The translations under genes and the position numbers were made by a program. The notes beneath the pieces are model-generated. The model worked only from the letters and a program-made list of their open reading frames with translations. It made no database searches and was not told where the DNA came from. A stretch of 64,000 nt of DNA, taken from NCBI RefSeq assembly GCF_900110455.1, contig NZ_FOIS01000003.1, forward strand, positions 637,491-701,490, read 5' to 3'. Positions 1 to 64,000 of this stretch are shown here, piece after piece. The first letter of the stretch is position 1. Every line of letters begins with the position of its first letter. This stretch comes from Natrinema salifodinae (GTDB lineage Archaea; Halobacteriota; Halobacteria; Halobacteriales; Natrialbaceae).

Positions 1-362
1 CCCGACCGATCCGATTCGAGCACCCGCTCGAGTTCTCGCTCGAACTCCGCGTCGCTGAGTTCGCCGCTGACGTACTTCGATCGGAGCCGTTCCTCGGGGT
101 CCGTGCTCGAATCGGTCCGGTCGCGGTCGGCCGTCCGAGCGGCCGCGGTCGCGTCGGCCCTCGACCCGTCACCGAGAAGCGAGAACAGTCCGACGATCGC
201 CAGCGCGACGATCCCCAGGACGGTGAGGATCACGAGGGTCGAGACGACGGCCGCGACGACGGACAGCACGATGCCGACGATCGTCCCGACGACGCTCAGG
301 ACGACGAGCGCGAGCGCGAGCACGCCGAGTCCCTTGAGCAAGATTGTGCCGAGCCGTCCCAT
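1..362 (-). CDS. SHOCT-domain membrane protein, C-terminus cut by window edge
   Basis: An open frame starts at ATG 362-360 and runs off the left edge. The first 60 residues are almost entirely hydrophobic (Leu/Val/Ile/Ala/Gly), enough for two membrane segments. A short charged linker follows, then a segment of the type PEERL-R-KYVSGEL-DAEFE (about residues 86-112), which is the SHOCT (short C-terminal) domain signature. Such proteins are common in haloarchaea; SHOCT is a small oligomerisation or interaction module of unclear function. About 120 codons are visible, so little beyond the SHOCT motif should be missing. No neighbour suggests a role. Confidence 0.8.
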   Translation of the reverse strand, partial: MGRLGTILLKGLGVLALALVVLSVVGTIVGIVLSVVAAVVSTLVILTVLGIVALAIVGLFSLLGDGSRADATAAARTADRDRTDSSTDPEERLRSKYVSGELSDAEFERELERVLESDRS

Positions 363-472
363 ACGCGTCGTTCGGGAACGGCACACAAAAATCGCACGCG
401 GGGTCCGTTCGGGACGGCGCGCTCGCGAGAGGGGGCGGTCGGAAACCGTCTTCAGAGGCGCAGTCGAGGAAA

Positions 473-874
473 TTAGGAACTGTTCGAACGGAACTCGTCC
501 GCCCCGGGCGCCCCCGCGGCGGTCCGCTCGGTCAACCCGATGAGGTAGACGTCGAGCAGACAGACCAGCAGGATGGCAAGCGGGACGGCCACGTCGGTGT
601 AACTCACCGCGTCGAACTGCAGCGCCGTCACCACGAACGGTTCGTCGGGGGAGAGCGCGCCCGCGATCGTCCGCGCGCTCAGGAACACGAGCGCCAGGCC
701 GTAGAGCGCGAACCAGATCGCCCCGCGTTTCCACCGCCCGAGATAACAGTGGCCGAGGCCGGCGACGAGAACCGACAGCGGGTACGCCGGCCAGACCGGT
801 CGCGAGAGCGGACTCATCGACCGGGCGTACGTCGCGGAAGACAATCGGTGTTTCCCTCTGCTCCGATCGGTCAT
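473..874 (-). CDS. small haloarchaeal multi-pass membrane protein
   Basis: This is a 133-residue frame whose ATG (874) overlaps the stop of the upstream gene in an ATGA arrangement, which favours this start. An internal ATG at 817 would give 114 residues and removes a non-hydrophobic leader, so it remains possible. Hydrophobic segments lie near residues 30-45, 51-68 and 94-113. The first contains a Gly-rich GLGHCYLGRW stretch that resembles the loop of TM2-like small membrane proteins. No catalytic motif is visible. It is probably co-translated with the preceding 92-residue protein. Function unknown. Confidence 0.65.
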   Translation of the reverse strand: MTDRSRGKHRLSSATYARSMSPLSRPVWPAYPLSVLVAGLGHCYLGRWKRGAIWFALYGLALVFLSARTIAGALSPDEPFVVTALQFDAVSYTDVAVPLAILLVCLLDVYLIGLTERTAAGAPGADEFRSNSS

Positions 875-1149
875 TTCCGATACCGTTGGATCCCGAACCG
901 ACCGTAATCGCCGTACGCGAGCTCGAGCGAGCCGATCCACCAGTTCCACCGCTCCGGCGGCGTTCCCGCGGGCGCGTCTGACAACTCGTCGATAACGACG
1001 TCGGTCGTCAGCGTCGCCCCCACGTCGGCCTCGTACTGCCCGGCGTCCGCGAGGTCGACCGCCTGGCGAACCACGACGCGCGCCTGGCCTGGCGTCCCGC
1101 CGAACTCGTCGCGCAGGCGAGCCTCGAGTCGCTCCGGATCGATGAACAC
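871..1149 (-). CDS. conserved haloarchaeal hypothetical protein
   Basis: This is a soluble acidic protein of about 92 residues ending in RFGIQRYRK. The start is not certain: the frame has no convenient ATG, and GTG at 1149 (giving MFIDPERLEARL) is the most plausible. The sequence has a predicted helix followed by strand-rich regions and a Trp-rich patch (WNWWIGSLELAYGDYG) near residues 65-82. I do not recognise the family. Its stop overlaps the start of the downstream membrane protein gene by four bases, so the two are probably one transcript. A strong inverted repeat lies about 77 bases upstream. Confidence 0.6.
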   Translation of the reverse strand: MFIDPERLEARLRDEFGGTPGQARVVVRQAVDLADAGQYEADVGATLTTDVVIDELSDAPAGTPPERWNWWIGSLELAYGDYGRFGIQRYRK

Positions 1150-1225
1150 GAGCGGTCGTAGGACACGAACGTACTTGACTGTTCGAGCGGGCCGACTGCT
1201 CGCGGGACGAAGATCCCCCGCTGTC

Positions 1226-1250
1226 CAAAAGAGCGCTCTACGCTCTTTTG
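1226..1250. repeat. perfect 9-bp inverted repeat between divergent genes
   Basis: CAAAAGAGC (1226-1234) and GCTCTTTTG (1242-1250) are exact reverse complements around a 7-base loop. They lie between the minus-strand gene ending its start at 1149 and rps6e on the plus strand. The element CTTTTGA recurs at 1313-1319, where it sits 25-31 bases before the S6e start and looks like its TATA element. The repeat could therefore be paired, outward-facing promoter elements, or an operator. Confidence 0.55.
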
Positions 1251-1343
1251 AAGATTTGTCGAGGGTGCGGCCCAGCCGCGGCCGGATAGCGAACGTTCGG
1301 TTGGATCGATGTTCTTTTGAGCGACCGCCGTCTTCCGTCGGGC

Positions 1344-1739
1344 ATGGCAAGTTTCACTGTCGTCGTCGGCGACCCCGACTCCGGGTCGTCCTACCAGCTC
1401 GAGGCGGAGGAACAGGACGCGAACCGATTCGTCGGCAAGTCGATCGGCGAAGAAGTCGACGGTAGCGCAGTCGGACTCGACGGCTACACGCTCACGATCA
1501 CCGGCGGCTCCGACGAGGCCGGGCGCCCGCTCAACGAGGAGGTCGCGGGCCCGAACCTCAAGGAAGTCCTGATGGAAGGCCGCCAGACCGGCTACAAGCC
1601 GTCCCGTGACGGCGAGCGCCGCCGGGTCACCGTCCGCGGCCGCGAGGTCTCCGACGCCGTCGCACAGATCAACGCCTCGATCGTCGACCGCGGCAGCGCA
1701 GACGTCGACGAACTCCTCGGCGGCGAGGACGACGAGTAA
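1344..1739 (+). CDS. rps6e: 30S ribosomal protein S6e
   Basis: This 131-residue protein matches archaeal S6e from end to end. It has an N-terminal beta-rich core ([19 protein letters not shown]), the [12 protein letters not shown] loop, the highly conserved segment around [12 protein letters not shown] (about residues 53-64) and the [20 protein letters not shown] basic stretch (about 90-109). S6e is a component of the small ribosomal subunit. ATG 1344 is chosen because the conserved N-terminus begins there and a TATA-like CTTTTGA lies about 25-31 bases upstream, giving a nearly leaderless mRNA. The acidic tail [10 protein letters not shown] is typical for haloarchaea. Confidence 0.95.
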
Positions 1740-1776
1740 CTCGTCGACTTCCCGTCCCGCACCTTATCGTTCTTCA

Positions 1777-2214
1777 ATGGCAGACAGAATTGCGAGCGAT
1801 CACCCATCAGTCCAGACGGTCCGGTCGTCCTGTACGGAGACCGCGACCGGCGTCAAACTCGAGATTCCGGCCGACGACCGCGACGCGTTTCCGACCGACG
1901 AGGTCGTCCGCGTCGTCCTCGACGGCGACGAACTGTTCGCGCGGATCGACCGGGCACTGACCGGCGACGATCTGGCGATCCCCGGCGTCTACGAGACGCC
2001 CGACCAGGCTCGCGACCCCAGCGGCGCGACCGATCGGCTCACGGAGTGGATCGACGACCACGACGTGCCGGTCGACGGTTCGGTCCTGATCGACATCGTC
2101 GAGCCCGAGTTCCTCTACGGACTGCGCGCGCCCGGCGAAACGGCGTACTACGACGCCCGCGAGCCGCCAACCGAGAGCCTGAGCGATATCGCAGAGCAGT
2201 TCGAGGACCAGTAG
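1777..2214 (+). CDS. conserved haloarchaeal protein (DUF7112-type)
   Basis: This 145-residue soluble acidic protein directly follows rps6e with a gap of 37 bases. From memory it corresponds to a Halobacteria-restricted family annotated DUF7112; I cannot verify this here. It has a basic-to-neutral N-terminal beta region (VKLEIPADDRDAFPTDEVVRVVLDGDELFARID), a central segment with a YETPDQARDPSG loop, and a C-terminal segment with LVEPEFLYGLRAPGE-type residues. No catalytic motif is evident. Co-orientation and short spacing suggest co-transcription with S6e. Function unknown. Confidence 0.75.
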   Translation: MADRIASDHPSVQTVRSSCTETATGVKLEIPADDRDAFPTDEVVRVVLDGDELFARIDRALTGDDLAIPGVYETPDQARDPSGATDRLTEWIDDHDVPVDGSVLIDIVEPEFLYGLRAPGETAYYDAREPPTESLSDIAEQFEDQ

Positions 2215-2470
2215 CCCGATCGCGGTCGTCCGGACCGGACCTCGGTTCGAGATCGAGCGCGAAACCGGATCGGAATCAAAGTCGGCGAGACGCGACTCGG
2301 CCGGATCTCGAAGCGTGTAGCCGAGCATCCGTCCGTGTCAACTCGTTTCCTCCCGGCTGTGCGAGTCGAGTCCGTCTGATCTCGGAACGGTGAAAATCAA
2401 ACTGTGACCGCGGGGACCGTCCGAACCGTGAATACCGCCCTTTTTCCACCTCCAGCGCGAAGCCGCGGCC

Positions 2471-2899
2471 ATGAGTGATCCACGCGAGGAGTTCCTCGCC
2501 GGCGAACGGCCCGAGGACGTCGCGCTGTTCCTGGCCGACTCGTACGTCTCCGACGAACGCCTCGAGCAGTTCGGCGACCGAGTCGACGACGGCACACTGA
2601 TCGTCGTCGACGGCGAGCGCGGACGGAGCGCCTTCCAGGCGGCGACCGGTACCGGTGCGATGGAGTTCGCCAAGTCGGCGATGAACCTCGAAGGGATCAT
2701 CGACGACGACCTCACGGGCGGGCAGTGTCCGGAGGCGCCAGGCGACGAGGACCACGCGGTGCAGTTCGTCTTCGCGTTCGCGGAGGAGCAAAACGAGGAG
2801 GTCGGCGGCATCTACGCCGAGGGCGACGTCATCCACGCCTACGCCCAGTGTACGTGCGGGACGGCGTTCTCGGACCGGTGGAACGCGTCCGAGGCCTAG
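2471..2899 (+). CDS. conserved haloarchaeal protein (DUF5807-type)
   Basis: This is a 142-residue acidic soluble protein starting at ATG 2471. It opens with DPREEFLAGERPEDVALFLADSYV and has a central glycine-rich segment (residues about 52-60). It ends with a single Cys-x-Cys motif (QCTCGTAF), plus one more Cys near residue 86. From memory this corresponds to the haloarchaeal family DUF5807. The three cysteines could bind a metal, but no complete zinc motif is present. The neighbours are unrelated, and the promoter may be the T-rich segment about 2441-2447. Function unknown. Confidence 0.75.
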   Translation: MSDPREEFLAGERPEDVALFLADSYVSDERLEQFGDRVDDGTLIVVDGERGRSAFQAATGTGAMEFAKSAMNLEGIIDDDLTGGQCPEAPGDEDHAVQFVFAFAEEQNEEVGGIYAEGDVIHAYAQCTCGTAFSDRWNASEA

Positions 2900-2983
2900 G
2901 CGTACCGCAGACCGGAAGCGGGAGTCTCGCCGTTTCAGCTGTAAGGTGCACGCTTTTGCGGCCGAATCGACTACTTTCGAGAC

Positions 2984-3679
2984 ATGAGTTCCTTCGAAAC
3001 GGGGCGGGAGACCGAGCGCGGATTCGGGCTCTCCAGCCGAGACGCACGCGTAATCGGCGGCGCGAGCCTGCTGATGGCGATCAACGTCGCGGTGATGTAC
3101 GCTCTGGTCGTGACGCCGCTTGCGACCGTCAACGAGTACCTGTTTAGGTTTCCGATCGTCGGCGCGATCGCCTACGGGGTCGCGATCATGGCCGGACAGC
3201 GAATCGCCGAGCGCGGGGTCACGGGCGGTGACCTGGGAATCGCGTTCGTCGGGATGGTCGTCCTGCAGTTGGCGTTCGGAATCTTCGGCGCGGGCGTGCT
3301 CCGGTTCGCGCCGCGGGCGGCGCAGCCGACGATCCTCGGGCTGACGGCGGTCGTCGTCGCCGTACTGACCGCCCTCATCACCGCCTACGTCTACGCCAGG
3401 TCGACGACGTTCGAGCACTGGGGCTCGTACGCGAACTACGCGTTCATCGGCGGGCTCGTGGCGATCCTCGTCGGCACGTTCTACGCGCCGGTGTTGCTCG
3501 CCGGCTTCGCGCTCATCTTCCTCGGGTTCCTGCTGCGACTGGGGTGGGAGATCTGGAAGGTGCGCGACGAGCGGACCGCGTCGGTCGCGCTCCAGACGAT
3601 CGGCGTCTACATCGCTGTCGCCGGGGTCTTCGTACACGTCCTCCAGCTGGTGATGCGGTACCTCGCGTCGCGACAGTAA
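2984..3679 (+). CDS. seven-helix membrane protein, possibly Bax-inhibitor-1/YccA-like
   Basis: This 231-residue protein has about seven hydrophobic segments (near residues 24-44, 55-70, 82-103, 111-133, 145-162, 164-184 and 203-224). The pattern of length, evenly spaced helices and short loops is like that of the TMBIM/BI-1 (YccA) family. I cannot identify the paired aspartates that define that family, so this is a topology-based suggestion. It is surely an integral membrane protein. It is monocistronic, with a TATA-like CTTTTGC about 30 bases before the start. The next gene is convergent. Confidence 0.6.
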   Translation: MSSFETGRETERGFGLSSRDARVIGGASLLMAINVAVMYALVVTPLATVNEYLFRFPIVGAIAYGVAIMAGQRIAERGVTGGDLGIAFVGMVVLQLAFGIFGAGVLRFAPRAAQPTILGLTAVVVAVLTALITAYVYARSTTFEHWGSYANYAFIGGLVAILVGTFYAPVLLAGFALIFLGFLLRLGWEIWKVRDERTASVALQTIGVYIAVAGVFVHVLQLVMRYLASRQ

Positions 3680-3725
3680 CGGTGCGTGGAAGCTGGAACA
3701 GTTACACGCGCAGTAACGCAAGCGG

Positions 3726-4973
3726 TTACGCGTCCGTCGTCTCGTCTTCCGTCGCGTCCGCTTCGTCGGCCTCGTCCGCGACGACCTCGCGGAACGCATC
3801 GAGGATGACCTGTTTCGTCACGGCGCCGCGGGAGGTCCAGTGGTTCGCAAAGTCGAGCATGTCGTCGTAGATGTCGGGCTTGCAGCCCGCGGCCTTGGGA
3901 TGGCCGCCACCGTTGACCTTCCCCGCGACCTCGTGACAGCGGTCGAACGCGTCGGTCCCGCGAATGGAGGCCGAGCCGGCCGGCTTGACGACCACCGAGG
4001 CGTCGGCGCCCTCCTCGCGCATCGCTTCGGCGACCTCGTTTTGCGAACAGCGGCCGTATGTGACGCCGACGGTGTAGCCGCCGATCTCGCGGTACTCCGC
4101 GCGGGCGATCGCGCGATCGATCAGCGCCTCCTTCTCGACCCGGCGCTCGGCGATGTACTCCTCGACCCAGTCGGGCAGGTCGACGCCGTACTCGCGGACT
4201 ACCTCGACGTACTCCGCGGGGTCGGTCCAGTAGGCGTAGTCCGCCAGGTCGTCGCTGCGCGGGTCCTCCCGCAGCCAGAGGTCGTGATCGCGGGTGACCG
4301 CCGCCAGGTCCTCGTACCGCTCGTCGAACTCGTAGTCGAGCGACCGGTAGACGACGTCGGCGCTGCACTCCTCGTCGGAGTCGCCGACGACCAGGTCGAC
4401 GCCGGCGTCGCGAACGGACTGCGCGACGTCGTCGCCCCACTGGTGGTGATCGTACCAGGCGACCCGATCGGCGGTCTCGAGCGCGGCCGCGAGTTCGTCC
4501 TCGACGTACTCGTAGCGGTCGGGTGCGAGGTCGCAGACGAAGAGATCGATCCCTTCGTCGCCGTACTCGGCGACGCGGGCCAGGGCGTCCTCGACGTCGT
4601 GGGGGCTGGCGGGGACGAGCGCGACGTTGTGCGGCGTCGGTTCGGGTTCCTCTAACGGATCGTCGGCGTCGCCGGCCTCGATGACGACGTTCTCCTCGTC
4701 GGCGTCGTCCGTCGCGTCGGCCGCGTCCTCGTCGTCCTCGGGTTCGGGAATGTTCTGTACGTCGCCGTAGGCTTCGCGGATGAGTGCGACGCAGGCCAGG
4801 CCGTCGGCGTCGGGGTCGGCGATGACCGCGACCTCGGCGCCCTCGAGCGCGGCCTCGATCTGCTGGTCTTCGAGGTCCTCCTCGAGGGTATCAGGCAGGA
4901 AGAAGCCGGTTCCCGGGAGGACGGACTTGCGGGCGAGCGGCAGGTCGCCGCTCGCGATGAGTTCGTCGTACAT
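3726..4973 (-). CDS. DHH/DHHA1 family phosphoesterase
   Basis: This 415-residue protein has the DHH superfamily layout. An N-terminal DPDADGLA motif (about residues 53-60) supplies metal-binding aspartates, the DHH triad lies at about 175-177 (WYDHHQW), and RDHD sits near 228-231. The C-terminal DHHA1 nucleic-acid-binding motif GGGHPKAAG lies at 355-363. The family includes RecJ-like nucleases and oligoribonucleases/cyclic-nucleotide phosphodiesterases; archaeal members of this type are often single-strand nucleases. An acidic insert (about residues 76-112) and an acidic C-terminal tail are haloarchaeal decorations. It is convergent with the preceding membrane protein gene. The exact substrate is not deducible. 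Confidence 0.88.
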   Translation of the reverse strand: MYDELIASGDLPLARKSVLPGTGFFLPDTLEEDLEDQQIEAALEGAEVAVIADPDADGLACVALIREAYGDVQNIPEPEDDEDAADATDDADEENVVIEAGDADDPLEEPEPTPHNVALVPASPHDVEDALARVAEYGDEGIDLFVCDLAPDRYEYVEDELAAALETADRVAWYDHHQWGDDVAQSVRDAGVDLVVGDSDEECSADVVYRSLDYEFDERYEDLAAVTRDHDLWLREDPRSDDLADYAYWTDPAEYVEVVREYGVDLPDWVEEYIAERRVEKEALIDRAIARAEYREIGGYTVGVTYGRCSQNEVAEAMREEGADASVVVKPAGSASIRGTDAFDRCHEVAGKVNGGGHPKAAGCKPDIYDDMLDFANHWTSRGAVTKQVILDAFREVVADEADEADATEDETTDA

Positions 4974-5068
4974 GGTACGCCCTGCGTGACCGGCCGGGAA
5001 GTAATCGCCGGTCTCGCGGTTCGCGGCGTGCGGGCGGCGGGAAGCCGTCGACGGCGGCGGGCGGCCGA

Positions 5069-5545
5069 TCAGACCTCGGCGGCCGAGTCGTCGCCGTCGA
5101 CATCGGTTTCGGTCTCGCCCGTCGGTTCGAGCTGGCGCACGGACAGGACGGGGACGGGCGAGGTGCGGACGATGCGTTCGGCGACGCTACCCAGCAGGAG
5201 GCGGTTCTCGCCGTGGCGACCGCGGGTGCCGGTCGCGACCACGTCCGCGTCGACCTCGCGAACGTACTCGCAGATCTCGGCGGCGGGCCGGCCCTCGCGA
5301 ATCGCGGTCGTTACCTCCCCGTCCGCCCGGTCCTCGACGGTGGCGAGCGCCGCGTCGGCGGTCGTCTCGAGGGCGGTGCGGAGTTCCTCCCGGAGCTGTT
5401 GGGGTGAGGCGTCGACCTCGCTGGCGTCGACCACCGACAGGGCGTGGACGTCGGCGTCGAACCGGTCAGCGAGATCGAGCGCGACGTCGACGGCCCGCTT
5501 GACGCTCTCGGAACCGTCGGTGGCGACCACGACCGTATCGAACAT
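5069..5545 (-). CDS. universal stress protein (UspA family), ATP-binding type
   Basis: This 158-residue protein starts at ATG 5545. It has the N-terminal strand and loop VVVATDGSESV (residues 5-15) and the nucleotide-binding signature G-x2-G-x9-G-S at 107-120, followed by the terminal strand SPVPVLSV. Presence of the signature predicts an ATP-binding Usp. A short acidic C-terminal extension (ETETDVDGDDSAAEV) follows. It is the first of three Usp genes within 2.1 kb and lies divergent from the second. Confidence 0.92.
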   Translation of the reverse strand: MFDTVVVATDGSESVKRAVDVALDLADRFDADVHALSVVDASEVDASPQQLREELRTALETTADAALATVEDRADGEVTTAIREGRPAAEICEYVREVDADVVATGTRGRHGENRLLLGSVAERIVRTSPVPVLSVRQLEPTGETETDVDGDDSAAEV

Positions 5546-5667
5546 ACACGGAGGTTTCGCTCGCGGTCGCTTAAACGTCCCCGTTCGGGCAGTCGCGACG
5601 ACGCCTGGCCGGCCGCAGCCGGTGGCGCTGGGGTGGCTTTTTTGTGACGGGCCACCCACTGCCGCGT

Positions 5668-6126
5668 ATGGACGCCAGCGAGCCGTTTACCGCCGACACC
5701 GTCCTCGCGCCGGTCGACGGGAGCGACGAGTCAGCTACCGCCGTCGAGTACGCCGTCGCCGTTGCCGACCGCTACGACGCCACCGTCCACGCCCTGTTCG
5801 TCCTCGGGCACGGCGTCGTTCACGGCCTCGAGGCGGGCACCGTCGACGAAACCGCCGTCGCGGAGGGCACGCAGGGCTTTTTCGACGAGATCCGGTCAAT
5901 CGCCGCGGACGCCGACGTGTCGCTCGCGACCTCGGTCGACGACGGCTTCTCGCAGACGCGGAAGACTCGACATCCGGGCAACGTCGTCCTCGACACCGCG
6001 GACACGATCGACGCCGACTTCATCGTGCTTCCGCGGGAACCCGTGACGGAAGCCGAGGCGGAGGTCCTCGAAAAGGCTGCTGAGTACGTTCTCTCGTACG
6101 CGAGCCAGCCCGTCCTCTCGGTGTAA
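5668..6126 (+). CDS. universal stress protein (UspA family), no ATP-binding loop
   Basis: This 152-residue Usp-fold protein starts at ATG 5668. It opens with VLAPVDGSDESATAVEYAVAVADRYDATVHALFV, a typical Usp N-terminal half, and ends with PVLSV. In place of the G-x2-G-x9-G-S nucleotide loop there is FIVLPREPVTEAEAEVLEKAAEY, so it belongs to the non-ATP-binding subclass. It is transcribed divergently from the neighbouring ATP-type Usp gene, about 120 bases apart. Its role is probably stress or signalling, not deducible further. Confidence 0.88.
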   Translation: MDASEPFTADTVLAPVDGSDESATAVEYAVAVADRYDATVHALFVLGHGVVHGLEAGTVDETAVAEGTQGFFDEIRSIAADADVSLATSVDDGFSQTRKTRHPGNVVLDTADTIDADFIVLPREPVTEAEAEVLEKAAEYVLSYASQPVLSV

Positions 6127-6172
6127 CCGCGGGTAGCCGGACGGCCGAGACTGGCGGCCGAGAGCGTCGGCC

Positions 6173-6748
6173 TCACTCGTCGTCGCCGTCGAGCAGAATG
6201 GCCATCTCCTGTTCGAAGCTCTCGGTGCCGGTCGCCTCGAACCCCACTCGTTCGTAGAGGGCGATCGCCGGGTTGTTCCAGCGCTCGACGGTCAGCCACA
6301 CGCGCCGGGTGTCGACGTCGGCGGCGTGGCCCAGCAGGTTCTCGAGCAGTACCGTCCCGATGCCGGCCCGTTGGTAGGCCTGCAGGACGAAGATCGCCAG
6401 CTCCCACTCGGTGTCGTCTCCCCGCTCGATCGTCGACGGATCGTCGACGTCCGGGACGAGCATCGCGTGGCCGACGGTGTCGCCCTCGTGGCGGGCGACG
6501 ACGTTGACGCTGTCCTCGCCGATCGTCTCGAGCCAGTTGCGGATGCGGTCCTCGCCGGTCGGCGGGATCCCCTGGGCCCGGTCGGAGGGGTCGAACTCGA
6601 CGTACATCGCGACGATATCGTCGATCGCGTCGGCGAAATCGTCCGGTGCGCGGACCTCGATCGACCGCCCCTCCCGATCCTCGAACGCCGTCGGCGGCGA
6701 GGGGAACGGGCCGGACGGCTCGTCCGGATACTGACGCGCTCCCACCAT
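6173..6748 (-). CDS. GNAT family N-acetyltransferase
   Basis: This 191-residue protein starts at ATG 6748. It shows the GNAT core: strand beta4 WELAIFVLQAYQRAG with the acetyl-CoA pyrophosphate loop Q-R-A-G-I-G (about residues 126-131), then helix TVLLENLL. The WNNPAIALYERVGF segment (about 157-170), which ends the fold in this family, follows. The substrate is unknown. The 28 residues before the domain are Pro-rich. The gene begins two bases after the stop of the upstream Usp gene (6751-7122), so the two are probably co-transcribed. That makes acetylation linked to stress response conceivable. Confidence 0.88.
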   Translation of the reverse strand: MVGARQYPDEPSGPFPSPPTAFEDREGRSIEVRAPDDFADAIDDIVAMYVEFDPSDRAQGIPPTGEDRIRNWLETIGEDSVNVVARHEGDTVGHAMLVPDVDDPSTIERGDDTEWELAIFVLQAYQRAGIGTVLLENLLGHAADVDTRRVWLTVERWNNPAIALYERVGFEATGTESFEQEMAILLDGDDE

Positions 6749-6750
6749 CG

Positions 6751-7122
6751 TTATCGCACCAGTTTGACCGTCGTGGGCGCGTTCAGCAGGACGAACTCGG
6801 TGATCGGTCCGAGCTGGATCTTGCCCATCGGGCTCAGGGTCCCCCCGCCGATGACCAGTTGGTCGTACTCGCCCTGTTCGGCGTAATCGACGAGGGCGCT
6901 GCCCGGATCGCCCTCGAGCGTCTCGACCGTGACGTCGTCGAGGCCGGCCTCCTCGAGCGCGTCGACCGCCTGGTCGTACATCTCGTCCTGCGAGCGTTTC
7001 GCCTCGGGCTTGTCGACGACGACGACGGTGAGGTCGTCGCCGACCGCCGTCGTTCGATCGATGGTCCGTCGGAGCGTCTTCACCGACTCGTCGCTGCCGC
7101 CGAGACCCAGCAACACGTTCAT
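6751..7122 (-). CDS. short universal stress protein (UspA family)
   Basis: This is a 123-residue Usp-like protein from ATG 7122. It begins MNVLLGLGGSDES, the Usp N-terminal strand and loop. It also has VVDKPEAKR, a helix pair, and YDQLVIGGGTLSPMGKIQLGPITEFVLLNAPTTVKLV, a modified nucleotide-loop region (G-G-G-x4-G-x4-G). It is shorter than typical 140-160 residue Usps because the central linker is compressed. The downstream GNAT gene starts two bases after its stop, indicating an operon. Confidence 0.85.
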   Translation of the reverse strand: MNVLLGLGGSDESVKTLRRTIDRTTAVGDDLTVVVVDKPEAKRSQDEMYDQAVDALEEAGLDDVTVETLEGDPGSALVDYAEQGEYDQLVIGGGTLSPMGKIQLGPITEFVLLNAPTTVKLVR

Positions 7123-7311
7123 ACACGTGCGTGTGAGCCGATACACGAAAACGGTTGTGCCGTCCCGAGAGCGGAGGGGACGGGAGCGCGAGCTACCGGG
7201 CGGAGCGTATCGCGGTGGAGCGCGGCGTAGGAGCGTCGTTCGGGTGGAAGGCGGTCGCATACGTTGCGCGGGACGACGCTGTTAAGAGCGTGTAGTGAGT
7301 ACGTTGACCGA

Positions 7312-8763
7312 ATGAGTGACGCGGCGCTCGATGTCGTTGAGTTTCTGCTCACGGCGAGCGTGTATTCGGACGACCGGACGCTAGACGAGAACGACCTCCC
7401 GCCGTCGTTCCGCCGGGTCTACTGGACCGGCGGGGTCGACGACGACGGCGAGAACGGGGACGGCGAAAGCGGGAGCGGGAGCAGCGGCAGCAGGGGACCG
7501 TCCCGCAGACCCGCCGGAATCAGCCGCCCGCTCTCGGTCACGACCACCACCGCCCGCGAGGCGACCGGCGTCGACCGCCCGTGGGAGGCCGTCTCCGAGC
7601 TGATGTTCACCGAGCGCGACGAGTTCTCCGGCACGATCACCCTCGCCCAGCAGGGGATGGCCGAGAAGTGGTTCGCCGAACGCGCCGACGAGGAGCGGCT
7701 GCTCGAGAACCCGACCCTGGCGAAACACTTCGCGGACCGCGAGGAGTACAACTTCGACGTCACCCACGAGGAAGCCCGCGACCGCAACCGCCCGATTCAG
7801 GCCGACCGCGTCTGGATCGACGCCCTCCTCGACGAGTACTTCGACGAGGAGGACGACGAGGAGATGCTCGACCTCGTGGAGGTCCGCGCGCCCGAGGAGG
7901 TCGACATCACCCTCGACGACCTCGTCCTCACCGACGACCAGCAGAACGAACTCGACAAGATCGCGAAGGCGATCGAACACCGCGACTACCTCTCGAACAT
8001 CGGCCTGCGCGAGATCGGCAAACTGCTGTTCGTCGGCCCGCCGGGGACCGGCAAGACCTCGACCGCCCAGGCGCTGGCCCGGGACATGGACCTCCCGTTC
8101 GTCGAGGTCAAGCTCTCGATGATCACGAGCCAGTATCTCGGCGAGACGGCCAAGAACGTCGATAAGACCTTCGAGGTCGCCAAGCGACTCTCCCCCTGTA
8201 TCCTCTTTATCGACGAGTTCGACTTCGTCGCCAAAACTCGCCGCAGCGACGAACACGCCGCGCTCAAGCGCGCCGTCAACACCCTGCTGAAGAGCATCGA
8301 CAACGTCTCGCTCATCGAGGACGACGTCCTGCTCATCGGCGCGACCAACCACCCCGATCAGCTCGACGATGCCGCCTGGCGGCGCTTCGACGAGATCATC
8401 AACTTCCCCAAGCCCGACTCCGGGATGCGGGCGGACATCCTCCAGGTCATCACCCGCCAGATGAAGATCGACGAGTTCGATCCCCACCTCATCGCGGAGG
8501 TCACGGAGGGGCTGACCGGCAGCGACCTGCGGATGGTGCTCCGCGAGGCGGTTCTGGAAGCGCTGACCGAAGACCGGACGCGGCTGACCCAGGAGGACCT
8601 GCTCAACGCTGTCGAGGAGTTCGAGGAGCGGGACAACCTGAAGAACATGGACATGATCGAGGGCGACCACGACGCGCTCGTGGCCGGCGGCGACATCGAG
8701 AGCGCGGCCAGCGACGGCGGCCATTCGCACGATCACGACCACGACCACAGTCACGATCACTGA
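7312..8763 (+). CDS. AAA family ATPase with His-rich tail
   Basis: This 483-residue protein has one AAA+ module in its C-terminal half: Walker A GPPGTGKT (about 242-249), Walker B CILFIDEFD (about 296-304), sensor-1 GATNHP (343-348) and an arginine finger in WRRF (356-359). The 240-residue N-terminal region has a low-complexity Gly/Ser linker (about 48-66) and no domain I recognise. The last 20 residues are dominated by His and Asp (HSHDHDHDHSHDH), a potential metal-binding tail. Start ATG 7312 has a TATA-like TGTTAAG about 28-34 bases upstream. It resembles single-AAA proteins such as FtsH/Cdc48-like remodellers, but no protease domain is present. Confidence 0.9.
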   Translation: MSDAALDVVEFLLTASVYSDDRTLDENDLPPSFRRVYWTGGVDDDGENGDGESGSGSSGSRGPSRRPAGISRPLSVTTTTAREATGVDRPWEAVSELMFTERDEFSGTITLAQQGMAEKWFAERADEERLLENPTLAKHFADREEYNFDVTHEEARDRNRPIQADRVWIDALLDEYFDEEDDEEMLDLVEVRAPEEVDITLDDLVLTDDQQNELDKIAKAIEHRDYLSNIGLREIGKLLFVGPPGTGKTSTAQALARDMDLPFVEVKLSMITSQYLGETAKNVDKTFEVAKRLSPCILFIDEFDFVAKTRRSDEHAALKRAVNTLLKSIDNVSLIEDDVLLIGATNHPDQLDDAAWRRFDEIINFPKPDSGMRADILQVITRQMKIDEFDPHLIAEVTEGLTGSDLRMVLREAVLEALTEDRTRLTQEDLLNAVEEFEERDNLKNMDMIEGDHDALVAGGDIESAASDGGHSHDHDHDHSHDH

Positions 8764-8887
8764 CGGCCGCGACCGCGTCAGATTTGGCTCCGACCCGCGT
8801 CGATCGGAACGAACCATACGACGTCACGCCGCATTTGATTTTGCGAACGGAACGCTGGCCGGCTAACCGCACGGACGCGCCGCCCCA

Positions 8888-8938
8888 TGCTACTTCAGGC
8901 GACAAGTAGCACCGTGTCGGGCCGGTACTGAGCGTACC
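8888..8938 (+). promoter_or_regulatory. two inverted repeats immediately before the SDR gene
   Basis: The first repeat is TGCTACTT (8888-8895) and AAGTAGCA (8904-8911), exact 8-base arms with an 8-base spacer. The second is GGTAC (8924-8928) and GTACC (8934-8938) with a 5-base spacer, ending one base before the ATG at 8940. Such dyads next to a start codon are typical of transcription-factor sites in haloarchaea. A leaderless transcript would place the second dyad over the initiation site. Confidence 0.5.
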
Positions 8939-8939
8939 T

Positions 8940-9950
8940 ATGAGTGCGCCGACGCTGAAAGCCGTCGAGGATCAGGTGATCGTGATCACCGGCGCGTCGT
9001 CGGGGATCGGACTGACGACCGCGCGGATGGCGGCCGACCGCGGCGCGTCGGTCGTCCTCGCCGCCCGCAGCGAGGACGCGTTGCGGGAGGCGACCGAGGA
9101 GATCAAAGCGACGGGCGGCGAGGCCGAATACGTCGTCGCCGACGTGAGCGACCGGGACGCCGTTCGCGAGATCGCCGACGTCGCCGAGGAGACCTACGGC
9201 GGGTTCGACACGTGGGTCAACGGGGCGGCCGTCTCCATCTACGGGAAGCTGACGGACGTTCCGGTCGAGGACATGCGCGAGCAGTTCGAGGTCAACGTCT
9301 GGGGGCTGCTGTACGGCTCGCTCGAGGCCGCCGAGCGCATGCAAGGGAACGGGGGCGGCGCGATTATCAATATCGGGAGCATCGTCTCCGATCGGGCGAT
9401 CATCCTGCAGGGCAGCTACTCGGCCTCGAAACACGCCGTCAAGGGCTTTACCGACTCCCTGCGGATGGAACTGGAGCGGGAGGACGCACCCGTCTCCGTG
9501 ACGCTCGTCAAGCCGAGCGCGATCGACACGCCGTTCGCGGAGCACGCGAAAAACCACATGGAGCGGGAGGCGTCGCTCCCGGCGCCCGTCTACGCACCCG
9601 AGACGGTCGCACGGACGATCCTCCAAGCCGCGGCAGAGCCGGAGCGCGAGCTCACCGTCGGTGCCGGCGGCAAGAACATGATCGTGCTCGGTCGGACCCT
9701 CTCGAGGCTGATGGATCGGCTCATGGAGACGGTGTTCTACGACCAACAGCGGAAAGATCGCCCGCCGAGCGAGGACGACGGGCTCGAGGAACCGACCGCC
9801 GACCTCGCGGAACGCGGCGGTTACGAGGGTCACGTCGCCGAGTCGAGTCTCTACACCAGGCTCCGCCAGGGGCGGGCCTCGAACGCGGTCGTCGTCGGAC
9901 TCGCGGCGACCGCGGTGTACGCGGGGTACAAGGCGATCCGCGGTCGGTGA
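8940..9950 (+). CDS. SDR family oxidoreductase with C-terminal membrane anchor
   Basis: This 336-residue protein has a complete classical short-chain dehydrogenase core: the NAD(P)-binding TGASSGIG (residues 17-24), NGAA (94-97, a variant of the usual NNAG), a catalytic Ser around 147-150, and the Y-x3-K pair at 160/164 (YSASK). The 80 residues after the core are less typical. They end in a hydrophobic segment (about 313-332, NAVVVGLAATAVYAGYKAI) that could anchor the protein in the membrane. The substrate is unknown. Two inverted repeats before the start suggest dedicated regulation. Confidence 0.9.
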   Translation: MSAPTLKAVEDQVIVITGASSGIGLTTARMAADRGASVVLAARSEDALREATEEIKATGGEAEYVVADVSDRDAVREIADVAEETYGGFDTWVNGAAVSIYGKLTDVPVEDMREQFEVNVWGLLYGSLEAAERMQGNGGGAIINIGSIVSDRAIILQGSYSASKHAVKGFTDSLRMELEREDAPVSVTLVKPSAIDTPFAEHAKNHMEREASLPAPVYAPETVARTILQAAAEPERELTVGAGGKNMIVLGRTLSRLMDRLMETVFYDQQRKDRPPSEDDGLEEPTADLAERGGYEGHVAESSLYTRLRQGRASNAVVVGLAATAVYAGYKAIRGR

Positions 9951-10031
9951 CCCTCGACTGAACGCCATGGCCGGCCGCTCGTCGCCGAGAAGTGACCCAC
10001 CCTTTTCCGCCCACCGCTCGTTTCGCCGGAC

Positions 10032-10475
10032 ATGCCCGACGATCGGAACGTCTACGGTACCGAACTGCAGCCCTGTAGCACCGACCCGATGACGGGGTTC
10101 GTGCGGGACGGCTGCTGTCGCCGCGTCGAGTCAGACCGCGGTCGTCACGAGCTCTGTGCGGTGATGACCGAGGAGTTCCTGCAGTTCAGCAAGGCCCGCG
10201 GCAACGACCTCACCTCGCCCGAGCCGGCGTTCGAGTTCCCGGGACTCGAACCAGGCGACCGGTGGTGTCTCTGCCTGGCCCGCTGGCTCGAGGCGGAGGA
10301 GGCCGACTGCGCCCCGCCGGTAGTGCTCGAGGCGACCCACGAGGCGGTCCTGCGCGACGTCGAGCCGGACCTGCTCCGGGAACACGAGTACGACGGGCGC
10401 GCGGACGCCGGTTCGGACGGCGATTCCAGTTCCAGTTCCGGTTCCGGGACGGATACCGGGCCCGAGACGAAGTAA
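10032..10475 (+). CDS. DUF2237 family protein
   Basis: This 147-residue protein contains the DUF2237 hallmarks: LQPCSTDPMTGFVRDGCCRR near the N-terminus, MTEEFLQFSKARGNDL in the centre and PGLEPGDRWCLCLARWLEA in the second half. The conserved cysteines and Trp are present (C15, C28-C29, C78, C80). This family is broadly distributed in bacteria and archaea; its function is unknown to me. The C-terminal 30 residues are an added Ser/Gly/Asp low-complexity tail (about residues 119-147). The gene is monocistronic. Confidence 0.9.
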   Translation: MPDDRNVYGTELQPCSTDPMTGFVRDGCCRRVESDRGRHELCAVMTEEFLQFSKARGNDLTSPEPAFEFPGLEPGDRWCLCLARWLEAEEADCAPPVVLEATHEAVLRDVEPDLLREHEYDGRADAGSDGDSSSSSGSGTDTGPETK

Positions 10476-10538
10476 CGAGCGACGCGGCGCCCGAAGATGG
10501 GGAATACCCTTTATGCGACGGCTGCGAATCACACGCCC

Positions 10539-10886
10539 ATGAGCGATGGCGCGCGACAGGGAGACGGCAACGGCGACGCCGACGCCGCCGCGACGTTCGC
10601 CAGGCGAGCGCAGGCCGAGCACGGCGAGGCGATCGAACGGCTCGTCGTCTTCGGCGACGCGGTGCGGGGCGACGATCGCGGCGTCCACGCCGAAGTCGAG
10701 GTGCTGTTGGTCCTCGCGGCGGAAGACGAGGCCCGCGAGCAGCGACTCGAACGGCTCGCGGACAGCGTCGGACTCGAGCACGACGTCGTCTTCACCGTCC
10801 ACGCCCTGCCGGCGGATCGATTCGAGTCACAGCGGGATCACCCGCTCGTCCGAACGGCGCTCGAGGAAGGGCAGTCGTATGTGTGA
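10539..10886 (+). CDS. minimal nucleotidyltransferase-like protein, degenerate active site
   Basis: This 115-residue protein has the layout of a minimal polymerase-beta-type nucleotidyltransferase (MNT). It has helix EHGEAIERLVVFGDAVRG (G-D at 39-40 where the family has G-S) followed by HAEVEVLLVLA. The family needs a D-x-D pair at that strand, but here it is E-V-E (about 52-54). The fold is therefore likely but catalytic competence doubtful. The start is ATG 10539. It is close upstream of a metallo-hydrolase gene (36 bases) and probably co-transcribed with it. Confidence 0.6.
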   Translation: MSDGARQGDGNGDADAAATFARRAQAEHGEAIERLVVFGDAVRGDDRGVHAEVEVLLVLAAEDEAREQRLERLADSVGLEHDVVFTVHALPADRFESQRDHPLVRTALEEGQSYV

Positions 10887-10922
10887 GCGACGCGCGGCGG
10901 CGACCGGAGGACCGACCGACCG

Positions 10923-11747
10923 ATGCGGGTGACGCTGCTCGGCGCCGGCGACACGACCGGGACGCCGACCGTCGGCTGCGACTGCGATACCTGTGCGGCC
11001 GCCCGCGAGCGCGGCGTCGAGCGCACCAGGTTCTCGGTCCACGTCGAAAACGAACGCACGGGTGAGTCGCTGCTGATCGACTTCAGCCCCGACTTCCGCC
11101 AGCAGTTCCTGCGTGACGCGGTCTCGCTGCCCGACGCCGCCGTGATCACGCACATCCACTTCGATCACCTCCACGGCCTGGGCAACGCCTTCCGCGTCTT
11201 CGACTCGCTGCCCGTCTACGCGGCCGACGAGACCGATCCCGCGACCGGCGAGAGCGTCGCCGAGACCGTCGCCGACCAGTACGACTACCTCGACCCGCTC
11301 GAGGTCCGCCCGACGACGCCGCTGGAGCCGGTCCGGATCTGCGGGCTGGACGTGACCCTAATCCCGGTCGACCACCCGCCGCTGGTCTGTTACGGCCTGG
11401 CCGTCGAGGACCCCGAGACGGGCACGAAACTCTCGATCACCGGCGACACGAGCTACGACGTTCCCGACGAGTCGCGGACCGTTCTGGCCGACCCCGATCT
11501 GCTGCTGGCCGACGCGATCGTGCCGGCGAGCCTCTGCGAACACCACCCGATCGGCGGCCGTCACGAGGACGCCGCGGGCGTCTCGCGGACGTTCGGGACG
11601 AAGCACATGACCCGCGAGGGGGCGCTCGCGCTGGCCGAGGAGTTGGGCGCCGAGCGGACGCGCCTGGTCCACGTCGCACACTTCTATCCCGCCGACGAGG
11701 CGTTCGAGGAGCCGCTGGCGGTCGACGGCGAGCGGTACGTACTGTAA
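10923..11747 (+). CDS. metallo-beta-lactamase fold hydrolase, PhnP-like
   Basis: This 274-residue protein has the HIHFDH motif (H77, H79, D81, H82) of metallo-beta-lactamase-fold enzymes. An SITGDTSYD strand supplies the further metal Asp, and a C-terminal VHVAHF histidine follows. A Cys cluster GCDCDTC (C19, C21, C24) at the N-terminus is the structural zinc site typical of PhnP-like phosphodiesterases. PhnP hydrolyses cyclic ribose phosphates, but no phosphonate genes accompany it here, so the substrate is open. The start is ATG 10923, preceded by a putative minimal nucleotidyltransferase gene. Confidence 0.88.
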   Translation: MRVTLLGAGDTTGTPTVGCDCDTCAAARERGVERTRFSVHVENERTGESLLIDFSPDFRQQFLRDAVSLPDAAVITHIHFDHLHGLGNAFRVFDSLPVYAADETDPATGESVAETVADQYDYLDPLEVRPTTPLEPVRICGLDVTLIPVDHPPLVCYGLAVEDPETGTKLSITGDTSYDVPDESRTVLADPDLLLADAIVPASLCEHHPIGGRHEDAAGVSRTFGTKHMTREGALALAEELGAERTRLVHVAHFYPADEAFEEPLAVDGERYVL

Positions 11748-11780
11748 GACTCGCCGTCGGCGCCAACGTCGGCCTCGGGC

Positions 11781-12797
11781 TCAGCCGAACTGGTCGAGTC
11801 CGGACTGTCGCCGTCGCTTCCCCGACGGGTCGGCCTCCCAGGCGGTCCGGCGCTCGCGTTCGGCTTCGAGATCCGTGTCCGGCGCCGACGCGGCCTCGTA
11901 GCCCGGACACGAGGGGCCGCACTCCGCGGCCGCGTCGACGACCCGTCCCTTCCACGCACAGCGGGGCAGCGTCGCGCCGCTCGCGTCGTCCGGACCGCAG
12001 GCCGCACACTCGGGGAAGTCGTAGGTCCGCCACCCCTTGCCGTAGGCCCGCTCGGCGAGCCGACGCCTGGTGCGGGCCTTCGCGTCGGCCGAGACGACGC
12101 CGACGTCGGTCCGGCCCGGGTGGAATTCGAGCGGTTCGATGCCCGGTTCGTCGACGGGCAGCGGCTCAGGGTCGCGGATTACCTCGATCTCGAGCGGCTC
12201 GTCTGAGTCGGCTCCGTCGCGGTGCACCCGCCAGACGCCGACTTCCTCGGGGATGCGATTCAGGTGCGCGCGGGTCACGTAACTCTCCGTCGCGAGCACG
12301 GCCTCGTCGACCAGCGCCAGGCTGACGTCCGTCCGCAGTTGCGCTTCGAGGTCGCCCGGCCGGCCCAGGTCGGGCTTGTTCTCGATCCCGACGATGCGGT
12401 CGTACCAGTCGGGGTAGCGAGCGACCTGGCGGACATACTCGCGGCCCGACGCCGCGCTCTTGGCGGGGTCGCGTTCGAAGAAGTCGATCTCGACGGCGCG
12501 CTCGACGGCCCGCCTGGCGCGGTCGGGATGGCAGTCGAAGGCGTCCTTCCAGTAGCGCGCCTGGCCGGTGCCGACGGCGGACTCGATGGCGGCGTCGGGG
12601 ATCGCCTCGCTCGTAATCGAGACGCGATCGTCGAACTCGGGGCCGGGATCGACGCAGATCACGTCGAGCACCCGGCCGCCGGGATCGGCGACGGCCGCGC
12701 CGAGTTGGCGCGCCACGACGCCCGCGCGCCGCTCCTCGAGGCGGGCGCACAGTTCGAGTTCGAACGCGAACTCCGAGGCGGACGCGGACGAAGACAC
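11781..12797 (-). CDS. DUF5787-type protein, possible PD-(D/E)XK nuclease with Cys cluster
   Basis: This 338-residue protein belongs, from memory, to the haloarchaeal family DUF5787. In sequence it has an N-terminal helix with acidic residues (FELELCARLEER, about 11-22), a strand with Asp (LDVICVD, 44-50), and the segment YDRIVGIENKPDL (132-144) containing an E-x-K (139-141). A helix with Gln (EAQLRTD) follows. That order resembles RecB/Cas4-type nucleases. The C-terminal part carries five cysteines at 264, 267, 280, 293 and 297, compatible with a metal or Fe-S site. The nuclease reading is my inference. It is convergent with the PhnP-like gene. Confidence 0.7.
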   Translation of the reverse strand: MSSSASASEFAFELELCARLEERRAGVVARQLGAAVADPGGRVLDVICVDPGPEFDDRVSITSEAIPDAAIESAVGTGQARYWKDAFDCHPDRARRAVERAVEIDFFERDPAKSAASGREYVRQVARYPDWYDRIVGIENKPDLGRPGDLEAQLRTDVSLALVDEAVLATESYVTRAHLNRIPEEVGVWRVHRDGADSDEPLEIEVIRDPEPLPVDEPGIEPLEFHPGRTDVGVVSADAKARTRRRLAERAYGKGWRTYDFPECAACGPDDASGATLPRCAWKGRVVDAAAECGPSCPGYEAASAPDTDLEAERERRTAWEADPSGKRRRQSGLDQFG

Positions 12798-12836
12798 GGT
12801 CCCGGAGAGGGGCGCGGCCGGGAAAAAGAGCCGGGT

Positions 12837-13124
12837 TCAGCGGTTCGCGACGCGGGCGGACCGCCGGCGGCGGTCGAGCCGTCGAGCGAGCCGCCGGCCG
12901 ATCGCTCTCGCGCCGACGACGATCGCGACGAGCGTCGCCAGGCCGACGAACAGCGAGACCGAGAGACCGACGACGGTGTCGTCGCCGACGAGCGATGCCG
13001 CGACGAACGCGGAGAGGGCCGTCAGAACGAGCGCGACCGTCGCGCCGACGGCGACGATCGCGGTTTCGAGGACGCTTTGATCGCTGACGAACGGGGTCGG
13101 TTGCGGGGGAAGAGGTGCGAACAT
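12837..13124 (-). CDS. small two-helix membrane protein
   Basis: ATG 13124 gives 95 residues; ATG 13157 would add eleven. The AT-rich element ATTATATT at 13171-13178 is the likely TATA box. It would place the transcription start near 13147, which favours ATG 13124 with a short leader. Two hydrophobic segments cover about residues 18-40 and 46-68, followed by a strongly basic tail (RAIGRRLARRLDRRRRSARVANR). The basic tail after a helix pair suggests a cytoplasmic C-terminus. I do not recognise the family. Confidence 0.65.
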   Translation of the reverse strand: MFAPLPPQPTPFVSDQSVLETAIVAVGATVALVLTALSAFVAASLVGDDTVVGLSVSLFVGLATLVAIVVGARAIGRRLARRLDRRRRSARVANR

Positions 13125-13326
13125 CGGTTCACGTAAACCGAGGGCCCAGCCGACCATAGGTGTAATCTGAATTATATTTCTGTGGGGAGAATTACTGAAA
13201 TTCGTTCCAGGAAGCGATCGAGTAGGAGAGAGGTAACCGTACTCGCGGCGGAGAACCGAAGCAATCGCCGACGCTACGCTACGGCGCATCGGGCCGTCGG
13301 ATCGTCGCTGTGCGGACTCGCGCCGA

Positions 13327-14235
13327 TCAGCGCGGCGCCGATTCGACCCGCACGTCGACCACGTCGAGGTCGTCGTCGAGCGTCGCGCGGAGTTCGTCGC
13401 CCGCCAACGGGATGCGAACCTCGAGGCGGTAGGGATCGCGCTCGAGGATCCGGGTGTACTCGTCGGAGACGCACCACGGGAGCGTCCAGTACGGTCGCTC
13501 GTCTATGGAGACGCCGCGCTCGCGGTGGAACCCGACGACCGCGGAGTGGTCGAGGAGGCGAAGCCCGGCGGCCGAGCAGAGGGTGTGGCCGCACTGGGCG
13601 CACTCGTGATCGACCCTGACGCCGACGCCGAGGCAGCACGAGCCGTCCTCGACGACGCCGGTCCGCATGCGTCCGCTGCACTCCGGGCAGACGCCGTCGG
13701 CGGCCAGGCAGTGCAGGTGGCGGACCCGCTGGTCGAACGCGTCGGCGACCTCCTCGCGGGTGCGGTCGTTCAGCCCGCCTGGCGGGAAGGCGTACTCGCC
13801 GTGTTCCTGCCCGCAGTCGAGACACTCGACAGTTAATCGCTCGTCCTCGTAGACGACCCGAAGCGAGCCGTCGCAGGCGAAACAGGCCCCTTCGACGGGG
13901 AAGGGATCGACCGTCGGGCGCTCGTTGAACGAGCCGGCGATCACCGAGCGGACGACCTTCTCCCCGGCGTGTTTGAACGTGTAGCCGTCCTCGACCCGCG
14001 CGACGAAGTGACCCGTCAGCTTCTGCAGGTGGTAGTTGAACTGCGCCGAATCGCGCATGCCGACTTCGCGGCGCAGGTCGGAGAACGAGACCGGCCGCTC
14101 GTCGGCCGCCCACAGCGCTTCGAGGATCGCCAGGCGCGTCTCGTTGCCGACGAGCGCGAACGCGTCGGCGGGGTCGAGACACTCCGTGCACTCGAGCGGC
14201 CCCTCTCGGTCGCTCGAGACGTCTGAGCTACTCAT
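13327..14235 (-). CDS. ArsR-like winged-helix regulator with zinc ribbons
   Basis: This 302-residue protein starts at ATG 14235. Residues about 20-95 form a winged-helix domain (ALVGNETRLAILEALW, then FSDLRREVGMRDSAQFNYHLQKL as the recognition helix region) like haloarchaeal ArsR-type regulators. The remainder holds several Cys pairs in C-x2-C arrangement (about residues 117-120, 137-140, 183-186, 210-216), which look like zinc ribbons. From memory, haloarchaeal members carry a DUF7351 domain. It likely binds DNA and a small metal-binding effector region. It is divergent from eif2g. Confidence 0.85.
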   Translation of the reverse strand: MSSSDVSSDREGPLECTECLDPADAFALVGNETRLAILEALWAADERPVSFSDLRREVGMRDSAQFNYHLQKLTGHFVARVEDGYTFKHAGEKVVRSVIAGSFNERPTVDPFPVEGACFACDGSLRVVYEDERLTVECLDCGQEHGEYAFPPGGLNDRTREEVADAFDQRVRHLHCLAADGVCPECSGRMRTGVVEDGSCCLGVGVRVDHECAQCGHTLCSAAGLRLLDHSAVVGFHRERGVSIDERPYWTLPWCVSDEYTRILERDPYRLEVRIPLAGDELRATLDDDLDVVDVRVESAPR

Positions 14236-14433
14236 GGTGGCGCGTATGCCAGCAAGTGTCAAAACTGTTCCCTCAACGGGATTTCTGTAAGCGGCGTGAA
14301 ACGGACGGTACGGACCGACGACCGTGTCGAGTCGCCGCCGTCGGGCCGGCGACGGCTCGTACCGACGCGATTCCACCGGTGTCGGAGACGGAACGGGTTA
14401 GCGCCCGTCGGTCGATTCGGCGGTAGAACAGTA

Positions 14434-14441
14434 GGTTTATC
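14434..14441 (+). promoter_or_regulatory. TATA-type promoter of the aIF2-gamma operon
   Basis: The element GGTTTATC lies about 43-50 bases upstream of the eif2g ATG at 14484. It predicts transcription start near 14463 and a leader of about 20 bases. It is placed between the divergent winged-helix gene and the operon. It probably serves all five co-directional genes down to 17509, which are separated by 0-28 bases. Confidence 0.5.
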
Positions 14442-14483
14442 AAGCGCACGGGGGTAGGCATATCCAAGATTACTCATCGTCTT

Positions 14484-15713
14484 ATGGCAGGAAATCGACA
14501 ACCGGAGGTGAACATCGGGCTCGTCGGCCACGTCGACCACGGCAAGACGACGCTGGTGCAAGCCCTCAGCGGCTCGTGGACGGACCAGCACTCAGAGGAG
14601 ATGAAACGCGGCATCTCCATCAGGCTCGGCTACGCCGACACGACGTTCCGTTACTGCGATGGTCTCGACGAACCCGAGTGTTACACCGTCGAGGAGGAGT
14701 GTCCGGACGGCTCGCCGAGCGAGCCGCTGCGGACCGTCTCGTTCGTCGACGCGCCGGGTCACGAGACCCTGATGGCGACGATGCTGTCAGGGGCCTCGCT
14801 GATGGACGGCGCCGTGTTGGTCGTCAGCGCCAACGAGCCCGTCCCACAGCCCCAGACCGAAGAGCACCTGATGGCGCTCGACATCATCGGCATCGACAAC
14901 ATCGTCATCGCCCAGAACAAGGTCGACCTGGTCGACGCCGACACCGCCCGCGACAACTACCAGCAGATTCAGGAGTTCGTCGAGGGCACGGTCGCGGAGG
15001 GCGCACCCATCGTCCCCATCTCGGCCGGCCAGGAGGTCAACCTCGACCTGCTCATTCAGGCCATCGAGGAGGAGATCCCCACGCCCGAGCGCGATCCCGA
15101 AACCAACCCGCGGATGCACGTCGCCCGCAGCTTCGACATCAACAAGCCCGGGACGACCGCCGATCAGCTCACCGGCGGCGTCCTCGGTGGCAGCCTCGTA
15201 CAGGGCGAACTCGAGGTCGACGACGAGATCGAGATCCGGCCCGGCCGCGAGGTCGAGGAGGGCGGTCGGACCGAGTACGTCCCGATCGAGACGACCATCC
15301 GCTCGCTGCAGGCCGGCGGCGAGACCGTCGACACCGTCACGCCAGGCGGGCTGCTCGGCGTTGGGACCGGGCTCGATCCCTCGCTGACGAAGGGCGACGC
15401 CCTCGCGGGCCGGATGGCCGGTCCGCCGGGCACGCTCCCGCCGACCTGGGAGCAGTTCACCATGGACGTCGACCTGCTTGACCGCGTCGTCGGCAGCGAC
15501 GGCGGGGAAGTCGACGAGATCAGCACCGGCGAGCCGCTGATGATGACCGTCGGCACGGCGACGACCGTCGGTTCGGTCACCAGCGCGCGCAGCGGCGAGT
15601 GCGAGGTCCGTCTCAAGCGACCCGTCGCCGCCGATCCGGGGACGAAGATCGCGATCAACCGCCGTATCGGTGCGCGGTGGCGGCTGATCGGGCTGGGAAC
15701 GCTCACGGACTGA
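14484..15713 (+). CDS. eif2g: translation initiation factor IF-2 subunit gamma
   Basis: This 409-residue translational GTPase forms the core of the aIF2 complex that delivers initiator methionyl-tRNA. GTPase motifs are present: G1 GHVDHGKTT (about 15-23), G3 DAPGH (about 89-93) and G4 QNKVDL (about 147-152). Domains II and III follow ([34 protein letters not shown]). The zinc knuckle region between G1 and G3 keeps only three cysteines (C58, C66, C73), fewer than the four often present. It is the first gene of an operon with a PIN protein, Rpo7, Spt4 and dephospho-CoA kinase, a combination well known in euryarchaea. Confidence 0.97.
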
Positions 15714-15741
15714 GACGACGACTACGATTTCGATTACGTCA

Positions 15742-16131
15742 ATGGACACGCCGCGGGTCGCTCTCGATACGAGTGCACTGATGATGCCGGTCGAACTCGA
15801 CGTCCGTCTGTTCGACGAGCTCGACCGGCTTCTGGACTCGTACGAGCCGACGATTCCCCAGGCCGTCCTCGAAGAACTCCGCCGGCTGTCCGAGAAGGGC
15901 GGCCGGGAGGGAACGGCCGCCAACGTCGGCCACGACTTAGCGACCGAGCGCTGTTTCGTCGTCGACACGGAGGCATCGTACGCCGACGACGCACTGGTCG
16001 AACTCGCCCGCGAGGGCGCGGTCGACTACGTCGTCACGAACGACCGCCCGCTGCGCGACCGGGTGCTCGAAGCGAGCAGACCGGTAATTGCATTACGCGG
16101 GAGGAACAAGTTAGCCATCACTCAACCATAG
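15742..16131 (+). CDS. PIN-domain protein of the aIF2-gamma operon
   Basis: This 129-residue protein has the PIN fold acidic residues: VALDTSALMMPVE (D9), an Asp/Glu-rich helix (about 40-46), and YVVTNDRPLRDRVLE (D107, D112 region). PIN domains are metal-dependent RNases. This archaeal type neighbours aIF2-gamma and RNA polymerase subunit E' and is related to Fcf1/Nob1-like proteins or VapC-like toxins. No antitoxin gene is adjacent, so a housekeeping RNA role is more likely. The stop codon is immediately followed by the rpo7 start. Confidence 0.9.
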   Translation: MDTPRVALDTSALMMPVELDVRLFDELDRLLDSYEPTIPQAVLEELRRLSEKGGREGTAANVGHDLATERCFVVDTEASYADDALVELAREGAVDYVVTNDRPLRDRVLEASRPVIALRGRNKLAITQP

Positions 16132-16701
16132 ATGTACAAACGGGTTAGACTGAAGGACACGGTAGAGGTACCGCCGGAAGAGCTCGGCGACGTTTCGCCG
16201 GGGCTGGTCAAGCGACTGCTCCAGGACAAACTCGAGGGGCGCATGGACGAGGAGGTCGGCAGCGTCGTCTCCGTCACCAACGTCCACGACATCGGCGAGG
16301 GGACGGTCCTGCCGAACCGACCGGGCGTCTACTACGAGGCCGAGTTCGACGCCGTCACCTTCGATCCGCAGATGCAGGAAGTCGTCGACGGCACCGTCGT
16401 CGAAGTCGTCGAATTCGGCGCCTTCGTCGGCATCGGGCCGGTCGACGGTCTACTGCACGTCTCGCAGATCAGCGACGAGTACCTGGCCTTTGACGGCGAG
16501 AACCAACAGCTCTCCTCGAACGAGTCCAACCGGACTCTCAGCGTCGACGACGCCGTCCGGGCTCGGATCGTCACCAAGAGCATCGACGAGCGCAACCCGC
16601 GGGACTCGAAGATCGGCCTCACCGCGAAACAGCCGGGCCTGGGCAAACACCAGTGGCTCGAGGACGAGCGCGAAAAACGCGAAGCGGCGGCAGGTGAATA
16701 A
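16132..16701 (+). CDS. rpo7: DNA-directed RNA polymerase subunit Rpo7 (RpoE')
   Basis: This 189-residue protein is the archaeal homologue of Rpb7. It has an N-terminal RNP-like domain (MYKRVRLKDTVEVPPEELGD...) and a C-terminal S1-like OB fold (VVDGTVVEVVEFGAFVGIGPVDGLLHVSQISDEYL, about 83-117) that binds nascent RNA. The tail EREKREAAAGE is short and charged. The gene begins directly after the PIN stop and ends two bases before spt4, so all are one operon. Rpo7 normally pairs with Rpo4 (RpoF), which is not in this window. Confidence 0.95.
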   Translation: MYKRVRLKDTVEVPPEELGDVSPGLVKRLLQDKLEGRMDEEVGSVVSVTNVHDIGEGTVLPNRPGVYYEAEFDAVTFDPQMQEVVDGTVVEVVEFGAFVGIGPVDGLLHVSQISDEYLAFDGENQQLSSNESNRTLSVDDAVRARIVTKSIDERNPRDSKIGLTAKQPGLGKHQWLEDEREKREAAAGE

Positions 16702-16703
16702 CA

Positions 16704-16901
16704 ATGGCATCCGATCGTCTCGTCTGTCGCGAGTGTCACCGGGTCAACGAACCCGACCAGGAGACCTGCGACGCCTGTAACTCCTCCTCGCTGACCGAGG
16801 ACTGGGCGGGCTACGTCATCATCGCCCATCCCGAGGACAGCCAGATCGCGACCGAAATGCAGATCACCGAACCGGGCGCGTACGCGCTGAAGGTTCGCTG
16901 A
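16704..16901 (+). CDS. spt4: transcription elongation factor Spt4 (RpoE'')
   Basis: This 65-residue zinc-ribbon protein has C-x2-C at residues 8/11 and 22/25. It continues with TEDWAGYVIIAHPEDSQIATEMQI and ends with YALKVR, the standard Spt4 pattern. Spt4 binds Spt5/NusG to form the elongation factor DSIF. The gene starts two bases after the rpo7 stop, the normal archaeal order. Confidence 0.95.
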   Translation: MASDRLVCRECHRVNEPDQETCDACNSSSLTEDWAGYVIIAHPEDSQIATEMQITEPGAYALKVR

Positions 16902-16906
16902 CGGCC

Positions 16907-17509
16907 GTGACTCGCGACGACGCACGAGACACCGACACCGAGAACGGGAACGCCGACGGCGACGAGCAGCTACTGGTTTTGCCTGACGACCTCCGCCACG
17001 AGCTCAAGGAGCCGATGGGCCCGATCGAGACCGAAGCCGACCGGCTCCTCGCCGAAGTCGAGGGTCCCGTAATCGCCGTCGGCGACGTCGTCACCTACCA
17101 CCTCCTGCAGGCGGGCCACCGTCCCGCCGTCGCGCTCGTCGACGAACGGACCGAACGCGAGGCCGTCGACGAGGAGATCCGCCAGGCGGTCACCACCGGA
17201 GCGAGCATCGAGGTTCGGAACCCCCCGGCCGAGCTCTCCGCGCCCGTCGTCCGCGCACTCCGGCGGGCGCTCGCGGCCGACGAGCCGACGACGGTCCTCG
17301 TCGAGGGCGAAGAGGACCTGGTCGCACTCCCGGCGATCGTCGCCGCGCCCGAGGGCGCGAGCGTGGTTTACGGCCAGCCTGGCGAGGGGATGGTCCACGT
17401 CAAAGTCACCGACGACCACCGCGCTGAGATGCGCGATCTGCTCGAGCGCTTCGAGGGCGACGTCGATCGATTCTGGGACCTCCTCGAGAGCGAGAGCGAC
17501 GACGACTGA
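16907..17509 (+). CDS. GTP-dependent dephospho-CoA kinase (DUF359 family)
   Basis: This 200-residue protein starts at GTG 16907, five bases after spt4. It has the DUF359 features: VLPDDLRHELKEPMGPIE, VIAVGDVVTYHLLQAG (about 58-74), a central acidic VEGEEDLVALPAIVAAPEGASVVYGQPGEGMVHV segment (about 127-163) and a C-terminal helix. The family was identified as the archaeal GTP-dependent kinase of dephospho-CoA, the last step of coenzyme A biosynthesis. Residues GDVVT and VYGQPG are probably involved in nucleotide binding. An acidic N-terminal extension (about 20 residues) is present. Confidence 0.88.
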   Translation: MTRDDARDTDTENGNADGDEQLLVLPDDLRHELKEPMGPIETEADRLLAEVEGPVIAVGDVVTYHLLQAGHRPAVALVDERTEREAVDEEIRQAVTTGASIEVRNPPAELSAPVVRALRRALAADEPTTVLVEGEEDLVALPAIVAAPEGASVVYGQPGEGMVHVKVTDDHRAEMRDLLERFEGDVDRFWDLLESESDDD

Positions 17510-17644
17510 CCCGACGCCGAACGCGTTCGGTTCGTCGTGTCTTTGCGAAAAATTCGATGCGAGCGGTGTCTTTCTCCGGATTACTACCCGCCGTCCGGTA
17601 GCTGCACTACCCGGCGACACGTCAACAGAGACGGGACTAGACCG

Positions 17645-17815
17645 TCACTCGCAGTCCGAATCGGCGAGCGCGCCAGGCGGCACGCGACAGCCGCAGGGGG
17701 CGGCGACCCCCTCTGTCGGGCCGACGACGGTGACGATCGTTACCGGCCGGCCGCACGCCGGACAGGCAGGTTGCGCGGTCGATTCGCCGTCACGTCGCTC
17801 GCGATTATCGCTCAT
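17645..17815 (-). CDS. CPxCG-type zinc-finger micro-protein, 56 residues
   Basis: ATG 17815 to TGA 17645 encodes 56 residues. The sequence has CPACG (C18, C21) and, twenty residues later, CGC (C41, C43), enough for a small zinc site. The rest is Asp/Glu/Arg-rich N-terminally and Val-rich in the middle. Haloarchaea carry many such CPxCG micro-proteins, and a few have been linked to stress or swarming phenotypes. The frame has a haloarchaeal codon pattern. It is convergent with the dephospho-CoA kinase gene, and a TATA-like element in minus orientation is possible near 17901-17909. Confidence 0.72.
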   Translation of the reverse strand: MSDNRERRDGESTAQPACPACGRPVTIVTVVGPTEGVAAPCGCRVPPGALADSDCE

Positions 17816-17930
17816 CGTCACTCCCGGCCGCCGGTCGCGAGAATGATGGCGCCGTCACCGCCGCCGCTGGTCGTCGGCGTTGATTCCAGTGTCGTGCGGG
17901 ACGTTTATATCCCGGTAGAATGTACGCAAT

Positions 17931-18035
17931 CATGGCTTCGAATCCCCTGTGAAGGGTTGGAAGCCGGCTCTCGGGTGTTGCTGCACCCGGGACATTTCGG
18001 CGTATGCCCCCTGCGACGGCTGGAGAGCAACTTCC
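17931..18035 (+). ncRNA. candidate structured RNA with CRISPR-repeat-like hairpin
   Basis: This segment begins 20-27 bases after the TATA-like TTTATATC at 17904. It has a stem GGCTTC/GAAGCC (17934-17939 with 17960-17965) closed inside by CCC/GGG around TGTGAA, then a second stem TCTCGGGTG/CACCCGGGA (about 17970-17993) with loop TTGCTG. GCTCTC at 17967 and GAGAGC at 18023 can also pair and enclose the second hairpin. The first hairpin resembles the 3-prime half of haloarchaeal CRISPR repeats (CCCTTGTGGGGTTGAAGC), but it has insertions and is single. Whether it is an independent RNA or part of a long leader is unknown. Confidence 0.35.
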
Positions 18036-18059
18036 GTTCTGATTGTTGACTTTTAGTGA

Positions 18060-18230
18060 CTTATATCTACTGCTAGAGGCGGGAAATAGACCGGCGAGTG
18101 AGTCGGCGGCCGGGACCGCTCGAAGCGTCCGGCCGAATCGACGACGGATCCTCCGCACGACGACGGACCGCGCTCCGGCAGGCACCTGCCGGGCGACGGG
18201 GAGATACCCCGTGAGCGCGTATCTCACTCG
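18060..18230 (+). promoter_or_regulatory. structured 5' leader of the DUF5828-type gene
   Basis: CTTATATC (18060-18067) is a TATA candidate, predicting a transcript from about 18090, i.e. a leader of about 140 bases. The leader contains three hairpins: 18107-18135 (CGGCCGGG/TCCGGCCG core plus inner pairs), 18175-18192 (CCGGCAG/CTGCCGG with a GCAC loop) and 18196-18212 (ACGGGG/CCCCGT around AGATA). An alternative stem GAGATAC/GTATCTC (18201-18207 with 18219-18225) overlaps the third and would cover bases up to five before the ATG. Two exclusive structures at a start codon look like a translational switch. Confidence 0.45.
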
Positions 18231-18968
18231 ATGGAAGAACGTATCTCTGGATTCAAAGTTGTTGGTAGCTGGGGTGACGTCGTCGAGCACGGGGAACGGA
18301 TCACCCGGGCGCTTCGAGAGCTCGGCGTAGACGGTGACGGCGACGCCGACGCCGAGTCTGAATCCGAGTATCCCGACGAATTCGCGGCCGCGCTCGACGA
18401 GTGGGACGAGTGGCGCCCCAAGGCCCACGAGACCTACGACGAGGACGTCAAGGAGAAGACCGCCGACCAGGCGAGCGTGAGCGAAGGCGAGGGCGAGGAG
18501 AACGGCGCCGAACCGGAGGAGGACCTGTCCGCCGCCGGCGAGAAGCTCTCGGAGTCGTACGACGCGCTCGAGAACGGCGATCTCGACGGAGCGGTCGAAA
18601 CGAGCAGCGAGGCGCTCGACCGCGCGACGCGCGCGGCCGACACCGCGAGCCGGACGGCGGTGCGAGCCGTCGAGAAGAGCGTCTACCAACACGTTATGAC
18701 GCAGCTCTCGCCGTGTTACTTCGATAACGAACTCGTCAGCGCCAACGTCCAGCAGTCGGTCCAGGAGAACGGCGACCAGTTCGGCTTCGAAGTAAACATC
18801 AACGATGACGTCCTCAAAGCGGAGGTTTCGGAGACGCTCGCGCAATACGAAGACGAGATCGATCGCTGGCACGTCGACACCGAGAAGAACACCGACGCCC
18901 TCAAAACGGTCGAAGGCGTGGAACTGCCGCCGGAACTCGGCGATCAGTCGCGTCCGACGACGACCTGA
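18231..18968 (+). CDS. conserved haloarchaeal protein (DUF5828-type)
   Basis: This 245-residue acidic protein starts at ATG 18231 (MEERISGFKVVGSWGDVVEHGERITRAL). From memory it matches haloarchaeal DUF5828. It has a central acidic, Gly/Glu-rich disordered portion (about residues 77-102) and predicted helices around DALENGDLDGAVETSSEALDRATRAADTASRTAVR. A conserved-looking C-terminal part follows (PCYFDNELVSANVQQSVQENGDQFGFEVNINDDVLKAEVSE). No enzymatic motif is visible. The unusual feature is its long hairpin-rich leader. It is convergent with the downstream hydrolase. Confidence 0.75.
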   Translation: MEERISGFKVVGSWGDVVEHGERITRALRELGVDGDGDADAESESEYPDEFAAALDEWDEWRPKAHETYDEDVKEKTADQASVSEGEGEENGAEPEEDLSAAGEKLSESYDALENGDLDGAVETSSEALDRATRAADTASRTAVRAVEKSVYQHVMTQLSPCYFDNELVSANVQQSVQENGDQFGFEVNINDDVLKAEVSETLAQYEDEIDRWHVDTEKNTDALKTVEGVELPPELGDQSRPTTT

Positions 18969-19016
18969 CGCCGCAGTCGTCTCCGATTCTCGGGTCCGGT
19001 CGGCGTCCGGTCCCCG

Positions 19017-20012
19017 TCACTCGACGACGGTGTGCTCGAGCGTCCCGATCCCTTCTATCTCGAGCGCGACGGTGTCGCCGTCTTCGAGCCACTGCCCCAG
19101 TTCGAGGCCGCAGCCCTCGCCGACGGTGCCGCTGCCGATAACGTCGCCGGGGTGAAGCGTCTCCGACTGAGAGATGTGCGCGACGATCTCCGCGAAGGAG
19201 TGGTACATCTCGTCGACGGTACCCTCAGACCAGACCTCGGCGTCGATCCGAGCCGTCATCGGCGCCTCGAGGACGTCGACGGCCGCGCGAGGAACCAGGT
19301 AGGGACCGAGCCCGTTCGCGAAGTCCTTGCCCTTGGCCGGACCGAGTCGCGCCGCCATCTCCTCGCCCTGGATATCGCGGGCGCTGAAGTCGTTGAAGAT
19401 CGTGTAGCCGGCGATGTGCTCCTCGGCCTCGTCGACCGGAACGTCCCGCCCGCGCTCGCCGATCACCGCCGCGATCTCGAGTTCGTAGTCCATGAGCTCG
19501 GAGTAGTCGGGCCACCGGATCGTCTCGCCTGGCGCGACCACGCTGTCGGCGTTGCCCTTGTAGTAGACCGGCATGTCGTACCAAGCGTCCGGGATCTCCC
19601 CGTCCATGCTGTTCTCGACGTGTTCCTCGATGGCCATGCAGTCCCGAAGCGAGTTAGGACGCGGTAGCGGCGCGAGCAGCCGGTACTCGTCGGGCTCGTA
19701 CCGGAGTTTGGCGCCGCCGGGGCCGCGTTCCGCGTCGGTTTCGGCCGCGTACTCGAGGGCCTCCCGCGCATCGGCGATCGCCTGGTCGCCACGCTCTAAG
19801 AAGGCGATCATCTCGGGTGGGACGTGGGCGCGGGCCAGGTCGGCGGGCGCGGGTTCGCCCTCGGCCTCGAGCGCGGCGCCGTAGGCGGCGGTGAGGTCCA
19901 CGACGGTCGCCTGGCCGGCGGCCGCGTTCTCGGGTTCCGTGACTTCGGCGACCGCGCCGATGCGTTCGACGGGCCCGATCGGAGTGTCGACTTCGACGGT
20001 CGCGAGTTTCAC
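19017..20012 (-). CDS. fumarylacetoacetate hydrolase family protein
   Basis: This 331-residue protein starts at GTG 20012 (KLATVEVDTPIGPVERIG). Its core has the FAH-fold hallmarks: metal-binding Glu residues (MDYELEIAAVIGERGRDV, about 158-175), the FNDFSARDIQ segment (about 188-197), WSEGTVDEMYHSF and GDVIGSGTVGEGCGLELGQWL near the C-terminus. Relatives hydrolyse C-C bonds of beta-diketones in aromatic catabolism or act as oxaloacetate decarboxylases. The substrate is open here and no aromatic-degradation cluster is present. The GTG start overlaps a small upstream frame by four bases. Confidence 0.9.
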   Translation of the reverse strand: MKLATVEVDTPIGPVERIGAVAEVTEPENAAAGQATVVDLTAAYGAALEAEGEPAPADLARAHVPPEMIAFLERGDQAIADAREALEYAAETDAERGPGGAKLRYEPDEYRLLAPLPRPNSLRDCMAIEEHVENSMDGEIPDAWYDMPVYYKGNADSVVAPGETIRWPDYSELMDYELEIAAVIGERGRDVPVDEAEEHIAGYTIFNDFSARDIQGEEMAARLGPAKGKDFANGLGPYLVPRAAVDVLEAPMTARIDAEVWSEGTVDEMYHSFAEIVAHISQSETLHPGDVIGSGTVGEGCGLELGQWLEDGDTVALEIEGIGTLEHTVVE

Positions 20013-20254
20013 GCGCGGTCACCTCCTCGTCCCTCGTCCCTTGTCGGGACCGGTGCCGTCCTCGCCTCTCGCGTCACCCTCGAGACTCGCGACCGGTCGC
20101 ACCCAGCGCGCACCCCGTCTTCGAGGTGGTCGCAGGCGTCGATCGTCGGTTGCGTGGGTTCGCTTGCGACGCCGCCCCCGCGGCCGATGCCGAGGTCGAT
20201 CAGCGTAGCATCGTTGGCCGATACCGAATCACACATACTACTCATAGGATCCAC
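20009..20254 (-). CDS. possible small upstream protein, doubtful
   Basis: This is an 81-codon frame (ATG 20254) in which the last TGA and the next GTG share four bases (GTGA), a typical coupled arrangement with the FAH-family gene. The middle, from NDATLIDLGIGRGGGVASEPTQPTIDACDHLEDGVRAGCD, uses GC-rich third positions; the C-terminal third is Arg/Thr-rich and looks non-coding. Later ATGs at 20245 and 20236 would shorten it. I cannot tell a real leader gene from an accidental frame. I list it because its geometry is suggestive. Confidence 0.3.
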   Translation of the reverse strand: MDPMSSMCDSVSANDATLIDLGIGRGGGVASEPTQPTIDACDHLEDGVRAGCDRSRVSRVTREARTAPVPTRDEGRGGDRA

Positions 20255-20283
20255 GACTATCGGGACCCAGTTAGTTGTGACTC

Positions 20284-20309
20284 CGAGACTGTCTCGAGAA
20301 ACTATTTAC
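20284..20309 (+). promoter_or_regulatory. palindrome plus TATA box of the geranylgeranyl reductase gene
   Basis: CGAGAC-T-GTCTCG (20284-20296) is a perfect 13-base palindrome. It directly precedes TATTTAC (20303-20309), a TATA element 24-30 bases before the ATG at 20333. The expected mRNA is leaderless or nearly so. The position of the palindrome just upstream of TATA matches an activator or BRE-proximal operator. Confidence 0.5.
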
Positions 20310-20332
20310 CGACCGCCGTGAACGTGCCCGAC

Positions 20333-21418
20333 ATGTACGATTTCGTCGTCGTGGGCGTCGGTCCGCCCGGCGCGCGCTTCGCCCGCCGGGCCGCCGACCA
20401 GGGATACGACGTGCTCGCCCTCGAGAAGGGCCGCATCGGCGACCCGCTCGCCTGCTCCGGTCACGTCAGCACCGACATCTGGAACTTTACGGGCGACGGC
20501 GCCCGCGAGGAACTGTTCCAGAACGAGATCTACGGCGCGCGGTTCCACGTCGGCGGCCCCCGCAGCGACGCCTATCCCTTCTACAAGCGTGAGGTGGCCT
20601 CGAACGTTATCGACCGCGTCGGACTAGACCGCCACCTCGCCGACCTCGCCCGTGAAGCGGGCGCGGACGTCCGCGAGGAACACACCGTCACCGGCGTCAC
20701 CGAACACCGGGACCGCGTCGAGATCGTCGCCAGCGGCCCCGACGGCATCGTCGAGTTCGAGGCGAAGATGCTCGCCGGCTGCGACGGCCCGCGCTCGCGG
20801 GTCCGCGACGAACTCGACCTCCCCCAACCCGAGGAGTTGCTCCACGGCGTGCTCGCGTTCTCCGAGGAGGACGACCACCAGGACTTCGTCGACGTCCACC
20901 TCACGCCGCCGACCTTCTTCGCCTGGCGGATCCCCCGCGGCGAGGCCGGCGTCGAGTACGGCCTGGCCGCGCCGCCGGGCGTTCAGGTGACCAAACACTT
21001 CGAGGAGCTTATCGACGGCTACGAAATCGACGTCTCGCACCGCTGTTCGGGCGCAATCCCGATCGGCCCGCCGGACCGCGTAACCTCCCGTCGGGCCTTC
21101 CTTATCGGCGACGCGGCCGCCCAGACCAAGCCCTTCACCGGCGGCGGCATCCTCTACGGCATGACCAGCGCCGACCACGCCGCCCGCGAGATCGACCCCG
21201 AGCGGCCGGCGACGCTCGCGGCGTACGAACGCGCCTGGCGCGAGGACCTGACGCGCGAACAGGAACTGGGCCACTGGATTCGGCGGGCCTACTCGCTACC
21301 TGAACCCGTCCAGCGGATCGGCCTGGGGGCGCTGTCGGGCGAGATCGGCGTCCACATGGACCGGCCGACGTCGCTGGTCTCGCTCGATCACCTCAAGGCG
21401 CTGCTCTCGCGGGCGTGA
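20333..21418 (+). CDS. geranylgeranyl reductase family flavoprotein
   Basis: This 361-residue protein starts at ATG 20333. It has an N-terminal FAD-binding GVGPPG (about 8-13; G-x-G-x2-G) with LALEKG, the CDGPRSRVR motif (about 147-155), and LIGDAAAQTKPFTGGGILYGM (about 254-274), which binds FAD and shapes the active site. Family members saturate the isoprenoid chains of archaeal phospholipids or menaquinones. This one is shorter than full lipid-reductases (around 400-460 residues), so the substrate is not assigned. The promoter carries a palindrome and a TATA box. It is convergent with the small membrane-protein gene at 21429. Confidence 0.88.
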   Translation: MYDFVVVGVGPPGARFARRAADQGYDVLALEKGRIGDPLACSGHVSTDIWNFTGDGAREELFQNEIYGARFHVGGPRSDAYPFYKREVASNVIDRVGLDRHLADLAREAGADVREEHTVTGVTEHRDRVEIVASGPDGIVEFEAKMLAGCDGPRSRVRDELDLPQPEELLHGVLAFSEEDDHQDFVDVHLTPPTFFAWRIPRGEAGVEYGLAAPPGVQVTKHFEELIDGYEIDVSHRCSGAIPIGPPDRVTSRRAFLIGDAAAQTKPFTGGGILYGMTSADHAAREIDPERPATLAAYERAWREDLTREQELGHWIRRAYSLPEPVQRIGLGALSGEIGVHMDRPTSLVSLDHLKALLSRA

Positions 21419-21428
21419 AGTGGAGGCG

Positions 21429-21992
21429 TCAGTCCACGATCTCCATGACGACCGTCCCGGCCCCGATCATGCCGATTACGAAGCCGACCAGCGACCCGAG
21501 GACGGGAACGAGTCCGGTCAGCGCGGAGACGGCGATCGCGACGGCCAAGGCGGCCGGCCAGGCGTCGGCCGCAAGCCGCCCGACCGCGAGATAGCCGAAT
21601 TCGCCGGCGACGATCAGGGCGATGGCGTAGCCGAGGAGCAGCGGGATCGCGAGGACGATCCCGATCATCGTAATCGCCAGTAGAAACGATGCGCCGACGA
21701 CGACGATCAGGCTCAAGAGCCCGTAGACGAACGCCGCGCCGGGTGATTCGAGCGCGCGGTCCGTTTGGCGTCGCGTTCCGTCCGGCGAGGCGACGATCAG
21801 GAGCCCGCCGACGACGAGCGTGATCAGGGCAGGGGCGATTCCGTCGACGTACCACGGGTAGCCGGTCGCCGTCTCGACGCCGGTCCTGACCTCGTCGGGG
21901 GCGCGTTGCGCGAGCGCCGTTACCGGGCCGGTCGCGAGGAACGCTACTGTCGCGAGGGCGACGGCACGGGGACGCAGGGATCTGAAGAGCAT
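21429..21992 (-). CDS. signal-peptide membrane protein, four helices
   Basis: ATG 21992 gives 187 residues. The first 29 residues are a signal peptide (basic MLFRSLRPR, hydrophobic core, AxA-type ending TALAQ). The rest has four hydrophobic segments (about 48-65, 83-110, 115-135 and 147-185). I see no enzymatic motif; such repeated-helix proteins occur as scaffold-like or bactofilin-associated membrane proteins. Convergent with the reductase gene, it ends 10 bases from its stop. The start lies about 24-30 bases from a TATA box at 22015-22021 that is preceded by a perfect palindrome. Confidence 0.7.
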   Translation of the reverse strand: MLFRSLRPRAVALATVAFLATGPVTALAQRAPDEVRTGVETATGYPWYVDGIAPALITLVVGGLLIVASPDGTRRQTDRALESPGAAFVYGLLSLIVVVGASFLLAITMIGIVLAIPLLLGYAIALIVAGEFGYLAVGRLAADAWPAALAVAIAVSALTGLVPVLGSLVGFVIGMIGAGTVVMEIVD

Positions 21993-22014
21993 ATTCCGGC
22001 CGACACATGGGTGG

Positions 22015-22035
22015 GATAAATAAGTATAGTATACT
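22015..22035 (-). promoter_or_regulatory. TATA box with adjacent 13-base palindrome
   Basis: On the minus strand, a TTTATC-type box at 22015-22021 lies 23-29 bases before ATG 21992. Directly upstream is AGTATA-G-TATACT (22023-22035), a perfect 13-base palindrome with a single central base. The core ATAGTAT also occurs in a palindrome at the promoter of the subtilase gene (50655-50667). Likely an operator or an activator site. Confidence 0.5.
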
Positions 22036-22154
22036 AGATGATTGTCGGCTGTGCACCCTATCGACGTCAGCGGGCCACCCTCGCGGTTCCGTCGATCGGT
22101 CGACCGAAGCGGGCCGTCGGTACCGTGCGCGGAGTTCGACTGGGTCGCCGGTGA

Positions 22155-22319
22155 CCGTGGCGGGCGAGACGGTCCGAGCAAGCATACCCCAGGATCGCGA
22201 TCGGACTGGGGATCGGCACCGCGATCGGCATCGCGACGGACGACCTGTCGCCGTGGCTCCCCGTGGAAGTCGCGATGGGTGCCGGGCTCAGTGCCGGACT
22301 GCGCGGGGGAGTGACTTAC
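22155..22319 (+). pseudogene. possible remnant of a glycine-zipper membrane protein gene
   Basis: After a stop at 22152-22154 the plus strand encodes a segment with the pattern G-x-G-x3-G-I followed by DDLSPWLPVEVAMGAGLSAGL (about 22191-22310). This resembles small haloarchaeal proteins with two glycine-zipper helices. There is no start codon in frame ahead of it, and the frame runs into the end of the DUF389 gene. It would be a decayed copy, or chance. Nothing else fills 21993-22315. Confidence 0.28.
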
Positions 22320-23662
22320 GACCCGCTCGCGGTCCGGAGCGTCACCCGTCGCTCGGCGTCGGCGTCGCTCCCTCGCTCCTCGGCGACGACGTACTGGACC
22401 TCCACGACCAGCGACCCGTCGCCGTGGGCGCCGATCTCCTCGTAAAGTCGGTCCGCCAGGCCCGGCTCCGGGCCGGGCTCTCGTCCGGAGATCGTAACGA
22501 CGACCCGTTCGACCGACTGGATCGGGTAGTCGCCGTCGAGTTCGACCGCGACGTCCTCGCTCTCGAGTCCGTCGTACTGCCGCTCCGCGAGCACCGCATC
22601 GACCTCGTCCTCGGCCGACGATTCGAGTTCCGTCGTGTGGAAGTCAAGCAGCGTGACGCCAGCCAGCGGCGCGGCGAGCACCAGCAGCCCGACGCCGAAG
22701 ATCGCCGCGTAGGTGTAGGTCGGCGTCCGGGTCGGAGACACCTCGAACGGCCCTTGCGGACGGTAGCCGGCGACCCACAGCGTCGCCAGCGCGGCGAGGT
22801 TGATCGACAGGAGGTTCACGATCACGAGGACGGCGGCGCCGATCGCCGCGCCGGACATCCCCCAGGCAACCGTGATCCCGACCGCGGCGGAGGGCGGAAT
22901 CAGCGCCGCGGCGATCATGACGCCGACGATGGCCTCCGAGAACCCGCGGGTGAGGCTCAGAATCCCGGCGATCCCTGCACCGAGGGCGACCGCGAGCGAG
23001 AAGAGGTTGGGCGCGACCCGCTCCTCGAGTTCGGTGGCGACGACGATGTCGACCCCCGCGGGTTCGAGCCCGGCCAGGCGGGCGAGCGCGGCCAGGCCGA
23101 TCGAGGCGACGACGACCGTCGTCACGCCGACGGCCTGGTAGGTGAAGCCGGTCGACTTGAGTCGCTCGTCGCCGGTGACGATGCCGACGTTGGCGGCGAG
23201 GGCGGGCCCGAGCAGCGGCGCGATGACCATCGCGCCGATCACGACCGCCGGCGAATCGGCCAGCAGCCCGGCGGTGGCGACGACGGCGCTGATGAGCAAC
23301 ATGACTGCGTAGATGGAAAACGGCGGCGTGAGTTCGTCGGCCTTCGTGCGCAACACCTGTCTCGAGGTGCGAGAGCCGACCTGGCCGCCGCGACTGTACC
23401 GGTTCCGGAGCGTCGCGAACTGCTCCGAGACGACCGTCTCGGCGTCGATCACGACGACGCTGGCTTCGTCGCCGATGCCGGCCCGCTGCAACCGATCGAG
23501 CAGCGGTTCGACGGCTCGGGTCGGGATCGGAAAGCGGACGACCGCGGCGTACCCCCTGCCGCTGGTCTCGTCGCTGACGACGTAGTCGATGCCCTCCTCG
23601 TCGAGGATGTCGAGAACGGTGCGTCGCTTCCCCTCGGGCACCGTAATCTCCAGGTAGCGCAT
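22316..23662 (-). CDS. DUF389 / TIGR00341 family membrane protein
   Basis: This 448-residue protein begins MRYLEITVPEGKRRTVLDILDEEGIDYVVSDE, a soluble regulatory-looking N-terminal part of about 110 residues. It continues with six to eight hydrophobic helices (about 118-320) including the family-typical ADSPAVVIGAMVIAPLLGPALAANVG and AALIPPSAAVGI segments. The C-terminal 100 residues are soluble and acidic. DUF389 proteins are widespread and their function is not established. It is transcribed toward a gene for a small membrane protein at 21429. The region upstream (23663-23742) is a short gap. Confidence 0.9.
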   Translation of the reverse strand: MRYLEITVPEGKRRTVLDILDEEGIDYVVSDETSGRGYAAVVRFPIPTRAVEPLLDRLQRAGIGDEASVVVIDAETVVSEQFATLRNRYSRGGQVGSRTSRQVLRTKADELTPPFSIYAVMLLISAVVATAGLLADSPAVVIGAMVIAPLLGPALAANVGIVTGDERLKSTGFTYQAVGVTTVVVASIGLAALARLAGLEPAGVDIVVATELEERVAPNLFSLAVALGAGIAGILSLTRGFSEAIVGVMIAAALIPPSAAVGITVAWGMSGAAIGAAVLVIVNLLSINLAALATLWVAGYRPQGPFEVSPTRTPTYTYAAIFGVGLLVLAAPLAGVTLLDFHTTELESSAEDEVDAVLAERQYDGLESEDVAVELDGDYPIQSVERVVVTISGREPGPEPGLADRLYEEIGAHGDGSLVVEVQYVVAEERGSDADAERRVTLRTASGS

Positions 23663-23742
23663 ACCGAGGCCACGATCGAGGCTCGGTTAGTACTCGGGGC
23701 AGCAGTGGACGGGTAACCGTCGGTTGCCGCCGGCGTTCGCCG

Positions 23743-24156
23743 TCAGGTTTCGTCGTCAGCTCCAACGATCCCGCAGGCGATCGCCTCGGGTTCGACCAGG
23801 TCCTCGCCGTCGACGGCCTCCGGATGCAACAGGAGGATCGTGTCGTCGGGCATCTCGTCCTCGACGCGAACGTCCCGGCCGAGCACGTCCTCGAGGTCGC
23901 CGACGTCGTCGATCTCGTACTCCCGTTCGAGGAGGAGTTCGGCGTTGGCCCGCGAGAGGACGAACACGAGGTCCCCTGGATCGAGGTGCTCGCTCTCGGC
24001 GGCCTCGAGCAGATTCGAGAGCGCGTCCGACGAGACGCCGTCGAGCGAGCGGATCGTCACCCGTTCGGTGTCCGAGCCCGGCGCCTGCTGTGACTGCGTG
24101 CGGACGCGGGCGGTCAGTTCCTCGAAGTCCGTCTCGGGGTCGAGCCGCGCAGTCAT
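23743..24156 (-). CDS. conserved haloarchaeal hypothetical protein
   Basis: ATG 24156 gives 137 residues of an acidic, soluble protein. It opens TARLDPETDFEELTARVRTQSQ and contains SSDALSNLLEAAESEHLDPGDLVFVLSRANAELLLEREYEIDDVGDLEDVLG. It ends in a strand-rich part (DTILLLHPEAVDGEDL) and two Cys-poor terminal residues. An upstream in-frame ATG at 24234 would add 26 basic residues but looks non-coding. I do not recognise it. The gene is short, with no operon partner visible. Confidence 0.6.
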   Translation of the reverse strand: MTARLDPETDFEELTARVRTQSQQAPGSDTERVTIRSLDGVSSDALSNLLEAAESEHLDPGDLVFVLSRANAELLLEREYEIDDVGDLEDVLGRDVRVEDEMPDDTILLLHPEAVDGEDLVEPEAIACGIVGADDET

Positions 24157-24297
24157 ACGCCCTGTTCGGCGGTCGTCGTCCTTCACGCTGTGGCCGGCCA
24201 GTTCCAGCGGGTCGAACACGAGGCGGCCGATCAAGCCGGCCGCCTTGCCCTCGCAACGAGGATCACTTTACCCGGTGCAGGCGAACGCCGACCGGCA

Positions 24298-24492
24298 ATG
24301 ACAACTCTCAACAAGCGGTCGGCGAACAAACTGAGCATCGTCTCGACGTTGATCGACAGCGCAATGGAGTTCCGCCGCGGCCGGCGAAAGAGCGGACTCC
24401 TGTTGCTCGGCGCGGCCGCGCTATCGTCCCGGATCCCCGGCATCGGGACGGCGGTATCGCTGTTCCTTCGGCTCGTCCGGCGGCTCCGATAG
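24298..24492 (+). CDS. small basic membrane-associated protein
   Basis: This is a 64-residue protein from ATG 24298: TTLNKRSANKLSIVSTLIDSAMEFRRGRRKSGLLLLGAAALSSRIPGIGTAVSLFLRLVRRLR. A hydrophobic segment (about 32-57) is flanked by Arg-rich stretches, typical for a membrane-bound or membrane-interacting peptide. A TATA-like CACTTTACC at 24264-24272 lies about 26-34 bases upstream, supporting real transcription. I do not recognise the family. Confidence 0.55.
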   Translation: MTTLNKRSANKLSIVSTLIDSAMEFRRGRRKSGLLLLGAAALSSRIPGIGTAVSLFLRLVRRLR

Positions 24493-24558
24493 CCGACCGA
24501 TTTTTCGCCGGTGCACTCGACGACTGCGGCCGAGCACCGACCACCGGGAACCGGACAC

Positions 24559-25686
24559 CTATCGCAGCGCCTGGCGAACCGCGTCGGCGACGGCGTTCAC
24601 CCGCGCGACGTGCTCGTAGGAGCCGTCGCGGACTCCGTTTGTCACGTACGAGAAGCCGATGTTTTCCTCGGGGTCGGCCCAGCCGACGCTGCTCCCGAGG
24701 CCGGCGTGGCCGAACGCGCGCTCGGGGGAGAGCGAGCCGTAGGGCGCGACCGTCGTACCGCCCTTCCAGAAGCCCAGTGCGAACCGCGCTTCGCGGCCGA
24801 GCGTGCCGTCGGCCTCCGTCTCGGCCTCGAGCGTCGTCATCCGGTCGACGGTCTCGGTCGAAAGCAGCCGCGTCCCGTCGAGTTCGCCGCCGTTCGCGAG
24901 GCAAGCGTAGAATCTGGCCATGTCCCGGGCGGTCCCGATGCCGTTGGCGGCGGGGATCACGGCGCGGTGGATCTCTTCGGAGTTGAACGGGGCCGCGACC
25001 TCGGTGTGGTCGCCCAGTCCCTCGCCGGGGTCGCGACAGCGGTCGAACTCCTCGAACGCGACGAGCGTCGCCACGTCGTCGTCCTCGTCCTCCCGCAGCC
25101 CGATTCCGGTGTCGTCCATTCCGAGCGGCTCGAAGACGCGCTCGGCGGCGGCCGCCTCGATCGGCGCGCCCGAGATCCGGCGGACGAGTTCCCCGACCAG
25201 CCAGCCGAAGGTGAGCGGGTGGTAGGCCGGGACCTCGCCTGGCGAGTAGACCGGCTCCATCTCCTCGAGTTGCTCGACGACGGCGTCCCAGTCGGTCCAC
25301 AGGTCCGGCCGGTCGTCGATCTCGCCCTCGGTGAGCCCCGACGTGTGGCTGAGTACCTGGCGGACCGTGATCGCGGCCTTCTCCGTCCCCTCGTCGGCGA
25401 ACTCGGGCCAGTGGTCGACGACGCGGTCGTCATACTCGAGGTCGCCGTCCTCGACGAGGGAGTGCAGCGTCACCGCGGCGTAAGGCTTCGTACTGGAGAA
25501 GAGGATGTGGCGCGTCTCGGGCGTCTCTTCCTCGCCGTCCGGTCCCGTCGCGCCGCCCGCGAGGTCGATTTCGGGCTCGCCGTCGACGTAGATGGCCAAC
25601 TGGGCCCCGTGGTGGAGCCCGACTTCGAGGTGGCGATCGAAGAGGGCGGCGATGCGCTCGCGGTCCGTTTCGGCGAGCCGTGACAT
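24559..25686 (-). CDS. beta-lactamase/DD-peptidase family serine hydrolase
   Basis: This 375-residue protein starts at ATG 25686. It has the S-x2-K catalytic tetrad SSTK (about residues 64-67), a YHP-x-T-type second element (PAYHPLTFGWLVGELV, about 154-169, in place of the usual Y-x-N) and HAGLGS as third motif (about 326-331). It has no signal peptide, so it is cytoplasmic. In archaea lacking peptidoglycan, such proteins are esterases or peptidases of unknown substrate. The N-terminal ten residues are acidic and a long loop region lies between the first two motifs. It is divergent from moeA. Confidence 0.9.
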   Translation of the reverse strand: MSRLAETDRERIAALFDRHLEVGLHHGAQLAIYVDGEPEIDLAGGATGPDGEEETPETRHILFSSTKPYAAVTLHSLVEDGDLEYDDRVVDHWPEFADEGTEKAAITVRQVLSHTSGLTEGEIDDRPDLWTDWDAVVEQLEEMEPVYSPGEVPAYHPLTFGWLVGELVRRISGAPIEAAAAERVFEPLGMDDTGIGLREDEDDDVATLVAFEEFDRCRDPGEGLGDHTEVAAPFNSEEIHRAVIPAANGIGTARDMARFYACLANGGELDGTRLLSTETVDRMTTLEAETEADGTLGREARFALGFWKGGTTVAPYGSLSPERAFGHAGLGSSVGWADPEENIGFSYVTNGVRDGSYEHVARVNAVADAVRQALR

Positions 25687-25761
25687 AGCTCGGACCACTT
25701 CGGGCGGACGGTTAATCGTTGTCGTGTGTAAACGGACAACAATGCGGCAACTCGACCGACG

Positions 25762-25768
25762 TTTTTAG
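25762..25768 (+). promoter_or_regulatory. TATA box of the moeA gene
   Basis: TTTTTAG at 25762-25768 lies 23-29 bases before ATG 25791, the exact spacing for a leaderless haloarchaeal transcript. Nothing else in the 104-base gap to the divergent serine hydrolase stands out. Confidence 0.5.
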
Positions 25769-25790
25769 CCTCGGCACCCGAAGGACCGCT

Positions 25791-27656
25791 ATGAACCGCA
25801 AGGAGTTTCGCGATCTCGCCGCGCCCGACGAGGCGCGCGACGCGATCGACTCGCTGTCGCTGGAAGGCGGTATCGAGCGCGTCCCCCTCGAGGACGCGCG
25901 GGGCCGGGTGCTCGTGGCGCGGCTCGACGCCGAACTCGACGTGCCCGGCTTCGATCGGGCGAGCCTGGACGGCTACGCCCTCCGGGCGAAAGACACGTTC
26001 GGCGCCGACGAGGCCGATCCCGCACGTCTCGACGTAGTCGGGGAGGTCCACGCCGGCACGGAGCCCGACGTCGAACTCGAGGCCGGCCAGGCGGCCGAGA
26101 TCTCGACCGGGGCGGTGATGCCCGACGGGGCCGACGCGATGGTGCCGGTCGAGCGAACAGACACGGACGCGGACGGCGACGAGGTCCTGATCCGAACCGC
26201 CGTCGCCCCCGGTGATAACGTCATGTTCGCGGGCGCGGACGTGGCCGCCGGCGAGCGCGCGCTCGGTCCCGGAACCGAGATCACGCCCCGCGACATCGGC
26301 CTGCTGTCCGCGCTCGGGGTCGACGAGGTGCCGGTCCGCGCGCGACCGCGCGTCGGCATCGTCTCGACGGGCGACGAACTCGTGCGACCAGGCGAGGACC
26401 TCGCGAGCGAGCGCGGCGAGATCTACGACGTCAACAGCTACACCATCGCCGCGGGCGTCGAGGACGCGGGCGGCGACCCCGTCCTCTACCCCCACGCCGG
26501 CGACGAGCAAGACGAGATGGAGCGGATCCTCCGCGAGGCCGCCGACGAGTGCGACCTGGTGCTCTCCTCCGGCTCGACCAGCGCGAGCGCGGTCGACGTC
26601 ATCTACCGGGTCATCGAGGAGCAGGGAGAGCTCCTGCTCCACGGCGTGAGTATCAAGCCCGGCAAACCGATGCTGATCGGCCGGCTGAACGACTCCGCCT
26701 ACGTCGGCCTGCCAGGCTACCCCGTCTCCGCGATGATGGTCTTCCGGACCTTCGTCGCCCCGGCGATCCGCGAAGCCGCCGGCCTCCCCGAACCCGCGGC
26801 CGCGACGGTCACCGGTCGCCTGGCCCGCCAGGAGCGCTACGCGGAGGGGCGCCACCGGCTCATGCCGGTCGGCCTCGTGACCGACAGCGACGGCGAGACG
26901 CTCGTCTACCCCGTCGACAAGGGCAGCGGCGCGACGACCAGCCTGGCCGACGCCGACGGCCTGGTGGAGGTCGGTCCCGAGACAGACTACCTCGAGGAAG
27001 GCGAGTCCGTCACGGTCCGGCTGTTTTCGCCGAACGTTCGCCCGCCGGCGCTGCTCGGGGTCGGCGAGGACGACCCGACCCTGAACCGGCTGCTCGACGG
27101 CCTCGAGAACCCGCGGTACCTCTCGGTCGGCACCAGGCCCGGCCTGCGGCGGCTCCGCGAGGGCGTCCCCGACGTCGCCGTCGCCGCGGGACCGCTTGAC
27201 CGCGACCTCGACGCGACCGAACTCGGCCGCTGGGAGCGCGAGTGGGGCCTGGTCGTCCGCGCCGGGAACCCCGCGGAGATCGACGGCCTGGCCGATCTGA
27301 TCGACCGCGACCTGCGCTTTGTCAATCGGACGACCGACTCCGGGCTGCGGTCGAGTCTCGACGCCGCGATCGGTGACCTCGCGGACGACCGGGGGACGAC
27401 TCGCCGCGAACTGACCGAGGCCATCGACGGCTACGAACTGGGCCTGCGCGCCCACGAGAGCCCGGCCCGGAAGGTCATCGACGGGGACGCCGACGTCGGC
27501 CTGGGTCTGCGCGAGACCGCAGACCGGCTGGACCTGGGCTTCGTCCCCGTCGGCGAGCAGCCGGTGCGGGTCCTCGCGAACCCCAACCGAACGGACAAGG
27601 CGGGCGTTCGCGACCTCGAAGACGCGCTGTCGGACGTGTCGGCCGAGCGGCGATAG
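25791..27656 (+). CDS. moeA: molybdopterin molybdotransferase MoeA fused to a binding-protein-like domain
   Basis: This is a 621-residue fusion. Residues about 1-400 match MoeA: the N-terminal ASLDGYALRA, AEISTGAVMPDGADAMVPVE, VSTGDEL, YDVNSYTIAAG, SGSTSASAVDV and GLPGYPVSA motifs of the enzyme inserting molybdenum into adenylated molybdopterin. Residues about 415-621 match the periplasmic-binding-like domain often fused to archaeal MoeA (NRLLDGLENPRYLSVGTRPGLRRL...), thought to sense or deliver molybdate. Start ATG 25791 is chosen from conservation and the TATA box. It is followed by cobalamin-binding and JAMM genes. Confidence 0.93.
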   Translation: MNRKEFRDLAAPDEARDAIDSLSLEGGIERVPLEDARGRVLVARLDAELDVPGFDRASLDGYALRAKDTFGADEADPARLDVVGEVHAGTEPDVELEAGQAAEISTGAVMPDGADAMVPVERTDTDADGDEVLIRTAVAPGDNVMFAGADVAAGERALGPGTEITPRDIGLLSALGVDEVPVRARPRVGIVSTGDELVRPGEDLASERGEIYDVNSYTIAAGVEDAGGDPVLYPHAGDEQDEMERILREAADECDLVLSSGSTSASAVDVIYRVIEEQGELLLHGVSIKPGKPMLIGRLNDSAYVGLPGYPVSAMMVFRTFVAPAIREAAGLPEPAAATVTGRLARQERYAEGRHRLMPVGLVTDSDGETLVYPVDKGSGATTSLADADGLVEVGPETDYLEEGESVTVRLFSPNVRPPALLGVGEDDPTLNRLLDGLENPRYLSVGTRPGLRRLREGVPDVAVAAGPLDRDLDATELGRWEREWGLVVRAGNPAEIDGLADLIDRDLRFVNRTTDSGLRSSLDAAIGDLADDRGTTRRELTEAIDGYELGLRAHESPARKVIDGDADVGLGLRETADRLDLGFVPVGEQPVRVLANPNRTDKAGVRDLEDALSDVSAERR

Positions 27657-27729
27657 CACGGATCGACACCGACCGAATACCCGTCGTCCGAGGCCGCCGT
27701 TTTTGGTCGCGCGTCCCGTAAACACAGCT

Positions 27730-28713
27730 ATGCGAACCGTCACGACGCTGCCCTCGGCGACCGAGATCGTCGCCGCGCTCGGGTGCGAACCTGTCGGCGT
27801 CTCCCACGAGTGCGACTACCCGCCTGGCGCCGCGGACGCGCCCGCCGTCACCCGCTCGACAATCGACGCCTCGGGCTCGAGTGCCGAGATCGACCAGCAG
27901 GTCCTCGAGTCCGCCGATACCGAGGGCGGCGTCTACGACGTCGACGTCGAGACGCTCGACGCCCTCGATCCCGACGCGATCATCACTCAGGGCATGTGCG
28001 ACGTCTGTGCGGTCGACGAAATCGTCGTCGCGGACGCCGTCGACCGGATCGACGCGGCTCCCGACATCGTCACGACCGACCCTCACACCGTCGGCGACGT
28101 GCTCGACGACGTCGAACGGATCGGCCAGGCGATCGACCGCGAGGAACGCGCTCGCGAGGTCCGCGCCGATCTGGAATTTCGAATCGAAGCGATTCGGAAC
28201 CGGACCGCCGACATCGACGCCGACGATCGCCCGCGCGTAGCCGTCTTCGACTGGACCGATCCCGTGATGACGGCGGGCCACTGGACCGCCGAACTCGTCG
28301 CGTGGGCCGGCGGCGAGTACGGCCTGGCCGACGTCGGCGAGGCCTCCCGGCCTCGCGAGTGGGAGGAGATCCGCGCGTACGACCCCGAAATCGTCGTCGT
28401 CGCGCCCTGCGGGTTCGACCTCGAGCAGATCGCACGCAATCGGACGGACCTCACCGAGCGCGAGGGCTGGGACGACCTCACCGCGGTCGAAGAGGGCCGC
28501 GTCTGGGCGCTCGACGGCGACCACTACCTCAATCGGCCCGGGCCGCGCCTGGTGGACACGCTGGAAGCACTGGCACCGATCGTCCGACCGAATCTGTTCG
28601 ACGCGGCCGAGACACTCGCGTCCGCACCGCTCGAGAAGATCGCGGTCCCCTTCGACGCGCTCGGAGATGGACGTGAGACGGATGACCAGGCGGAACTCGA
28701 ACCGGAGCCCTGA
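27730..28713 (+). CDS. cobalamin-binding (BtuF-type) substrate-binding protein without signal peptide
   Basis: This 327-residue protein begins at ATG 27730 with RTVTTLPSATEIVAALGCEPVGVSHECDYPPGAADAP, the first lobe of the BtuF/helical-backbone metal-receptor fold. Domain 2 contains PRVAVFDWTDPVMTAGHWTAELV and ends with DGDHYLNRPGPRLVDTLEAL. The protein lacks a signal peptide or lipobox, unlike ABC-transporter binding proteins, so it may act in the cytoplasm as a corrinoid-binding protein. No BtuCD genes are nearby. The stop codon is two bases before the JAMM gene's GTG start, suggesting co-transcription. Confidence 0.85.
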   Translation: MRTVTTLPSATEIVAALGCEPVGVSHECDYPPGAADAPAVTRSTIDASGSSAEIDQQVLESADTEGGVYDVDVETLDALDPDAIITQGMCDVCAVDEIVVADAVDRIDAAPDIVTTDPHTVGDVLDDVERIGQAIDREERAREVRADLEFRIEAIRNRTADIDADDRPRVAVFDWTDPVMTAGHWTAELVAWAGGEYGLADVGEASRPREWEEIRAYDPEIVVVAPCGFDLEQIARNRTDLTEREGWDDLTAVEEGRVWALDGDHYLNRPGPRLVDTLEALAPIVRPNLFDAAETLASAPLEKIAVPFDALGDGRETDDQAELEPEP

Positions 28714-28715
28714 CC

Positions 28716-29240
28716 GTGAGCGAATTCGATTCCGAGTCCGACGCGACCGACCGCGCCCCCGACGGAGAATCCGCTCCCGAACTCGTCGTCCCGGACTCCG
28801 TTCGCGAGGCCGTCCTCGAGCGCGCCCGCGAGGGGCGGCCCCGCGAGATCTGCGGCGTCTTCGGCGGCGAGTTCGCGCCCGACGGACGGAGCCGCGTGCG
28901 CTCGCAGTACCCCGCTGAAAACGTCGCCGAGACGCCGCGGACGCGCTACGAGATCGACCCCGAGGAACAGCTCGCGATCTTCGACCGGCTTGCGGACCGC
29001 GGCGAGGAGATCGTGGGCTTCTACCACTCCCATCCGCGCGGTCCGGCCCGCCCGAGCGAAACCGACGCCGCGCAGGCGGCCTGGCCCGACCGCTCGTACC
29101 TGATCGTCTCGGTGGAGCCGTTCGCAGTCGGTTCGTGGCGCTGGCGGACGGAGAGCGACGACGGTGACGGCGGTGACGCCGATGACGAGCGCGAGGCTCC
29201 CGGCGGTCGGTTCGAACGAGAACGAGTCGTCGTCGACTGA
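28716..29240 (+). CDS. JAMM/MPN+ metalloprotease, desampylase candidate
   Basis: This 174-residue protein starts at GTG 28716. It has the full JAMM motif: Glu44 (PREICG), H104-S-H106, then Ser114 and Asp117 (H-x-H-x7-S-x2-D). The overall length and motif match the haloarchaeal HvJAMM1 type, which cleaves the ubiquitin-like SAMP proteins from conjugates and from MoaE. The N-terminal 22 residues are acidic and variable, and the C-terminus is Asp/Glu-rich. It is co-directional with the cobalamin-binding gene, two bases apart. A haloarchaeal MoaE (38483-39316) is present in the same window. Confidence 0.86.
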   Translation: MSEFDSESDATDRAPDGESAPELVVPDSVREAVLERAREGRPREICGVFGGEFAPDGRSRVRSQYPAENVAETPRTRYEIDPEEQLAIFDRLADRGEEIVGFYHSHPRGPARPSETDAAQAAWPDRSYLIVSVEPFAVGSWRWRTESDDGDGGDADDEREAPGGRFERERVVVD

Positions 29241-29255
29241 CGGCCGGAAGCGGAA

Positions 29256-29702
29256 TCAGGCGCCGTCCGCCGCCTCTTCGAGTTCTGCGGCCTCCTCGCG
29301 CGCCTCGGCCGCCTGGTCGCGGAAGTCCTCGATCTGCTGGCTCAGTTTCTTGCTGACGCGATATTTGAACTCGTCGGGCATCATGCCGTAGTCGATGTCG
29401 AGCGTGACCATCGTATCGCAGCCCTCGACGATTTCAGGCGCCCAACTGCCCTGCGCCAGCTTCGACTCGTCGGTGACCACCGCCTGACCGTCCTCGACGT
29501 CGATGAAGGCGGTGACGATGTTCCAGATCTGGGGGTTGCTCGTGCTCGCTTCGTCGAACAGCCCCTCGAGTCGAGTCTCCTTGACCGGTTCGTCGCGGAG
29601 TTCCGTCGCCAGGTCCTCGAGGGCGTCGGCCAACTCCTCGTACTCGGCGGCCTCCTCGCGGAGCGCGGCGGCTCGCTCGTCCGGATCGTCGGCCGCGCTC
29701 AT
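29256..29702 (-). CDS. coiled-coil haloarchaeal protein
   Basis: This 148-residue protein from ATG 29702 is rich in Glu, Ala and Leu. Its N-terminal 45 residues (ALREEAAEYEELADALEDLATELRDEP) and C-terminal 35 residues (KKLSQQIEDFRDQAAEAREEAAELEEAADG) are coiled coils flanking a central strand-like segment (AVVTDESKLAQGSWAPEIVEGCDTMVTLDIDYGMMPDEFKYR). This architecture occurs in a family I recall as DUF5788 in Halobacteria, unverified. No enzymatic residues are seen. It is convergent with the JAMM gene. Confidence 0.7.
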   Translation of the reverse strand: MSAADDPDERAAALREEAAEYEELADALEDLATELRDEPVKETRLEGLFDEASTSNPQIWNIVTAFIDVEDGQAVVTDESKLAQGSWAPEIVEGCDTMVTLDIDYGMMPDEFKYRVSKKLSQQIEDFRDQAAEAREEAAELEEAADGA

Positions 29703-29872
29703 CGGCCTCGGTCACCCCCCGAGTCCACCGTTCGGGGACGGGTGTCGATGTCGGCGATCATATACGGGATGGTAGCCGCTTCGGGACCGTAAACGTACGC
29801 TTCCGCGCCGCCGTCACGCCCGGCTACCGGTCGTCGGATTGGGGCGGCGAGGACCGCAGCGCGAGGTCGCGG

Positions 29873-30289
29873 TTAGAAAAGCGAGAGGTCGAGGCTGTAG
29901 GCCCACTGCTGCGGGCCGACCGCCGCGATAACGAGGGCGCCGCCGGCCATGGCGACGTTCTTCAGGAACTGCGTCATTTCCGTCTGCTGTTGCTCTTCGG
30001 GAACGGCCCAGAAGTCGTGGAAGACGACGCCGGCGACGATCAGGAAGCCGGCGATGACGATCGTCGCAACGATGGGGAAGACGCCGAGTATGACGCTGAG
30101 CCCACCGAGGACGAGGACGATACCGGAGCCGATGACTCCCAGTTTGGGGGCTGGAAGCCCCTTGTGCTCGGCGTAGCCGGTCATCTGCTCGGTCTGCATG
30201 AAGTGGTTCAGGCCCGTAAACGCGATGACGCCGCCGAAGACGATACGTCCGACGAGAAGGATGATACCCTCGATTCCGGTGACGGCCAT
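29873..30289 (-). CDS. DoxX family membrane protein
   Basis: This 138-residue protein has four hydrophobic segments (about 5-25, 48-67, 71-90, 107-127) and the DoxX hallmarks LLVGRIVFGGVIAFTGLNHF (N-terminus), the KLGVIGSGIVLVLGGLSVILG segment and F-x-D-FW near residue 92. DoxX proteins are involved in redox stress, sulfur oxidation or quinone chemistry in various organisms; the specific role here is unknown. It has a Shine-Dalgarno sequence AGGAGGTG 8 bases before the ATG, unusual for this lineage, and an elaborate promoter upstream. Confidence 0.88.
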   Translation of the reverse strand: MAVTGIEGIILLVGRIVFGGVIAFTGLNHFMQTEQMTGYAEHKGLPAPKLGVIGSGIVLVLGGLSVILGVFPIVATIVIAGFLIVAGVVFHDFWAVPEEQQQTEMTQFLKNVAMAGGALVIAAVGPQQWAYSLDLSLF

Positions 30290-30297
30290 TATCGGCT

Positions 30298-30305
30298 CAC
30301 CTCCT
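30298..30305 (-). promoter_or_regulatory. Shine-Dalgarno sequence of the doxX gene
   Basis: AGGAGGTG (minus strand, 30305 to 30298) stands 8 bases before ATG 30289. It is complementary to the 3' end of 16S rRNA. Most haloarchaeal transcripts are leaderless, so a clear Shine-Dalgarno site together with a remote TATA box (30401-30407) indicates a leadered message of about 87 bases. Confidence 0.65.
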
Positions 30306-30400
30306 GGGAACGGCCGGGCTGATCACGGGACGACAGTGCGAATCGGTGAGTGACGTTCAGTTTCATCACGTGACCCACTCGGAACGAGAACGACATATGT

Positions 30401-30436
30401 GTTTTTAGACATTAGTGATAGTAGTGGACATCAGTG
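30401..30436 (-). promoter_or_regulatory. doxX promoter with direct repeats
   Basis: On the minus strand, CACTGATGT (30436-30428) and CACTAATGT (30417-30409) are direct repeats with one mismatch, spaced 19 bases, i.e. nearly two helical turns. They are directly followed by TAAAAAC (about 30407-30401), a TATA-like element. This is the layout of an activator site next to a core promoter. It would start transcription about 30375, leaving an 87-base leader to the ATG at 30289. Confidence 0.5.
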
Positions 30437-30586
30437 TTACTGAGAGTTAATTCGTTCATCATGAGTACCCGTTGCGGCCGTGCGTCCGCATAACGTACCG
30501 ACGCTCGTCCCGCGCCGGCGAACCGAAATTCGAGCCGCGCTTGCTCGTCGGTCACCGCTCTACGGCGCGCCACCGACGACCCCTAC
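30437..30586. other. non-coding gap downstream of the sulfatase gene
   Basis: No convincing gene, RNA or repeat was seen between the doxX promoter and the sulfatase stop. A short ATG frame near 30460 dissolves into Arg-rich non-coding sequence. Confidence 0.4.
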
Positions 30587-32074
30587 TCAAGCGAGATCTA
30601 CCTCCGAATCGCCCAGCGCGTCCGGGACCCACGCGCGGTTCGGATCGTCGGTCTCGTCCATCCACTCGATCAATCGCCCCCGCATCTCCCGACGGGCGTC
30701 GTCGTACTCGGGATGATCGATCAGGTTTTGCAACTCCGCCGGATCTGCGTCGAGATCGTACAGTTCGTCGACGTCGGGCCCGTTGTAGACGTACTTGTAT
30801 CGGTCCGTGCGGACCATCCGCTGGCTGTAGAGACCGAACTCGTCGCCGTGGTACTGGGCGAACGTCGACTCCCGCCAGGCGACGTCGGCCGGCGGGTCGC
30901 CGCCGTTCTCGAGCACCGGCACTAGGCTCCGCGAGTCGAAGCCGTCGGGGATGGGGACGTCCGCGAGGTCGAGGAAGGTAGCCGCCAGGTCGTGGAGGTG
31001 AACCGGCGCCTCGCAGCGCTCGCCCGAATCGGCGACGCCGGGCCAGCGGATCTGCAGCGGGATGCGGTAGGTGTCGTCGTACATCAGCGGCCCCTTGTTG
31101 AACTGGCGGTGGCTCCCGGCGAAATCACCGTGGTCCGAGGCGTGGACGACGACCGTCTCGTCGGCCAGGCCGGTCTCCTCGAGGGCCTCGAGGATCCGAT
31201 CGAGCTGGTGATCGATCAGGGTGACGAACCCCCAGTACTTCGCGATCGCTTCGGCCCAGAGGTCCCAGTCGAAGTCGGCCACGCCGCGGTAGTCGAGGTA
31301 GTTCTCGTGAACCTGCGGTTTCCCGTCGTAGGTCTCGGCGTAGGTGTCGGGGGGTTCGATCTCGTCGGGATCGTACATCGAGGCGTACGGCTCGGGGACG
31401 ACGTAGGGGTGATGAGGGCCGTAGAAGTCCGCGCGGTGGAAGAAGGGGCCGTCCCCGCGGTCGCCGTCGGCGTGGTCCTCGATCGCGTTGATCGTCCGCT
31501 CGGCGAGGAAGAACGCCCGCGTCTCCTCGACGTCGATCGGCGTCTTCGCGGCGACGAAGGTTCCCTCGTCGCCGTCGCGCGGGTCGTCGCCGGTGTAGAT
31601 CGCCTCCTCGAGGTCGACCGTACCGACGGGCGTGCCCCGCTCCTCGCGGTACTCGCGGAACGCCTGGTCGATGTCGTCGTGGTGTGTGTCGCTGCCGCCG
31701 AGATAGGAGAACCCGAAGTCGGCGGGCGTCTGGTCGCGGCCGGCGTGCCACTTTCCCGTGTAGGAGAGGTCGTAGCCGGCGGCGACGAGTTCCTCGGAGA
31801 ACGTCGAGAGGTCCTCGGGCAGGTTCGCTCGAATCGCGTCCGGTTCGTGGCAGTTGTTTAGCATCCCGTGGCCGTGGGGAAAGCGGCCGGTCAGCAGCGA
31901 CGCGCGTGCGCTGGAGCAGATGCTGATCGGCGTGAAGGCCCGCTCGAAGCGCATGCCCCCGTTCGAGAGCCGGTCCATCGCTGGCGTCTCGACCGGCGGT
32001 CCCTCGGGCGCGCTGCAGTCGTACCGCTCCTGGTCGGTGAGCACGAACAGGACGTTCGGGCGGGTGTCGGCCAT
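30587..32074 (-). CDS. sulfatase (alkaline phosphatase superfamily) with variant formylglycine motif
   Basis: This 495-residue protein starts at ATG 32074. The N-terminus has PNVLFVLTDQERYDC (metal D14-Q15 region), followed by ICSSARASLLTGR (about residues 52-64). In sulfatases the C-x-P-S-R motif yields formylglycine; here C53-S-S-A-R57 replaces it. Further motifs are GKWHAG (about 105-110), FYGPHHPY, and ASDHGDFAGSHRQFNKG (about 330-346). No signal peptide, so intracellular. The substrate is unknown. A formylglycine-generating enzyme is not in this window. It could also be a phosphodiesterase-like or choline-sulfatase-like enzyme. Confidence 0.9.
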   Translation of the reverse strand: MADTRPNVLFVLTDQERYDCSAPEGPPVETPAMDRLSNGGMRFERAFTPISICSSARASLLTGRFPHGHGMLNNCHEPDAIRANLPEDLSTFSEELVAAGYDLSYTGKWHAGRDQTPADFGFSYLGGSDTHHDDIDQAFREYREERGTPVGTVDLEEAIYTGDDPRDGDEGTFVAAKTPIDVEETRAFFLAERTINAIEDHADGDRGDGPFFHRADFYGPHHPYVVPEPYASMYDPDEIEPPDTYAETYDGKPQVHENYLDYRGVADFDWDLWAEAIAKYWGFVTLIDHQLDRILEALEETGLADETVVVHASDHGDFAGSHRQFNKGPLMYDDTYRIPLQIRWPGVADSGERCEAPVHLHDLAATFLDLADVPIPDGFDSRSLVPVLENGGDPPADVAWRESTFAQYHGDEFGLYSQRMVRTDRYKYVYNGPDVDELYDLDADPAELQNLIDHPEYDDARREMRGRLIEWMDETDDPNRAWVPDALGDSEVDLA

Positions 32075-32181
32075 CAGGCGACGTACACCGCCGCCGTAGT
32101 TAATGATGGGACCTGCGTGGCAAATAAGCCGCCACGGTGTAAACCCCACCGTTCATTACCGGTCCGTTCGACGGACCACGC

Positions 32182-32454
32182 GTGCCGGGAGCGTACTGCG
32201 GTGAGTGCGAGTGGCAGTATCGGGTCGATGGAGACGGGGACGGGGACGAAGACCGCGCGAAGGAACTCAGTCGAGCGATGATCGATCACTTCGTCGAAAC
32301 CGGTCACTCGCCGGTCGAGCGGTGCGACGCCGACGATCGGCTCGCGAGCGATGCGGACAGCGAGCGGAGCGACCAGGCGCGGGCCGGCGAGTCGCTCGAA
32401 CGCTCCCGCGAGAAACCGACCGAGTCGACGACGGCGAGACGCCGAGAGCGGTAA
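32182..32454 (+). CDS. small zinc-finger-like haloarchaeal protein
   Basis: This 90-residue protein starts at GTG 32182. The N-terminus contains YCGECEWQYRVD (C6, C9) and MIDHFVETGHSPVERC with two histidines (about 35 and 41), giving a C-x2-C plus H-x5-H arrangement. The C-terminal half is an acidic, Ser/Arg-rich low-complexity segment (about 50-90) that probably is disordered. I recall similar small proteins in many haloarchaea; function unknown. It is divergent from the sulfatase gene. Confidence 0.6.
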   Translation: MPGAYCGECEWQYRVDGDGDGDEDRAKELSRAMIDHFVETGHSPVERCDADDRLASDADSERSDQARAGESLERSREKPTESTTARRRER

Positions 32455-32622
32455 CCGGATCGACGCGACCGGACGGGAAGCGCGCTCGCAGTCGCCGATT
32501 CGCAGGAACCGGGTCGAGATGGCCGCACGATAGCGGATTGGACGAGAGAGCGCACCCGAGAAGCGAGAACGTCGGTTCGGGAAAATGACGAAGACGGCGA
32601 GAACGGGCTCCGATGGAGCCGC

Positions 32623-33921
32623 TTACGCGAGATCGTCGTAGGTCGGCCGCTCGCGGTTGCCCGGGAACTCGTCGACCGGGACCTGAATCTGGTCGCCCGA
32701 CGCCATATCCTTGATCGTCACCTCGTCGTTCGCGAGGTCCTGCTCGCCGACGATGACGACCGTCTCGGCGTTGATCGAGTCGGCGTAATCGAGTTGCGCG
32801 CCGAACGACCGGCCGGCGACGTCCGTCTCGACGACGTGGCCCCGCTCGCGCAGGTCGCGGACGATCCGGGACGCCTCGGCTCGCGTGTCGCCGATCTGGA
32901 GGACGTAGTAGTCGGTTGTCACTTCTTCCGCCGGCCAGACGCCGGCCCGCTGCAGCAACAGCGACAGCGTGGCGTGACCCGGCGCGACGCCGACCGCGGG
33001 CGTCGGCTGCCCGCCGAACTGCTCGATGAGGTCGTCGTAGCGGCCGCCGCCGAAGATCGACCGCGAAACTTCCCCGGCCGAGTCGAAGCACTCGAAGACG
33101 ACGCCGGTGTAGTAGTCGAGCCCGCGGGCCGTCTCCAGCGAGATGGTGCAGTACTCGCGGGCGCCGAAGTCCTCCGCGGCCGCGAGCACGTTCTGGAGGT
33201 TCTCGACGGCCGCCGTCACGCGCTCGGTGTCAGCGAACGCCTTGACCTCGTCCAAGTCGCCGCTCGCGATGAGGTCGTCGAACTCGGCGGCCTGGTCGGC
33301 CGTCAATCCGGCGTCGATCAGCAGGTCGTGGTACTCGGCCTGCGAGAGCTTATCGGATTTGTCGACCGCCCGGATCGCCGCCTCGGTGTCGACGTCGGCC
33401 TCGTAGCTCTCGACGACGCCCCCGAGGATGTCCCGGTGGGAGATCCGGAACTCGAAGTGCTCGCCGGTGAGGCCGAGGCCGGTCAGCGCGTCGGCCGCCC
33501 AGGCGAGAATCTCGGCGTCGGCCTCGGGCGCCGAAGAGCCGAAGATGTCGACGTTGGTCTGGTAGAACTCCCGGTATCGGCCCTGCTGGACCTGCTCGTA
33601 GCGCCAGAACGGGCGCGTCGAGAACCACTTGATCGGCTTCGACAGCTCCTGTTGCTTCGCGACGACCATCCGAGCGACGGTCGGCGTCAGCTCGGGGGTC
33701 ATCGCAACGTGGCGGCCGCTCTGGTCCTCGAACGAGTAGAGTTCGTCGACGATGTCGTCGCCGCTCTTGTCCGTCCACATCGCAGCCCGTTCTAACGCCG
33801 GCGTTCCGATCTCGCGGAAGCCGTACTCGCGGGCCGCGTCCTCTAAACCGTCGATGGTCGCCCGCCTGGCGGCCATCTCGCCGGGATAGAAGTCACGAAA
33901 GCCCTTGATCCGGTCGTACAT
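32623..33921 (-). CDS. hisS: histidine--tRNA ligase
   Basis: This 432-residue class II synthetase charges tRNA-His. Motif 1 region MYDRIKGFRDFYPGEMAARR and motif 2 RPFWRYEQVQQGRYREFYQTNVDIFG are present, as is the HisRS-specific LETARGLDYYTGVVFECF (about 263-280) and motif 3 (GVAPGHATLSLLLQR, about 316-330). The C-terminal anticodon-binding domain (YYVLQIGDTRAEASRIVRDLRERGH...) follows. ATG 33921 is the only conserved start. The length matches the archaeal enzyme. The neighbouring PP-loop/PDCD5/S19e genes are also translation-related, reading in the same direction. Confidence 0.97.
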   Translation of the reverse strand: MYDRIKGFRDFYPGEMAARRATIDGLEDAAREYGFREIGTPALERAAMWTDKSGDDIVDELYSFEDQSGRHVAMTPELTPTVARMVVAKQQELSKPIKWFSTRPFWRYEQVQQGRYREFYQTNVDIFGSSAPEADAEILAWAADALTGLGLTGEHFEFRISHRDILGGVVESYEADVDTEAAIRAVDKSDKLSQAEYHDLLIDAGLTADQAAEFDDLIASGDLDEVKAFADTERVTAAVENLQNVLAAAEDFGAREYCTISLETARGLDYYTGVVFECFDSAGEVSRSIFGGGRYDDLIEQFGGQPTPAVGVAPGHATLSLLLQRAGVWPAEEVTTDYYVLQIGDTRAEASRIVRDLRERGHVVETDVAGRSFGAQLDYADSINAETVVIVGEQDLANDEVTIKDMASGDQIQVPVDEFPGNRERPTYDDLA

Positions 33922-34031
33922 GCTACGTCGTTCGGGGACGGCGAACTTCTATCCTTCCGTTCGGGGACGTCCCGGCTCCGGCATGTACCGCGTCGGACGT
34001 TGCGTCAGGACGGCCACGTCCGCATCGGCGG

Positions 34032-34622
34032 TCAGCGAACGTTCGTCACGTACGTCTGATTGTGATCGGGGAAGTACTCCGCAATCGCCGCGGGACCCTC
34101 TTGCTCGGCGATCACCGCTCGCAGCTCCGCCTCGTAATCGGCCCTGTCGATCTCCTCGCTCGGACCGACGGTCACGTCCAATCGCGCGTCGACCAGACGG
34201 TCGACAGCCGCGCGGCCGAAGCCCGACAGCGGCGCGATGTAGTCGACGCCGTGGCGGTCCTCGAGGCTCTGGGCCTGGGCGCGGGAGACCGTCGGGACGC
34301 GATCGTCGCGGCGGGTGCCGTCGGCGATCGCATCGAACTCGCGGGCCGCGAGCCGTTCGAGGGCGTGCTGGTGGACGTGCTGGATGCCGTTTCGCGGGAA
34401 GCCGTCCTCGCGGATTCGCTCGACGGCCTCGCGGGCCACGTCGAGGTCGCACTCGAGTCGTTCGAACGCGAAGCCGACGGTGTCGGCCGTCTCACGGGCG
34501 TGTTTCCAGTCGTCGGTGACGCCGAAGTGGGCCGTCACAAGCGTGACGTCGTAGAACTCCTCGAGCAAGAGCGCGGCGAGTGTCGAGTCCTTCCCGCCGC
34601 TGTATAGCAGTCCGAGCTCCAT
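34032..34622 (-). CDS. PP-loop ATP pyrophosphatase family protein
   Basis: This 196-residue protein has SGGKDS at 9-14, the PP-loop of N-type ATP pyrophosphatases. LVTAHFGVTDDWKHARETADTVGFAFERLECDLD follows, as in thiouridylases, Dph6 and asparagine-synthase-like enzymes. ADGTRRDDRVPTVSRAQAQSLEDRHGVDYIAPLSGFGR (about 100-138) is characteristic of this haloarchaeal type. It probably modifies tRNA or a translation factor, but the substrate is not evident. ATG 34622 overlaps the stop of the upstream PDCD5 gene by one base, so both are in one operon with S19e. Haloarchaeal annotations often call it an alpha hydrolase. Confidence 0.85.
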   Translation of the reverse strand: MELGLLYSGGKDSTLAALLLEEFYDVTLVTAHFGVTDDWKHARETADTVGFAFERLECDLDVAREAVERIREDGFPRNGIQHVHQHALERLAAREFDAIADGTRRDDRVPTVSRAQAQSLEDRHGVDYIAPLSGFGRAAVDRLVDARLDVTVGPSEEIDRADYEAELRAVIAEQEGPAAIAEYFPDHNQTYVTNVR

Positions 34623-34972
34623 CAGCGCCGCTGGATGTCGAAGCTCTGCGAGTCGGGCTTGAGCTCCTTGAGGAGCTGTTTCATCTTGTCGTCGTCGATC
34701 TTCCCCTGAATTCGGCCGCTACGGGCCAGGCTGACGACCTGGCGCTCGACCTGCTCGCCGAACTGGGGCTTGCTCATCTTGACGGTGTTGAGCCGCTTGC
34801 GGGCGTCGTCGGTCAGGTGCTGGCGCAGGAGCGCGTTCTTCTGGGCCTCGGCCTGTTGCTGGGCCGCTTCCTGGGCCTCGTCGCCCTGGCCGGACTCGGC
34901 GCGATCCTGAAGCTGCTCCATCTTCTTCTGTCGGAGCTCTTCGAGTCGCTCGTCGTCAGGTGATCCACTCAT
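34622..34972 (-). CDS. DNA-binding protein, PDCD5 homologue
   Basis: This 116-residue protein is typical archaeal PDCD5: an N-terminal [19 protein letters not shown] helix, then a Gln/Glu/Ala-rich stretch, [58 protein letters not shown], and the C-terminus IQRR. The fold is a compact helical bundle; archaeal members bind DNA. It lies between the S19e gene (105 bases upstream) and the PP-loop gene, with which it overlaps by one base. Confidence 0.93.
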
Positions 34973-35077
34973 GGCTATATCTTACTGTTGTCTGCACGCG
35001 GGAAAATGATTACGGACCCGGACGACCGGTACACACGGCTCTCCGCGGTGAAACCGGCGCGAAAACGAATTCGAGCG

Positions 35078-35533
35078 TTACGCGTACCGTTCGAGTTCCG
35101 GACGGTCGAGTTCCTCGAGGACGTTGCCGGCGGTGTCGTCGAGCAGGCTCTGTCCCTCGGCGGTGACGCGGCGACCCTCGCCCTCGGCGGTCTCGACGAG
35201 GCCTTCGTCTTCGAGCTGCTGGAGGATCGTGCGGATCAGGTTCTTCGAGCCGTCGGCACGGTGGGCCGGCGCGACGCGGTAGCGGTTCGAGCCGCCGTTC
35301 GAGCCGCCGTACTCGGTCGAGAGTCGCTCGACGCCGACGGGACCGCGGTCGGCGACCTTGCGCAGGAGGCTCGCGGCGCGAGTCGCCCAGAAGTCCTCCT
35401 GTTCGGGCGGGAGCTCCCGGTCGGCGCCGGTCTTAGCGAACTTGCCCCAGTCCGGTTCCTCGAGTCGGTCCGCGAGATCGTCGGCGAGCGCCTCGATGAG
35501 GTCGTCCGCCGGAACGTCGTACATCGTAGCCAT
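35078..35533 (-). CDS. rps19e: 30S ribosomal protein S19e
   Basis: ATG 35533 gives 151 residues: MATMYDVPADDLIEALADDLADRLEEPDWGKFAKTG. This is followed by DFWATRAASLLRKVADRGPVGVERLSTEYGG and the basic NRYRVAPAHRADGSKNLIRTILQQLEDEGLVETAEGEGRRVT motif, all diagnostic of S19e. It is a component of the small ribosomal subunit. The next gene downstream encodes PDCD5, the usual archaeal order. A gap of about 100 bases separates it from thiL, which is divergent. Confidence 0.95.
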   Translation of the reverse strand: MATMYDVPADDLIEALADDLADRLEEPDWGKFAKTGADRELPPEQEDFWATRAASLLRKVADRGPVGVERLSTEYGGSNGGSNRYRVAPAHRADGSKNLIRTILQQLEDEGLVETAEGEGRRVTAEGQSLLDDTAGNVLEELDRPELERYA

Positions 35534-35631
35534 TGGCGTGTGGTTTCCGTCCCCGGCATTTAAGAGCATCGTATCTCGGCAACGGTCGGTCGGCCCGGAC
35601 CGTTTTTCGCCTTCGAGTCGAAACGGGTGGT

Positions 35632-36516
35632 ATGGACGAACGCGCCGCCCTGCGGCTCCTGTCGGACGAACTCGCGGCGGCCGGCGACGACGCGGCCGCC
35701 GTCGACGGCCTGGTCGTGACCACGGACATGCTCCACGAGCGGACGGACTTCCCGGCGGGGACGAGCCGCTACACCGCCGGCTGGCGCGCCGTCGGGGCGT
35801 CCCTGTCGGACGTAGCGGCGATGGGCGCCGACGCGACGGCCGCGGTCGCCGCCTACGCCGCGCCGTCGTTCGACCGCGGAGAGCTACTGGACTTCGTCCG
35901 CGGTGCACGCGACGTCTGCGAGCGCGTCGACGCCGAGTACGTCGGCGGCGATCTGGACGGCCACGAGGAGTTCACCGTCTCGACGACCGCGATCGGTCGG
36001 ACCGACGACCCCGTCCCGCGCAGCGGAGCGCGACCAGGCGACCTCGTCTGTGTCACCGGGACGTTCGGTCGGAGCGCTGCGGCGCTCCGCCTGTTCGAAC
36101 GTGGTGATGCGGAGCGCGCCAACGACCTCTTTCGGTTCGACCCCCGCGTCGCGACCGGGCGGGCGCTGGCACCTCACGCGACCGCGCTGATGGACTCGAG
36201 CGACGGGCTCGCCAGGTCGCTCCATCAGCTCGCCGAGGCCAGCGACTGCGGGTTCGCGATCGAGTCCGAATCGGTTCCGATCGCCGACGCAGTCTGTGAG
36301 GTCGCCGCGAACGACGACCAGGCGCTCGAGCTCGCGACGACCTTCGGCGAGGACTTCGAACTCGTCGCGACGGTACCGGACCGCTCGGTCGCGGCCGTAC
36401 GGAACGCGACGGACGTGTCGCTGTCCGTGATCGGGACGGTCCGCGACGCCGACGAGGGCGAGCGCGTCACCATGGACGGCGAGTCGCTTCCGGATCGAGG
36501 CTACACGCACGGCTGA
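35632..36516 (+). CDS. thiL: thiamine-monophosphate kinase ThiL
   Basis: This 294-residue AIR-synthase-family enzyme phosphorylates thiamine monophosphate to the active diphosphate. The acidic metal-binding segment GDDAAAVDGLVVTTDM (D19, D20, D32) is at the N-terminus. The GGDLDGHEEFTVSTTAIGR (about 104-122) and ATALMDSSDGLARSLHQLAEAS (about 182-203) segments follow. It is slightly shorter than the bacterial protein (around 320). Start ATG 35632 is followed directly by the conserved N-terminus. The downstream site-2 protease gene is convergent. Confidence 0.9.
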   Translation: MDERAALRLLSDELAAAGDDAAAVDGLVVTTDMLHERTDFPAGTSRYTAGWRAVGASLSDVAAMGADATAAVAAYAAPSFDRGELLDFVRGARDVCERVDAEYVGGDLDGHEEFTVSTTAIGRTDDPVPRSGARPGDLVCVTGTFGRSAAALRLFERGDAERANDLFRFDPRVATGRALAPHATALMDSSDGLARSLHQLAEASDCGFAIESESVPIADAVCEVAANDDQALELATTFGEDFELVATVPDRSVAAVRNATDVSLSVIGTVRDADEGERVTMDGESLPDRGYTHG

Positions 36517-36576
36517 GGACGGAACCGAGAGCGGGAACGGGAACGAAATCGAGACCGAGACGAAACCGGAACGGGA
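36517..36576. repeat. purine-rich low-complexity spacer
   Basis: The 60 bases between thiL and the site-2 protease gene consist almost entirely of GGAACGG, GGAACGAAAT and GAGACCGAGACG-type units on the plus strand. Similar GGAAC and GCGGAA units recur at the end of the TraB-like gene (63120-63210). This is likely slippage-derived sequence. Confidence 0.5.
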
Positions 36577-37734
36577 TCAGCCGACGATCACGACCGGCAC
36601 CGGCATGAAACAGAGGAAGCCGAGCCCGAACGTGGCGATTCCGAGGACGAATCGCCCGCGTCCGAGCGGCTCATCGCGGATCGGCGTCGCCGGCCCCATC
36701 GACGCGAGCACCGTCGTCAACAGTCCCCAGAGGATCCAGACGAAGACCGTGTTCACGTCGTAATTCTGTACGTAGTAGAGGTAACCCGCGAGCGCGAACA
36801 GCACGCCTGGTACCAGCGCCGCGATCGTCTCCTGAAGTTCGCCGGTCATCGCCCGCAGGATGTGGCCGCCGTCGAGCTGGCCGACCGGGATCAGATTGAG
36901 AAAGGTGACGAACATCCCGACCCACGCACCGATGACGACCGGGTTCACGCCCATCGTCGGGTCCTCGCGGTACAGCGACTGATCGAAACCGGCCGCGAGC
37001 CACTCGAGTAGCAGGGGATAGCCCAACTCGATCTGGACCGCGTCGGGACTCTGAAGCACCGCGGGATCGACGGTTACTGGCGGCATGTGGAGCCCGACCA
37101 CCGTCACGACGACCGTCGCCACCAGGCCGGCTAGTGGCCCGGCGACGCCGATGTCGAACAGCGCCTTCCGGTCGGGCATCCGACCTTTCATCTTGATGAC
37201 CGCGCCCATCGTCCCGATGAGCGTCGGCACCGGGATGAAGTAGGGCAGCGAGGCGTCGACCTGGTGGTAGCGGCTCATGACGTAGTGGCCCATCTCGTGG
37301 ACGCCGAGCACGCCGAGGATCGCGACCGTGAACGGCCAGGCCTGCAGGATCGCAGTCGGATCGGTGAACGGATCGATCTGATACCAGAACGAGCCCGCGA
37401 ACAGCGTCGAGCCGACCGTCAACAGGAGCAAGACGATGTTCGTCCACGGAATTCCGTCGACGCCGACGGACGTTGGTTCAGCGACGAGGGCGTACTCGCC
37501 GTGGCGTCGCTCGAGGTTCGCGTCGTAGCCGTGGTCCCGGAAGTCCGGCCACAGTTCGCGGACCACCCGTTCGGGGTGGGCCAACGGATCCCCATAGTAC
37601 ACTAATCGGTCGTCCTCGCGTTGGATCTCGTAGACCGCGAACACCGATTCGATGCGATCGATCGACGGCCCGTCGTCGAGCGACCGCGCGCCGCGTCCCG
37701 GCCCGTCGAAACCGGACCGATCGACGTCGTCCAT
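36577..37734 (-). CDS. site-2 protease family (M50) intramembrane metalloprotease
   Basis: This 385-residue protein has an N-terminal soluble part (about 1-90) followed by an M50 membrane domain: HEMGH (H146-H150) in GVLGVHEMGHYVMSRYHQVD, FDIGVAGPLAGL, and GQLDGGHIL near residue 285 supplying the third zinc ligand. About six membrane segments are predicted. Site-2 proteases cleave membrane-anchored regulators. TTTATACC, 26-33 bases upstream of ATG 37734 on the minus strand, is a good TATA box and predicts a leaderless mRNA. It is convergent with thiL. Confidence 0.93.
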   Translation of the reverse strand: MDDVDRSGFDGPGRGARSLDDGPSIDRIESVFAVYEIQREDDRLVYYGDPLAHPERVVRELWPDFRDHGYDANLERRHGEYALVAEPTSVGVDGIPWTNIVLLLLTVGSTLFAGSFWYQIDPFTDPTAILQAWPFTVAILGVLGVHEMGHYVMSRYHQVDASLPYFIPVPTLIGTMGAVIKMKGRMPDRKALFDIGVAGPLAGLVATVVVTVVGLHMPPVTVDPAVLQSPDAVQIELGYPLLLEWLAAGFDQSLYREDPTMGVNPVVIGAWVGMFVTFLNLIPVGQLDGGHILRAMTGELQETIAALVPGVLFALAGYLYYVQNYDVNTVFVWILWGLLTTVLASMGPATPIRDEPLGRGRFVLGIATFGLGFLCFMPVPVVIVG

Positions 37735-37986
37735 CAGCCGTGTTTCGCTACCACTCGGTATAAATGGAGTGTCGTCGGCAGGGTCAGCCGTTTCTCGCGG
37801 TCGCGGGTCGACCCGCAGCTAATGACGCGGCCGAGCGGCGAAAATAGCGGGGTGGAACCGCGTGACGGTTCAGGGCGGCTGTGCCGGATGGCGTCAGTAC
37901 CGATGGCAGTGACGCGCCGACACGGGAGAGGGATGCGGGGATAGTCGGCGGGCGGTGCGATCGCTTTCTTCGAGCACGGGGGACGA

Positions 37987-38226
37987 TCAGGCGGGAGCGA
38001 CGCGCCAGGTGGTCGCGCTCGTGTACGACCACTTCTCGATCTCGAGGTCGTTGACCGAATCGGAGAGCTTGACCATCAGCGCGCCGATCTCCTTGGGGGA
38101 CATGCCGACATCGTCTGCGATAAACTTCCCTTTAAAGTACAGTTCGCCGTCTTCGGCGCGTTCGCGCAGGTAGCGTTTCAGTCGGCGTTCCTTGCTTTCC
38201 GTGGAGGGTTGGGCTGTCGTGCTCAT
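37987..38226 (-). CDS. small haloarchaeal DUF7123-type protein
   Basis: ATG 38226 gives 79 residues (STTAQPSTESKERRLKRYLRERAEDGELYFKGKFIADDVGMSPKEIGALMVKLSDSVNDLEIEKWSYTSATTWRVAPA). From memory this is DUF7123. It looks like a small winged-helix: helix ERRLKRYLRERA, a putative recognition helix MSPKEIGALMVKLSDSV, and a terminal strand. DNA binding is plausible but not proven. A TATA-like TTATAAAG (38256-38263) lies about 30-37 bases before the start. Its AT-rich upstream region is longer than normal. Confidence 0.78.
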   Translation of the reverse strand: MSTTAQPSTESKERRLKRYLRERAEDGELYFKGKFIADDVGMSPKEIGALMVKLSDSVNDLEIEKWSYTSATTWRVAPA

Positions 38227-38482
38227 CGACACTCGTCCCTTCCGATGGCAAGATGTTATAAAGGGTGGATGGTTAGCGGCGTTTCGATTGTGTTCAGTTA
38301 TCCGGTGGGTAAGAGACGTTTTATTCCTTTGGGCATGACTATTTACAATGGCCTTAGCGCCGCCGAGACGTTTTATAACCGCCTCTAACTTATTATATCG
38401 GGACTGACTGCAATGGGCAGGACAATGTTTCCATTCCCGACCGTTTTCCTATTTCAGCCCACTCGCCGAACGAATATAACTG
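38227..38482. other. AT-rich intergenic island with tandem promoter-like 12-mers
   Basis: This 256-base region is much more AT-rich than its neighbours. It contains GAGACGTTTTAT twice, at 38313-38324 and 38365-38376 (52 bases apart). On the minus strand each reads ATAAAACGTCTC, a TATA-type element. A third TATA-like TTATAAAG at 38256 serves the DUF7123-type gene. ATTATATCG at 38391-38399 is a further AT-rich element. A 40-codon frame from 38413 has non-haloarchaeal codon use and is probably not a gene. The region may hold tandem promoters or a small RNA. Confidence 0.5.
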
Positions 38483-39316
38483 TTAGGATCGCTCGTGAAC
38501 CCAGAACTCGTCCTCGACCGTCACCTCCTTCTTGAACAGGGGAACTTCGTCCTTCAGGCGGTTGATTCCGTCCTCAACGGTCCGAAACGCCTCTTCGCGG
38601 TGACCGGCGAGCACGACGACGAAGACGATGTCCTCGCCGTCCTCGACGACGCCCGTCCGGTGGTAGAGCTCCACGTCGAAGACGCCGTCTCGCGCCTCGA
38701 GATCCGTTTTCAGGGCAGCCATCCGCTCGTCCGCCACGCCCTCGTACTTCTCGAACTCGAGGTACTGCGTGCGCGCATCGTCCGCGCTGTCTTTCCCTCT
38801 GACCCGGCCGGTGAACGTCGCGATCGCGCCCGCCCGCCCGGCGTTCGGCGATCGCTTGACGCGGGCCACTAACGACTCGAGGGTCTCGTAGGGCTCGGTC
38901 GACTCGAGGGCGGCCACCAGACCGTCGAGATCGAGGTCGCCGGGGCGCTCGACGCTTGCGAGAACGGACTCGTCTTCATCCGCGGCGTCGACCGCGCCGA
39001 CGGCGACCGACGGGTACCGGAGCGACGACACGCCGACGACGATCGCGTAGTCGCAATCGGTCACCAGGCGGTCGAGCGCCTCGCCGACGGACAAGCCCGT
39101 GCCCGAGGCGGTCCAGTCGCCGTCGGCGCCGAGGTCGTAGGTGACGTCGCCGCCGACCGTGAGCGATTCGCCCGCGTGCGTGCCGTCGGCGATCGTCGCG
39201 TCGTACCTGACGACGCCGACGCGGCCGCGTTCCGAGAGCCGGTCGACGAGGCGATCGACCACCGACTCGACGGTCTCGGAGCCGGCCCCCTCGTCGCGAA
39301 CACCGAGTACGTGCAT
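38483..39316 (-). CDS. moaE: MobB-like/MoaE fusion, molybdopterin synthase catalytic subunit
   Basis: This 277-residue protein starts at ATG 39316. Residues about 1-125 resemble MobB-like guanine-nucleotide-binding proteins, but the Walker motif is weak (RDEGAGSETVESVVDRLVDRL). Residues about 135-277 are MoaE: ATFTGRVRG, LEFEKYEGVADERMAALKTDLEARDGVFDVELYHRTG, then EEAFRTVEDGINRLKDEVPLFKKE with the catalytic Lys region. MoaE converts cyclic pyranopterin phosphate to molybdopterin. It works with the SAMP/MoaD small subunit, which is not in this window. The N-terminal fusion is a known haloarchaeal arrangement. Confidence 0.9.
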   Translation of the reverse strand: MHVLGVRDEGAGSETVESVVDRLVDRLSERGRVGVVRYDATIADGTHAGESLTVGGDVTYDLGADGDWTASGTGLSVGEALDRLVTDCDYAIVVGVSSLRYPSVAVGAVDAADEDESVLASVERPGDLDLDGLVAALESTEPYETLESLVARVKRSPNAGRAGAIATFTGRVRGKDSADDARTQYLEFEKYEGVADERMAALKTDLEARDGVFDVELYHRTGVVEDGEDIVFVVVLAGHREEAFRTVEDGINRLKDEVPLFKKEVTVEDEFWVHERS

Positions 39317-39478
39317 AGTCGTGCTATGGATCGGTCGGACTTTGTAGCTGTCGACGCATGCCGCAGAAGCGGCTATTGCGGTTGGATTCGGCTCTGGCCG
39401 ATACCCTCGGCGACCGGTAATCGAGTATCCCGGCGGACGGGCTGCGGGACTTTGCACCTGCGCGATGAACGCTCGAGC

Positions 39479-40507
39479 ATGCCCCTCCGAATCGGCTTCA
39501 CGGGCGACGTCATGCTCGGGCGGCTCGTCGACGACCGCCAGCGCCGCCGTTCGGTCGACGCGGTGTGGGGGAACGTGCTCGAACGCCTGCGCGCGATAGA
39601 CGGCCTGGTGATCAACCTCGAGTGTTGCCTCTCGACGCGGGGCCGAGAGTGGCGGCGCACACACCGGCCGTTTCACTTCCGGGCCGATCCGGACTGGGCG
39701 GTTCCGGCGCTCGAACGCGCCGGCGTCGACGTCTGTGCGCTGGCGAACAACCACGTGCTCGACTACGAGGAGGTGGCGTTGCGGGACACTCTTATGTCCC
39801 TCGACGAAGCCGATATCGCCCGCACGGGCGCCGGGGAAACGATCGACGAAGCCCTCGACCCGGCGGTGCGGACGATCGGTGGCCCGGACGAACCGATCGA
39901 ACTCGACCTGGCGGTCGTCTCGTTCACCGACAACACCCCCGAATACGCCGCAGACGAGAATGCGCCGGGCACGGCGCGGATCGAGATCGACATCGACGAC
40001 GCGGAGACCCGCCGGCGCGTTCGCGAGGCGCTTCGGCGCGCACGCGAAACGAACCCTGACTTGGTCGTCGCCTCGCTGCACTGGGGGCCGAACATGGTGA
40101 CGGAGCCGCCCGAGTCCTTCCGGGCGTTCGGCCGCTGGCTGGTCGACGAAGGCGTCGACGTCGTTCACGGCCACAGCGCCCACGTCTTTCAAGGGATCGA
40201 GGTCCACGACGGGCGGCCAATCGTCTACGACGCGGGCGACTTCGTCGACGACTACGCGGTCGACGACGCGTTGCACAACGACCGGAGCTTTCTGTTCGTA
40301 CTGGCGGTGACGCCCGACGGTGATGGCGGGTGTCGGCTCCGCGAACTCCGATTGCATCCGACCGAGATCGACGGCTATGCGGTCCACGAGGCCGGACCGG
40401 CAGCGGCCGCCTGGTCCCGCGAGCGGATGCGCGAGCTGTCCGAACCGTTCGGAACCGAATTCGAGCGATCGGGAGCCGGCCTGGTCCTTTCGCTCGAGGA
40501 CGAGTAG
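39479..40507 (+). CDS. CapA-family (PGA_cap) calcineurin-like hydrolase
   Basis: This 342-residue protein starts at ATG 39479. It has the PGA_cap signatures GDVMLGRLVDD (about 9-19), NLECCLSTRGREW (about 46-58), LANNHVLDYEEVALRD (about 87-102), SLHWGPNM (about 200-207) and GHSAHVFQGIEVHDGRPIVYDAGDFVDDY (about 228-256). These residues coordinate a binuclear metal centre in calcineurin-like phosphoesterases. Named after bacterial capsule synthesis protein CapA; no capsule genes are nearby, so its function here is unknown. No signal peptide. Confidence 0.88.
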   Translation: MPLRIGFTGDVMLGRLVDDRQRRRSVDAVWGNVLERLRAIDGLVINLECCLSTRGREWRRTHRPFHFRADPDWAVPALERAGVDVCALANNHVLDYEEVALRDTLMSLDEADIARTGAGETIDEALDPAVRTIGGPDEPIELDLAVVSFTDNTPEYAADENAPGTARIEIDIDDAETRRRVREALRRARETNPDLVVASLHWGPNMVTEPPESFRAFGRWLVDEGVDVVHGHSAHVFQGIEVHDGRPIVYDAGDFVDDYAVDDALHNDRSFLFVLAVTPDGDGGCRLRELRLHPTEIDGYAVHEAGPAAAAWSRERMRELSEPFGTEFERSGAGLVLSLEDE

Positions 40508-40613
40508 GGGAGGAAGGGACGGCCGGGCGGCCCGGCTGACGGGAGCCGTTCGGCGACGGGCGAGCGTCGGCCGTCGAGCGGTGTGTCACCGTGTCGTCCG
40601 GGGAGTTGGCAAC

Positions 40614-40646
40614 CCTTAAGATAGCAACTCCGCTACACCGGTGTAG
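40614..40646 (+). promoter_or_regulatory. pyrH promoter with overlapping palindrome
   Basis: A TATA-like CCTTAAGAT (about 40614-40622) lies 26-34 bases before ATG 40648. Between it and the start is CTACACCGGTGTAG (40633-40646), a perfect 14-base palindrome that would cover the transcription start. Repressor binding there would block initiation of the pyrH-lysS message. Confidence 0.55.
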
Positions 40647-40647
40647 T

Positions 40648-41373
40648 ATGAAAGTGGTCGTCTCTATCGGCGGAAGCGTCCTCGTCCCGGAACCCGGCGC
40701 GGACCGGGTCGCCGAGCACGCTGCCGTCATCGAAGACCTCGTGGCGGACGGCTGTCGGATCGGTGCCGTCGTCGGCGGCGGCGGCGTCGCGCGCGAGTAC
40801 ATCTCGGCCGCCCGCGACCTCGGGGCCAACGAAATCGAACTCGACCAGCTGGGAATCGACGTCACCAGACTCAACGCCAGGCTGCTCATCGCCGCGCTGA
40901 GCGAGGGGTCGGTGACCGCACCCGCCCTCGACTACGAGGACGCGAGCGAGGCGCTTCGACGGGACGACATCTGCATCATGGGCGGTGTCGCGCCGGCCCA
41001 AACGACCGACGCGGTCGGGGCCGCCCTCGCGGAGTACATCGACGCCGACCTGCTCGTCTACGCGACGAGCGTCCCCGGCGTCTACAGCGACGACCCTAAC
41101 GAGGACGACGACGCGATCAAGTACGACGAGCTCTCGGCCACGGAGCTGGTCGACGTCATCGCCGGCCTCGAGATGAACGCCGGGGCCTCGGCGCCCGTCG
41201 ACCTGCTGGCAGCGAAGATCATCGAGCGCTCGGGCATGCGCACCATCGTCCTCGACGGCACCGACCCCGACCGGATCGCCCGCGCGGTCCGGCACGGCGA
41301 ACACGGCGGTACCGACATCATTCCCGACGGTGCCGGCGCGGAACCGACCTACTGGGCGAGCGACGAGCAATGA
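40648..41373 (+). CDS. pyrH: UMP kinase
   Basis: This 241-residue protein has the amino-acid-kinase fold signatures: KVVVSIGGSVLVPE (N-terminal), GGGGVAREYISAARDLG (about 48-64), VPGVYSDDPNEDDDAIKYDELSATEL (about 144-169) and MRTIVLDGTDPDRIARAV. It transfers phosphate to UMP. The start lies on a leaderless transcript whose initiation site overlaps a perfect palindrome. The last four bases overlap the lysS start (ATGA), so LysRS is translationally coupled. Confidence 0.92.
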   Translation: MKVVVSIGGSVLVPEPGADRVAEHAAVIEDLVADGCRIGAVVGGGGVAREYISAARDLGANEIELDQLGIDVTRLNARLLIAALSEGSVTAPALDYEDASEALRRDDICIMGGVAPAQTTDAVGAALAEYIDADLLVYATSVPGVYSDDPNEDDDAIKYDELSATELVDVIAGLEMNAGASAPVDLLAAKIIERSGMRTIVLDGTDPDRIARAVRHGEHGGTDIIPDGAGAEPTYWASDEQ

Positions 41374-43073
41374 GCGCCGACGGCGACAGCGACGCCGACG
41401 ACGCGACTGCGGACTCGGCTGCGATCAGCCCCTACACCCTCCAGCGCGAGGAGGCCGGGGAGACGCGCCACGCGTTCTGGGCGGACACGGTCGCAGACCG
41501 CGTGGAAGAACGGAATCCCGAAGAGCCGATCGTCATCAAGGGCGGCATCTCGCCCTCGGGCGTTCCCCACCTCGGCAACGTCAACGAGATCATGCGCGGC
41601 TACTTCGTCGCCGAGGTGCTGCGCGACCGGGGGTACGAGGTCCGCCAGGTCTTCACCGCCGACGACCGCGACCCGCTCCGGAAGCTTCCGCGTACGCTCT
41701 GTGACCTCGATGGGAACCTCGTCGATCTGGGCGACGTGGACGCGGGTGCGCTCGGACGGAACCTCGGAGCGCCCTACACCGATATCCCCGACCCCTTCGG
41801 CTGCTGTGACTCCTACGGCGACCACTTCTCGACCATCATTCAGGACAGCGCCGACGCCGTCGACGTGCCGATCGACATGATCTCGAACACGGAGCTGTAC
41901 GAAACTGGCGAGTTCGAGAACGTCACCCGATACGTCCTCGAGCATCAGGACCGCGCCCGCGAGGTCCTCTCGGAGTACCAGGACAAGGTCGACGAGGAGT
42001 ACGTCCCGTTCAATCCGATCTGCGAGAACTGCGGCAAGATCACCGAGACGGTGACGAGCGTCGATCTCGAAGGCGAGACGCCGACCGTCGACTACGAGTG
42101 TACCGACATGGACGCCGGCGACCGGACCGTCGAGGGCTGCGGCCACGAGGGCACCGCGACGCTGCGCGAGGGCAAGCTCCCCTGGCGTTTCGAGTGGCCA
42201 GGCCAGTGGCAGATTCTGGGCGTCGACTTCGAGCCCTTCGGGAAGGACCACGCCGAGGGCTCCTGGCCTAGCGGCCAGGACGTCGCACGGAACGTCTTAG
42301 AGATCGAGCCGCCGGTCCCGATGGTCTACGAGTGGTTCACCCTCGACGGCGAGCCGTTTTCCTCCTCCGAGGGCAACGTCATTCTGGTCTCGGATGTCCT
42401 CGAGCTGCTCGAACCCGAGGTCCTCCGGTACTTCTTCGCGAAGGACCCCTCGAAGGCCCGGGACTTCAGCATCGAGCGCCTCGACCAGCTCGTCGACGAG
42501 TTCGACCGGTTCGAGCGGATCTACTTCGGCGAAATCGAAGCCAGCGAGGACGAGAAAGCGTTCGCCGAGCGCGTCTACCCGTTCGTGGTCGAGGAGCCTC
42601 GCGAGGAGCGGCTCCGGCTCCCCTACACCTTCGCCGCGGTGCTGGGGATGACCGACGACCCCGACCTGCGCGAGGAGATCGCCCGCCGCGAGGGCCACAT
42701 CCCCGACGACGCCCCCGAATGGGCCGTCGAGGACGCCCTCGCGCGCGTCGAGCGGGCCCGAAACTGGGCGCGCCGGACCGAAAACGAGTTCGACTACGAA
42801 CTCAAGCGCGCGGAGATTCCCGACCACGACTTCGACGGGGCGACCGAAGACGCCCTCGAGGAACTCGCCGACTACATCGCGGAGGGCCACGAACCCGACG
42901 AGATTCAGGGCGAGATCTACGAGACCGCCAAGCGCCACGACGTCGACATCGGCGACTTCTTCGGCGCGGGCTACCGGCTGTTCTTCGACGAGGACCAGGG
43001 CCCGAAGCTCGGCCCTTTCCTCGCGAAGGTCGACCGAGAGTTCGTCGTCGCTAGGCTGCGCCGGGAACGGTAA
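41370..43073 (+). CDS. lysS: class I lysine--tRNA ligase
   Basis: This 567-residue enzyme is the class I-type lysyl-tRNA synthetase of euryarchaea. HIGH motif: PHLGN at 66-70 (SPSGVPHLGNVNE). The second catalytic signature normally contains KMSSSKG; here the segment about 328-336 reads GEPFSSSEGN, without the Lys pair. There is a C-x2-C pair (ENCGKI, about 213-216) and a second Cys region. The C-terminal half is the class I anticodon-binding alpha-helix cage. The first 18 residues are an acidic extension. It overlaps pyrH by four bases. Confidence 0.95.
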   Translation: MSADGDSDADDATADSAAISPYTLQREEAGETRHAFWADTVADRVEERNPEEPIVIKGGISPSGVPHLGNVNEIMRGYFVAEVLRDRGYEVRQVFTADDRDPLRKLPRTLCDLDGNLVDLGDVDAGALGRNLGAPYTDIPDPFGCCDSYGDHFSTIIQDSADAVDVPIDMISNTELYETGEFENVTRYVLEHQDRAREVLSEYQDKVDEEYVPFNPICENCGKITETVTSVDLEGETPTVDYECTDMDAGDRTVEGCGHEGTATLREGKLPWRFEWPGQWQILGVDFEPFGKDHAEGSWPSGQDVARNVLEIEPPVPMVYEWFTLDGEPFSSSEGNVILVSDVLELLEPEVLRYFFAKDPSKARDFSIERLDQLVDEFDRFERIYFGEIEASEDEKAFAERVYPFVVEEPREERLRLPYTFAAVLGMTDDPDLREEIARREGHIPDDAPEWAVEDALARVERARNWARRTENEFDYELKRAEIPDHDFDGATEDALEELADYIAEGHEPDEIQGEIYETAKRHDVDIGDFFGAGYRLFFDEDQGPKLGPFLAKVDREFVVARLRRER

Positions 43074-43159
43074 GCGCGGCCGGCCCCGCAGACGGCCCGT
43101 CGCCGGCTCCCGTCTGACAGACAAAAGCCCTTTGAGAACGCCGCTCGGAGATACTATCG

Positions 43160-44998
43160 ATGGACTACGGCTCTCTCGCCTTCGTCTCGCCGCCCGCGCT
43201 CTACGGCTCCGAGCTTCTCACTTGGGTTGTAGTCGGGCTGGGCCTCTACTGGGCCGCGGTGATCGCGCTCCGGAACGGGGGCTACCTGCCCGACTACATC
43301 GGCACTCAGGGGCCGATTCTCACCTTCCACACGAAGCGCGGACGAGCGCTGCTCGACCGGCTCGCCCAACCGAAGCGGTTCTGGCGCGCCTGGTCGAACG
43401 TCGGCGTCGGCATCGCGCTGGTCGTGATGGTCAGCATGTTCCTGTTCCTACTGCGCGGGGCCATGGTCGCGCTTTCGACCCCGCAGCCGGCGACGTCCGC
43501 CGTCCGCCAGCCGCGCAACGTCCTCGTCATCCCCGGCGTCAACGACTTCCTGCCGCTGGCGGCCACGCCGGGTATCGTCTTCGGGCTGCTCGTCGGCCTG
43601 GTCGTCCACGAGGGCGGCCACGGGCTGCTCTGTCGCGTCGAGGATATCGATATCGACTCGATGGGGGTCGCGATGCTGGCGATTCTCCCCGTCGGCGCGT
43701 TCGTCGAGCCCGATCAGGAGAGCAGCAAGGACGCCTCCCGCGGCGGCCAGACGCGGATGTTCGCCGCCGGCGTCACGAACAACTTCGCGATCACGCTGGT
43801 CGCCTTCGCCCTGCTGTTCGGCCCGGTCGTCGGCGCGATCTCCGTCGCACCGGGTGCGGCTGTCGGGGGCGTCGCGGACGACTCGCCCGCGGCGAACGCC
43901 GGCATCGAACCTAACGATCGCATCACGGCGATCAACGGTACCGCGGTCGAGGGCAACGACGACCTTCCCGATCGGCTCGAGGCCGCCGAGGGCGAGCAGG
44001 TAGCCGTCGAACTCAACGGCGAGGAGACGGTGACCGTGGACCGGTCGCTGCTCGTGACCGCGGCGATGGAAAACGGCCCGACGGGACTGTCCGCCGGTGA
44101 CGAAATCCGCGCAGTCGACGGGCAGTCGGTCGCGACCGAACGCGGCTTCTTCGAGGCCGTCGGCGACGACGAGCGGGTGACGCTGACGATCGAACCCGCC
44201 GACGGCGACGAGCGCGTCGAGCGCGACGTCTCGATCGGCGCCGCGGTCTCGATCGCCGCCGACGGGCCGCTCGAGAACGAAGCCGGCTCGACCGACGAAA
44301 CCTTCGTCATCACCCGCTTCGACGGCGAGCGGATCCACGACTATCAGGATCTGGCCGACCTGCTTGACGACAGCGATCCGGGCCAGGAAGCCACCGTCAC
44401 GGGGTACTTCGGCGACGAGCGAGAGACCTACGAGGTGACCCTCGACGAGCATCCGCAGGCCGACACCGGTTTCCTCGGCATCCAGCCGCACCAGGGGACC
44501 GCCGGCGTCTCGGTTAGCGACATCGGCGTCCAGCTCTACCCCGCCGACGAGTACCTGGCGCTGCTCGGCGGCGACGGAGAGACGCGGTTCGGGCCGATCT
44601 CGGATACCTTCCTCGGCAAGATGGGGATCGCACTCCTGCTGCCGGTCGTCGCCGTCAGCGGCGCGATGCCCTTCAACTTCGCCGGTTTCACCGGCGGCAT
44701 CCAGAACTTCTACGAGGCCCAAGGCGCTCTCGGCGCGTTCGGCGACGGAGGGGTCTTCCTACTGGCGAATCTGCTGTTCTGGACCGGCTGGATCAACGTC
44801 CAGCTTGGCTTTTTCAACTGCATCCCGGCATTCCCGCTCGACGGGGGCCACATCCTCCGGACGAGCACGGAAGCCATCGTCTCGCGGCTCCCGGTCAACG
44901 CGACCCGCGGGATGGTCCGCCTGGTGACGACGACGGTCGGGGTAACGATGCTGGTGAGCTTCCTGATGTTGCTGTTCGGACCGCAGCTGCTGGGATAA
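43160..44998 (+). CDS. site-2 protease (M50) with PDZ-like domains
   Basis: This 612-residue protein has membrane helices at about 10-35, 78-100, 133-160, 205-225 and at the C-terminus. HEGGH (about 151-155, VVHEGGHGLLCR) is the zinc motif, and PLDGGHIL (about 558-565) provides the third ligand. Between residues about 240 and 450 two PDZ-like repeats (IEPNDRITAINGTAV; LSAGDEIRAVDGQSV) substitute for the bacterial RseP type. The gene is separated from lysS by 86 bases and probably forms its own unit. Substrates are unknown. Confidence 0.93.
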   Translation: MDYGSLAFVSPPALYGSELLTWVVVGLGLYWAAVIALRNGGYLPDYIGTQGPILTFHTKRGRALLDRLAQPKRFWRAWSNVGVGIALVVMVSMFLFLLRGAMVALSTPQPATSAVRQPRNVLVIPGVNDFLPLAATPGIVFGLLVGLVVHEGGHGLLCRVEDIDIDSMGVAMLAILPVGAFVEPDQESSKDASRGGQTRMFAAGVTNNFAITLVAFALLFGPVVGAISVAPGAAVGGVADDSPAANAGIEPNDRITAINGTAVEGNDDLPDRLEAAEGEQVAVELNGEETVTVDRSLLVTAAMENGPTGLSAGDEIRAVDGQSVATERGFFEAVGDDERVTLTIEPADGDERVERDVSIGAAVSIAADGPLENEAGSTDETFVITRFDGERIHDYQDLADLLDDSDPGQEATVTGYFGDERETYEVTLDEHPQADTGFLGIQPHQGTAGVSVSDIGVQLYPADEYLALLGGDGETRFGPISDTFLGKMGIALLLPVVAVSGAMPFNFAGFTGGIQNFYEAQGALGAFGDGGVFLLANLLFWTGWINVQLGFFNCIPAFPLDGGHILRTSTEAIVSRLPVNATRGMVRLVTTTVGVTMLVSFLMLLFGPQLLG

Positions 44999-45062
44999 AA
45001 ACGAGTCGTCACGCGGCGCTTTCGATCGTCACTCGCTTCCGTTCTCGTTTCGCGTACTCGTC

Positions 45063-45587
45063 TTACTCGCCGCCGTCGATGCCGTGGCGCTCGTAGAACT
45101 CCTCGGGCGTCTCGTCGACGCGCTCGAAGTCGGTGTCGAAGTAGTGTTCGTGGTGGCGGACGACCTGTTCGACGATCCACTGACTGAACTCCTCGTCGAA
45201 CCGCCACTCGCCGTCCATCTCGGGAATCTCGAACCGATCGTCCGTCGAGAAGGCCGCGTAGACGTGGAAGAATCCGAGGATGACGTCCGCGAAGTCCTGG
45301 GCCTTCTCGGCGCCGCTTTCGCGGCGGTCTTCGAGTTCCGCGGCCCCGTCCTCGGTGAGTTCGAAGTACTTCCGGTCGGGCTCGTCCTCGCGTTCGATCC
45401 GCTCGGCCCATCCCTTCTCTTCGAACTTGTAGAGGATCGGATAGACCGAGCCGTAGGACGGCTCCCAGTGACCGCCGCTGATATCCCTAATCTCCTTGAG
45501 AATCTCGTAACCGTACCGCGGTTTCTCTTCGAGAAGCTCGAGCACGAGATAGGCGATAAGTCCTTTCGGCGGCCCACTTTTCCGCAT
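45063..45587 (-). CDS. PadR family transcription regulator
   Basis: This 174-residue protein starts at ATG 45587. The N-terminal winged helix (GLIAYLVLELLEEKPRYGYEILKEIRDISGGHWEPSYGSVYPILYKFEEKGW, about 9-60) is typical of PadR regulators. The YGYEI core and the WEPSYGSVYPIL segment are conserved. A C-terminal helical part with many aromatic and acidic residues serves dimerisation or ligand binding. The gene is divergent from pitA, a position compatible with controlling it. Its own promoter may be CCCTTTACG, about 30 bases upstream of the start. Confidence 0.9.
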   Translation of the reverse strand: MRKSGPPKGLIAYLVLELLEEKPRYGYEILKEIRDISGGHWEPSYGSVYPILYKFEEKGWAERIEREDEPDRKYFELTEDGAAELEDRRESGAEKAQDFADVILGFFHVYAAFSTDDRFEIPEMDGEWRFDEEFSQWIVEQVVRHHEHYFDTDFERVDETPEEFYERHGIDGGE

Positions 45588-45751
45588 ATACGCCGAGGGT
45601 AAAACGGGCGGACGTAAAGGGTTTCGGTCACGTCCGATTCGGGTACGGACGGTCGAATGCCCGTCAAATAACGGGATTCAGGTCTGCATCGATCCGCGTT
45701 GATCCGGCCGAAACCCGGCCCTTCTTAGCGGTCCCGTCCTAACCCGCGTCC

Positions 45752-47314
45752 ATGGAACGACGGCGACCACCACAGACGGAAGAGGGCTGGTACGTCCTGC
45801 ACGATTTCCGGTCGATCGACTGGGACGCCTGGCGATCGGCGCCCGAGCGCCGGCGGTCGCGGGCGATCGAGGAGGGGATCGACTACCTCGCCGCCGCCGA
45901 GGCCGTCGACGACGCTGACGAGGGCGAGTCGGCGACGTTTGCGGTGCTGGGCCACAAGGCGGACCTGCTCGTGCTCCACCTGCGGCCGACGCTCGCCGAC
46001 ATCGACGCCGTAGAGCGGCGGTTCGAACACACCGCCCTCGCCGAGTTCACCGAGCGGGCCGACTCTTACCTCTCGGTGACGGAGGTCTCGGGGTACATGT
46101 CCCAGGACTACTTCGACGAGGACGCCGAGGTCGAAGACTCCGGGATCGCCCGCTACATCGAGTCGCGGCTCAAACCCGAGATTCCGGACAGCGAGTTCCT
46201 GAGCTTCTACCCGATGAGCAAGCGCCGCGGGCCGGAGGACAACTGGTACGACCTCCCCTTCGACGAGCGGGCCGACCACCTCTCCGCCCACGGCGACATC
46301 GGCCGGGACTACGCCGGCCGCGTCACCCAGATCATCTCCGGCAGCATCGGCCTCGACGACTTCGAGTGGGGCGTGACCCTGTTCGGCGACGACCCGACCG
46401 ACGTGAAGGAACTGCTCTACGAGATGCGCTTCGACCCCTCGAGCTCCCGCTTCGCCGAGTTCGGCCGCTTCCTCTCGGCCAGGCGGTTCCCGCCGGAGGA
46501 CCTCGGCGCGTTCCTCGCTGGCGAGCCGGTTCCCGCCGAAGGGGATCGCGACCACGGCCACGGACATCATCACGGCGAGTCCGGGGGCCACTCCCACGGC
46601 GGTTCCGACGGGGGAGCGGGCGGACATCCGCACGGCGATTCGAGCGGCGGCCACCACGGCGGCTCCGGGTCCGGATCGGGCGGCCACCCCCACGGCGACG
46701 ACGGCGACGAGGACGAAGCCCTCCGCAGCGAACTCGAGGATATGGGCGTCTACGCGGGCCAGCCCCACGGCGAGGACGTCCACGCGGTGGTGCTGTACTC
46801 CGACGCTGACGCCGACGAACTGTTCGAGGAGGTCGACGGTCTCCGCGGGAACTTCGATCACTACGACACCCACGTGAAGACCGCGGTGTACGAACCCGAC
46901 GAGACGACGGCCGACGACGGCGAGGCCGCGGTCATCAGCCTCTGGGAGACCGAACGCGCCGCGAACACGGCCGCCGGCTTCCTAGCAGACCTGCCGGACA
47001 TCGTTCGCCAGGCGGGCGATGACGACGACGATTCCTGGGGCACGATGGGGATGTTCTACACCGTCAAGCCCGACCACCGCTCGGACTTCGTCGGGGTCTT
47101 CGACGACGCCGCCGACCTCTTGGCGGACATGGACGGCCACCGCAAGACCGACCTGCTGGTCAACCGCGAGGACGAGAACGACATGTTCATCGCGAGCCGC
47201 TGGGACTCCCGCGAGGACGCCATGCAGTTCTTCCGCAGCGACGCCTTCTCGGAGGCCGTCGAGTTCGGCCGCGACGTCCTGGCGGACCGGCCGCGACACG
47301 TCTTCCTGGCCTGA
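45752..47314 (+). CDS. pitA: PitA: HemQ/chlorite-dismutase-like domain fused to an ABM domain
   Basis: This is a 520-residue fusion. The N-terminal 250 residues are a chlorite-dismutase/HemQ domain. The coproheme decarboxylase residues are all present: Tyr153 in YPMSKRR, Lys157, His180 (AHGD) as proximal ligand, and Gln193 in VTQIISGS, with DPTDVKELLYEMRFD downstream. A His/Gly-rich linker (about 265-316) follows. Two antibiotic-biosynthesis-monooxygenase (ABM)-like ferredoxin folds lie in about 330-520. This matches PitA of haloarchaea. A TATA-like TTCTTAGC lies about 30 bases before the ATG. Confidence 0.9.
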   Translation: MERRRPPQTEEGWYVLHDFRSIDWDAWRSAPERRRSRAIEEGIDYLAAAEAVDDADEGESATFAVLGHKADLLVLHLRPTLADIDAVERRFEHTALAEFTERADSYLSVTEVSGYMSQDYFDEDAEVEDSGIARYIESRLKPEIPDSEFLSFYPMSKRRGPEDNWYDLPFDERADHLSAHGDIGRDYAGRVTQIISGSIGLDDFEWGVTLFGDDPTDVKELLYEMRFDPSSSRFAEFGRFLSARRFPPEDLGAFLAGEPVPAEGDRDHGHGHHHGESGGHSHGGSDGGAGGHPHGDSSGGHHGGSGSGSGGHPHGDDGDEDEALRSELEDMGVYAGQPHGEDVHAVVLYSDADADELFEEVDGLRGNFDHYDTHVKTAVYEPDETTADDGEAAVISLWETERAANTAAGFLADLPDIVRQAGDDDDDSWGTMGMFYTVKPDHRSDFVGVFDDAADLLADMDGHRKTDLLVNREDENDMFIASRWDSREDAMQFFRSDAFSEAVEFGRDVLADRPRHVFLA

Positions 47315-47402
47315 CGGCCTGCGGTCACCGGTTCGTCACAGGACCGGGCTAGTCTCACCGGAATCGACACGGGTTGGTGTGTCAGGTTCGTAGGGCGGCC
47401 CA

Positions 47403-48728
47403 ATGAGTACGACCGACGAGTCGTTGCCCCGACGAGTCTGGACCCGGTATCGCTCGATTCCGATCATCTATCGTATCGCGGTCGCGTTCGTTATCGGAAC
47501 GGCTGTCGGTGCATTCGTCGGCGAACGGGCCGCCGTCCTCAGTCCGCTGGGCGATCTCTTCCTGCGGCTGCTCGAGATGTTGATCGTTCCGTTGATCGTC
47601 TTCACGCTTCTGGGCGGGATGCGCAAGCTAACGCCGTCACGGCTCGGGAAAGTCGGCGGACTGACCGTCGCGCTCTACGCCGCGACGACGACGATCGCGG
47701 CCGCGATCGGCCTCGCCGTCGCGAACCTCTTCGATCCCGGGGCGGGCGTCGAGTTCACGGGCGGCGAGGCACAGGAAGCCGAACCGCCGACCGTCTCCGA
47801 AGTCGTCCTCGGAATCGTCCCCGAGAATCCGCTGGCTGCGATGGTCGAAGGCGACATCCTCGGAACGATCTTCGTCGTCGTCGTCTTCGGCCTGGCCCTG
47901 ACGATGGTCCGCGAATCGACGACCGAGGAACCCGTCGCGGACGCGATCGACGGCTTCTTCGCGTTCGTCGACGCCGGCACCCGGGCCCTGTTCAAGATCG
48001 TCTGGGGCGTCATGGAGTACGGCGTGATCGGCGTCTTCGCGCTGATGGCCGCCTCGATCGGGACCGAGGGGCTGGGCACGATCGTCCAGCTCGGCGCGCT
48101 CGTGGCCGTCATCGCGGTCGGGATTGCGATTCACATGACGGTGACGTACCTCGGCGTGATGACCATCGGGATCCTCGGTCAGTCCCCGCTCGCGTTCCTG
48201 CGGGGCGCGAAAGACGCCATGGTGACGGCGTTTACGATCCGCTCCTCGAGCGGCACGCTACCGGTGACGATCGCCGACGCCGAGGAGAATCTCCGGATTG
48301 ACGAATCGATCTACGGCTTCGGGCTGCCGCTGGGCGCGACGATCAACATGGATGGCGCGGCGATTCGGCAGGCTGTTACGGCAGTATTCGCCGCCAACAT
48401 GGTCGGCGTCTCGCTCGGTCTGGGTGATCAGGTGCTGATCCTCGCGACCGTGATCCTGATCAGCATCGGGACCGCCGGCGTCCCCGGCGCGGGACTGATC
48501 ATGCTCACCGTCATCCTGAACGCCGTCGGCCTCCCGCTGGAGATCGTCGGCTTCGTCGCCGGCGTCGATCCGATCCTCGGTCGGATCGCGACGACGAACA
48601 ACGTCACCGGGGACCTCGCCGTCGCGTCGGTCGTCGGCAAGTGGACCGATGCGATCGACCTCTCGAGCGGAGTCTGGGCCGACGCGCCCGCCCCCAGCGG
48701 CGACGAGAGCGTCACGGCCGACGACTGA
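47403..48728 (+). CDS. dicarboxylate/amino acid:cation symporter (DAACS family)
   Basis: This 441-residue transporter of the GltP/DctA type has about eight membrane helices. The conserved DAACS features are a serine-rich re-entrant loop (SSSGTLPVTIADAEENL, about 282-298), the NMDGAAI motif (about 316-322) and the N-terminal helix region GAFVGERAAVLSPLGDLFLRLLEMLIVPLIVF. It probably carries glutamate, aspartate or a C4-dicarboxylate with Na+. The gene has no visible TATA box within 40 bases; the spacer to pitA is 88 bases. Confidence 0.92.
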   Translation: MSTTDESLPRRVWTRYRSIPIIYRIAVAFVIGTAVGAFVGERAAVLSPLGDLFLRLLEMLIVPLIVFTLLGGMRKLTPSRLGKVGGLTVALYAATTTIAAAIGLAVANLFDPGAGVEFTGGEAQEAEPPTVSEVVLGIVPENPLAAMVEGDILGTIFVVVVFGLALTMVRESTTEEPVADAIDGFFAFVDAGTRALFKIVWGVMEYGVIGVFALMAASIGTEGLGTIVQLGALVAVIAVGIAIHMTVTYLGVMTIGILGQSPLAFLRGAKDAMVTAFTIRSSSGTLPVTIADAEENLRIDESIYGFGLPLGATINMDGAAIRQAVTAVFAANMVGVSLGLGDQVLILATVILISIGTAGVPGAGLIMLTVILNAVGLPLEIVGFVAGVDPILGRIATTNNVTGDLAVASVVGKWTDAIDLSSGVWADAPAPSGDESVTADD

Positions 48729-48731
48729 GAC

Positions 48732-48908
48732 TCAGATCCGGCCGGACTCCGTCGGCTCGTCGTAGAAGACGTACGCGGCGATCCCGGCCAGGCCGAACGC
48801 CAGCGTGACGAACGGCCACTTCCCGGGATCCCGGCCGGTGGTGACCGCGTGAGCGGTTACGAGGATCGCAAAGCCCACGTGGGCGGCGAGAAACGCCTGG
48901 AGTTCCAT
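48732..48908 (-). CDS. 58-residue small membrane protein
   Basis: ATG 48908 to TGA 48732 encodes MELQAFLAAHVGFAILVTAHAVTTGRDPGKWPFVTLAFGLAGIAAYVFYDEPTESGRI (58 residues). Two membrane helices (about 4-23 and 31-50) and a short polar loop are clear. It is convergent with the transporter gene, three bases from its stop. Codon use is haloarchaeal. The family is not recognised. Confidence 0.72.
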   Translation of the reverse strand: MELQAFLAAHVGFAILVTAHAVTTGRDPGKWPFVTLAFGLAGIAAYVFYDEPTESGRI

Positions 48909-48976
48909 CGTTCGTGTGATTCCGCGAGGTGATCAAAGCCGTTACGGAGCCGAGTCGGTCGGCCTCCGAAACCGCG

Positions 48977-50647
48977 TCACCGACCGAGTTCGTCGATCGT
49001 CAGCGCGTAGTCGCCGCTACCCGACTCGGCGACGACGAGGATTCCGAGTTCCTCACCGCCCGACAGCGAGACCGAGATCTCCTCGTCGCTGCCGGCGCCC
49101 GCCGAAGCCTCGTCGTAGTCCCACCGAGAGGGGCGCCGTCCGTCGCGAGTCAGGTAGAGGTCGAACGTCGCGTCCGCCGGGCCGTCGAGGGCCACGGTCG
49201 CGGCACACGGATCGGCCGTGTGCAGCGAGTAGCGGTACGCGTCGGCGTCGCTCCAGCCGCCGCTGGTGAGGTAGCCGTCGACCCTGGCGCTGACCGCCTC
49301 GTCACCGCACGCTCCGGACAGTGGCTCGTCGGTCTCGTCCGTCTCGTCGGTTCCATCCGTCTCATCGCCCGTCGTCTCGCCAGGCGGCGTGTTCACGGCG
49401 GCCGCCGCGTCGACGCGCCCAGCGCCCTGCTGTTCCGCAGCGAGGCCGACGTCGACGGCCGTCGCCCGGAGGTGCTCGCGCAGGCGGTCGGCCGAGACAT
49501 CGGGATAGGCCGAGCGCACCAGGCCGGCGACGCCGGCGACGACGGGGGCCGCCATGGACGTCCCCGAGAGCCGCCCGTACTCGTCGAACGGGACCGCCGA
49601 GAGGACGCCGCTCCCGGGCGCGGCGAGGTCGATCTCCGGGCCGGTGTTGGAGAACTCGGAGAGGGACTCGCTCTCGTCGAGCGAGGAGACGGCCAGCACC
49701 TCGTTGTACGCGGCGGGGTAGGCGACGTTCCCGCCGAAGTCGTTGCCCGCCGCGCCGACGAGGAGCGATCCCCGGGCGGCGGCGTACTCGCAGGCGTTCG
49801 CGAGCGTCTCCGAGTGCGTCGGGCTGCCCAGCGAGAGGGTGATGACGTCCGCCCCGGCGTCGGCCGACCACTGGATCGCGTCAGCGATGTCGGCGACCGA
49901 CCCCGAACCGGCGTCGTCGAGCGCGCGGGCGCTCAGCGCCGAGCAGTTACTGATCCCCGCGTGTCCGGTTCCGTTGTCCGTCGCTCCGACGGCGATGCCG
50001 CCGACGTGCGTGCCGTGGTTCTCGCCGGCGTTGACCGGGTACGGATCGCCGTCGTCGCCGACGAAGTCCTCGCCGATGCGGGCGTCCATGGTCGGCTCGA
50101 GGTCGGGGTGGTCGTACTGGATACCTTGATCGACGACGGAGACGACGACGTCGTCGTCGCCGAGCGTCGTCTCCCAGGCGGCCTCGCAGTTGACCTGCTG
50201 GGGTGCGTACTGGTCGTCGTAGTAGGGGTCGTTCGGCGTATAGAACTGCTGGAGCGCGGCGTTTTCCTCGACGTACGAGAGACCCTCGGCCGCCGCGACC
50301 GTTTTCGAGAAGTTCCGGCGTACCTGGTCCGAGACCTGCGGCGGGAACTCCACCGTCGCGTACTTGAGCGAATCGTTCGCGCGTGCGACGCTCGCGACGT
50401 TGGGCGTGATTCCGCGGACCCGCCCGTGCACGTCGGCGACGTCAGAATGGACGCCGACCAGCACCTCCTCCGTTTCCGGTCCTCGCTCCCGTCCCGGATT
50501 CCGTTTCGGTCCCCGCCCCCGTTTCCGTTCGGGGTTCAGACCTCGGTCCGTACCGCCGACCGGTCCCGCGCCGAGCAACGCGCCGAGAGCACCGGCCCCT
50601 TTGAGCACTGTGCGCCGACCCCGATCGAGGGAATCGTCTCGTGACAT
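48977..50647 (-). CDS. Tat-exported S8 subtilisin-like serine protease
   Basis: This 556-residue protein has a twin-arginine signal (SLDRGRRTVLKGAGALGALLGAG, residues 6-28) and a low-complexity basic propeptide segment (about 37-60). An I9-like inhibitor region follows to about 135, then a catalytic domain with Asp173 (VVDQGIQ), His211 (NHGTHVGG), oxyanion Asn302 (AAGND) and Ser364 (SGTSMAAP). After a Thr/Glu/Asp-rich linker (about 419-435) the last 120 residues form a pre-peptidase-like domain. Halolysin-like extracellular proteases share this layout. The promoter is at 50655-50690. Confidence 0.95.
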   Translation of the reverse strand: MSRDDSLDRGRRTVLKGAGALGALLGAGPVGGTDRGLNPERKRGRGPKRNPGRERGPETEEVLVGVHSDVADVHGRVRGITPNVASVARANDSLKYATVEFPPQVSDQVRRNFSKTVAAAEGLSYVEENAALQQFYTPNDPYYDDQYAPQQVNCEAAWETTLGDDDVVVSVVDQGIQYDHPDLEPTMDARIGEDFVGDDGDPYPVNAGENHGTHVGGIAVGATDNGTGHAGISNCSALSARALDDAGSGSVADIADAIQWSADAGADVITLSLGSPTHSETLANACEYAAARGSLLVGAAGNDFGGNVAYPAAYNEVLAVSSLDESESLSEFSNTGPEIDLAAPGSGVLSAVPFDEYGRLSGTSMAAPVVAGVAGLVRSAYPDVSADRLREHLRATAVDVGLAAEQQGAGRVDAAAAVNTPPGETTGDETDGTDETDETDEPLSGACGDEAVSARVDGYLTSGGWSDADAYRYSLHTADPCAATVALDGPADATFDLYLTRDGRRPSRWDYDEASAGAGSDEEISVSLSGGEELGILVVAESGSGDYALTIDELGR

Positions 50648-50654
50648 CTCTCGA

Positions 50655-50690
50655 CGGATAGTATCCGAAGGTAATAGTTAATAGTAATAG
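50655..50690 (-). promoter_or_regulatory. subtilase promoter: palindrome plus TAATAG repeats
   Basis: Directly upstream of ATG 50647 is CGGATA-G-TATCCG (50655-50667), a 13-base palindrome. Beyond it TAATAG appears three times at 50672, 50679 and 50685, giving an AT-rich TATA region about 30-43 bases before the start. The start of transcription would fall at the palindrome. Its ATAGTAT core is shared with 22023-22035. Confidence 0.5.
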
Positions 50691-50969
50691 TGACTTTCAG
50701 CGAGTGATGAATTATTGATAGCGAGACGATCGGTTCGGTCGACGAACCGTTAGCCGAAGGAAGCGAGGCCCGGTCCGCCAGGCGGCCCCGTCAGCGGCCG
50801 GGTGCGCCCGTTCGTTCGGACGGACGAGTGCCTCGACTGTGAGACGAAACTATCGGCTCGGAGCGCCCAGTTTCGGCCGTCTCGTCCCCGACGATCGCAG
50901 GGCTGGTGGCCGGTTTGGTCGCGTCGCTCGACGCGACGGAGTGGACTCTGGAACGGTGAACAAGCGAGC
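50691..50969. other. non-coding gap before the DUF5611-type gene
   Basis: After the promoter region of the subtilase, about 280 bases contain no credible gene. The first 40 bases are AT-rich. The stretch 50770-50950 is GC-rich with CCGCCAGGCGG at 50775-50785, a short near-palindrome. No tRNA, structured RNA or repeat is convincing. Confidence 0.4.
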
Positions 50970-51353
50970 CTAGAAGTCGTGGTCCGGGTCGTCCTCGACG
51001 GAGCGTTTCATCGAGTCGCGGCGGGCCTTTGCGTCCCGACCGGTCGCCTCAAGCAGGAAGTCGTTCTTCAGATCGACCGCCTCGCCGGCCGCTTCGAGTT
51101 CCTCCGGGCCGAGTTCCGTGGGATCGCGCTCGTAGAACTCGACGCCGAGTTTGTCCTTCTTGCCGGAGTATTCAACGGTCCCGACGACGATTTTCTCGAA
51201 GACGGGATTATCCGGCTCCCCGATCACGTAAAGGTCGCTGCCCTTGTACTCCTCGGTCTCCGTGATGGGGCCGAAGTATTCCTCGACGGTCGACTCCATG
51301 TCGGGGATTCGCTCCTCGAGATATTCACCGCGACGCATCTTGTACTCCTTCAT
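50970..51353 (-). CDS. DUF5611-type haloarchaeal protein
   Basis: This 127-residue protein begins at ATG 51353 (KEYKMRRGEYLEERIPDMESTVEEYFGPITETEEYKG). It continues with SDLYVIGEPDNPVFEKIVVGTVEYSGKKDKLGVEFYERDP and a helical tail. From memory it corresponds to DUF5611, restricted to haloarchaea. Alternating strands in the centre suggest an alpha-beta fold. No catalytic motif. It lies head-to-head with nothing, and the gap to the subtilase gene is long. Confidence 0.78.
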   Translation of the reverse strand: MKEYKMRRGEYLEERIPDMESTVEEYFGPITETEEYKGSDLYVIGEPDNPVFEKIVVGTVEYSGKKDKLGVEFYERDPTELGPEELEAAGEAVDLKNDFLLEATGRDAKARRDSMKRSVEDDPDHDF

Positions 51354-51477
51354 GGATTGGGAGAAACACGGCGGGGCGTTTACCTCTTTTCATAGCCGAC
51401 GTTTCGGACGCCTGAACTGTTTGCGAAGCTGGAAGCGACCGCCGGAGCGGCTGTACCGGACGGACAGTCGCGACTGG

Positions 51478-52521
51478 CTACTGACGCTCGCGCTCGCTGA
51501 GGTACCCCTTTCGGCAGTCGGGACAGATGTCCCCCGCGCGCAGCGAGGCGCGGTCGCCGTTGGCGACGAAGTCACACCTCGGACAGTAGAACTCCGTCGG
51601 CACGCCGTCGGCCGGCCCGCCGTCGCTTTCGGCCGGCGTCGGGGCCGAGTTGGCCCGTTCGATTCCGGTTCCTGAATCGGTCGCAGCCTCGGACTCGGGC
51701 TCGTCGCGGTCCGCCGTCGGCGGCTCTGCCGTCACCGTTCGGGCGTCGGTCCCGGCGGGGTCGTCGGCAGCGCCGAGCTCGTCCGTCGATGCGTCGTTCT
51801 CGAGGAGTACCGCGTCGTCTTCGATCGCGGCCGGATCGATATCGTCCTCGATTCCGACTCCGGTATCGGCCCCGGTCTCGGAACCGGCGTCCGCACCCGG
51901 TCCGTCGTCCGGCCAGGCGGCCGGTTCCGAGTCCTCGCCGACCGGCGGCCCGACGTCGTCGGAGTCGGGCCACTCGCCGTGGTCGCGGTCGCGATCGGGG
52001 GCGCCGGTCGGCTCGTCGTCATCGTCGAGAATTTCCCCGTCGTCGGTGACGGGCTCGCCGTTGTCGTCGGTCGGAAGTGCAATCTCGTCCTCATCGGCAT
52101 CGACGGCGTCGGCCGTCTCGCCAGGCGCGTCGGTCGCGTTCGCGTTCGCGGCGGGACCGGTCGCGTGGGCAGCCGACTCGGCGCTATCGGCATCGACGAG
52201 TTCGGCGTCGTCGGCGGGCGCGTCGGCGTCGATGAATTCGGCGTCCGTCTCGGTACCGGGAGCCGTCTCCTCGGTAGCGTCGGGGTCGAGCGGCGCGTCT
52301 GTCGGTTCACTGGTAGGTTCGTCGGGGCGTGGGTCGGCGGTCGTTCCGGCGGAGAGGCTCGTCACCTCGGTGTTTTCGCTGATGACGTTGCGATCGCCAC
52401 AGCGGGAACACTCTTCGTACTCCTGGACGGTAACGACGACCTCGCTGCCCCGTTCTTCGCGCTCGCGTTCGACCTCGGCCTCGCCGAAGTCGTGTCCGAG
52501 CAGCGAACATCGCAGGACCAT
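51478..52521 (-). CDS. double zinc-finger protein with long acidic linker (DUF7093-type)
   Basis: This 347-residue protein starts at ATG 52521. The N-terminus has MVLRCSLLGHDFGEAEV and EECSRCGDRN (C38, C41). The C-terminus has EFYCPRCDFVA and DICPDCRKGY (two C-x2-C). The 240 residues between are extremely acidic (Asp, Glu, Thr, Ala, Pro) with few bulky residues and are certainly disordered. From memory this is a haloarchaeal family (DUF7093). The arrangement, two zinc ribbons tethered by a negatively charged chain, suggests a nucleic-acid or protein-bridging factor. Confidence 0.75.
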   Translation of the reverse strand: MVLRCSLLGHDFGEAEVEREREERGSEVVVTVQEYEECSRCGDRNVISENTEVTSLSAGTTADPRPDEPTSEPTDAPLDPDATEETAPGTETDAEFIDADAPADDAELVDADSAESAAHATGPAANANATDAPGETADAVDADEDEIALPTDDNGEPVTDDGEILDDDDEPTGAPDRDRDHGEWPDSDDVGPPVGEDSEPAAWPDDGPGADAGSETGADTGVGIEDDIDPAAIEDDAVLLENDASTDELGAADDPAGTDARTVTAEPPTADRDEPESEAATDSGTGIERANSAPTPAESDGGPADGVPTEFYCPRCDFVANGDRASLRAGDICPDCRKGYLSERERQ

Positions 52522-52697
52522 TGTCCCACCGTACCGACCCAGTCCATAAAAAACGTACTGCCTGAACGTCACTGTTCCGTGACAGTTAGCCGACCCGAGC
52601 CGTCTCGTCGGGTCGACGGACGGGCAGTCGCGCGAGCGGCAGCGGACATCGTCGGAACGACAAACGTCAAATCCCGGGTCGTCGAATAAGGAAACGG

Positions 52698-52994
52698 ATG
52701 AGAGCAAAGCGGGAGTTCCGGAACCGAGAGGGAACGGAGGTGGCGATCCTCGACGAACTGGTCGACCGCGCGGACGACGGAATGACCGTCTTCGAACTCC
52801 GGGCGGCCGTCGAGGTCGACATCGACGAGCTCGAAGAGGCCCTCTCGACGCTCAAGGATGACGACCTGATCGTCGTCGAATCCGGCAACGAGACGGTGAT
52901 CAAACCCGCGGATCGGGTCGTCCCCGACGAGCCGACCGACGAGGACGACGAACGGTCGATCGGGGACTGGCTCCGCGAACGAATTCCTTTTTGA
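52698..52994 (+). CDS. small winged-helix DUF6432-type protein
   Basis: This 98-residue acidic protein is predicted to contain a winged helix: MRAKREFRNREGTEVAILDELVDRADDGMTVFELRAAVEVDIDELEEALSTLKDDDLIVVESGNETVIKPADRVV. From memory it corresponds to haloarchaeal DUF6432. The helix-strand order (VFELRAAVEVD, then LEEALSTLKDD) is that of a marR-like or dtxR-like minimal HTH. The C-terminal 20 residues (DERSIGDWLRERIPF) may be a dimerisation helix. It precedes the YgfZ-type gene by 39 bases on the same strand. Confidence 0.8.
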   Translation: MRAKREFRNREGTEVAILDELVDRADDGMTVFELRAAVEVDIDELEEALSTLKDDDLIVVESGNETVIKPADRVVPDEPTDEDDERSIGDWLRERIPF

Positions 52995-53033
52995 ATCGAA
53001 ACGCCTGATACGCTCAGGCCCCAGGACGGATGT

Positions 53034-54125
53034 ATGAGCGTCATCGAGTCCATCCACGCGGACCACGGGGCCACGTTCGGCGAGCGCGCCGGTCGAACAA
53101 TCGTCGAACACTACGGCCGGCCGGAGCGCACGCAGCGGGCGGTCCGCAACGGCGTCGGGCTGCTCGAGTTGGCCTACGGCGTGATCGTCGTGGAGGGCGA
53201 CGACCGGATCGAGTACGTCGACAACGTTGTGTCGAACCGGGTTCCCGCGGAGGACGGTCGGGGCTGTTACGCGCTCGTCCTCGATCCCCAGGGCGGCATC
53301 GAGGTGGAACTCTACGTCTACAACGCGGGCGAGCGACTGCTCCTCTTCACCCAGCCCGAGACCGCCGAACCCCTCGCCGAGGAGTGGTCCGAGAAGGTGT
53401 TCATCCAGGACGTCGACATCCGGGTCGCGACCGACGACTACGCGACCTTCGGGATCCACGGCCCGCAGGCGACCGAGAAGGTTGCGAGCGTCCTCAACGG
53501 GGCCGCCTCGCCCGACGAACGCTACTCCTTCGTCCGCGGGACGATGGGCGACGAGGGCGTCACCGTCATCCGCACTGACGCGCTCACTGGCGAGGAGAGC
53601 TACGAAGTGATCTGCGCTGCCGACGACGCCGAGGCCGTCTACGATACGCTGCTCAACCAGGGGCTCAACGCCGCTCCCTTCGGCTACCGGACGTTCGAGA
53701 ACCTCGCGCTCGAGGCCGGATCGCCGCTCTTTCACACCGAACTCGAGGGGACGCTCCCGAACGTGCTCGGCCTGCGAACGGCTCTGGACTTCGATAAGGG
53801 GTGTTACGTCGGTCAGGAGGTCGTCTCCCGCGTCGAGAATCGCGGCCAGCCCAGCCGGAAACTCGTCGGGCTCACGCTCGAGGGCGACGCCGTCCCCGAG
53901 GGCGGCGCGGCCGTCTTCGACGGCGACGCGTCGGTCGGCGAAGTGACCCGCGCCGGCGAGAGCCCGCTGCTCGAGGAGGTGCTCGCGCTCGCGATCGTCG
54001 ACTACGACCTCGAGAGCGACGAGCTAACGGTCCGCGTCGGCGGCGAAGAAGTAGCCGCGACCCGAACCGATCTCCCGTTCGTCGACGGGTCGGACCTATC
54101 CGACCGGCTGCCCGAGTATCAGTAG
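53034..54125 (+). CDS. YgfZ/CAF17-type GcvT-fold iron-sulfur protein
   Basis: This 363-residue GcvT-like protein carries KGCYVGQE (about residues 245-252), the conserved Cys motif of YgfZ/IBA57-type proteins needed for assembly or repair of 4Fe-4S enzymes. The N-terminal domain (RNGVGLLELAYGVIVVEGDDRIEYVDNVVSNRVP) matches the folate-binding region of aminomethyltransferases. I prefer YgfZ over a glycine cleavage GcvT because of the KGCYxGQE element and the missing glycine cleavage operon. The start is ATG 53034. Confidence 0.87.
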   Translation: MSVIESIHADHGATFGERAGRTIVEHYGRPERTQRAVRNGVGLLELAYGVIVVEGDDRIEYVDNVVSNRVPAEDGRGCYALVLDPQGGIEVELYVYNAGERLLLFTQPETAEPLAEEWSEKVFIQDVDIRVATDDYATFGIHGPQATEKVASVLNGAASPDERYSFVRGTMGDEGVTVIRTDALTGEESYEVICAADDAEAVYDTLLNQGLNAAPFGYRTFENLALEAGSPLFHTELEGTLPNVLGLRTALDFDKGCYVGQEVVSRVENRGQPSRKLVGLTLEGDAVPEGGAAVFDGDASVGEVTRAGESPLLEEVLALAIVDYDLESDELTVRVGGEEVAATRTDLPFVDGSDLSDRLPEYQ

Positions 54126-54201
54126 CGGTCCCGGTCGCAAACAAGCGGCTCGCGAGACGGTTCCGCTCCCGATCCCAGCGGGGCTCGACCCTGGAGCTAT
54201 T

Positions 54202-54207
54202 CTTATA
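54202..54207 (+). promoter_or_regulatory. TATA box of the E1-alpha gene
   Basis: TTATAT (54202-54207) lies 31-36 bases before ATG 54238. This is slightly longer than the leaderless standard and predicts a leader of a few bases. Upstream is the end of the YgfZ-type gene, with no overlap. Confidence 0.45.
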
Positions 54208-54237
54208 TTGTCCGAACCCAACGGTCGAGCCGTAGCC

Positions 54238-55392
54238 ATGTCAGGGGACGTCCTCGAGCGCGACCTGTTCCATCTACTCGACCGGGAACCGGACGATCGG
54301 ATCCGAGTGCTCGACGCCGACGGGACCGTCGTCGCGCCCGAGCTGGAACCGGTCCTCGAGACCGAGACGCTGCGGTCGATGTACCGGGACATGCGGTTCT
54401 CCCGACGGTTCGACGAACGCATGATCAACCTCCAGCGCCAGGGTCGCCTGGGGACCTACGCCTCGCTGGCCGGTCAGGAGGGATCCCAGATCGGGTCGAC
54501 CTACGCGCTCGCGGACGACGACATGCTTTCGTTCCAGTACCGGGAACACGGCGCGCTGGTCGCACGAGGGCTCCCCTGGGAGTACCTGCTGTACTGGATG
54601 GGCCACGAGGACGGCAACGCCGCCCTCGCCGAACTCGACGTCTTTCCGCTGAACATCTCGATCGCCGGCCACCTCCCCCACGCGGTGGGCTGGTCGTGGG
54701 CAGCGAAACTGAACGGCGACGAGCGCGCGAGCGTCGTCCACTTCGGCGACGGCGCCACGTCGGAGGGGGACTTCCACGAAGCGATGAACTTCGCCGGCGT
54801 GTTCGACACGCCGACGGTTTTCTTCTGTAACAACAATCAATGGGCCATCTCGATCCCGCGCGAGCGCCAGACCGCCAGCGCGACCATCGCGCAAAAGGCC
54901 GAGGCCTACGGCTTCGCGGGCGTCCAGGTCGACGGGATGGACCCGCTCGCGACCTACGTCGTCACAGCGGCGGCCCGGGAGAAGGCCCTCGAACCGAACG
55001 GCGACGGGGGCGGGGACGGTGATCGGTTACGGCCGACGCTCATCGAGGCCGTCCAGTACCGCTACGGCGCCCACACCACGGCCGACGATCCGTCGGTCTA
55101 CCGCGACGACGCGGAAGTCGAGCGCTGGCGCGAGAAGGACCCGATCGACCGATTCGAGGCCTACCTCCGCGACCGGGACGTCCTCGACGACGAGCGGATC
55201 GAAGCGATCGAGTCCGAGATCGACGAGACGCTCGCGACGCTGGTCGACCGCGCCGAGGACGTCGACGGCGACCCCGCCGAACTGTTCGAGCACACCTACG
55301 CGGAGCCGACCCCGCGACTCGAGGAACAGCGAGCGTACCTCGACGATCTGCGCGACAGTCACGGCGACGAGAAATTACTCGGAGACGAGTAA
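54238..55392 (+). CDS. orphan thiamine-diphosphate-dependent dehydrogenase E1 alpha subunit
   Basis: This 384-residue protein starts at ATG 54238. It contains MYRDMRFSRRFDERMINLQRQGRLG, the TPP-binding GDGATSEGDFHEAMNFAGVFDTPTVFFCNNNQ (about residues 170-201; GDG to NN motif) and HLPHAVGWSWA. It belongs to the pyruvate, 2-oxoisovalerate or acetoin dehydrogenase E1 alpha family. The beta subunit, E2 and E3 are not in the window, so its partner is unknown. A Gly/Asp-rich insert (about 255-263) is present. The stop codon falls within a 10-base inverted repeat. Confidence 0.9.
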   Translation: MSGDVLERDLFHLLDREPDDRIRVLDADGTVVAPELEPVLETETLRSMYRDMRFSRRFDERMINLQRQGRLGTYASLAGQEGSQIGSTYALADDDMLSFQYREHGALVARGLPWEYLLYWMGHEDGNAALAELDVFPLNISIAGHLPHAVGWSWAAKLNGDERASVVHFGDGATSEGDFHEAMNFAGVFDTPTVFFCNNNQWAISIPRERQTASATIAQKAEAYGFAGVQVDGMDPLATYVVTAAAREKALEPNGDGGGDGDRLRPTLIEAVQYRYGAHTTADDPSVYRDDAEVERWREKDPIDRFEAYLRDRDVLDDERIEAIESEIDETLATLVDRAEDVDGDPAELFEHTYAEPTPRLEEQRAYLDDLRDSHGDEKLLGDE

Positions 55393-55396
55393 TTTC
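55371..55396. repeat. 10-base inverted repeat spanning the E1-alpha stop codon
   Basis: GAAATTACTC (55371-55380) pairs perfectly with GAGTAATTTC (55387-55396) around the loop GGAGAC. The TAA stop of E1 alpha (55390-55392) is in the right arm. The stem is AT-rich, unusual in this GC-rich window, so selection is plausible; it may act as a terminator, an mRNA-stabilising element or a processing site. Confidence 0.5.
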
Positions 55397-55469
55397 TTCG
55401 GCACGTGTATAAAGCCGACATCAGGACAGGGCAACGACTACCGGGTCGACGCCGCGAGATGCGCTCGAC

Positions 55470-55958
55470 ATGCAACTCGAGCAGCCGTCCCGAGAGACCA
55501 GTTGGGACGGAACGGTACCGAGCGCGGTCGACGCGCGCGTCCTCGGACTGATCGTTCTGACGGCCGGCCTGGCGGCGTCGATCAACGTCCCCTACGGCGG
55601 ACTGCCGCTGGCGGGGGTCGCCTTCGCGATCCTGGCGGCCGGCGGCGGCGCGCTCCACCTGCTCGGCGAACGGCAACTCCGGCGGATCACCGACGGCCTG
55701 GTCGAACGCTGGGTCGCGGCCGGCGGGGAGGTCGAGGACGTCACCAGGTCGTCGAACGGCATGCAGACGGAGTGGCGAGTGCACACTCCCGACGGCGAGA
55801 TCGTCATCGGCGGGATCGCGCTGGTTCCGATCGCTCAATTAGCCGTCGAGTGGCGGGGAATCGGCGACACGATGTCGGCCAGCGAGGCGGAGTCGAACCT
55901 GGATCGGCTGGCGACGAGCCTCTACCGCGAAATCTTCGAGTTCGACGCGAACCGATAG
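55470..55958 (+). CDS. haloarchaeal membrane protein
   Basis: This 162-residue protein starts at ATG 55470. Two hydrophobic helices (about 22-45 and 47-65) are followed by a soluble domain (TDGLVERWVAAGGEVEDVTRSSNGMQTEWRVHTPDGEIVIGGIALVPIAQLAVEW...) which is beta-rich. TATAAAG at 55407-55413 is a TATA candidate giving a leader of about 35 bases. No function is evident; it is not related to the E1-alpha gene by sequence. Confidence 0.7.
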   Translation: MQLEQPSRETSWDGTVPSAVDARVLGLIVLTAGLAASINVPYGGLPLAGVAFAILAAGGGALHLLGERQLRRITDGLVERWVAAGGEVEDVTRSSNGMQTEWRVHTPDGEIVIGGIALVPIAQLAVEWRGIGDTMSASEAESNLDRLATSLYREIFEFDANR

Positions 55959-56001
55959 GTCGGGACGCTCGAACCGGAAGCTGCGCCGGGTTCCGCGCGG
56001 A

Positions 56002-56520
56002 TCACTCGAACAGTTCCTCGTGGCGCTGGGCCAGGTCCGTGTACTCGCCCGACGAGTACGATTCGAAGATCTCCCGCGCGTCGATGCCGGTCTCTTCGAG
56101 CGGCGTGATCTCCGCCGGGACACCGCGGACGAACGACTCCGGCGGAATCGAGTACTCGTCGGGGACGACGGTCCCCGCGGCGACGATGCTCCCGCTGCCG
56201 ATCGTGACGTCGCTGTTGATCGTCGCGTTGAATCCGACCAGCGCCTGCTCCTCGACGATCGTCTCGTTGAGGACGGCCCCGTGGCCGATCATCACCTCGT
56301 CCGAGAGCCGCGCGGCGTGCAGCGTCGCGTTGTCCCCGACGTGGGTCGCCCGACCGATGTGGACGGGATCGACGTCGCCCCGGAGGACGACGCCTGGCCA
56401 GACGCTCGCGTCCGCCTCGATCGTGACGTCGCCGACGAGCGTCGCCTCTTGACTCACCCGCGCACTCTCGTCGATCGTCGGTCGAACCCCTTCGAACTCG
56501 TAGTCTCTGCTATCGGGCAT
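56002..56520 (-). CDS. gamma-carbonic-anhydrase-like trimeric left-handed beta-helix protein
   Basis: This 172-residue protein with hexapeptide repeats (VSQEATLVGDVTIEADASVWPGVVLRGDVDPVHIGRATHVGDNATLHAARLSDEVMIGHGAVLNET) is a gamma-carbonic-anhydrase-type protein. Of the three zinc ligands, His68 (TLHA) and His80 (IGHG) are present, but the third position (family GHGAVLH) is Asn85. It may therefore not be an active carbonic anhydrase. The start is ATG 56520. A role in assembly or as an acyltransferase-like protein is possible. Confidence 0.88.
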   Translation of the reverse strand: MPDSRDYEFEGVRPTIDESARVSQEATLVGDVTIEADASVWPGVVLRGDVDPVHIGRATHVGDNATLHAARLSDEVMIGHGAVLNETIVEEQALVGFNATINSDVTIGSGSIVAAGTVVPDEYSIPPESFVRGVPAEITPLEETGIDAREIFESYSSGEYTDLAQRHEELFE

Positions 56521-56641
56521 GCGTGAACACACCACGATAGTGGCTATAATACCGGATCGTGGCGAGCGTGATCGTCAGTCGGCGCTGACTGTCTCGGCCG
56601 CTGTACGGGATGGTGATCGTCCGGCCGCGCAACGGCGGGGG

Positions 56642-56911
56642 TCAGGACTCGATCTTCTCGACGATCTCACGGGCCTGGTCCCTCGCTTTGTCCTCGCCGA
56701 CGTGTTTTTCGATCAGGACGCTCGTGACCTCCCAGTCGTCCTCGCCCTCGACCTTCCCGGTGCGGACCTCGCTCCCCTCCGAGACCGACTCGGCCGGTTG
56801 CTTCGCCCAGTCGGGCGTTCGAATCTCGTCGTACCGGTCGGGATCGCGAAATCGGACGTGAATGTAGTCGTCCTCAGTTTCCACTTTCTCGATGTCGGGA
56901 GTATCGGCCAT
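56642..56911 (-). CDS. small conserved haloarchaeal protein
   Basis: ATG 56911 gives 89 residues: MADTPDIEKVETEDDYIHVRFRDPDRYDEIRTPDWAKQPAESVSEGSEVRTGKVEGEDDWEVTSVLIEKHVGEDKARDQAREIVEKIES. The central segment has alternating strands (YIHVRFRDPDRYDEIRTPDWA; EVRTGKVEGEDDWEVTSVLIEKH) and a C-terminal helix, like a compact OB- or Tudor-type domain. I do not recognise the family. It is divergent from the phosphoesterase gene. Confidence 0.65.
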   Translation of the reverse strand: MADTPDIEKVETEDDYIHVRFRDPDRYDEIRTPDWAKQPAESVSEGSEVRTGKVEGEDDWEVTSVLIEKHVGEDKARDQAREIVEKIES

Positions 56912-57066
56912 ACTCGATCCTCCGTCGCCGGAACGTCTAAAGAACGTCCCTGAATGTGCCCAGTGTCCGCACGGCAGCGCCGTTCGTCCCCGATCCGCGA
57001 GACGGCGCTCCTCGGACCGGCAGTACTCGGCACCGGCACTATTTCGATCGTGCCCGTAGCTCGCGT

Positions 57067-57726
57067 ATGCTCGTCCTCGGTGACGCCCACGCGTCCGAGC
57101 CGGACCGGTCTGAAACGCTGCTCGGCATCTACCGCACGCTCGAGCCCGACCGCGTCCTTCAAGTCGGCGACCTCCAGCGGTACGACCTGCCGGCGCCCAC
57201 CTGGTTCGTCGCGGGGAACAACGAGGACTTTGACGTCATCGAGGCGCTGCGCGCCGGCGAGGACCGAGACCCGCCTGCCGAGACCGACGTCCGCAACGTC
57301 CACCTCCTCGCGAGTACGGCCGCGACGGTTGACGGCCTGCGGGTTGCCGGGCTCTCGGGAAACTTCGCCCCCACGAAGTACGATCTATCGCGCGACGAAC
57401 TCAGCGGCGAACGCCGCCGCCACTTCACGCACGAGGACGTCGAGCGAGCCGCCGACCTGGAGGATATCGACGTCTTCCTCACCCACGAGGCCCCGACCGG
57501 ACTGCTGTCGTACGGCTACGATCCCGGCTGCGAGCACGTCGACGACCTGCTCGAGGCGATTTCGCCCGACCTCTGCCTGGTCGGCCACCACCACCGCCAT
57601 CGCGAGGCCGAATTCGCGGATACCAGAGTCGTAAGTCTCGCACCGGCGTGGGAGCGCTACTACACGCTCGATCCGGAGACGCTCACACTCGAAGCGCACG
57701 ACCACGAGTTGGCTACGGACGACTGA
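57067..57726 (+). CDS. calcineurin-like metallophosphoesterase
   Basis: This 219-residue protein starts at ATG 57067. It has the metallophosphoesterase signatures MLVLGDAHAS (D6, H8), VLQVGDLQRYD (about 30-40), FVAGNNEDF (about 47-55; N51), FLTHEAPTG (about 138-146) and VGHHHRHREAEF (about 172-183). The N-terminal Asp-x-His, GD and GNxxD residues bind two metals. Likely substrates are nucleotides or phosphoproteins, not deducible. No signal peptide. It is convergent with glnA. Confidence 0.9.
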   Translation: MLVLGDAHASEPDRSETLLGIYRTLEPDRVLQVGDLQRYDLPAPTWFVAGNNEDFDVIEALRAGEDRDPPAETDVRNVHLLASTAATVDGLRVAGLSGNFAPTKYDLSRDELSGERRRHFTHEDVERAADLEDIDVFLTHEAPTGLLSYGYDPGCEHVDDLLEAISPDLCLVGHHHRHREAEFADTRVVSLAPAWERYYTLDPETLTLEAHDHELATDD

Positions 57727-57804
57727 CGGACGGAAAATCGGAACCGAGCGAAGAAGCGGAAAACGGAGCGGAAAACCGGCGACCGGCGGCGAAGCGCGAA
57801 CCGT

Positions 57805-59160
57805 TTAGAACGTCTCGAGGTAGCGGTCGAGCTCCCACTCGGAGACGTCGACCAGGTAGTCCTCGAACTCCTGGCGCTTGGCCTCGACGAACTTGTCTCC
57901 GACGTGCTCGCCTAACGCGCTGTAGACCGCTTCGTCCGCCTCGAGGGCGTCGACGGCCTCGCCGAGGTTCGACGGGAGGGTGTCGATGCCGTACTCCTCG
58001 CGTTTCTGCTCGTCGAACTCGTAGATGTTCTCCCGGACCGGATCGGGACAGTCGAGGTCGTTCTCGATGCCGTCCAGGCCAGCGTGGATCATGACGGCGA
58101 GTGCGAGGTAGGGGTTACAGGACGGGTCCGGCGAGCGCAGTTCGACGCGCGACGCCGCGGGGGTTCGGGCCGCGGGCTTGCGGATCAGCGCCGAGCGGTT
58201 CCGGTCCGACCAGGCGACGTAGACGGGCGCTTCGTAGCCGGGCACCAGGCGCTTGTAGCTGTTGACGGTGGGGTTGGCGATGGCGGTGATCGCGGGGGCG
58301 TGCTCGAGGATCCCGGCGGTGAAGGCGTGAGCCTCCTCGCTCAAGTTGAACTCGTCGTCCTCGTCGTGGAAGGCGTTCTGCCCGTCCTCGGTGAACAGCG
58401 AGAGGTGGGTGTGCATCCCCGAGCCGTTGATCCGCGGGATCGGCTTGGGCATGAACGTCGCGTGGAGATCGTGCTGGGCGGCGATCGCGCGGACGACCGT
58501 CCGGAACGTGGCAACGTTGTCGGCCGTCGTGAGCGCGTCGTCGTAGGTGAAGTTGATCTCGTGTTGGCCTTCGGCGACCTCGTGGTGGCTGGCCTCGACT
58601 TCGAAGCCCATGTCCTCGAGGCCGTAGATGATGTCGCGGCGGACGTCGGAGGCGAGGTCCTTCGGCGCGAGGTCGAAGTAGCCGCCGGCGTCGTTGGTCG
58701 TGGTCGTCGCGCGGCCGTCCTCGTCCTCCTCGAAGAGGAAGAACTCCGGTTCGGGTGCGGCGTTGACCGTGTAGCCCATCTCCTCGGCGCGCTCGAGGGC
58801 ATTCTTGAGGACGCGGCGCGGGTCGCCCTCGAAGGGCTCGCCCGTGGAGGTATCGTAGACGTCACAGATCATCCGGGCGGCGGCGCTCTCCTCCTTCTGG
58901 CGCCACGGGAGGATCGCGAACGTTTCCGGATCCGGCTTGAGACGCATGTCCGACTCCTGAATGCGAACGAAGCCCTCGATAGAAGAACCGTCGAAGTAGA
59001 TACCCTCGGTGAACGCCTTTTCCGCCTGGCGAGCCGGAACGGAGACGTTCTTGACAGTGCCCAGAATGTCGGTAAACTGGAGACGGAGGAAATCAACGTC
59101 CTGTTCCTCGATCTCGTCCAATACCGCCTGTTCGACGTCCGTGAGGTTTCCGCTTGTCAT
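57805..59160 (-). CDS. glnA: glutamine synthetase, type I
   Basis: This 451-residue enzyme makes glutamine from glutamate, ammonia and ATP. It has [17 protein letters not shown] (about 54-70), [14 protein letters not shown] (about 137-150), [26 protein letters not shown] (about 237-248), [32 protein letters not shown] (about 292-323) and [16 protein letters not shown] (about 343-358). All active-site regions are present. No adenylylation Tyr motif is clearly seen near the C-terminus. The divergent partner is an Lrp-type regulator with a shared 126-base promoter region. Confidence 0.97.
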
Positions 59161-59286
59161 CTTTCTCGTCGTCGTATCCTCGTAACTCTGCTACTAAAAC
59201 ACTACTGTTCCGAGCAAATCTTCGCTCACCCACATGAAACTGTATATTCGTAAAGTTCTAAAGGCTCCAGTGAGAGGTTGGATGTG
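59161..59286. promoter_or_regulatory. divergent glnA/lrp promoter region
   Basis: On the minus strand, GTGTTTTAGTAG (about 59191-59202) lies 31-42 bases before the glnA ATG. On the plus strand, TTCTAAAG (59256-59263) lies 24-31 bases before the lrp ATG at 59287, so the lrp mRNA is leaderless. Between them, CTGTATATTCGTAAAG (59240-59255) is AT-rich and may hold an Lrp site. One regulator could control both. Confidence 0.5.
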
Positions 59287-59748
59287 ATGACGTACGAAAA
59301 TCTCGATGCAAAACTAGTGAATGCACTTCTGGGCGACGGACGCGCGAGCCTGCGCAGCCTGGCCGAGGAGCTCGACGTCTCCGTGACGACCGTTTCGAAC
59401 CACCTCTCTGATCTCGAAGAGGAAGGCGTGATCGAGGGGTACACGCCGCGGGTGGACTACGACGCCGTCGGCTACGACGTCACTGCAGTCATCCAGCTCC
59501 AGGTCGAGGGGAACGCCCTTCCCGACGTCACCGATACGCTGAGCGACCACCGCCAGATGATCTCGGTCTACGAGGTCACCGGAGACTACGACGTCATCGC
59601 CATCGGCAAGTTCGAGGATACGGACGGGATGAACGAGCAGATCAAACAGCTGTTGACCGATCCGGACATCAAGGCCTCGAACACCAGCGTCGTTCTCAAC
59701 GCCGTAAGCGAGAACGAGCAGTTCGAACTCGACGTTTCCGAGTCCTGA
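59287..59748 (+). CDS. Lrp/AsnC family transcription regulator
   Basis: This 153-residue protein has an N-terminal winged helix ([58 protein letters not shown], about 6-63). A RAM/ligand-binding ferredoxin fold ([56 protein letters not shown]) follows. Preferring ATG 59287 to the upstream TTG at 59278 gives a leaderless start. The divergent glnA gene suggests that it controls nitrogen metabolism, as described for haloarchaeal Lrp homologues adjacent to glnA. Confidence 0.93.
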
Positions 59749-59931
59749 GTCGACCAGTCGACCGTTTGATCGCAGCCGGTTGCTTTTCGCGTCGCCGCTC
59801 GATTGAGGGGACGCGGCGTCGGTCGTCATCGACGAGCGCCGCGTCGCGACCGCCGTGATTGTCTCGCTGGGCTCGATTTCGAACTCCGGCGGATCGTAAC
59901 CACCTCCGTCAGCGGTGACTATCCGCCGACG
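59749..59931. other. gap between lrp and the 46-residue membrane protein gene
   Basis: No credible gene or RNA in these 183 bases. It is GC-rich and the frames are Arg-rich. Confidence 0.4.
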
Positions 59932-60072
59932 CTATCGGCTGTACATGATGATCGCGCCGAGCGCGAGGAGCAGCAGGCCCCACCATAGCGAGTCGCCCGG
60001 GAGGAGCTTGAGGAGGAGCGTGACGACGCCGGACGTGAACAGCGACCAGCCAATGGTCGTTTGGGTACTCAT
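59932..60072 (-). CDS. 46-residue small membrane protein
   Basis: ATG 60072 to TAG 59932 encodes MSTQTTIGWSLFTSGVVTLLLKLLPGDSLWWGLLLLALGAIIMYSR (46 residues). Two helices (about 8-24 and 29-45) with a GDSLWW turn are clear. The stop is intact. It is oriented as the thermosome gene and separated from lrp. Such short hydrophobic proteins are common but seldom annotated. Confidence 0.65.
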   Translation of the reverse strand: MSTQTTIGWSLFTSGVVTLLLKLLPGDSLWWGLLLLALGAIIMYSR

Positions 60073-60289
60073 AGGCGGTCCATGACGTCCAGCGTAAAAG
60101 GTCACTGGCTTGCCACCACCGCGGGGCGACGGGATTCGACCGAGACGAAGCGATCGCTACGGTCGGTACTCGACAGATGTCCGGTCGAAAAAACGAGCGA
60201 ACTCGAACGCGCGGTCGATCGGACGACGGTGCGACTCGGACGCTATGACGGAAGCGGCTGGGGGTGGTGTGAGTGGCGCGGAGCCGACT
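60073..60289. other. gap between the small membrane gene and the thermosome gene
   Basis: This 217-base stretch shows no gene, RNA or repeat. It is the 3' flank of the thermosome gene. The thermosome C-terminus [14 protein letters not shown] ends at 60290. Confidence 0.4.
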
Positions 60290-61954
60290 TCACATCATGC
60301 CGCCCATGCCGCCGCCCATGCCGCCCATGCCGCCGGCGCCGGGGGCGCCTTCCTCGTCGCCGCCCTTGTCGGTCGACAGGTCGCCGGCGGAGATGATGTC
60401 GTCGATCTTGAGGACCAGGTTCGCGGCCTCGGCAGCGGAGGTGACGGCCTGCTCCTTCGCGTGAGCGGGCTCGACGACGCCAGCCTCGAAGGTGTCCTCG
60501 ACGTCACCGGAGAAGACGTTCAGGCCGGCCTTGACGTCGCCGTCGTCGTGGGCGGAGCGCAGGTCGACCAGCGTGTCGATGGAGTCCAGACCCGCGTTCT
60601 CGGCGAGCACGCGCGGGACGAGCTCGAGGGAGTCGGCGAAGGCCTCGACGGCCAGCTGCTCGCGGCCGGAGACGGAGTCGGCGTAGTCACGCAGGCGCGA
60701 GGCAAGTTCGACTTCAATCGCGCCGCCGCCGGCCAGCACGCGGCCGTCGGAGACGGTCTGGGCGACGACGTCGAGCGCGTCATTGACGCCGCGCTCGAGT
60801 TCGTCGACGACGTGATCGGTCGAGCCCCGAAGCAGGAGGGTGACGCCGTGGGCGTCCTCGCCCTCGACGTAGAACAGTTCGTCTTCCTCGTCGCGGGTGA
60901 CGTCACCGAAGCCGAGGTCCGCCTCGGTCGCACTCCCGAGGTCGGAAACGACGTTCGCGCCGACGACCTCCTGCAGGAACTCGAGGTCGGACTTCTTGGC
61001 GCGGCGGATGGCGAGGATGCCCTCCTTGGCCAGGTAGTGCTGGGCGAGGTCGTCGATGCCCTTCTGACAGAAGACGACGTCCGCGCCGAGGTCGGCGATG
61101 TGGTCGACCTTCTCGCGGAGCTGCTTCTCCTCGCGGTCGAGGAACTGCTGGAGCTGGTCCGGGTCCGTGACGGAAACCTCGGTGTCGATGTCGGTCTCCT
61201 CGACCTCGATGGCCTCGTTCAGCAGCAGAATGTCGGCGTCCTCGACCGAGCTGGGCATGTTGTCGTGGACGGGATCCTTGTCCACGATGCCGCCTTCGAG
61301 CAGTTCGGACTCGCCGGCGCTGTCGCCGGTCTGGGTCTCGATGTTGAGGAACTCGAGGTCGACGACGTTCTCGCCTTCCTCGTCTACGACGGTGACCTGG
61401 CGGATGGCCTCGACGATGAGTTCCGCGAGGTACTCCTTGTTGACCTCGGTGCCCTTGCCGGTCATCGACGTCTCGGCGGTCTTACGGAGGAGTTCCTCGT
61501 CGTCGGTGTCGACGTCGGTCGCGATGTCGTCGATTTCCTCACGGGCCTGCTCGGAGGCCATGTGGAAGCCCTTGATGATCGCCGTCGGGTGGATGTCCTG
61601 CTCGAGGAGGTCCTCGGCATTCTTGAGGAGTTCGCCGGCGATCGCGACGGCCGTCGTGGTACCGTCACCCGCTTCGTCCTCCTGGGTTTCGGCGACCTCG
61701 ATGATCATCTCGGCCGTCGGGTTGTCGATGTCCATCTCTTTGAGGATGGTGACGCCGTCGTTGGTGATCGTCACCGACCCCATGGAGTCGACGAGCATCT
61801 TGTCCATCCCCTTCGGGCCGAGCGTCGAGCGGACGGCCTCGGCGACCGCGCGAGCGGCACTGATGTTGTAGTCCTGCGCGTCCTTGTCCTTGACGCGCTG
61901 GGAGTCCTCGCTCATTACGATCATCGGCTGCCCCTGCTGCATTCGCTGGCTCAT
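60290..61954 (-). CDS. thermosome subunit (group II chaperonin)
   Basis: This 554-residue archaeal chaperonin folds proteins in an ATP-dependent manner. ATP-binding segments [15 protein letters not shown] (about 43-57), [15 protein letters not shown] (about 96-110) and [11 protein letters not shown] (about 395-405) are present. The Gly/Met-rich tail [14 protein letters not shown] is diagnostic. ATG 61954 is chosen on conservation ([20 protein letters not shown]). It is transcribed from a TATA box with BRE-type CGAAAG (about 61984-61996) placed for a leader of about 7 bases. Other subunits are probably elsewhere in the genome. Confidence 0.97.
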
Positions 61955-61983
61955 AGTCGAGCGATTGATTGATTGTGATTCTA

Positions 61984-61996
61984 CATAAATCTTTCG
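61984..61996 (-). promoter_or_regulatory. BRE/TATA promoter of the thermosome gene
   Basis: On the minus strand CGAAAG is followed by ATTTATGT (61996 down to about 61984), matching the haloarchaeal BRE and TATA layout. It lies 30-42 bases before ATG 61954, giving a short leader. This is a classical strong promoter. Confidence 0.55.
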
Positions 61997-62368
61997 CGAT
62001 CGGCTCGGTCGACGCGGTCGCCTCGCGGATCGAGTCGCCGGCGAAAACCACCGTAGTGCGGAACGATTACTCGCGTCTCGCGCACTCGAATTGGCTCGGG
62101 AATCCGCTTCAGGTGCCCATCGGGACGGAGGTTTTATATCGATGGGCAATGTGATCGGTTCTCTCGTCACGACCGACTATCGGCCTCGAGCGCGCTCACA
62201 ACCGCCTCGATCGGACCGGGGATAGCCTCGATCGATCCTGGTAATAGACGATTTGCGCGACCGAAACGGATCCCGTCGCGCCGCCGACGGGTCGGAAGAC
62301 TTGTGACTCGGTTCCGAGTCAACATAGCGGAAGGGTTATGCCGTTAGTCGCGTATTACCACTCGATCG
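61997..62368. other. intergenic region between thermosome and TraB-like genes
   Basis: Two TATA-like elements exist: TTTTATATCG at 62131-62140, which on the minus strand reads CGATATAAAA and could give a second thermosome start with a leader of about 150 bases, and the plus-strand GGGTTATGCC at 62333-62342 before the TraB-like gene. TGACTCGG-TT-CCGAGTCA at 62304-62321 is an 18-base palindrome. No coding frame is convincing. Confidence 0.45.
62304..62321 (+). promoter_or_regulatory. 18-base palindrome upstream of the TraB-like gene
   Basis: TGACTCGG (62304-62311) and CCGAGTCA (62314-62321) are exact reverse complements separated by TT. The palindrome lies 47 bases upstream of ATG 62369, just before the TATA-like GGGTTATGCC. 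It is the strongest palindrome near this promoter and looks like an operator or activator site. Confidence 0.5.
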
Positions 62369-63220
62369 ATGGCCGAGTCCCCGCCCTTCGCTGACTCGTT
62401 CGATGACCCCCGTATCACTCGCCAGTTCTGCCGCCGACTTCCGAACCCGGCCGGCGATCTGATCCTCCTTGGCGTCGTCCACGACCACCCCGCCAGCGTC
62501 GCGCGCGTCGAACGCGTCCTCGACCGCATCGACCCGGACGCCCTCGCGCTCGAACTTCCGACCGCCGCCGTCCCGCTGTACCGGGCCTACGCTCGCGACG
62601 GCGACGCGGGCGACGCGCCGCCGCGGTTCGGCGGCGAGATGAGCGCCGCAATCCGCGCCGCTTCCGACGCCGACATCGTCGGCATCGACGCCCCGAACTG
62701 GTCGTTCTGCCGTCGGCTCGTGACCCGACTGATCGGCGATCGCGTCTCACCCGCGACGGCCAGGCGCGTCCTCTCGGGCCTCGGCGGGGCAACCCGCGAA
62801 GCCCTGACCTGCCGCGTGGCCGCGACCTTGACCCACGCGACCTCGATGACCGTCGCCTGCGACGACCCGATCGAGTACGACTGCGACCCCGCCGATCCGC
62901 CGACGCGCCAGGCGGCCCACGAGCGGTCCCACGTCGCCGGCGTGCAGGCGCTGCTCGGCAGCGTCGGTACGGACGATAGCGCCCTGGCCTACCGGGACGA
63001 GACGCGCGAGCGGTGTATGATCGATCGCCTCGAGGCGCTTCGATCGGAGCCGGGCGACGTCGTCGCGGTCGTCGGTATCGACCACTTAGAGCGGCTCGCG
63101 ACGGGTCTCTCGGAATCGAAAGCGAACCCGGACGCGGAAGCGGAACCTGTCGTGGAAACGGACGCGGAAGCGGAACCGGATGCAGAAGCGAAAACGGACG
63201 TGGATGCGGAAGCGGCGTAA
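62369..63220 (+). CDS. TraB/TIKI-like family protein with repetitive acidic tail
   Basis: This 283-residue protein begins at ATG 62369. The segment GDLILLGVVHDHPASVARVERVLDRIDPDALALELP (about 29-64) matches the TraB-type GxxHxxxxS core with E62. A further conserved segment is PGDVVAVVGIDHLERLATG near 231-249. TraB-like proteins include metalloproteases of the TIKI/GumN clan; the metal-binding His and Glu are present. The tail (about 255-283) consists of Asp/Glu/Ala repeats encoded by GCGGAA-like units. A palindrome upstream suggests regulation. Confidence 0.82.
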   Translation: MAESPPFADSFDDPRITRQFCRRLPNPAGDLILLGVVHDHPASVARVERVLDRIDPDALALELPTAAVPLYRAYARDGDAGDAPPRFGGEMSAAIRAASDADIVGIDAPNWSFCRRLVTRLIGDRVSPATARRVLSGLGGATREALTCRVAATLTHATSMTVACDDPIEYDCDPADPPTRQAAHERSHVAGVQALLGSVGTDDSALAYRDETRERCMIDRLEALRSEPGDVVAVVGIDHLERLATGLSESKANPDAEAEPVVETDAEAEPDAEAKTDVDAEAA

Positions 63221-63288
63221 GACCGATTTTTCGGCGATAGCGGAGAACAAGATCCGGCATCGCCAGTATCGGAGGCGCTATTGTGCCG

Positions 63289-63603
63289 TCAGCGGCGAGC
63301 GGGCGGTTCGATCAGGATCTCGCCGTCGCCCCTGATCCGCACGTAGTGATCGTTGACGACGAACGAGAGCGTGCCGCCGCTACGGGGTGTGCCGTCGTGG
63401 CGCGGCCGAAAGAGCGCGTCCAGCGCCTCGGGATCGACGGTGTCGTACAGCGAGACGCGGCTATCTGTCACGTCGACGCCCATACAGTCGGCCAGCGCGT
63501 GGATCACGGTCGTACTGAGCGCGGCCGGTCCGTCGGGATCGTGAGCGGCGCGATACAGGGGTGGAGAGCGAGACTGCGAAGCGCGGGGCGGGTGTCCGTT
63601 CAT
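63289..63603 (-). CDS. HalOD1 output domain protein
   Basis: ATG 63603 gives 104 residues: MNGHPPRASQSRSPPLYRAAHDPDGPAALSTTVIHALADCMGVDVTDSRVSLYDTVDPEALDALFRPRHDGTPRSGGTLSFVVNDHYVRIRGDGEILIEPP. The HalOD1 pattern (LSTTVIHALAD, SLYDTVDPEALDALF, GTLSFVVNDHYVRIRGDGEI) is clear. Such haloarchaeal domains occur as output modules of signalling proteins; here it stands alone. A purine-rich GAGAGGAG lies just upstream. Function unknown. Confidence 0.9.
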   Translation of the reverse strand: MNGHPPRASQSRSPPLYRAAHDPDGPAALSTTVIHALADCMGVDVTDSRVSLYDTVDPEALDALFRPRHDGTPRSGGTLSFVVNDHYVRIRGDGEILIEPPARR

Positions 63604-63838
63604 AGCTGTTCGTCTCCTCTCACTCTCTGTTTGAAGACCAAAAACGTAATCGTTGGTTACCGGTCGATCCGTCGGATCGAGCGACTATACCGACGAAATC
63701 GGCGAAAGTCGTCTCGACGCGGACGGAACGCGACGTCGTCGGTCAGCCGCGCGGCCGTATCACCGACGCTGACCCGCGCCGGAACCCTCTCCGTGTGTCG
63801 ATGTCTGCGGAGAGCCGTCTTGCGCGTTCACGCGCCCG
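63604..63838. other. gap upstream of the HalOD1 gene
   Basis: This 235-base region holds no gene that I can support. The first 60 bases are AT-rich around 63630-63660, the probable HalOD1 promoter. Nothing else stands out. Confidence 0.4.
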
Positions 63839-64000
63839 TCACCGCCGTAGCGTCGAGATACAGTTCCAACAGTACGTAAACGTCTGGTCGGCCTCGTTTC
63901 GCACGCCGCAGTGGGGACATCGCATCGTCTCCCCATCGAACTCCAGGTCGTGATCGTCGTCCGCCTCCGCCTGGTCGGCGTCGCCGAGGTCGTCGGACGC
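63839..64000 (-). CDS. zinc-ribbon protein, N-terminus beyond window edge
   Basis: The frame is open from the right edge (64000) to TGA at 63839-63841. The 53 visible residues are DDLGDADQAEADDDHDLEFDGETMRCPHCGVRNEADQTFTYCWNCISTLRR preceded by Ala/Ser. The motif C-x2-C ... C-x2-C (CPHCG, CWNC) is a zinc ribbon at the C-terminus, preceded by an acidic linker. Its domain partner is outside the window. Similar C-terminal ribbons end haloarchaeal membrane proteins of the DUF7575/7577 type. Confidence 0.72.
   Translation of the reverse strand, partial: ASDDLGDADQAEADDDHDLEFDGETMRCPHCGVRNEADQTFTYCWNCISTLRR

Follow-up and report, generated by a model that had tools for sequence, protein, structure and literature searches.

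PitA, a probable aerobic coproheme decarboxylase of haloarchaea, and an apparent gap in the pathway before it in Natrinema salifodinae

Results

The window analysed here, a stretch of 64,000 nucleotides from Natrinema salifodinae, carries on its forward strand (45752–47314) an open reading frame with an ATG start that encodes PitA, a protein of 520 amino acids belonging to a known family. Searches against NCBIfam gave 896.4 bits for NF007124 (PitA family, PRK09565; cut-off 446) and 291.9 bits for NF008913 (hydrogen peroxide-dependent heme synthase; cut-off 253), with the actinobacterial HemQ model NF042928 remaining below its cut-off (43.4 against 235 bits). The protein has three parts, all encoded on the forward strand: a coproheme decarboxylase (ChdC/HemQ) domain at approximately residues 8–255 (45773–46516), delimited by alignment to solved HemQ; a His/Gly-rich linker at residues 262–321 (46535–46714); and an ABM-like C-terminal domain (46715–47311), delineated from a structure model, Foldseek and VIA. 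A Pfam scan to an E-value of 1 returned PF06778 (Chlor_dismutase; residues 48–245, E 4.5e-57) and PF03992 (ABM; residues 434–504, E 8.9e-13) and nothing further, in particular no DNA-binding or signal-transmitter domain. The ABM fusion and His-rich linker recorded in a preliminary description of this locus are thus both present, the linker containing 13 His residues.

A PadR-family regulator gene encoding 174 amino acids, identified by Pfam, lies on the reverse strand (45063–45587) and is divergent from pitA, as previously described. We compared 120 pitA loci, drawn from two sources that overlap (at least L098/L135, L096/L149 and L089/L166), so that some genomes are represented twice: PadR was found near 77, an M50 peptidase near 92 and a lysyl-tRNA-synthetase-like gene near 77. 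As PadR falls within an older conserved gene block, its adjacency to pitA provides no evidence of function. Directly downstream on the forward strand (47403–48728) is a gene of the sodium:dicarboxylate symporter family, which adjoins pitA in only eight of the 120 loci (two from the same genome) and is therefore probably unrelated to it.

The preliminary description had also proposed that PitA retains the full set of HemQ active-site residues, and alignment upheld this in both identity and spacing. Tyr153 (codon 46208–46210), Lys157 (46220–46222), His180 (46289–46291) and Gln193, at the distal position (46328–46330), all on the forward strand, pair with Tyr, Lys, His and Gln at chain positions 144, 148, 171 and 184 of Geobacillus HemQ and 149, 153, 176 and 189 of Listeria HemQ, with distances from the Tyr of 4, 27 and 40 in all three proteins. 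We take the Tyr153 position to be that of the catalytic Tyr of HemQ and the His180 position to be that of its proximal heme ligand. Across 71 PitA reading frames (70 distinct, as the gene of genome G128 entered twice, as L036 and L097, once in the wrong group), Tyr, His and Gln were invariant and Lys was present in 69, with Arg in the other two (L092 and L095, from one genus).

An AlphaFold model of PitA (mean pLDDT 76.4, pTM 0.52, linker mostly at very low confidence) placed the N-terminal domain on Geobacillus HemQ with Mn-coproporphyrin (5t2k) with a Z-score of 27.5 and an rmsd of 2.1 Å over 237 residues; Listeria ChdC (6fxj) gave 27.4 and a Thermus homolog (1vdh) 27.0. Neither superposition nor alignment gave any indication that the four residues lie outside one pocket. 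Z-scores were highest to Firmicute ChdC (27.1–27.5), compared with 20.0–20.6 for actinobacterial ChdC, 20.3 for the putative chlorite dismutase TA0507 and 18.0–19.6 for chlorite dismutases, so in the model PitA resembles ChdC of the Firmicute type specifically.

The name of the Pfam family and the related fold might suggest that PitA is a chlorite dismutase, a reading that we consider barely credible. Chlorite dismutases carry Arg at the distal position, where PitA has Gln193; no Arg occurs at that column in any of the 71 PitA reading frames, all of which have Gln there, and in sequence and fold PitA is nearer to Firmicute-type ChdC. The genome that harbours the window does encode a second, divergent member of the chlorite-dismutase family (G000:C3:802728–803303, reverse strand; reading frame L054:9672–10439; E 9.5e-33), with Arg 13 residues past its likely proximal His, as judged by eye—a position at which chlorite dismutases also have Arg—and this too speaks against assigning that activity to PitA. 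The only NCBIfam match of this second protein was to actinobacterial HemQ, below cut-off (71.3 against 235 bits). No comparably divergent second copy was found in the rest of our 145 haloarchaeal genomes; in the other two-copy genomes (G068, G105 and G128) the extra copy is PitA-like.

The structure model divides the C-terminal domain into two ABM-like repeats, not one. Its top Foldseek matches were chains of at least approximately 200 residues titled as monooxygenases or anthrone oxidase (3mcs, 5f9p, 3f44 and PenE), with alignments spanning the entire domain, and heme-bound HmoB was also among the matches. Repeat 2 alone gave good matches to ABM proteins (2omo, Z 14.5), and VIA aligned 114 residues of HmoB (4fvc) at 3.1 Å (Z 9.9). 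Whole-domain superpositions were poor (rmsd approximately 14–15 Å for 3mcs and 5f9p and 11 Å for HmoB; TM 0.36–0.44), indicating that each ABM-like unit matches on its own and that the relative placement of the units differs. Two points count against two repeats: Pfam sees a single ABM stretch and the two-repeat chains superpose poorly as wholes. Three His residues of this domain are invariant in all 71 reading frames: His374 (46871–46873), which opens β2 of repeat 1; His463 (47138–47140), which opens β2 of repeat 2 and corresponds, counting from the C-terminus, to His444 of Haloferax volcanii; and His516 (47297–47299), close to the C-terminus (all on the forward strand). Aligning the two halves of the domain with hhalign brought His374 into register with His463, in a weak match (probability 2.6%, E 0.018, Neff 1.7).

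Kosugi et al. (2017; PMC5746218) named His444 as the likely heme ligand after aligning to IsdG a single ABM domain interrupted by an insert of 41 residues, and reported that the Asn and Trp of IsdG-type enzymes are replaced in H. volcanii PitA. In a weak alignment of our domain to the heme-degrading monooxygenase 8avh (E 0.0035), the presumed IsdG-type His fell opposite Val503 and His463 fell opposite a Phe. Together with the two-repeat model, this casts doubt on the published ligand assignment, which deserves a new test; the location of heme in the C-terminal fragment, as found by the same authors, is not in question.

For the wider distribution of the pathway, one set of 145 haloarchaeal genomes was profile-searched for every gene, with absence calls depending on assemblies and thresholds. 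PitA was found in 144. UroD exceeded its cut-off in 33 genomes and ferrochelatase in the identical 33, and the siroheme decarboxylase AhbAB was found in 113 at E < 1e-100, a line at which five UroD-bearing genomes whose AhbAB matches were weak (E around 1e-4 to 1e-3) were scored as negative. UroD with ferrochelatase and AhbAB exclude each other almost perfectly: one genome has both, 32 have UroD only, 112 have AhbAB only and none has neither (Fisher p 2.4e-31, without correction for kinship, so that the independence of these related genomes is overstated). By genus, 20 carry UroD, 38 lack it and none is mixed. Among eight UroD-bearing genomes in which the UroD and ferrochelatase stretches were examined, six have a CgoX-type oxidase in the ferrochelatase stretch and two (G128 and G089) showed none there; one such oxidase, when scanned, scored 119.3 against the TIGR00562 cut-off of 97.85. 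The premise of the preliminary description, that haloarchaea make heme by the siroheme route, is accordingly incomplete, as 32 of the 33 genomes with UroD and ferrochelatase have no AhbAB.

AhbC is present in five of the 33 UroD-bearing genomes, and in six of them neither AhbC nor AhbD was found, so that PitA is the one coproheme decarboxylase of a known kind seen in them; they offer the simplest case, in which a bacterial-type coproporphyrin route would end with PitA. Since the two supply modules are nearly mutually exclusive and PitA occurs in 144 of 145 genomes, PitA seems to end both routes. A survey of 59 archaea had located hemE and hemH in Thermoplasma and Picrophilus and nowhere else (Storbeck, 2010; PMC3004389), a picture that UroD and ferrochelatase in 33 of 145 haloarchaea now extend. 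Among the papers returned by literature searches on haloarchaeal heme synthesis, covered mostly as titles and abstract openings, none names the switch between UroD and AhbAB in its title.

Gene neighbourhoods were compared between 15 pitA loci from UroD-bearing genomes and 25 from siroheme-route genomes (L070–L109). PadR was not found near pitA in eight of the 15 and five of the 25, a comparison in which kinship was not controlled. An aldo/keto-reductase-like gene, recognised by eye, lies near pitA in 12 of the 25 siroheme-route loci and in none of the 15 others (p 0.0011, uncorrected and confounded by kinship), and is a lead only.

AhbC makes coproheme, the substrate of PitA. Called by TIGR04347 over its cut-off, it was present in 88 of the 145 genomes. 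TIGR04347, a ‘pseudo-SAM/SPASM’ model, was considered as marking a substitute for AhbC and rejected: its hits are the genes that the AhbC model TIGR04546 also finds (below the 650-bit cut-off of that model), and we take these genes to be haloarchaeal AhbC. The radical-SAM motif C-x3-C-x2-C is kept in all 32 of the TIGR04347 loci that were read (30 distinct proteins). A second candidate substitute, DUF5778, which precedes AhbB in 17 of 21 loci, was likewise rejected, being present in 143 of the 145 genomes (all except G002 and G021) and in 32 of the 33 with UroD. Around AhbA (21 loci), the commonest neighbour family besides AhbA itself was peptidyl-prolyl isomerase-like, as judged by eye (12 of 21).

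Among the 112 genomes with AhbAB and without UroD, 29 lack an intact AhbC and 27 of these also lack AhbD, where the line for AhbD (E < 1e-80) was chosen after the distribution was known and 12 genomes are intermediate. The 29 include G048 and G063, which hold AhbC fragments only, and G048 is counted among the 27 as without AhbC because that class scores AhbC by the TIGR04347 cut-off. The fragments themselves (G063:C10:439892–440506, with an internal TAG, and G048:C5:60471–60911) make recent decay of AhbC likely. PitA is retained in 26 of the 27; the exception, G014, has AhbAB and no match to PitA, AhbC or AhbD, which could reflect missing sequence in the assembly or yet another replacement, and we count it against our main reading of PitA. 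The 27 genomes span 18 genera, seven of which also include genomes with AhbC or AhbD, which suggests that AhbC and AhbD have been lost repeatedly.

Single absences of this kind are already known: nirD and nirH were reported absent from Halorhabdus utahensis, and nirJ1 and nirJ2 from Haloquadratum walsbyi and Sulfolobus acidocaldarius (Storbeck, 2010; PMC3004389), and Natrialba magadii was described as without AhbC and AhbD (Siddaramappa, 2012; PMC3403918). Sulfolobus acidocaldarius, which entered our work in a control list only, gave hits to the chlorite-dismutase family and to the HTH model for siroheme decarboxylase; that HTH model also matches bacteria, so the Sulfolobus hit to it could be a cross-match. 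With ahb-nir genes reported in this organism and no nirJ1 or nirJ2 (PMC3004389), it may share the AhbC gap.

The genome of Natrinema salifodinae is one of the 27. A genome search for Ahb enzymes and coproheme-route genes, as the preliminary description had advised, recovered AhbAB, as two fused genes; AhbC, AhbD, UroD and ferrochelatase were not found by profile search, and the best match to AhbC or AhbD was MoaA. That no known coproheme-forming enzyme was found in this genome counts against our main reading of PitA. Retention of AhbAB and PitA alongside these absences implies, in turn, an undiscovered coproheme-forming enzyme for the step before PitA, probably one that tolerates oxygen. Alternatively, one of two radical-SAM proteins (L067 or L068) makes coproheme in this genome, or heme is imported; import is disfavoured by the retention of AhbAB. 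The genome encodes 12 PF04055 radical-SAM proteins, of which nine beyond MoaA best match other named families (a QueE-like protein falling below its family cut-off), and L067 and L068, the two without a named-family assignment, remain candidates.

Discussion

The role of PitA in aerobic heme synthesis is already published and poses no puzzle. Kosugi et al. (2017; PMC5746218) reported that an H. volcanii strain without pitA has a growth defect in air only, which added heme relieves, and that a strain without ahbD grows poorly only when air is excluded. H. volcanii lacks UroD, CgoX and CpfC, as these authors pointed out, and they did not settle how it obtains coproheme in air. The native protein held approximately 0.83 heme per subunit and was reported at 774 kDa, modelled by the authors as two pentamers; after proteolysis, protoheme was recovered with the ABM fragment, and the isolated ChdC domain had none (PMC5746218). 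According to Pfeiffer & Dyall-Smith (2021; PMC8305020), chdC occurs in nearly all haloarchaea and ahbD in two-thirds, the siroheme route likewise passes through coproheme, and its final step can be carried out by either AhbD or ChdC, so that the conflict seen earlier between a HemQ-type active site and the siroheme route dissolves.

On sequence, structure models and these published results, PitA is very probably the coproheme decarboxylase that haloarchaea use in air, ending whichever route supplies coproheme. Of the two roles entertained in the preliminary description, fold, residues, family cut-off and the genetics of H. volcanii all favour the coproheme enzyme, and the heme sensor found no support, the Pfam scan showing neither a DNA-binding nor a transmitter domain. 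The chemistry that we propose is that of ChdC enzymes: the N-terminal domain would bind Fe-coproporphyrin III through His180, and peroxide, with Tyr153 as redox residue, would drive an oxidative decarboxylation that turns two propionates into vinyls and so yields heme b. The C-terminal ABM-like domain would not be the decarboxylase and is probably no IsdG-type heme oxygenase; most likely it receives the product heme, in line with the hand-over proposed by Kosugi et al. Coproheme would be supplied by UroD, CgoX and CpfC in some genera and by the siroheme route, from AhbAB onwards, elsewhere, including in Natrinema salifodinae.

Conservation of the C-terminal domain bears on two further readings. 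Within the three groups of PitA compared, mean pairwise identity was 64.7–70.1% in the C-terminal domain, exceeding that in the ChdC domain (59.7–67.8%), and all 22 PitAs of the UroD-bearing group retain the domain, at 64.7% against 59.7%. This conservation, together with the bound heme of H. volcanii PitA and its recovery in the ABM fragment—a distribution that we count against the ChdC reading—would also fit a protein mainly for heme binding, storage or sensing, in which the ChdC-like domain is a relic. We judge that improbable, given that the four ChdC residues vary little or not at all, that loss of pitA impairs growth in air only and is cured by heme (PMC5746218), that signalling and DNA-binding domains are absent by Pfam, and that 26 of the 27 siroheme-route genomes lacking an intact AhbC and AhbD still encode PitA. 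The same 26 genomes could be read as evidence that PitA is bifunctional, its ABM domain replacing AhbC by converting 12,18-didecarboxysiroheme with oxygen to coproheme, a proposal compatible with our main reading and favoured by the high conservation of the domain and by the presence of a cofactor-independent oxygenase, SnoaB, among ABM-like folds. We rate this as equally improbable: the 22 UroD-group PitAs keep the C-terminal domain although their coproheme is expected to be made free of siroheme. That they keep it, at no less than the conservation of the ChdC domain, argues that it serves the product side and not the siroheme side.

Returning to PitA as the terminal decarboxylase, a hybrid route can be proposed for genomes such as that of Natrinema salifodinae, in which AhbAB would convert siroheme to 12,18-didecarboxysiroheme, an undiscovered oxygen-tolerant or oxygen-using enzyme would form coproheme and PitA would complete heme. 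We regard its chances of being right or wrong as evenly balanced; if true, the same undiscovered step would explain how H. volcanii obtains coproheme in air. PitA itself is ordinary and the missing step before it is the interesting part: the question left by Kosugi et al. is sharpened to a testable gap, framed by a near-perfect switch of routes with PitA as their common end.

Comparison with known systems

The closest described counterpart, H. volcanii PitA (ChdC, HVO_1871), shares with the protein of the window its three-part architecture and family (NF007124). The pairing of His463 with H. volcanii His444 relies on residue counts back from the C-terminal end (520 residues against 501), and we read as two repeats what was described in that species as one ABM domain with an insert. 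The two organisms also differ in that AhbC and AhbD are reported in H. volcanii, whereas neither was found in the genome studied here. AhbD, a radical SAM heme synthase, performs the same reaction as PitA, coproheme to heme b, although it belongs to an unrelated protein family and uses anaerobic chemistry. HmoB and other tandem-ABM chains (4fvc, 4jou, 3mcs and 5f9p) have two ABM-like units per chain, as in PitA, and the titles of the HmoB entries describe heme complexes; the units of these chains are, however, placed differently from those of PitA. The solved ChdC proteins of Geobacillus (5t2k) and Listeria (6fxj) share the N-terminal fold, all four named residues and 46% and 41% identity, respectively, over aligned residues; unlike PitA, these chains (238 and 251 residues) have neither linker nor ABM domain.
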